NCBI GenBank assembly: GCA_023150835.1
Contig: JAKLKB010000157.1
Span: forward strand, 1 to 22,144
Direction of reading: 5' to 3'
Source: Myxococcota bacterium
GTDB taxonomy: Bacteria; Myxococcota_C; UBA6777
DNA: 22,144 bases
This document shows, one piece after another, positions 1 to 22,144 of this stretch. A program made the translations under genes and the position numbers. The notes below the pieces were generated by a model. The model did no database searches. It was not told where the DNA came from and worked only from the letters and a program-made list of their open reading frames with translations. The number at the start of each line of letters is the position of its first letter. Position 1 is the first letter of the stretch.

Positions 1-108
1 ACTTTCCGTACTTTCCGTACTTTCCGTACTTTCCGTACTTTCCGTACTTTCCGTACTTTCCGTACTTTCCGTACTTTCCGTACTTTCCGTGCTTTCCGTG
101 CTTTCCGT
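1..108. repeat. 9-bp tandem repeat (minisatellite), cut by window edge
   Basis: Ten perfect copies of ACTTTCCGT (1-90) are followed by two copies of the variant GCTTTCCGT (91-108). The array starts at base 1, so its full length is unknown. The unit is a multiple of three and lacks stop codons in the frames I checked, so it could lie inside a gene. The minus-strand reading is RKV/RKA (see the overlapping partial CDS); other frames give TES or GKY. Short in-frame repeats also occur inside clpA, the lipoprotein gene and the large repeat protein of this window. Confidence 0.95.
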
Positions 109-158
109 GGACTCTTCTTTTCGGCATCCTCTGCGTGATGCCCGCGTTTTGTACTCAT
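1..158 (-). CDS. Possible N-terminus of a Lys/Arg-rich repeat protein (partial)
   Basis: On the minus strand an ATG at 158-156 opens a frame that stays open to the window edge, giving 52 codons. It begins MSTKRGHHAEDAEKKSPRKA and continues as RKA/RKV triplets encoded by the 9-bp tandem repeat. If translated, the product is extremely basic, like the tails of bacterial histone-H1-like or other nucleic-acid-binding proteins; that comparison is inference from composition only. It lies 119 nt downstream of the membrane-protein gene on the same strand. There is no convincing Shine-Dalgarno before this ATG. An alternative frame (MPKRRVHGK...) and the non-coding reading both remain possible. The call therefore rests on an open frame plus a plausible N-terminus, and confidence is low. 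Confidence 0.3.
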   Translation of the reverse strand, partial: MSTKRGHHAEDAEKKSPRKARKARKVRKVRKVRKVRKVRKVRKVRKVRKVRK

Positions 159-277
159 GTAAGGCAGGGAGAGAGGGGTTGAGGGTGGCACGAGATCTGC
201 CCTGTCACCTACCCCCACCCTTTGGGCTTTACAGAGGAAGTGTCCGAGTGTTCGCCCCCCTTTAGCTGCCCCCTCCT

Positions 278-973
278 TTAATTAGAGAGCATACCGAGGA
301 AGCGCTCTTTGTGGACGATTTGAGGTTCCGCTTGAAGAGATCCCCAGATCAAGGCGATCGATCCGCCAAGGGCGAGATACAACCCCAACATTGGATAGAT
401 CGTTTTGTTGTCGTACAGCACATTGAGGAGTTGTACAGAAAACGCCAGAGCGCACACCGTCGCAGCCAACCAAGTCAAGCGGATCAGCTTCCAAGCAAAG
501 GGTTTTTTGCGAAACCAAGTGAAGACAAATTGCACAAACACAGGCAACCAGCACAACAAAGCAAGCGCCGCCATGCTGGTCCCGAAGCCTTGTTTTGGAG
601 ACAGCAGGACAGTCATCAACACGACGCCATCTGCGATGACGATTAACGAGACAAGCACCAGATGGATCGCCCAGATCGTCAGCGGCGCGCCAAAGCGACC
701 AAAGCGGCCTGTTGTTTTGAACAACAAAGAAGAAAACCCCAAAGCGTAAAGGAACGGAAGGATCGGACGAAACCAATACCCTTCTAAGAAGATGGCTCGG
801 TAAGGATAGAGGATCTCGCCGTTTTGATAACCCGCAGAAGGCAGGAAAAAACTGACCAACAAGGCAAGGCTTCCGAGGGTCGTGAGGACGATGCCTCGTT
901 TGGGGAGAGGGATGCGTTCTTCGGTGATGCGTTTTTGGCGTTGCGTTTCGATTTCTTGCGCGCTGCGCGACAT
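278..973 (-). CDS. Six-helix integral membrane protein, unknown function
   Basis: The product is 231 aa. I chose the ATG at 973 because GGAGG (984-980) sits six bases upstream; the open frame extends further 5' but that part reads as non-coding and overlaps clpS. A polar, charged N-terminus (residues 1-27, MSRSAQEIETQRQKR...) is followed by about six hydrophobic segments at roughly 28-48, 66-88, 97-126, 131-154, 166-190 and 193-215. Short basic loops (FRKKPF, LFKTTGRFGRFG) lie between them and suggest cytoplasmic loops. There is no signal peptide, catalytic motif or known transporter signature. The gene is divergent from clpS, with starts 190 nt apart, so the two probably share a promoter region. 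I do not recognise the family. The coding call is firm; function is unassigned. Confidence 0.8.
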   Translation of the reverse strand: MSRSAQEIETQRQKRITEERIPLPKRGIVLTTLGSLALLVSFFLPSAGYQNGEILYPYRAIFLEGYWFRPILPFLYALGFSSLLFKTTGRFGRFGAPLTIWAIHLVLVSLIVIADGVVLMTVLLSPKQGFGTSMAALALLCWLPVFVQFVFTWFRKKPFAWKLIRLTWLAATVCALAFSVQLLNVLYDNKTIYPMLGLYLALGGSIALIWGSLQAEPQIVHKERFLGMLSN

Positions 974-1163
974 CGGTTGCCTCCGTGATCGACTCGGTGT
1001 TGATGGGCAAGCGCCCAAAGATGTAGCACCTTTTGCAAAAAAGCAAAAGAACTCGTTTGGGCGCGTCCATCTCGGGCCTTGCGTTGCGTGTTGGGTCGTC
1101 CCAAGATGCGAGGCGACGTGCGGGCAGACGTCCACAAGCAGCCCGCCGAAGGAGAGAATTGTT

Positions 1164-1535
1164 ATGTGGGACTTTGTGCAACAACCACCGATCCTTGCAT
1201 CGGGCGACAAAGACAAGACCAAACAACCCGACACCAAACGCCAAGAAGGCGTCGATGTCTTGGAACGCCAAACCACCGAGACACCCCGCCTTTACCGTGT
1301 GATCTTGCACAACGATGACTATACCACCCAAGAATTTGTCATTTACGTATTGCAGCGATTTTTCCGAAAAGACCGTACCGAAGCACGCCACATTATGCTG
1401 AAAGCACACATCTCAGGACGTGCAATCATTTCGGTGTATACGAAAGACATCGCGGAAAGTAAAGTTCAGCAAGTCATGGACTACGCACGCGAAAACGATT
1501 CGCCGCTGTTGTTGACTGCCGAACCAGAAAGTTAA
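1164..1535 (+). CDS. clpS: ATP-dependent Clp protease adaptor ClpS
   Basis: ClpS is the N-recognin that binds proteins with destabilising N-terminal residues and hands them to ClpA for unfolding and ClpP degradation in the cytoplasm. The 123-aa product starts at the ATG at 1164, nine bases after AAGGAG (1149-1154). Residues 1-41 are a polar, flexible extension like the ClpS N-terminal tail that enters the ClpA pore. The core from about 42 on has the family signature: N50-D51-D52 (alpha-amino group binding in E. coli ClpS, N34/D35), H82 in IMLKAHISG (E. coli H66), and the YTKDIAESKV and ARENDSPLLLTAE segments. At the position of the E. coli gate residue Met40 this protein has Gln56 (HNDDYTTQEF). 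It is followed on the same strand by clpA after 343 nt, the usual partner order. Identification is secure. Confidence 0.97.
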   Translation: MWDFVQQPPILASGDKDKTKQPDTKRQEGVDVLERQTTETPRLYRVILHNDDYTTQEFVIYVLQRFFRKDRTEARHIMLKAHISGRAIISVYTKDIAESKVQQVMDYARENDSPLLLTAEPES

Positions 1536-1878
1536 GCGCCGCATCTCAACATCGCGCTTGGCAACCAGCCCAAGCAAAGATGCTTGCTTGTTTTGGGCGG
1601 CTTGTTATGTTGGGCGGTGCCGCGTTTTGGTGCGAGCGACGCGGGCGTCTCCATCAAAAAAGCGAAAGAAAGCAAACCGAATCGAACCACCACAAGCCAC
1701 GCACAAGGATATACCGTCGTTTTGTCCACAGCATCCGCTTGTTGCAAGTCCACCCCTCGCAACAAACGCGCCCCCGTACAGGCCCCACGAAGCCACCCCA
1801 TCGTGGGAAACCGTGTCGAGCCAAGGGATGTCATGCGCACAACAACGAACAAGCGCGCAAGCGCGGAGAAGGAACGGA
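1536..1878 (+). other. clpS-clpA intergenic spacer, no gene seen
   Basis: This is 343 nt between the clpS stop and the clpA start, unusually long for this pair. The clpA reading frame is open back to 1558, but the translated extension (Arg/Pro/Lys-rich, no Clp_N features) does not resemble a ClpA N-terminus. Other open frames here are short and read as non-coding. I see no RNA gene and no clear terminator. A clpA-specific promoter may lie here, but I could not pick out a convincing -35/-10 pair. Confidence 0.5.
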
Positions 1879-4314
1879 ATGCTGAGCAAAAGCGCAGAAA
1901 ACGTAATTCAATCGGCCCTAAACGATGCTTTCGAGCGTCGCCATGAGTACGCAACCGTCGAACATCTCGTCTATGCCTTGTGTTTTGATGACGAGACAGT
2001 CAAGGTACTCAAGCACTGTGGCGCAGATATCGAACAACTCCGTGAGAAGTTCAACCGCTTTTTGGAGGGGGCTCTCGAAAAACTACCCAAGAGCTACGAC
2101 TTTGATCCGCAGCCGAGCTTAGGATTTCAACGGGTGATCCAACGCGCAGCGATGCACACGCTTAGCGCGGGGAAAGAAGAAGTCAAAGGTTACAATCTAC
2201 TGGTGGCCGTCTTCCGCGAAGAAGACTCCCAATCGGCGTATTTTCTCAAACAAGCGGGCGTCAATCGCCTTGATGTGGTCAGCTACATCAGCCACGGTGT
2301 CTCCAAGATCAAAGGCAGCGATCCCACCGCTCCCGGTCGAAAAGAACGCGCAAGCGCGATGGAAGGGGAAGAAGAAGACAGCGTCGAAGGCGATCCGCTC
2401 GAAGCCTTTTGCACAGACCTCACTCACGAAGCACGCGAAGGCCGTCTCGACGCCTTGATCGGACGCGACAAAGAACTTTTGCGCACCATCCACATCCTCT
2501 GTCGCCGACGTAAAAACAATCCCTTGTATGTGGGCGAGTCGGGCGTCGGAAAGACCGCGATGGCCGAAGGGTTGGCCTTGCGGATCATCGAAGGAAAAGT
2601 CCCCAAACTGCTGCGCGATGCAGAGTTGTTTTCGCTCGATATGGGCGCACTTTTGGCCGGGACGCGCTATCGCGGCGACTTTGAAAACCGCTTAAAAGCC
2701 GTCCTCAAAGTCCTCGAAAAGAAAGACAATGCGATCCTTTTCATTGATGAGATCCACACTATCGTCGGAGCAGGCGCAACTTCGGGCGGCTCGATGGATG
2801 CCTCCAACCTGCTCAAACCCGCACTCCAAAGCGGAAAGCTCCGTTGCATCGGATCGACCACTTACAAAGAGTTCCGCTCTTACTTTGAAAAAGATCGTGC
2901 GCTCACACGCCGATTCCAAAAGATCGATATCCACGAACCGAGCCTCGAAGACTGCTTGGCGATCCTCAAAGGACTCAAACCCCGCTACGAAGAGTATCAC
3001 GGGGTGTTCTACGAGGACGCAGCCATCGAAGCCGCCGTCAAACTCTCCGACCGCTATATCCACGATCGCCATCTGCCCGACAAAGCCATCGATCTGATCG
3101 ACGAAGCCGCCGCTGGCCTCAAGCTCCATGTCTCCGAAGACGGCAAAGAAGATCAAGACGATCTCCCCCGTGTCACCGAGCAGATGATCGAAGACACTGT
3201 TGCGCGCATGGCTCAGATCCCGCCCAAACAAGTCAGCGTCGACGACAAAGCCTCATTGCGCAACCTCGAATCCGATCTCAAACAAGTGGTCTTCGGCCAA
3301 GACAAAGCCATCGAACAAGTCGCCATGGCGATCAAGATGTCGCGGGCGGGCCTGCGTGAACCCGAAAAGCCCATCGGTAGCTTCTTATTTACAGGCCCCA
3401 CAGGCGTCGGCAAAACCGAAGTCGCCAAGCAACTCGCCAAGACCTTGGGCATCAACTTCTTGCGCTTCGATATGTCCGAATACATGGAGCGCCACGCGGT
3501 CAGTCGATTGATCGGCGCACCGCCCGGCTATGTAGGCTTCGATCAAGGCGGCCTGTTGACCGACGCGATCACCAAAACCCCACACGCCGTTTTGCTGCTC
3601 GATGAAGTCGAAAAAGCCCATCCTGACTTGTTTAACATCCTGCTTCAGATCATGGATCACGGCAAACTCACCGACAACAACGGCAAACCTGCTGACTTCC
3701 GCCATGTGATCTTGATTATGACCTCCAACATCGGCGCACGCGAGATGGCCCAACGACGCATCGGATTCGGCGACTCTGCCAACATCAACGCAGACAAAAC
3801 CGCCTACGAACGGCTCTTTGCACCCGAGTTCCGCAACCGCCTTGATGGACGCATCGCCTTTTTGTCTCTTCAGCCCCAACACATGGAGCGGATCGTCGAA
3901 AAGTTCATCAAACAGCTTTCCGCTCAGCTTGTCGAAAAGCAAGTCACCCTCTCGATCACCCCCGCCGCCCGCGAATGGCTCGGCAAAAAAGGATACGATC
4001 CCGCGATGGGCGCACGACCCCTCGCCCGCGTCATCCAAGAAGAAGTCAAAAAACCCCTCACCGAAGAGATCCTTTTCGGTCAACTCGAAAAAGGCGGACA
4101 CGCCGTCATCGATCTCGACCCCTCCGCCAAACCCCAAGACACCGAAGACACCACCACAACAGGCGGTCTGATCTTCCGCTGCTCTCCCCTCCCCCAAGAA
4201 CCCAAAACATCCACCGAAAAAACATCCACCGAAAAAACATCCACCGAAAAAACATCCACCGAAAAAACATCCACCGAAAAAGAACCGAAAAAAAGCAAAA
4301 AGAAGCTCCCCTAA
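1879..4314 (+). CDS. clpA: ATP-dependent Clp protease ATP-binding subunit ClpA
   Basis: ClpA is the hexameric AAA+ unfoldase that feeds substrates, including those delivered by ClpS, into the ClpP peptidase. The product is 811 aa. I chose the ATG at 1879 because it gives the canonical N-terminus [20 protein letters not shown] and is preceded by AAGGA (1869-1873). Order: Clp_N double repeat (about 1-150); an acidic linker; AAA module 1 with Walker A G219-T226 (GESGVGKT) and Walker B D290-E291; AAA module 2 with Walker A G506-T513 (GPTGVGKT), Walker B D575-E576 and the ClpP-docking IGF tripeptide at 628-630; then the C-terminal D2 small domain. There is no ClpB-type middle coiled coil, which supports ClpA. 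The protein is longer than E. coli ClpA (758 aa), partly because of a C-terminal tail holding five TSTEK repeats (777-801) and a lysine-rich end (KKSKKKLP). Confidence 0.97.
4207..4281 (+). repeat. 15-bp tandem repeat x5 encoding TSTEK in the ClpA tail
   Basis: Five identical copies of ACATCCACCGAAAAA lie in frame in clpA, giving residues 777-801 as (TSTEK)5. Perfect identity at nucleotide level, including third positions, points to recent slippage expansion rather than old duplication. The repeats lie after the folded D2 small domain and before a poly-lysine-like end, so they probably form a disordered tail. Confidence 0.95.
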
Positions 4315-4444
4315 AGCCGACGCAGCACCCCTCTTTTCCGACCTATTCATCGCCCCCAAAAAACGATCCGTCAACAAAAAAACCCGTGTCCGCGCCCCTC
4401 CAAGCCGCAGAGTTGTTGGTTTGAAAAACCTCTGCTCGCCCCAT

Positions 4445-4486
4445 CCATACGGGGTCAAGGGAGCCGCGCTAAGGAGGCGGGGCGTG
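4445..4486 (-). repeat. Dispersed GC-hairpin repeat (family B), minus orientation
   Basis: Read on the minus strand this 42-nt segment aligns without gaps to 6122-6163. Both begin CACGCCCC and end in GCTCCCTTGACCC followed by a GTAT-containing end. It is intergenic and adjoins the TGGGGC/GCCCCA hairpin at 4485-4499, a core that recurs at 20505-20521. Confidence 0.65.
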
Positions 4487-4494
4487 GGGCAGCG

Positions 4495-4551
4495 CCCCAT
4501 ACGCGCCTTGTTAAGGTGGAAACCTCGTAGAGTCGGTCTTGATCGCCTTTT
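4495..4551. repeat. 57-bp dispersed repeat (family C), copy 1
   Basis: This segment is identical by eye over 57 bp to 14636-14692. It contains a small hairpin, AGGT-GGAA-ACCT, and CTCGTAGAG-type inverted bases. Downstream of both copies is a similar pyrimidine-rich stretch containing CCCCCCTCAATCCCCCC. Both copies are intergenic. It does not look like a protein-coding segment: the only open frames are short and run through the repeat into unrelated sequence. Confidence 0.85.
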
Positions 4552-4626
4552 CTTTTGCTCGCCCCCCTCAATCCCCCCACCACTCAATCCCCCAAAAAAA
4601 ACAAACCCAACCGTCCACTCTGCCGC

Positions 4627-5331
4627 TCAAAACAAAAAGCGCGGGAACTCCTGCGTTAGAAGATATCGCAGCCAAGCATCGGTGTGTTCAGAGAGCAACA
4701 ATTGTTCGAGCGCATCGGCGTCAAGGCGACGGATCGGCTTTCCATCGGTGCTGCTACGCTGTTGGATGCGCCGTTCGTGCGGGGGATAGACGGTGATCTC
4801 GATGGGGAATGTGTCTTCGATGTAGTAATGAAGATAGTCTCGAAAACCACCGTGTTTGCGGATAGTCACTTCTTGGCTTTCGTAGTCCCATCCGAGTTCT
4901 TCGAGGTGGACTTCGAGAAGTTCGGGATCTTCGGTGAAAGCGTGCAGGTCGATATCGCTGCCTCGGCGAACGTGTCCCGTAGACACCGAGCCGATGATCG
5001 CGGGATGGAACGGCAACAAAGCCCGCATCACCCGCAGCGCGACCACACGCATCGCAAATAGCCGTTCGGTCCGCTCTTTTCCTTCGACGAGATCTGCATG
5101 AATCAAGAGAGCATCGCGGATCTCCCCGTTGGATGGCAGATCTTGGGGGCGAAAGCGCAAGTTATGCTGGCCGACATGACCAAGCAATCGTTTGGAAGCC
5201 ATACGTTTGGCGACGTAATACTCTTTGACGCCTTCTTCGTACATCAAACGGGCGGCCTCTTGGGTGATACAGGAGCGCAATTGTTGATCACGCGGGGTTC
5301 GGAAAACCGAGGATTTGGATGGTTTTGTCAT
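4627..5331 (-). CDS. Nucleotidyltransferase-fold protein of unknown substrate
   Basis: The product is 234 aa, from the ATG at 5331 with a weak purine-rich SD (AAGGGAAG) upstream. The N-terminal part (about 18-85) has ITQEAARLMYEEGVKEYYVAKRMASKRLL and later LPSNGEIRDALL, a helical region I recognise as shared by a family of proteins annotated only as nucleotidyltransferase-domain proteins. The catalytic region has the pol-beta signature GSVSTG (114-119) then SDIDLH (125-130), giving metal ligands D126 and D128. E178 in FPIEITVY is a plausible third carboxylate. This fold transfers nucleotidyl groups to proteins, small molecules or RNA; the substrate here is unknown. The gene starts 33 nt after the HD-domain gene on the same strand, so the two are probably one operon. 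The fold call is confident, the reaction is not. Confidence 0.85.
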   Translation of the reverse strand: MTKPSKSSVFRTPRDQQLRSCITQEAARLMYEEGVKEYYVAKRMASKRLLGHVGQHNLRFRPQDLPSNGEIRDALLIHADLVEGKERTERLFAMRVVALRVMRALLPFHPAIIGSVSTGHVRRGSDIDLHAFTEDPELLEVHLEELGWDYESQEVTIRKHGGFRDYLHYYIEDTFPIEITVYPPHERRIQQRSSTDGKPIRRLDADALEQLLLSEHTDAWLRYLLTQEFPRFLF

Positions 5332-5364
5332 GCGTCATCGTCTTCCCTTTCGGGGCGTTGGAGT

Positions 5365-5811
5365 TCACAAAAGAGACGCTGCGATCAGCTCGATGGCGTG
5401 GTCTGGATCGACCACCTGTGCATACGGGTCACGGCCTGCTTGATCCCATCGCCGAAGCTGTTCTAGATCGTGCATCTGCGGGGTTCCTCGCAGCTTTTTG
5501 CGGATCTTGTGTGGACACAACAACAGATCCATGTGATGACGCACCAACCAAACAACCCGCGAAGACACCCGATCATCGAGCAGATCCGCACCGATCGCAG
5601 CATGATCACGTTGTTGGATCGCTTTGCCGATGTCATGGAACAAAGCAGCCGCCCACATCTCTGGATCAGGGCTTTTGTGTTGTGCGTGTTGGAAGACTTG
5701 GAGGGAGTGAAAAAGGACATCCCCTTCGGGATGATGGACGGGATCTTGTGGAACGCCATCTAGCGCCCACAGCAGATCAGACAGAAGCTTGAACCGTATC
5801 ATCGAATACAT
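5365..5811 (-). CDS. HD-domain metal-dependent phosphohydrolase
   Basis: The product is 148 aa if it starts at the ATG at 5811 (MYSMIRFKLL); the next ATG at 5802 is equally possible, as neither has a clear SD. The longer open frame upstream reads as non-coding (Arg-rich, low complexity). Metal-binding HD residues are in order: H35 (FHSLQ), H59-D60 (FHDIGK), H70 (RDHAAIGA), H92/H93 and D95 (VRHHMD). The entry to the domain, VPQDPVHHPEGDVLFH, and the later RRWDQAGRDP resemble the HD domain that follows the catalytic part of type-I tRNA nucleotidyltransferases. That resemblance is from memory of the family, not a search. Such domains hydrolyse phosphate esters or cyclic phosphodiesters. It is immediately upstream of the nucleotidyltransferase gene, suggesting a joint nucleotide- or RNA-end function. 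Confidence 0.85.
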   Translation of the reverse strand: MYSMIRFKLLSDLLWALDGVPQDPVHHPEGDVLFHSLQVFQHAQHKSPDPEMWAAALFHDIGKAIQQRDHAAIGADLLDDRVSSRVVWLVRHHMDLLLCPHKIRKKLRGTPQMHDLEQLRRWDQAGRDPYAQVVDPDHAIELIAASLL

Positions 5812-6106
5812 GGGCGTTTTTGTATGCACAGCGCGATCTTTGCTCCCATCGCAAAAGCCGCTTCTCGATCTCCTTGATCGTGCGCGTCGATACACCCAAC
5901 GCCACACGACGCAAACTCCCTTCCTTTGGTGCGCTGTTTTTTTCCAACGCCCCCCTTTAACGCCCCCGCCTCTCTCGTAATAAAATCTTTTCTCCAAAGA
6001 ATACCAAGCGGTGCTATCCTACCTCAAACAGTTTTGGCCTCAACGACCCAACAAAACTGCCGATCCCAGTTTTCTCGTTCAGGACCTGCGCAGTCGATTC
6101 GGTTTT

Positions 6107-6163
6107 GTGGGGTTGGAACCCCACGCCCCACAAGGGAGCACCGCTCCCTTGACCCTGTATCGG
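6107..6163 (+). repeat. Dispersed double-hairpin repeat (family B), plus orientation
   Basis: Two strong adjacent hairpins lie here: GTGGGGT-TGGA-ACCCCAC (6107-6113/6118-6124) and AAGGGAGC-ACC-GCTCCCTT (6132-6139/6143-6150). The segment 6122-6163 aligns without gaps to the reverse complement of 4445-4486. It is intergenic, in the leader of the lipoprotein gene. It could be a structured RNA leader or a mobile hairpin repeat; its presence elsewhere in intergenic DNA favours the latter. Confidence 0.7.
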
Positions 6164-6192
6164 CGGGGTGATCCATTGTGTTTCAAACAAAC

Positions 6193-6230
6193 AGCCGTGC
6201 CGCTTGAAGTCCTGCGAACACGGCTTTTTT
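6193..6230 (+). terminator. Rho-independent-terminator-like hairpin in lipoprotein leader
   Basis: AGCCGTG (6193-6199) pairs with CACGGCT (6219-6225) across a 19-nt loop, followed by TTTTTT (6225-6230). No plus-strand gene ends just upstream, so it is either a leader attenuator, the end of a short unannotated transcript, or part of a repeat. The 17 nt GCGAACACGGCTTTTTT recur at 20835-20851, again upstream of a plus-strand gene. Confidence 0.55.
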
Positions 6231-6337
6231 GGCCACAAGTCACTCCTCTTGTTTTCTCCAAACCATCGTTTTGGATTCTACCGCGCAAACACGCCTCCTT
6301 CGGTGGCTTTGCGCTTCATCACACAAAGGACGTTAAC

Positions 6338-9016
6338 ATGAGACCACGCGAAAAAAACATCCGGATCTGGCAATGGATTTTTGTGTTTTCGTTTCTGCTG
6401 ATCCTCAACGGATGCCCCCCTGCCCCCATCACCCAAAGCGAAGAACTCAACAGCGACGCATCCTCCAACGTCGAAAAGCAAGAAAACGCCTCCGAAGCAA
6501 CACCCGAAGAACCCTCTTCGACCGAAGCCATCGAGGAACCCATCGGCGAACCTGCTCCCGACGCCACCACCGAACCCGCTCCCGACGCCACCACCGAACC
6601 CACCGCTGAAACCGACACCGAACCCGCTCCCGACGCCACCACCGAACCCACCGCTGAAACCGACACCGAACCCGCTCCTGACGCCACCACCGAACCTACC
6701 GCCGAAACCGACACCGAGCCTGCTCCTGACTCCACCACCGAACCCACCGCTGAGCCTGCTCCTGATGCCACCACCGAGCCTTCTCCCGAGATCAGCCCAG
6801 AACCCACTCCCGAAGGTGCCTGTGTCCCGGGCGAGACGCGGAATTGTTATTCGGGCCCCGCTGGAACAGAAGGCGTCGGAGCCTGTCGTGCAGGCTTCCA
6901 AGCCTGTACGCCTGCAGCCCAATGGTCAGCTTGCCAAGGAGAGGTCTTGCCCGCTGCCACCGAGCTTTGCGGCAATCAAATCGACGACAACTGCGACGGC
7001 AAAACCGACGCACAAGATCAAACCGCTTGCAGCTGCAACCCCGGCCAGACCCGTGACTGCTACACAGGCCCCACAGGAACAGCGGGCGTCGGCATCTGTA
7101 AAAAAGGGACGCAAACTTGCGACGCCAGCAGCGCATGGGGTGCCTGCCAAAACGAAGTCCTCCCGGGCGCAGAAGAGATCTGCGGAAACCAATTGGACGA
7201 TAACTGCGATGGCAAGACCGATACCGACGATGCAACGGTCTGTGAGTGCAAGCCTAACGAAACACGCTCTTGTTATACCGGACCCACCGGAACTTCTGGA
7301 AAAGGCGAGTGTAAAGCAGGAACTCAAACTTGCGGTGCCAACGGGAAATGGGGAACTTGCCAAGGCGATGTCTTGCCCACCACAGAAGCCTGCGACGGAA
7401 AAGACAACAACTGCGATGGAACCATCGACGAAGAAACGACCGCCGCTCCTTTGTGTGGAGCAGGGCAACGTTGCGTGACAGGCAAATGTTCTTGTGACGC
7501 CACTTCTTGTCCCAATGGTTGTTGTGCCAACGATACCTGCGTCACTCCCACCACCAACGCACAATGTGGAACAGCGGGAGCGGCCTGCATCCCTTGCGCA
7601 ACAGGCAACGTCTGTGATGCCGGAAGATGCGTTTGTAATGCCACGTCTTGCCCCAATGGCTGCTGTGATGTCAACGGTGTCTGCCAGAGCGGAACTTCCA
7701 ACACAAGCTGCGGCAAAAACGGCGTCGCTTGTGTCGCTTGTACGGGCGGCAAAGCCTGCGATCCACAATCCCAAGTCTGCGGATGCGGCCCCAACACCTG
7801 CGCCACAGGATGCTGCAACGCCCAAGGCGCTTGCACTACCTCTGTTCTTGCGTCCTGTGGTGTCGGCGGAAACGCCTGTATCGCCTGCGATACCAAAAAA
7901 GCCAACGTCTGCGATGGCGGTACTTGTAAGTGTGGAACCAACCCCGCCTGTACCACCGGCCAAGAATGTGTCAACGGCCAATGCGTCTGCAACGCCTCTT
8001 CTTGCCCCAACGGTTGTTGCAACAAAGCCGTCTGCGTCACCAACCGCACCACCACTCTTTGCGGTGCAGCAGGCGCTGCTTGTGCAGCCTGCACCACCAA
8101 CAAGGCCGACAATTGCAGCACAGGATCTTGTCGCTGCGGAAACACCACCGCTTGCACAGGCGAAGCCTCTTGCACCAACGGCCAATGCGTCTGCCCTGCC
8201 CTCCAAGTCAGCAACGTCTTCGTCAACAGAACCGCCTACACGCAAACCCCCATCGATGTCGTGCGCGGCGGAACCTTCAACGTCAGCTTGGCTTATAAAC
8301 TCACGCAAGTCCCCGGCTGTCCGACTTGTACCAACCAGATCGTTGTCGGCATCTACACCAAAGGATACGGACCTGACGCTGCAACCGCTTGCATCTACAA
8401 CGGCGGGGCCTCTTCTTGCCCCAACTCCACCAACGGAGCCGCGACCGTCAGCATCAATACCCCCCTCACACCGGGCGAATACGAGATCCGCGCTATCCGC
8501 GATCTCCAATTCAATTGCACCGACGCTCTCAACAACTTTAACCGCGCCTCCGATCTCAGCAACACGCTCGTGATCGCAAAGATCCGCGTCATCCCCTCCC
8601 CAACATGCCAAGCCCTCTCAGGCTATTTCACCAGCATCCGACTCAATGGCCAAGGCAACGAGATCACCGTCACCCCGGGCGCAAGCATCTCCGTCAGCGG
8701 CACCTACACCATGAGCCACTTTACGGGGTGTACCAACTGCCCCGCTCAACTCGTCGGCGGCTACACTCCCTTCATCGGCGGCGGGGGCAGCATCAAGATC
8801 GGCTGCTACCACAACGGCACCTTGGCGACTTGCCCAAGCGCCACCACACGAACCACCACGCTCACCTTTACCGCACCCACCGTCCAAGGCATCTACCACC
8901 TGCGATCTTCCGTCGATCGCCAACTGAGCCAATTCAACTGCACGAACGCCCGCTACGACGGTACGATCCGCCAAGCCACCTACGGCGTACTTCGCGTCCA
9001 ACTCCCCACACCTTAA
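6338..9016 (+). CDS. Secreted lipoprotein with MopE-like and Cys-rich repeats
   Basis: The product is 892 aa, from the ATG at 6338, seven bases after AAAGGA (6325-6330). A basic N-terminus and hydrophobic stretch (IWQWIFVFSFLLIL) end in a lipobox, L23-N-G-C26, so it is predicted to be lipid-anchored, probably in the outer membrane. Order: acidic Pro/Thr/Glu stalk (about 45-160) with 16-residue repeats; three repeats of about 70 aa (162-375) of the form CxPGxTRxCYxGPxGT...C...W..C..E/DVLP...E.C, ending in DDNCDGKTD or DNNCDGTIDEE, like the MopE-type metal-binding motif; a Cys-rich region (about 375-620) with CPNGCC...CG..G..C..C units; and two related beta-rich domains (about 621-755 and 757-892), each with a CxxC (GCPTCTNQ, GCTNCPAQ). 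This architecture is common in Myxococcota surface proteins. Adhesion or metal binding is inference. The long minus-strand frame opposite it is a shadow. Confidence 0.9.
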   Translation: MRPREKNIRIWQWIFVFSFLLILNGCPPAPITQSEELNSDASSNVEKQENASEATPEEPSSTEAIEEPIGEPAPDATTEPAPDATTEPTAETDTEPAPDATTEPTAETDTEPAPDATTEPTAETDTEPAPDSTTEPTAEPAPDATTEPSPEISPEPTPEGACVPGETRNCYSGPAGTEGVGACRAGFQACTPAAQWSACQGEVLPAATELCGNQIDDNCDGKTDAQDQTACSCNPGQTRDCYTGPTGTAGVGICKKGTQTCDASSAWGACQNEVLPGAEEICGNQLDDNCDGKTDTDDATVCECKPNETRSCYTGPTGTSGKGECKAGTQTCGANGKWGTCQGDVLPTTEACDGKDNNCDGTIDEETTAAPLCGAGQRCVTGKCSCDATSCPNGCCANDTCVTPTTNAQCGTAGAACIPCATGNVCDAGRCVCNATSCPNGCCDVNGVCQSGTSNTSCGKNGVACVACTGGKACDPQSQVCGCGPNTCATGCCNAQGACTTSVLASCGVGGNACIACDTKKANVCDGGTCKCGTNPACTTGQECVNGQCVCNASSCPNGCCNKAVCVTNRTTTLCGAAGAACAACTTNKADNCSTGSCRCGNTTACTGEASCTNGQCVCPALQVSNVFVNRTAYTQTPIDVVRGGTFNVSLAYKLTQVPGCPTCTNQIVVGIYTKGYGPDAATACIYNGGASSCPNSTNGAATVSINTPLTPGEYEIRAIRDLQFNCTDALNNFNRASDLSNTLVIAKIRVIPSPTCQALSGYFTSIRLNGQGNEITVTPGASISVSGTYTMSHFTGCTNCPAQLVGGYTPFIGGGGSIKIGCYHNGTLATCPSATTRTTTLTFTAPTVQGIYHLRSSVDRQLSQFNCTNARYDGTIRQATYGVLRVQLPTP
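6548..6781 (+). repeat. 48-bp tandem repeats coding the acidic stalk of the lipoprotein
   Basis: In-frame repeats of a 16-codon unit, EPAPDATTEPTAETDT, occupy 6572-6619, 6620-6667 and 6668-6715. They are preceded by a half unit at 6548-6571 and followed by diverged copies to about 6781. Silent differences accumulate toward the 3' end (CCC to CCT, GAA to GAG), so the 5' copies look youngest. The encoded stretch is acidic, proline-rich and probably an extended spacer between lipid anchor and first Cys domain. Confidence 0.9.
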
Positions 9017-9324
9017 ACCCCTTCCCACACTTTCATCCCTTCCCATACCCCCGATCGATCCTGCGATTGATTCGTATGCCGACTTCAGCGATCCCGACTC
9101 CTCCTTGCAAGGTCTTTGCAATTCGCTCAAAAAAATGTAACGCTGCTTATGCGAAATCCGCCTGTTGTATGATCGTAAAAGTGTAGGGGCAGCCCCCTGT
9201 GGCTGCCCAATCATAGGGCATCTACGTACTCTCCTTTGTGCATACATCACTTGGATATCGTATGAGAACGTTTGCAACACTTCTTTCGCGTGCGTTTGTT
9301 GATGCCTTTGTTGTGGAGGGCTGC
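9017..9324. other. Intergenic region with a 115-bp inverted-repeat element
   Basis: This is 308 nt between the lipoprotein stop and the histidine-kinase start. It holds a small hairpin, TTGCAA-GGTCT-TTGCAA (around 9105-9121), without a T-run, and a full miniature element at 9149-9263. The SD of the kinase gene, GGAGG, is at 9315-9319. No gene is supported here. Confidence 0.6.
9149..9263 (+). repeat. 115-bp MITE-like element (family A) with inner GC hairpin
   Basis: The left end ATGCGAAATCCG (9149-9160) is a near inverted match to the right end TGGATATCGTAT (9252-9263). The length equals that of the copies at 14281 and 14483. Inside is the family hairpin GGGCAGCC-CCCTGT-GGCTGCCC (9187-9194/9201-9208), preceded by TGATCGTAAAAGTGTAG. 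It ends 61 nt before the kinase start, so it may influence that operon's leader. Confidence 0.8.
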
Positions 9325-10786
9325 ATGCAAAAAACAGATCGCTGGCTGGCGATGCGTGTGGCATCGCTTTATGCCCTGTTTGGAGGACTCTGGATTCTTG
9401 TATCGGATCGTTTGTTAGCCCGATGGCTACTTGACACAAAAATGCTGACTCGTTGGCAAAGCTACAAAGGCTGGGCGTTTGTGCTGTTCAGCGCAATTTT
9501 GATCTACCTGCTTGTGAGCAAAACGTTGCAGTGGATCTCCTCGACGCGCCTGTACCTCAAAAAAGTCCTCGATAGCGTGACGGACGCCTTTCTCGTCATG
9601 GATCGAGATTGGCGCATCACCTTCATCAACCCAGAAGCTGCTCGCATCAACAAAAAACCACCCGCAGCTTTCTTGGGCAAGACCCACTGGGAGGAATGGC
9701 CCGCATCGGTGGGAACGGTCGTCGAAGAACAATATCGAAAAGCCATGAATGAACGCGTTGTTGTACACTTTGAACACCACTACTACGTCGCGGGCGAGTA
9801 CGACACTTGGCTCGATATCCGCGCTTATCCATACGAAGACGGACTGGCGCTACTTTACCGCGATATCACGGACGCTGTTCGCTCTCGCCAATCCCTGCAA
9901 CAACAAGCGCTCGAACTCCAAACCCTCCACGCCGAAGCCCAACAACGAGCCGGAGAACTCGCTATCTTGTACGAGCAAAAGCGCGATCTTGCCGAACAGC
10001 TCGAACAGCGCGTCGCAGAGCGCACCCGCGAGCTTGAGCTCGCCATGCAGCGCGCCGCATCCGCCGACCACCTCAAATCTGCGTTCCTCGCCTCCATGTC
10101 CCACGAACTACGTACCCCCCTCAATTCGATCATCGGCTTCACAGGTATACTGCTCGCTGAACTCGCAGGCCCCCTCAACCCCGAACAATCCAAACAGTTG
10201 GGCTGGGTTCAAGATAGCTCGCGCCATCTGCTCGCCCTGATCAACGATGTCTTGGATATCTCACGCATCGAAGCCGGCCAGCTTGAAGTCCGACTCGCCC
10301 CCTTTGAGATGCACACCGCCATCGAGCGCTGCATCCGCTTGGTTTCCGAATCAGCCCAAAAAAAAAGGGGTCCTGCTCTCTGTCTCCATCGACTCGCGGA
10401 TCGGCACTCCTCTCAGCGATCAACGCCGCGTTGAACAGATATTGATCAACCTCCTCAACAACGCCATCAAGTTCACACCTCGCGGCGAGATCCGTCTGTT
10501 CTGCCGCCCCTCCGATGGCTTTGTTGTCACCTCTGTCCAAGACACAGGCATCGGTATTCGCTCCGAAGATATCGAAAAACTCTTCTTGCCGTTCCGACAA
10601 ATCGACTCCGGATTAGATCGGCGCCACGAAGGCACAGGACTTGGACTTTCCATCTGCAAACGCCTTGTCGAAGCTCTCGGCGGCAAGATATGTGTCGAAA
10701 GTGTTTGGGAAAAAGGCAGTACGTTTACTTTCACCTTGCCGACTACAGCACAAGGATCCACCCATGCAAACGATACTGATCATTGA
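9325..10786 (+). CDS. Membrane PAS sensor histidine kinase, frameshifted in an A9 run
   Basis: This kinase would autophosphorylate on His and pass phosphate to a response regulator. The start at 9325 follows GGAGG (9315-9319). Two hydrophobic segments (about 10-32, 48-68) place a short N-terminus in the membrane. A PAS domain (about 80-190) and a coiled coil (about 190-250) follow. The HisKA motif has H260 in SMSHELRTPL. The first frame then reads through AAAAAAAAA (10358-10366) into unrelated sequence, stopping at 10434. The frame one base later carries the missing ATPase domain: N379 in LLNNAIKFT, D406 in DTGIGI, and GTGLGLSICK (G436) to the stop at 10786. Dropping one A gives a coherent 486-aa protein (...SAQKK-GVLLSV...). 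Either the A-run is miscounted, the gene is phase-variable or slippage-decoded, or it is a recent pseudogene. It overlaps the next gene by 23 nt. Confidence 0.85.
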
Positions 10787-11150
10787 AGACAACGAGCAAA
10801 ACCTGTATCTCTTGACGTTCATACTGGAGAAACACGGCTATGCGGTGATCTCCGCTCGCGATGGTTTACAAGGCGTCCAACTCGCCCAAACTCAACCGCT
10901 CGCTCTTATCCTCTTGGATATCCAATTGCCTCTCATGGACGGTTATGCTGTGGCTGCTTTGTTGCGTACCTACAACAGCCTTTCCCACACCCCCATCGTC
11001 GCAGTCACCTCCTACGCCATGTTTGGAGATCGAGAGCGCATCCTTGCCGCTGGATGTGATGGCTATATCGAAAAACCCATCAACCCCCAAACATTCGTTG
11101 AAGAGATCAACGAATACATCCGACGATCCTCCACTGCCTCCAGCGCTTGA
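10764..11150 (+). CDS. Single-domain response regulator (CheY/DivK-like)
   Basis: The product is 128 aa, a receiver domain only. The start at 10764 is seven bases after AAGGA (10752-10756) and lies inside the end of the kinase gene, so the two are translationally close and probably coupled. The receiver signature is complete: acidic pair E8-D9, phospho-acceptor D52 (ILLDIQLP), T82 (VTSYA) and K104 (EKPIN). There is no output domain, so it acts by protein contact or as a phosphorelay intermediate. The kinase upstream is the obvious phosphate donor, and the HD-GYP regulator 43 nt downstream a likely co-member of the pathway (inferred from context). Confidence 0.93.
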   Translation: MQTILIIEDNEQNLYLLTFILEKHGYAVISARDGLQGVQLAQTQPLALILLDIQLPLMDGYAVAALLRTYNSLSHTPIVAVTSYAMFGDRERILAAGCDGYIEKPINPQTFVEEINEYIRRSSTASSA

Positions 11151-11193
11151 ACCAGCCGCACCCTTGTTTCTCTACCCGTGAGGACTTGAATCC

Positions 11194-14127
11194 ATGAGCC
11201 AGATCCTTGTCGTAGACGATCTTCCCTCCAATCGTTATCTACTGCGTTCGATCTTGGAGGCCAAAGGCTACGGAGTATCCGAAGCCTCCAACGGAGCCGA
11301 CGCCTTGGAGATGATGCGTCAGTCTCCCCCTCAACTCATCATCTCCGACATCTTGATGCCCCAAATGGACGGCTTTGTTTTTTGCCGCCGTTGTAAGGCC
11401 GAACCTGCCTTTTGCCATATCCCTTTTATCTTCTTCACCGCCACCTACACCGATGATCGCGATCGCGATCTCGCCGCAAAACTCGGCGTACACTGCTTTC
11501 TCACCAAGCCTTTCGAGCAAGCCACCCTTCTTTCTTCTGTTCAACAAGCCCTCCACACACAACACAGCCCGCTCCCCTCCACGAACAACCCTCCCCCCGA
11601 AGAAACCGTGTTTTTCCGCCTCTACAACGAGGCTCTTGTGCGGAAGTTAGAAGAGAAGATGTTGGCCCTCGAACAAAGCCTCCATGCCCTCGAACAAAGT
11701 GAGCATCGCTTCGAGTGGATGGTCCAACACACCGCTGACCTGATCGTCGTGTTAGACAGCCAAGACACCATTCGATACGCCAGCCCAGCTTGCCAACGCA
11801 TCTTTGGCTGCACACCCGATGCGATGGTGGGTACACGCCTATCCGCCCACATCCACCCCGAAGATCGCCCTCTGCTCGAAAAACACTTGCGCACAGGATG
11901 GCCGTACGAGGATGCCTCTCCGTATTTTTTCGAATTGCGCGGTCTCGGCAGCAACGGGCGTATTGTCGATATCGAGGCTGTCGGATCACCCTTGGCCAAC
12001 TCCCCCGAACTCCATGCACACTTGGCCGATGCACGCTTGGCCAACTCCCCCGAACTCCACGCTCGCATCGTCAACATACGCGATATCTCCGAACGAACAC
12101 GCCAAGACAAGCTGCTGCGCTATCAATCCTCCATCCTACGAAGCATCCAAGAAAGCGTGATCGTCACCGACCTCTTCGGGGCGATCACCTACTGGAACCA
12201 AGGTGCCACCGCGATCTTTGGCTACACCCAAGACGAGATGTTGGCCCAAACCCCCGCGCTGCTCTACCCCGATCAAGATCCCCATGCCCTCGCTGCCGAT
12301 CTTCGCCAAGTCTTAGAAGGCAAGGACTACGTGGGCCGATGGAAGAGCAAAACCAAAGCAGGACAAACCGTTTGGGTGGATATCAAAACCAGCTTGATGC
12401 TCGATATCTATGGCAAACCAACGGGGTTTATCGGTGTGGCCAAAGACGTCACCGAACAAGCCCTCTCCGAAGAATCCCTGCGCAAGCGCCTGATCGAGAT
12501 GGAAGCTGTCTCAGTCCTCTCCTGCCATCTGCGTCAAGCACAAACCATCGAAAGCATCTTGCCCGTACTACTTGAACAAAGCCTCTCTGCTTTGGAACTC
12601 GACACAGGGTTTGTTTTGCTCACCCAACCCCCTCCCACCGACTTCTGCGTGACCGCCAAAGGCTGGCCTGCCTCCATCAAGATCTCAAAGGCCCAGCTCT
12701 CCGAAGGGATCACTGGGGCTGTGTTTCGTACAGGCAAACCCCACAAAACAACCGAGATCGTTTCCGATCCTCTTTTGTACAAACCTTTTCAAGAGATCAC
12801 CCCCGAAGGATGGGGCGGACTCTTTATCCCCATCCGCACCAGTACCACAACGATCGGCATCCTTTCCGTTTGCGCGCCTTCCACTCGCGAGTTCACCCAC
12901 GAAGAGGAGCGGCTGTTGCTGTCTCTGGCCGAGATCACAGGAACCGCCATCCAGCGCCTTTCCCTCCACCAAGAAACCAAAACACGCCTCCAACAATTGC
13001 AATCATTACAGAGGATCGACCAATCCATCGCTTCCAGTTTGGATCTGCGCGTGACTCTTCAGATCTTGCTTGAACAAGCTATCGCGCACCTCGGCGTCGA
13101 TGCCGCTGGCGTGTTGCTCCTTCAACCCAAGTCTGTTGTGCTTGCCCACGCAGCAAGCCGAGGGATAGACAGCCATCTCTACGGGCAAGCCCGCATCCGA
13201 CTCGGTGAAGGCATCGCTGGAAAAGCCGCTCTCGAACGCCACCCCAATATCTGCCACGATCTCCGTGTAGAGCCCGGTTTTATCCGAAAAAGCCTCCTCA
13301 GCGAGAAGCAGATCGTCGGGTACGCTGTCCTGCCTCTCCTCGCAAAAGGCCAAATCAAAGGCGTCTTGGAGATCTTCCACCGACAACCCTTTTATCCTGC
13401 CCCCGACGGATGGTCTTTCTTAGAAGCTCTTGCAGGACAAGCCGCCATCGCCATCGACAACGCCCAACTCTTCGACAACTTACAACGCTCCAATACCGAA
13501 CTGATCTTGGCTTACGACACCACCATCGAAGGTTGGTCTCATGCCCTCGATCTGCGCGACAAAGAAACCGAAGGACACACACGCCGCGTCACAGACATGA
13601 CGCTCCGATTGGCCCGTTCCATCGGAATGACCGAAGAAGAACTCGTCCATGTTCGGCGCGGTGCATTGCTCCATGACATCGGAAAGTTAGGCGTCCCTGA
13701 TGCGATTCTTCACAAGGCAGGCCCCCTCACCCCCGACGAATGGGTGATCATGCGCCAACATACCCAATTCGCCTACGACATGCTTTGGCCGATCACCTAC
13801 CTGCGACCTGCGATCGATATCCCCTTTTGCCACCACGAAAAATGGGACGGCACAGGCTACCCACGCGGACTCGAAGGCGAGCAGATCCCCCTCGCTGCAA
13901 GGCTTTTTGCCGTCGTCGATGTCTGGGATGCTTTGCGCTCTGATCGCCCCTACCGCAAAGGCTGGGAGCTTGAGCGCATCCTCGAATACATCCGTTCGCT
14001 CGATGGAACGCACTTTGACCCCCAAGCCGTCGCCACCTTCTTTGAGGTCGTGTCCAACCCTCACAACGAACCACACCCAAACCATCCAGAGCTTCTTTCC
14101 CGCCACGCCCCGCTCTCCTCGATATGA
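11194..14127 (+). CDS. REC-PAS-PAS-GAF-GAF-HD-GYP response regulator (c-di-GMP phosphodiesterase)
   Basis: HD-GYP proteins hydrolyse cyclic di-GMP, lowering this second messenger in the cytoplasm. The product is 977 aa, with its start at 11194 after a GAGG-type SD. Order: receiver (1-125) with D8-D9, phospho-acceptor D52 and K105; short linker and coiled coil; PAS 1 (about 166-300, FEWMVQHTADLIVVLD... to IVNIRDISERT); PAS 2 (about 310-430, ending VAKDVTEQ); GAF 1 (about 445-590); GAF 2 (about 610-760); HD-GYP (about 775-960) with H827-D828 (LHDIGKLGVPD), H880-H881 and the G888-Y-P890 motif in HHEKWDGTGYP, then VVDVWDALRSDRPYRKGW. All catalytic residues of the HD-GYP class are visible, so it should be active. 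A 24-bp direct repeat duplicates LANSPELHA inside PAS 1 (267-275 and 282-290). It is the last gene of the kinase operon. Confidence 0.95.
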   Translation: MSQILVVDDLPSNRYLLRSILEAKGYGVSEASNGADALEMMRQSPPQLIISDILMPQMDGFVFCRRCKAEPAFCHIPFIFFTATYTDDRDRDLAAKLGVHCFLTKPFEQATLLSSVQQALHTQHSPLPSTNNPPPEETVFFRLYNEALVRKLEEKMLALEQSLHALEQSEHRFEWMVQHTADLIVVLDSQDTIRYASPACQRIFGCTPDAMVGTRLSAHIHPEDRPLLEKHLRTGWPYEDASPYFFELRGLGSNGRIVDIEAVGSPLANSPELHAHLADARLANSPELHARIVNIRDISERTRQDKLLRYQSSILRSIQESVIVTDLFGAITYWNQGATAIFGYTQDEMLAQTPALLYPDQDPHALAADLRQVLEGKDYVGRWKSKTKAGQTVWVDIKTSLMLDIYGKPTGFIGVAKDVTEQALSEESLRKRLIEMEAVSVLSCHLRQAQTIESILPVLLEQSLSALELDTGFVLLTQPPPTDFCVTAKGWPASIKISKAQLSEGITGAVFRTGKPHKTTEIVSDPLLYKPFQEITPEGWGGLFIPIRTSTTTIGILSVCAPSTREFTHEEERLLLSLAEITGTAIQRLSLHQETKTRLQQLQSLQRIDQSIASSLDLRVTLQILLEQAIAHLGVDAAGVLLLQPKSVVLAHAASRGIDSHLYGQARIRLGEGIAGKAALERHPNICHDLRVEPGFIRKSLLSEKQIVGYAVLPLLAKGQIKGVLEIFHRQPFYPAPDGWSFLEALAGQAAIAIDNAQLFDNLQRSNTELILAYDTTIEGWSHALDLRDKETEGHTRRVTDMTLRLARSIGMTEEELVHVRRGALLHDIGKLGVPDAILHKAGPLTPDEWVIMRQHTQFAYDMLWPITYLRPAIDIPFCHHEKWDGTGYPRGLEGEQIPLAARLFAVVDVWDALRSDRPYRKGWELERILEYIRSLDGTHFDPQAVATFFEVVSNPHNEPHPNHPELLSRHAPLSSI
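11991..12059 (+). repeat. 24-bp direct repeat inside the first PAS domain
   Basis: CTTGGCCAACTCCCCCGAAC plus TCCA occurs at 11991-12014 and again, identical, at 12036-12059, with a partial third copy (CTTGGCCGATGCA) between them. The 45-nt period keeps frame and inserts 15 residues just before the last beta strand of PAS 1. Exact identity at silent positions suggests a recent duplication. Confidence 0.85.
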
Positions 14128-14177
14128 CCCAGTCGCCCCAAATCCCCGCGTTCGTGGACTTTCAATCGACATAGGAC

Positions 14178-14281
14178 TTACGCAGTTCGATACGAAAAAG
14201 GCAGATGTTCGGACGTGGGCGGTTCGCGAACCGCCCCTACAACGTTCTGATATCTCAGGGTTTCCCTTTTCAACTGCGTAA
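14178..14281. repeat. 104-bp element with 10-bp inverted termini and a long palindrome
   Basis: The termini TTACGCAGTT (14178-14187) and AACTGCGTAA (14272-14281) are perfect inverted repeats. Inside is a perfect 20-bp palindrome, GGGCGGTT-CGCG-AACCGCCC (14217-14236), followed by CCTACA as in the family A hairpins. Its last base is the first base of the next element, so the two abut. There is no transposase, so it would be a non-autonomous (MITE-like) element. Confidence 0.75.
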
Positions 14282-14395
14282 TACGATATCCGCTAGATGT
14301 GTGATCGAACAGATCGATAAAAATCCCCGTGGATCGGTAAGCGGGCCTATGCAATACGCCCCACCATACGGTAACAGAACACACGGATATCGTAT
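14281..14395. repeat. 115-bp MITE-like element (family A) with perfect 12-bp termini
   Basis: ATACGATATCCG (14281-14292) and CGGATATCGTAT (14384-14395) are perfect inverted repeats. The interior (TGTGTGATCGAACAGATCGAT...ATGCAATACGCCCCACCATACG) closely matches the copy at 14844-14957 and lacks the GGGCAGCC hairpin. Confidence 0.85.
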
Positions 14396-14433
14396 CACCT
14401 TTTTTATACAAGACATTTCCCCGAGAAACGGTC

Positions 14434-14455
14434 GGGCAGCCACGGGGGGCTGCCC
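14434..14455. repeat. Solitary family A hairpin
   Basis: GGGCAGCC-ACGGGG-GGCTGCCC has an 8-bp stem and 6-nt loop, followed by CCTACA. It is the same hairpin as in the array at 20531-20826, here without adjacent element termini in normal spacing. Confidence 0.8.
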
Positions 14456-14482
14456 CTACAAAAACAACGAATCCTACGGATG

Positions 14483-14597
14483 ATACGACATCCTGTTGTT
14501 GTATGCTCATGTCTACTCGATGATCCAGGTCCCGATAGACGGGCGGTTCACGAACAGACCCTACATCATCCGATCACCCATCCGGCGGATTTTGTAT
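14483..14597. repeat. 115-bp MITE-like element (family A), diverged copy
   Basis: The left end ATACGACATCCT (from 14483) and the right end CGGATTTTGTAT (14586-14597) are degenerate forms of the family termini. The spacing is again exactly 115 bp. The interior contains GGGCGGTTCACGAAC...CCCTACA, a decayed version of the palindrome in the 14178-14281 element. Confidence 0.65.
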
Positions 14598-14635
14598 GAT
14601 TTGCGTAACGTCAGCCCCGTCCCTGTAGGGACAGC

Positions 14636-14692
14636 CCCCATACGCGCCTTGTTAAGGTGGAAACCTCGTAGAGTCGGTCTTGATCGCCTTTT
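14636..14692. repeat. 57-bp dispersed repeat (family C), copy 2
   Basis: Identical by eye to 4495-4551, about 10.1 kb away. It is again followed by a pyrimidine-rich tract (14693-14720). It lies between family A elements. Confidence 0.85.
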
Positions 14693-14843
14693 TTTTCTCC
14701 CCCCCTCAATCCCCCCGGCCAACGGGGGGAAGTTGGAACGGGTAGCGTCTGCGTCTCGTGCATACAGCGTGCGTCGGGGGCAGCCCCCCGTGGATGCCCA
14801 ACCGACGGACGTTTTACACAACCATGTTCCCGTTTCTATCGTC

Positions 14844-14957
14844 ACGCGGGATCCGCATATTGTGTGATCGAGCAGAACGATGAACATCCCCGTGTATAGG
14901 GTCAGAGCGTATGCAATACACCCCATCGTACGTTAACGGAACACACGGATTTCGTAT
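14844..14957. repeat. 114-bp MITE-like element (family A)
   Basis: The left end ACGCGGGATCCG is degenerate; the right end CGGATTTCGTAT (14946-14957) is well kept. The interior matches the 14281-14395 copy in order and spacing (TGTGTGATCGA, ATCCCCGTG, TATGCAATAC, GGAACACACGG). Confidence 0.75.
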
Positions 14958-15154
14958 AAGTCCTATCGACAGTACTGTGGGCCTGAAAAACGCCCTACAC
15001 CCCGCGTTCCTTCAACCCTCACCGCGAAACACACCCAGCCCCGCACCTTTTCGCAACCTACGCTCGTTGCAGACGATAATTGCGAGATGTATCCTCTTGC
15101 CTTCGCTGCCGCACGACAAAACAAGCGGCAAAGCCCAAAAAACAGGAGCGTGGT

Positions 15155-18100
15155 ATGCCACGGATCGATCGGCCCCAAAACCATTTGCCGCAAAGAACGC
15201 CCTCGACTCTCGACAACAACGACAAGCTTTCTCGGCTAGTGGCTTCACAACCCCACCTCAAAACCTCCCAAGACCTGATCAATCACCTCTACGCACAAGG
15301 CGGCGGAACATGGGAAGGCGCAACCCGCAGCGCACGCGATCTCGGCGTCGATATCCAAGACCTCCTGCGTGATCGCCAAGCCGCTCTCAAACCACCCACA
15401 CCTTCGGCCTCTTCCAACACACCTTCGGCCTCTTCCAACACACCTTCGGCCTCTTCCAACACACCTTCGGCCTCTTCCAACACACCTTCGGCCTCTTCCA
15501 ACACACCTTCGGCCTCTTCCAACACACCTTCGGCCTCTTCCCGCAAACCGCTTCGAGGCTCCGCGCCCCGAACAGGACACCTTGCTCGGTCGAACCTCTT
15601 CCCCTGCCTCTTCCTCCACCCTTCCCAACGCCACCCACCAGCCGAGCCGCAATGTCCGCGCTCTCGCACTCGAAAGCCTCGCTCAACCCACCCTCACAGG
15701 ATTACGCGATGCGGCTTTGTCCCCACTCGCGGATCTCCAAGCCATCAAAAACAATCTTGCCCAAGGGATCGCCCCTGACCCCTTGTCTCTCGTCGGCCAA
15801 ATGAAAGACGGGGATATCCGTATGTCTGTCCCCTTGACCAAAGAGATGATCAACAACGGCATGTTGAAACTTGGCGACAACGCACGCGCAGAAGTGTCTT
15901 TCGCCGTCAAAGACGGACAGATCGACTTCTCAAAAACTCGCGTCGATCTCCAAGACGTCCGCGCACTCGGACTCTTCAAAGTCAAAGGACTGGAGATCGA
16001 TCGCAATGGTCGTTTGCGCGCCGATACGATCTTCCGCCCCGATGTCACCAAGAAATTGCTCGGAGCCGATCGCATCCCTCCCACGATGGAAGGGCTGTCT
16101 CAAGTCCTCAAAGCCCAAAGCGAGCGCAGCAACGGTGCAGCAGGCTCCTTTCCTCTGCCCAACGATATCCTGATCCAAGCCGAAGGCATCGCGTTGCGCA
16201 CCGATCGCCCGATCTCTTTGGGCGGCGGAAACCTGCTCGATCTCAAAGAAGGAACCCGCGTCGATCTCCAAGGCGATCTCCGCCACGCCACCCTCACAGG
16301 ACGCGGTGGCATCGACCAATTGAAACTCGAAGGCCAAGGCTCCAAGATCGATCTCGGTTCGGGACAGATCGCCTTTCGCGCAGAGATGGATCGCGATGCA
16401 CAAGGCCATATCCGCGCCGATCTACAGATCGATCGGGCGGATGTTGCGGTGCGATCACTCCAACACCAAAGCCGAAGCGAACGCTTGCAAGTCGAACAGG
16501 CCGGACTGCGCAACGGGCAGATCCGCGCACAAGTCAACATCGACGCCGACGGCAAGCCGCAGATCGGCTCCGTCCAACTCAACGGCGAACTGGCCGCATC
16601 CTCGGTGCAATTGGAAAAAGAAGGCCAAGTCTCTCTTGCGGCCCGCGATCTGCGCGCCAATGTCAGCCTGACCGAAGATGGACGCCAACTTAGCCAAGGC
16701 CCCGACCGCATCCGATTGACGGGAGTGGATGCGACGGTGGATCGCTTGTACGTGCAAAGCGCAAAGGGTGATCGCGCCGAGATGCGCGGAACCATCGAAG
16801 ACGCCAGCTTCGGGCAAGAGCGCACCAGCCAAGCGGCCCCCACACCTTACGCGGAGATTCCGCGCTTTCAAGGCACCCTCAGCGGCCAATTGCAGCGCGA
16901 TCCAGACGGACGCAAAGCCGAAGTCACCCTCCAAGAAGCCACCGTATCAGGTTCTGTGCGTGCGGATGCTCGGGGGATTGCAGCAGACGTACAGGTCGAG
17001 CGCGTCGATACCTCGGTGCGCGATCTGGCGGTCTCGCATGGCGGCCACAGCGTCGATATCCGCGAAGGCTCGTTGGTGGGGCGCGGTGATGTAGCCTTGG
17101 GTGGGGGGGGACTACAAGCCGATGCTTCGGGGCGTGTGCGTGGATCGTTGCGCGATGGAAAGATCGATCTCGGTGCCTTGGGGCGCGTCGATCTCGCCGA
17201 TGGCACCCAAGCCGATCTACACGTCGATCGCGCAAAATTCGGATCACAGGGCATCCAAGACCTTTCGGCCAAAGGCACCGCCAGCATCGGCGTGGATGAC
17301 GGTCGCATCCGCCTCAATGGCCTTGGAGAGATCGATATCGCCCGAGGTTCCCGCGCAGATGTCGAGGTCTTGTCCTCTACATTGGGACCGCGCCTGAACG
17401 AAGGCCGCTTTGAAGCGCGTGGCCGAATCCAAGGGGGATTGGATCGTGGAACCCTACGCCTCGGCGATATCGCCGATGTCGATCTCCAAGGCACACGCTT
17501 CGATCTCGACCTCAAGCACATCGAGAAAAAACCCAACCAAGCCCTCCCCTCGCTGCGTGGGGATATGAAGCTTGAAACCGACATGGCCGTCGGCCTTCGC
17601 CAAGCCCTCAAGACGCGACTCGGTGAGACCGCTGTCAAGGATATCGAAGGTCGCGTCGCTCTCGATCTCAAAGATGTCCTAGTCGACGGCACAGGCCGCG
17701 TCAACATCGAACGCGCTGGCGTCCAACTTGACGCCAAGATCGGCGAGATATCCGGCAAGATCAACCTCGATCCGCAAGCCTTGCGCCTCCCCTCCACCAC
17801 CCCTTCGACCGCACACCCCTCTGCTGTCACCACTCCTTCGACTGCACACGCCACTTCCGCCGCGCCTTCGGCCGCTCTCTCCAACGTAGCACGCCTTGAT
17901 GCCTCCAAGCCCGTTATCGATCAACCCCTTGCCATCGACCCGATGGCGATCGCCAAACGCATCCAAAACGGTGTCGTCGATGTCGAGCTTCCGATCCAAG
18001 AGGCCGGGATCGAAAACACCACCAAGATCCTCGGTCTGCGCACCTTGGATGTCGCTCCTGACACCAAACTGATCGCCAAGCTCCATGTCGAAGATGGCCG

Positions 18101-19598
18101 TATCAACTACGAAAAAAGCAGCATCCGCTTAAACAAGCCGATCGAAGCCCTCGGGATGTTCGACCTCAACCTGCCCCGCATCAACAAAGACGGCAAAGTC
18201 GTGGTCGGTGTCATGGGCAAAGATATCAACATCACAAACTGGGTACTCGGACGCGAACAACTCCCAAGCCGCGTCTCCAACTTTGTCGATGAAGCCGCCT
18301 CTTGGCAAAAATCCTCCACAGGCGGCTCCGTCGATATCCAACGCTCCCTCGATCAAGCAGGACGCTTCGCATCGCTCGGTGGCTTGAGCTTCAAAGCCCA
18401 AGGTGTCTCTCTTGCTCCCGGGCGTTTGCAGATCGGCGACAACGATTACATCGAACTCGACGGCTCCAACCGTGTCGACCTCCAAGGAAACGCTCAACAG
18501 GTCTCGATCAAAGGTGAACTCCCCGCCAACAAAACCTTCGTCGATCTGGGCGGAAGCCGCTTGGATATCGCAGAAGGCCGTGTCCGTTTCGAGGCCGATA
18601 TCCAAACGGGACTCTCGACCACAGGCCGACTTGATGGCGCCTCACAGATCGACGTCCGCCTCGCCATCCCCAAAGCCTCCGTCAACGAGCTTTATCACGC
18701 CCGCGACAACGGCGATCACTTCCACCTCAAGTCCGGCGAGATCCAAGACGCCCAACTCCACCTACAACACCGATTCAACGTCCAAAACGACGGCACCCTT
18801 CGATCCAAAACCTCGCCCAAAGTCGATCTTTCGGTGGGCCGCTTTGTCGGAAAGATGGGCGCAAGCGAGATCACCCTGCGCAACTCAGACGGAACACCCG
18901 CCAAGATGGCTCTCCAAGAAGCACAAGCCTCTGGAAGCCTCCGCGCCGATACCAACGGCCTCACCGCCGCTCTCGATCTTTCCGCAGTCAAAGCCTCCTT
19001 GCGTGGCCTCGATCTCGACGCCGTCGGCCAAAAGATCGTCGACTTGGATGGTTCTCTACAAGGCGCAGGCCGCTTGTCGCTCGATCCACGCACAGGATTC
19101 AACCTCGACGGAAACTTCCAGATCGACGGAAACGTCCAAGACGCCCGTATCCGCATGGGAAACCACGTCGACTTGGATCTCAGCACCAACAGCCAAGCCT
19201 CGATCGCTCTACGCAAACTCGGCTTTGGACCCCAAGGTTTGCGCCTTGATGGTGATCTGACCGTCGACGCCGGACTCGATCGCGGCTCCATGCAAGTCGG
19301 CGATCGCCCTCCCCTTCGCTTCGAAAAAGGTTCCTCTTTGCGTATGTCCTCGCACCTCAAACACGATGACCTCGGCCCCTCCCTTACCCTCAACGGCCAC
19401 CTCCACGCCAAACTCGCTCACGGCCAAAGCCTCGGCGCTGTCGACACTTCACGCGGCACGCTCGACGCCAGTCTCGACGGCGGCATCGCTGATATCAACC
19501 TCGGCGATATCACCCTCCAGCCTGATGGAGCCTACAAGATCAAAGATCCTTCCATCTCCCTGCGCCTTGACTTGAGCAAGCTCTCCCTCCACCAATAA
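15155..19598 (+). CDS. Very large repetitive beta-rich protein, two related modules, one apparent frameshift
   Basis: The ATG at 15155 follows AGGAG (15144-15148) by six bases and begins MPRIDRPQNHLPQRTPS. This frame gives a helical N-terminal region (DLINHLYAQGGGTWEGATRS...) and PSASSNT repeats (codons 83-129). It then becomes nonsense after about 15542 and stops at 15778. The frame one base further on is open from about 15369 to 19598 and encodes the rest. Dropping one C of CCC (15540-15542) joins them as SASS-ANRFEAPRPEQ, giving about 1480 aa. There are two related modules: about 208-877 and about 928-1480, separated by a Ser/Thr/Ala/Pro linker. Both alternate short strands and 'G.IDLG / VDL.G' turns, in the style of AsmA/TamB-like or other repetitive beta proteins. 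I see no signal peptide, membrane segment or catalytic motif. Function is unknown; a long beta scaffold is inference. Confidence 0.8.
15401..15541 (+). repeat. 21-bp tandem repeat, about 6.7 copies, encoding PSASSNT
   Basis: The unit CCTTCGGCCTCTTCCAACACA starts at 15401, 15422, 15443, 15464, 15485 and 15506, with a partial seventh copy at 15527-15541. Copies are identical. In the N-terminal frame they read PSASSNT, in the downstream frame HLRPLPT. Because 21 is divisible by three, copy-number change alone cannot explain the frame switch that occurs at or near its 3' end. Confidence 0.95.
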
Positions 19599-19676
19599 GC
19601 CGCCTCGCATCCACCACAAACTGATGCGCACAGCCCTTTGGCGTACACCATCTGTCGTCATCCGTCGGCGCTGCTC

Positions 19677-19707
19677 AAAGGGCCGATGCCTACGGCCCTT
19701 TGGAGGT
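19677..19707 (+). promoter_or_regulatory. Hairpin abutting the Shine-Dalgarno of the next gene
   Basis: AAAGGGCCG (19677-19685) pairs perfectly with CGGCCCTTT (19693-19701) across a 7-nt loop. The next bases are GGAGGT (19702-19707), the SD of the gene at 19715. A 9-bp GC-rich stem directly 5' of an SD could stabilise the mRNA end or modulate initiation. It has only a TTT tail, so a terminator role is less likely. Confidence 0.55.
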
Positions 19708-19714
19708 AGCCCCT

Positions 19715-20464
19715 ATGGCCCTACAAGATATCCTCGACTTGCTACGAAACAGCCCGCTCGATACCAGCTTTGTATTGCGCCTTGGCGAGATCCCCGCACC
19801 TTTGCTCCACCACTTCGCCTGCGATTGTGCCGAGCGCGTCTTTCTTCATCCCGCATCTCTCGGCGGATGCCCTCCCCTGCCCTTGCGCCAACTCCTCCAC
19901 GCCAAACGCGCTTGGATCGAAGGCTCCCTCCCCAACCAACAACTCCAAGAACACCTCGACGCCACACAAACGCTGCTCTCCGATCCCTCTGATGCTGTCT
20001 TGGCCGTCCTTCGTGCTGCTTCACTTGATCCCGCTTACGCTGCCCTCCAAGCCTCTCAAAAAGCCGCGTGGGCTTGCTTTGAGCAGACCTTTGACCAAGA
20101 ACTCGAACACACCGAACAACGCTTCCGCACTCACGACATCCTCGGCCCCTTGTTCGGTGAAGCCCCCCTTGGAGCCGCCTTGCGCGCTGTCGGCCTCGCC
20201 GTCCTCACACCCCGCAAAACCGCCTCCCTCCTCCTCCAAAGCCTCCGCGACGAAGTCGTCGAAGTCGTTGATGACTTTCAACGCTCCTTTTCTTCCCGCC
20301 GCCTCGAAGCCGATTGGCAACGACAACACCTGATCTCCTTACTCTCCACCTACCAACAACACCGCGCCCGTCTGTTGTCCTTGCTCTACCAACGCGCCTT
20401 AGAAAAAGATCAAACCTTTCGACGCGCTCGCTTTCTTCTCGAAGCCTCTCTCTTTTCCACCTAA
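19715..20464 (+). CDS. Hypothetical helical protein
   Basis: The product is 249 aa. I chose the ATG at 19715 over the TTG at 19700 because GGAGGT (19702-19707) lies seven bases upstream. The sequence is rich in Leu, Ala, Arg and Gln and looks helical throughout (MALQDILDLLRNSPLDTSFVLRLGEIPAPLLHHFACD..., later QDFQ/QHRARLLSLLYQRALEKDQTFRR). There is no signal peptide, membrane segment or catalytic motif. Three Cys lie in the first 60 residues (CDCAE, GGCPP) without a clear zinc-site spacing. It is 116 nt downstream of the large repeat protein on the same strand, so co-transcription is plausible. I do not recognise the family. Confidence 0.75.
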   Translation: MALQDILDLLRNSPLDTSFVLRLGEIPAPLLHHFACDCAERVFLHPASLGGCPPLPLRQLLHAKRAWIEGSLPNQQLQEHLDATQTLLSDPSDAVLAVLRAASLDPAYAALQASQKAAWACFEQTFDQELEHTEQRFRTHDILGPLFGEAPLGAALRAVGLAVLTPRKTASLLLQSLRDEVVEVVDDFQRSFSSRRLEADWQRQHLISLLSTYQQHRARLLSLLYQRALEKDQTFRRARFLLEASLFST

Positions 20465-20504
20465 GCGTTTGTTCAATGGGTTTGTTTTTTTGTTTTTTGT
20501 TTTT

Positions 20505-20521
20505 GTGGGGCGCTGCCCCAC
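20505..20521. repeat. GC hairpin shared with family B
   Basis: GTGGGGC-GCT-GCCCCAC has a 7-bp stem and 3-nt loop. The reverse complement of the hairpin at 4484-4499 has the same core (TGGGGCGCTGCCCCA). It directly follows a 24-nt T/G-rich tract and is followed by ACCCCGCAAGGGCTGCCCC leading into the array. Confidence 0.7.
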
Positions 20522-20530
20522 ACCCCGCAA

Positions 20531-20826
20531 GGGCTGCCCCTACACCGTTACGGTAACGCTATCGGCGGATCTCGTATAATAGGGCAGCCACAGGGGGCTG
20601 CCCCTACACCGTTACGGTAACGCTATCGGCGGATCTCGTATAATAGGGCAGCCACAGGGGGCTACCCCTACATCTTTACGATCACACAACAGGCGGATCT
20701 CGTATAATAGGGCAGCCACAGGGGGCTGCCCCTACACCGTTACGGTAACACAACAGGCGGATCTCGTATAATAGGGCAGCCACTGCCCCTACACCGTTAC
20801 GGTAACACAACAGGCGGATCTCGTAT
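20531..20826 (-). repeat. Five-unit tandem array of family A half-elements
   Basis: Units end in GGCGGATCTCGTAT at 20576, 20641, 20705, 20769 and 20826, a period of 64-65 bp; the last is 57 bp. Each complete unit carries the hairpin GGGCAGCC-ACAGGG-GGCTGCCC, then CCTACACCGTTACGGTAAC (itself palindromic), then the terminus. Unit 3 has a changed hairpin (GGCTACCC) and CATCTTTACGATC; unit 5 has lost six bases of the hairpin. In reverse complement the unit matches the left half of the elements at 9149 and 21724. Confidence 0.9.
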
Positions 20827-20831
20827 CAAGT

Positions 20832-20852
20832 GCCGCGAACACGGCTTTTTTT
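20832..20852 (+). terminator. Weak terminator-like hairpin
   Basis: GCCG (20832-20835) pairs with CGGC (20842-20845) across CGAACA, followed by seven T (20846-20852). The sequence is the 6193-6230 structure minus 12 nt of its loop region: GTGCCGC...GAACACGGCTTTTTT is kept. The 4-bp stem makes function uncertain. Confidence 0.4.
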
Positions 20853-20943
20853 GACCGTGCAAACGCAAACTCCAGAACCACCCTCCCCAAAGAAAGGACG
20901 GCGCTCCCTCCCCCAGCAAGGAGGTCTCCGCGCCGAAGAGTCC

Positions 20944-21684
20944 ATGAAAGACTTATCCGCGACACAACACAACACCCAAGCCGCCTACGAAAAACATCTC
21001 GCCGCCTTCCAATCCGTCCCCCGCGATCAAGCTATCTTGCCCATCTATTCGATCTCTGATTCGATCTTTTTGGGCTTGTGGGTCGCCAAACACGCAGAAC
21101 AAGACCATCAACGCCTCAAAAAACTCCACGATATCGGCGAGATCCACTACGACCTCATCGAATCCCTCCACTCGTTGGTCCTTGGTTTGTGGCACGCACA
21201 AACCCTCTGGCAAAACGCACGCAAACACACCTCCAACAAACCTCAAAAAACCACCCACAAACAAGCCGTCGCCCTACGCAAAGAACTCCTCGAAGCCGCC
21301 GACTACGTTTGGCGCGCTGATCCCGATATCAAAAACATCCTCAAAGATATCCGCAAAGGCTCCGGGGCACAGAACCTCGCCGAAGATATCCAACGCCTTG
21401 TCGCTGTCTTCGAAGATCACTGGGCCGATGCCGACGGGCGATGCGCTATCTCCTATCAAGACCTCGCATCTGCCGAACAACTCGCTCTCTCCCTCCTTCA
21501 CGGCACCGTGACGGATGGCCCCCACAACTCGCTCGTGATCCGCAACCAAGCCTTTGTCCTCTTCCACCGCTCCTACAAAGAAACCTGCGACGCTGGCCGC
21601 TTTCTCTATCGCAACGACCCTCCCACCGCCGCCAAACGATACCCCCGCCTCCAACATCTCAAATCTTCTTCCCTCCCCCAATAA
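20944..21684 (+). CDS. Hypothetical protein, His-rich helical N-terminal half
   Basis: The product is 246 aa from the ATG at 20944 (MKDLSATQHNTQAAYEKHLAAF). A strong AAGGAGGT (20918-20925) lies 18 nt upstream, farther than normal, with no ATG/GTG/TTG at the ideal distance; the nearer GAAGAG (20935-20940) is weak. Residues 30-100 contain many spaced His (AKHAEQDHQRLKKLHDIGEI, HYDLIESLHSLVLGLWHAQ), which could be a metal site in a helical bundle, but no known motif is matched. The C-terminal half has DLASAEQLALSLLHG and HNSLVIRNQAFVLFHRSYKE. No membrane segment or signal peptide is seen. It is the third unassigned plus-strand gene in a row. Its stop codon overlaps the start of an inverted-repeat element (21684). 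Confidence 0.75.
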   Translation: MKDLSATQHNTQAAYEKHLAAFQSVPRDQAILPIYSISDSIFLGLWVAKHAEQDHQRLKKLHDIGEIHYDLIESLHSLVLGLWHAQTLWQNARKHTSNKPQKTTHKQAVALRKELLEAADYVWRADPDIKNILKDIRKGSGAQNLAEDIQRLVAVFEDHWADADGRCAISYQDLASAEQLALSLLHGTVTDGPHNSLVIRNQAFVLFHRSYKETCDAGRFLYRNDPPTAAKRYPRLQHLKSSSLPQ

Positions 21685-21722
21685 TACGGTATCCGAGTGG
21701 TGTGTACACGGATATCTCGTAT
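21684..21722. repeat. 39-bp miniature with family A termini
   Basis: ATACGGTATCCG (21684-21695) and CGGATATCTCGTAT (21709-21722) are family A termini separated by only 13 nt. It begins at the last base of the preceding gene's TAA stop codon and is directly followed by the full element at 21724, so it looks like an internally deleted copy. Confidence 0.7.
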
Positions 21723-21723
21723 C

Positions 21724-21846
21724 ATACGAAATCCGCCTATTGCGTGATCGTAAAACGTAGGGGCAGACAGGTGTGGCTGCCCAACCACAGGGCAGTTACA
21801 GCGGATCGCACCGACCCTTCGTGTACACATCTTTCGGATATCGTAT
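21724..21846 (+). repeat. 123-bp MITE-like element (family A)
   Basis: ATACGAAATCCG (21724-21735) and CGGATATCGTAT (21835-21846) are the inverted termini. The left part (CCTATTGCGTGATCGTAAAACGTAGGGGCAG) matches the 9149 copy. The inner hairpin is altered (GGGGCAGACAGGTGTGGCTGCCC). Confidence 0.8.
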
Positions 21847-22144
21847 CAGAGGGTGTCTAAAACAGTGAGATCTTTTGGACTGGTACACATAAACATCGAA
21901 GGATTGGCGCTCTTCTTACCCCTCACCCCCCCAGCCCCCCTCTCCCCGCTTGCTGCGCTGCGGAGGCGAGGGGGGAGAAAAGCGGAACATCCGAAAGGAT
22001 GGTGAAGGATTGCAAACTTTGCCTTGCATCGAAGACGGGTGGAACGAAAGAATAGAAGAGAAAGAAAAGCAGACAATGCATAAAAAGACGGATAATCCGC
22101 ATGATTTGTCTTATTCTTTCCCCCTCTCTACGCAGCGATTCTTA
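21847..22144. other. Right-end intergenic sequence with a nested GC hairpin, no gene seen
   Basis: The main structure is CCCCCCTC (21936-21943) pairing with GAGGGGGG (21969-21976), enclosing CCGC/GCGG (21947-21950/21961-21964). It has the look of an intergenic hairpin repeat rather than a terminator: no T-run follows on the plus strand. Short open frames on both strands read as non-coding. The final 100 nt are purine-rich then AT-rich and may precede a gene beyond the window. Confidence 0.5.

What the first reader, a model, noticed from the sequence alone, without database searches (positions are those of the whole stretch)
14178..21846. Miniature inverted-repeat element family with 12-bp termini and fixed 115-bp length
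Three copies are exactly 115 bp (9149-9263, 14281-14395, 14483-14597), one is 114 bp (14844-14957), one 123 bp (21724-21846) and one a 39-bp deletion form (21684-21722). All share termini ATACGAAATCCG / CGGATATCGTAT. Interiors vary: some carry the GGGCAGCC/GGCTGCCC hairpin, others a different conserved core. Constant length with divergent interiors and TIRs is typical of MITEs mobilised in trans. All copies are intergenic and no transposase is in the window. The family is dense around the unassigned genes at 15155-21684.
Basis: seen in the sequence. Interest (0 to 1): 0.65.

Follow-up and report, generated by a model that had tools for sequence, protein, structure and literature searches.

The report
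Bacterial MITE family with TNA duplications
The repeated 113-bp pieces are a genuine family of about 500 tiny "passenger" transposons that each duplicated a 3-letter TNA target on insertion, and their ends match a cyanobacterial insertion sequence of an IS630-type group, which names the enzyme most likely to have moved them.

Summary
The genome (same genus as Myxococcota MAG KLAP109) has about 510 full-length copies by extrapolation, with 113- and ~121-bp length classes. Among 60 copies with TNA on both sides, 42 repeat the same triplet (shuffled mean 15.7, maximum 28). Empty sites show insertion directly: in relative G001 two adjacent copies are missing and one TCA and one TAA remain, and a neighbouring repeat unit lacks a copy at TTA. 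In the window, three copies sit as a block inside TAA of a second repeat that has its own 6-bp duplication. So this is a MITE family, not a REP/BIME family, although 59 of 93 full copies carry a GTAG-type REP hairpin. Cyanobacterial elements share the ends; one 1,260-bp copy holds a broken IS630-family transposase, and eight related IS630 elements have TAC/TAT-starting ends with identical TNA flanks, not the canonical TA. No mobilising transposase was found in the 15% of the genome read; IS630 was not searched genome-wide.

The parts
9150..9262 (+). MITE copy, 113 bp, carries a GTAG-type REP hairpin at 9183-9208; flanks TTA / TGA
14282..14394 (+). MITE copy, 113 bp, rare interior without REP hairpin; flanks TAA / TCA; left edge of the block inserted in TAA of the interrupted second repeat
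14484..14596 (+). MITE copy, 113 bp, most divergent interior; identical flanks TGA / TGA
14845..14956 (+). MITE copy, 112 bp, same rare interior as 14282-14394 (82% identical); left end degenerate; flanks TCA / TAA; right edge of the inserted block
14279..14281 (.). TAA target duplication, left copy, of the block 14282-14956
14957..14959 (.). TAA target duplication, right copy, of the block 14282-14956
14172..14281 (.). left part of a second, unrelated 116-bp inverted-repeat element (TAGGACTTACGCAGTT...AACTGCGTAAGTCCTA) interrupted by the MITE block; its last 6 bases are at 14960-14965 and its own 6-bp duplication TCGACA is at 14166-14171 and 14966-14971
20564..20825 (-). tandem array of truncated MITE left halves (end plus REP), about 64-bp period, five left ends, joined through TTA/TAA
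21685..21721 (+). internally deleted MITE, 37 bp, flanks TAA / TCA
21725..21845 (+). MITE copy, 121 bp class, REP hairpin at 21757-21782, identical flanks TCA / TCA

Best explanation
A high-copy MITE family: non-autonomous DNA transposons of about 113 bp with imperfect terminal inverted repeats of about 26 bp (TACGA[A/T]ATCCG at the tip, GTGTGATCG further in) that insert by a staggered 3-bp cut at TNA and duplicate it (shown by flanks and empty sites). They were most likely moved in trans by a DDE transposase of an IS630-annotated subgroup whose elements begin with TAC and duplicate TNA (inferred from shared termini, one cyanobacterial element with both ends and a transposase, and target duplications of relatives). 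After insertion, copies were targets for further insertions, merged into short tandem arrays, and drifted to about 75% median identity. Many carry a GTAG-REP hairpin, probably captured once in the founder of the main subfamily and amplified with it (inferred).
For: Copy number and boundaries. TNA duplication: 42 of 60 copies with the same triplet, shuffled mean 15.7, maximum 28 of 2000; TAA, TGA, TCA and TTA all used. Orthologous double empty site C99 versus G001 and paralogous empty site on C17; nested insertion into another MITE in G001 with TCA duplicated; block inserted in TAA of another repeat in the window. Autonomous candidate: 1,260-bp element in Xenococcaceae MO_188.B19 with identical 11-bp ends, NF033545 IS630 transposase E 1.7e-33 and HTH_33/DDE_3. 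Eight related IS630 elements from cyanobacteria, Thermus, Deinococcus and Alphaproteobacteria have ends starting TAC/TAT and identical TNA flanks; two Thermus empty sites match the TNA junction over the full query length. Methylocystis and D. grandis ends (TACGGATTCCGG, TACGGACTCCGATT) resemble the MITE ends.
Against: The transposase link is by termini and target, not by a transposase in this genome: tblastn found none in 1.12 Mb of own and 0.74 Mb of G001 DNA, and no whole-genome IS630 search was left. The cyanobacterial IS copy is broken and its flanks differ (TAA/TCA). IS5-type elements also duplicate TNA-like sites and occur here (L083: GAGGGTGTTTGCGA ends, TTA duplicated).
Confidence: 0.78

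Rival explanations
1. The MITEs are mobilised by an IS5 / PIF-Harbinger-type transposase, the best-known group with TNA-like 3-bp duplications (from established knowledge).
For: TNA duplication; an IS5-like element with GAGGGTGT ends and TTA duplication lies beside MITEs in this genome and a similar end abuts the copy at 21845.
Against: None of the 5 own, 12 same-family or 30 cyanobacterial DDE_Tnp_1 loci examined has TACGAWATCCG ends paired around a transposase; the L083 pairs are separate nearby MITEs. DDE_Tnp_4 is absent from the own genome. The one element found with these ends at both sides and a transposase carries IS630, not IS5.
Confidence: 0.12
2. They are REP/BIME palindromes spread by a RAYT tyrosine transposase.
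For: 59 of 93 full copies contain a GTAG-tagged REP-like hairpin, and 55 more hairpins lie outside full copies; GTAG repeats are known in many phyla (PMC3733652).
Against: Boundaries coincide with the 11-bp inverted termini, not with the hairpin; 3-bp target duplications and precise empty sites; a subfamily in the window has no REP.
Confidence: 0.04
3. The repeats are kept mainly as a structured RNA or terminator, mobility being secondary or ancient.
For: The consensus folds into one long hairpin (-49.3 kcal/mol, z -5.7); copies avoid predicted ORFs and often lie between convergent genes.
Against: A palindromic consensus folds well by construction; individual window copies range from z -1.0 to -3.0; no Rfam match; empty sites show that sites exist without them.
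Confidence: 0.06

Closest known systems
Nezha MITEs of cyanobacteria (Zhou 2008, cited in PMC10969869 and PMC3733652)
   Same: Small non-autonomous inverted-repeat elements in bacteria thought to be mobilised in trans by an insertion sequence
   Different: Sequence not compared here; host group differs
ERIC, Correia/NEMIS and RUP MITEs (PMC10969869, PMC3733652)
   Same: High-copy, mostly intergenic bacterial MITEs; ERIC reaches 711 copies in Photorhabdus (PMC10969869)
   Different: Different termini; from general knowledge the Correia/RUP target is TA, here it is TNA by empty sites
IS630 family insertion sequences (ISY100, PMC2170065)
   Same: The candidate mobiliser is hit by the NCBIfam IS630 model and Pfam DDE_3
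   Different: ISY100/IS630 duplicate TA; here and in eight related IS630-annotated elements the duplication is TNA
QMITE2 of Coxiella (PMC10969869) and the palindromes holding GTAG-15 repeats in Anabaena variabilis (PMC3733652)
   Same: An inverted-repeat element that carries a GTAG-type REP
   Different: Different sequence and host

Membership tests
MITE | Short, non-coding, terminal inverted repeats | tested here: met
   113-bp consensus with inverted ends
MITE | Many dispersed copies with coincident boundaries | tested here: met
   93 full copies in 1.12 Mb, about 510 extrapolated
MITE | Target-site duplication and precise empty sites | tested here: met
   TNA
MITE | Autonomous element with the same ends | tested here: inconclusive
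   Found in a cyanobacterium (broken gene); none in the sampled 15% of this genome
IS630-derived MITE | Ends match an element with an IS630 transposase | tested here: met
   Identical 11-bp ends in Xenococcaceae MO_188.B19
IS630-derived MITE | TA dinucleotide duplication (canonical IS630/Tc1/mariner) | tested here: not met
   TNA duplicated instead; the related IS630-annotated elements also duplicate TNA
REP/BIME mobilised by RAYT | No target duplication; unit bounded by the REP | tested here: not met
   Duplication present, boundaries are the 11-bp ends; RAYT presence not tested
IS5/PIF-Harbinger-derived MITE | Ends match an element with an IS5-type (DDE_Tnp_1/DDE_Tnp_4) transposase | tested here: not met
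   No such pairing among the transposase loci of the own genome, same-family genomes and three cyanobacteria

The most novel reading that the evidence does not exclude
A broad clade of IS630-annotated transposons in cyanobacteria, Deinococcota and Alphaproteobacteria, with ends beginning TAC (or TAT), makes a 3-bp TNA target duplication rather than the TA taken as the hallmark of the IS630/Tc1/mariner superfamily; its MITEs, sharing an 11-bp end across phyla, have spread to hundreds of copies in a Myxococcota-labelled genus and carry REP hairpins as passengers.
Probability: 0.55. Interest if true: 0.55.

Novelty: new member of a known kind. Interest (0 to 1): 0.42.

Why it matters
It turns an unassigned repeat into a mobile-element family with a demonstrated target rule and a testable mobiliser. 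If the TNA rule holds for the IS630 subgroup, a textbook hallmark (TA duplication) does not apply to a widespread clade, and the ends of those elements may be placed wrongly in annotation. The family probably contributes to the assembly fragmentation of this genome and gives a case of one MITE end sequence shared between Myxococcota-labelled genomes and Cyanobacteria.

Tried and rejected
Transposase families with 3-bp duplications were looked for first: DDE_Tnp_1, DDE_Tnp_4, ISAzo13 (PF07592; uninformative because its control was silent) and rve; the loci were examined and none had convincing TACGAWATCCG ends paired around the transposase. Long end pairs in 1.12 Mb of own DNA gave no autonomous copy. 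Copy counts included both strands of the palindrome and were replaced. The match of window 21848-22144 in G001 C444 looked like an orthologous empty site but is a copy of another repeat. G001 C68 lacks window 9031-15015, but the break is not at MITE ends, so it says nothing about the MITEs. Searching the literature for the end sequence gave only unrelated papers, and no paper linking IS630 with a 3-bp TNA target was found. The consensus has no match in plasmids. The transposase fragment had no match in phages and no confirmed relative in viral contigs.

Full report
Observation. The six copies are present at the given coordinates. Exact element boundaries are one base inside those given, because the outermost A and T belong to a duplicated target. 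12-mers close to the terminus are far above chance in the window (16 versus 0-2 in shuffles), and a left-end pattern matches 687 times in the 7.56-Mb genome with zero control matches; 83 perfect two-ended pairs exist.

The family. A profile from 113-bp copies gives the consensus TACGAAATCCGCCCGTTGTGTGATCGTAAAGATGTAGGGGCAGCCCCCTGTGGCTGCCCAATAATAGGGCGTCTACGCACTATCCTTCGATCACACATCACTCGGATATCGTA. After removing double counting of the two strands, 93 full copies lie in 1.12 Mb of own DNA (about 510 in the genome, extrapolated from unselected contigs) and 33 in 0.74 Mb of the same-genus relative G001. Lengths cluster at 112-114 and 119-122 bp. Median pairwise identity is about 75%, with nearest neighbours up to 99% (array copies) and about 97% for dispersed copies, so activity was spread over time. 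G001 is the MAG 'Myxococcota bacterium isolate KLAP109'; no exact two-ended match was found in the three same-family genomes.

Target duplication. Immediately outside the 11-bp ends both sides read TNA; in 60 of 93 copies both triplets fit and in 42 they are identical, against 15.7 expected on shuffling (maximum 28 in 2000), while only 3 are complementary as a longer inverted repeat would need. Empty sites prove insertion. In C99 two copies lie twelve bases apart (…GTGTCG[A]TCAGTCCGATAA[B]TAAGAAG…), and the orthologous G001 site reads …GTGTCAGCCCAATAAGAAG…, with both copies absent and single TCA and TAA. A C17 copy in GGATTA[..]TTATTCGGG has an adjacent repeat unit GGATTATTCGGG. One G001 copy sits inside another MITE with TCA duplicated.

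The window cluster. Copies 14282-14394, 14484-14596 and 14845-14956 form a block with TAA on both outer sides. The block interrupts a different 116-bp inverted-repeat element (TAGGACTTACGCAGTT…AACTGCGTAAGTCCTA), intact elsewhere in this genome and in G001, which has its own 6-bp duplication TCGACA. The order of events inside the block is not resolved: the two outer copies belong to one rare subfamily, so either a composite unit moved or one insertion was later expanded.

Interior. 59 of 93 full copies carry a GTAG-type REP hairpin (GTAGGGGCAGCCCCCTGTGGCTGCCC), and 55 such hairpins in the sampled own DNA lie outside full MITEs. GTAG-tagged repeats and their occasional association with palindromic elements are described (PMC3733652), and QMITE2 of Coxiella is said to hold one (PMC10969869). 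The conserved position in this family suggests one capture followed by amplification (inference). The array at about 20564-20825 consists of end-plus-REP half elements.

Who moves them. A scan of 84,980 species for the two-ended pattern found, besides KLAP109, only cyanobacteria (Spirulina sp. CS-785/01, Xenococcaceae MO_188.B19, Coleofasciculaceae RL_1_1). Their interiors are unrelated to ours and they are flanked by TNA, with identical triplets in one of five pairs. In the Xenococcaceae genome two such ends lie 1,260 bp apart around a broken transposase that matches NCBIfam IS630 (E 1.7e-33) and Pfam HTH_33/DDE_3. Related IS630-annotated elements from public plasmids (about 30-44% identity by tblastn) were then examined for ends and duplications. 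All eight with recognisable ends start with TAC or TAT and have identical TNA flanks: ISAva6 TAA, Stanieria TAA, Thermus TGA, D. peraridilitoris TCA, D. grandis TCA, Paracoccus TTA, Rhodovastum TCA, Methylocystis TGA. Ends could not be recognised for four others (C. aponinum, Azospirillum, T. oshimai, D. wulumuqiensis). Of 12 further Thermus records (10 distinct sites) all have TNA on both sides and 8 records (7 sites) have identical triplets. Joined flanks with a single TCA match unoccupied Thermus plasmids over their full length at two sites (100% identity at one); a third had no empty counterpart. Canonical IS630 elements such as ISY100 duplicate TA (PMC2170065), and a Thermus survey lists a 2-bp repeat for the IS630 element ISTth6 (PMC6352166); I did not establish that ISTth6 is the Thermus element examined here, and ISfinder could not be consulted.

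Limits. The own genome could not be searched whole for IS630; tblastn over 15% of it and part of G001 found none. Mobilisation in trans by an IS630-subgroup transposase is therefore inferred. Intergenic location was tested only against simple ORF calls: 20 of 93 copies fall in predicted ORFs that cover 86% of the sequence, so copies avoid ORFs strongly but the ORF calls are crude.

Verdict. A new family of a known kind (MITE), with an unusually clear demonstration of its target rule and a likely mobiliser group whose TNA duplication deserves attention.

Noticed in passing
window 14166-14171, 14172-14281, 14960-14971: A second repeat family of 116 bp (TAGGACTTACGCAGTT...AACTGCGTAAGTCCTA) with a 6-bp direct repeat (TCGACA here, TCTAAA in G001 L183); about 20 partial or full matches in G001.
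   Followed up: partly
window 21846-22144 (contig end); L083 1463-1877: Ends GAGGGTGTCTAAAACAGTG / GAGGGTGTTTGCGAAAAAGTG of IS5-like elements abut MITE copies and share their TNA; L083 has a 415-bp copy with a DDE_Tnp_1 remnant and TTA on both sides.
   Followed up: partly
window 9031-15015 versus G001 C68 about 1953-2011: A 6-kb block with a histidine kinase and a response-regulator/HD gene is replaced by about 60 bp in the same-genus relative, with conserved flanks at 90-93% identity; the breaks are not at MITE ends.
   Followed up: no
G001 C41:141-255 and C372:19122-19235: The REP hairpin core inside the MITE is inverted relative to the other copies (GGCAGCCACAGGGGGCTGCC instead of GGCAGCCCCCTGTGGCTGCC).
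   Followed up: no
own contigs C227, C120, C28, C42, C208 and others: Many contigs end within a few hundred bases of tandem MITE copies, so the assembly probably breaks at these arrays and copy number is underestimated.
   Followed up: no
window 6011-9016: Large protein with MopE-type metal-binding motifs (PF11617) next to ClpA/B-like and signalling genes.
   Followed up: no
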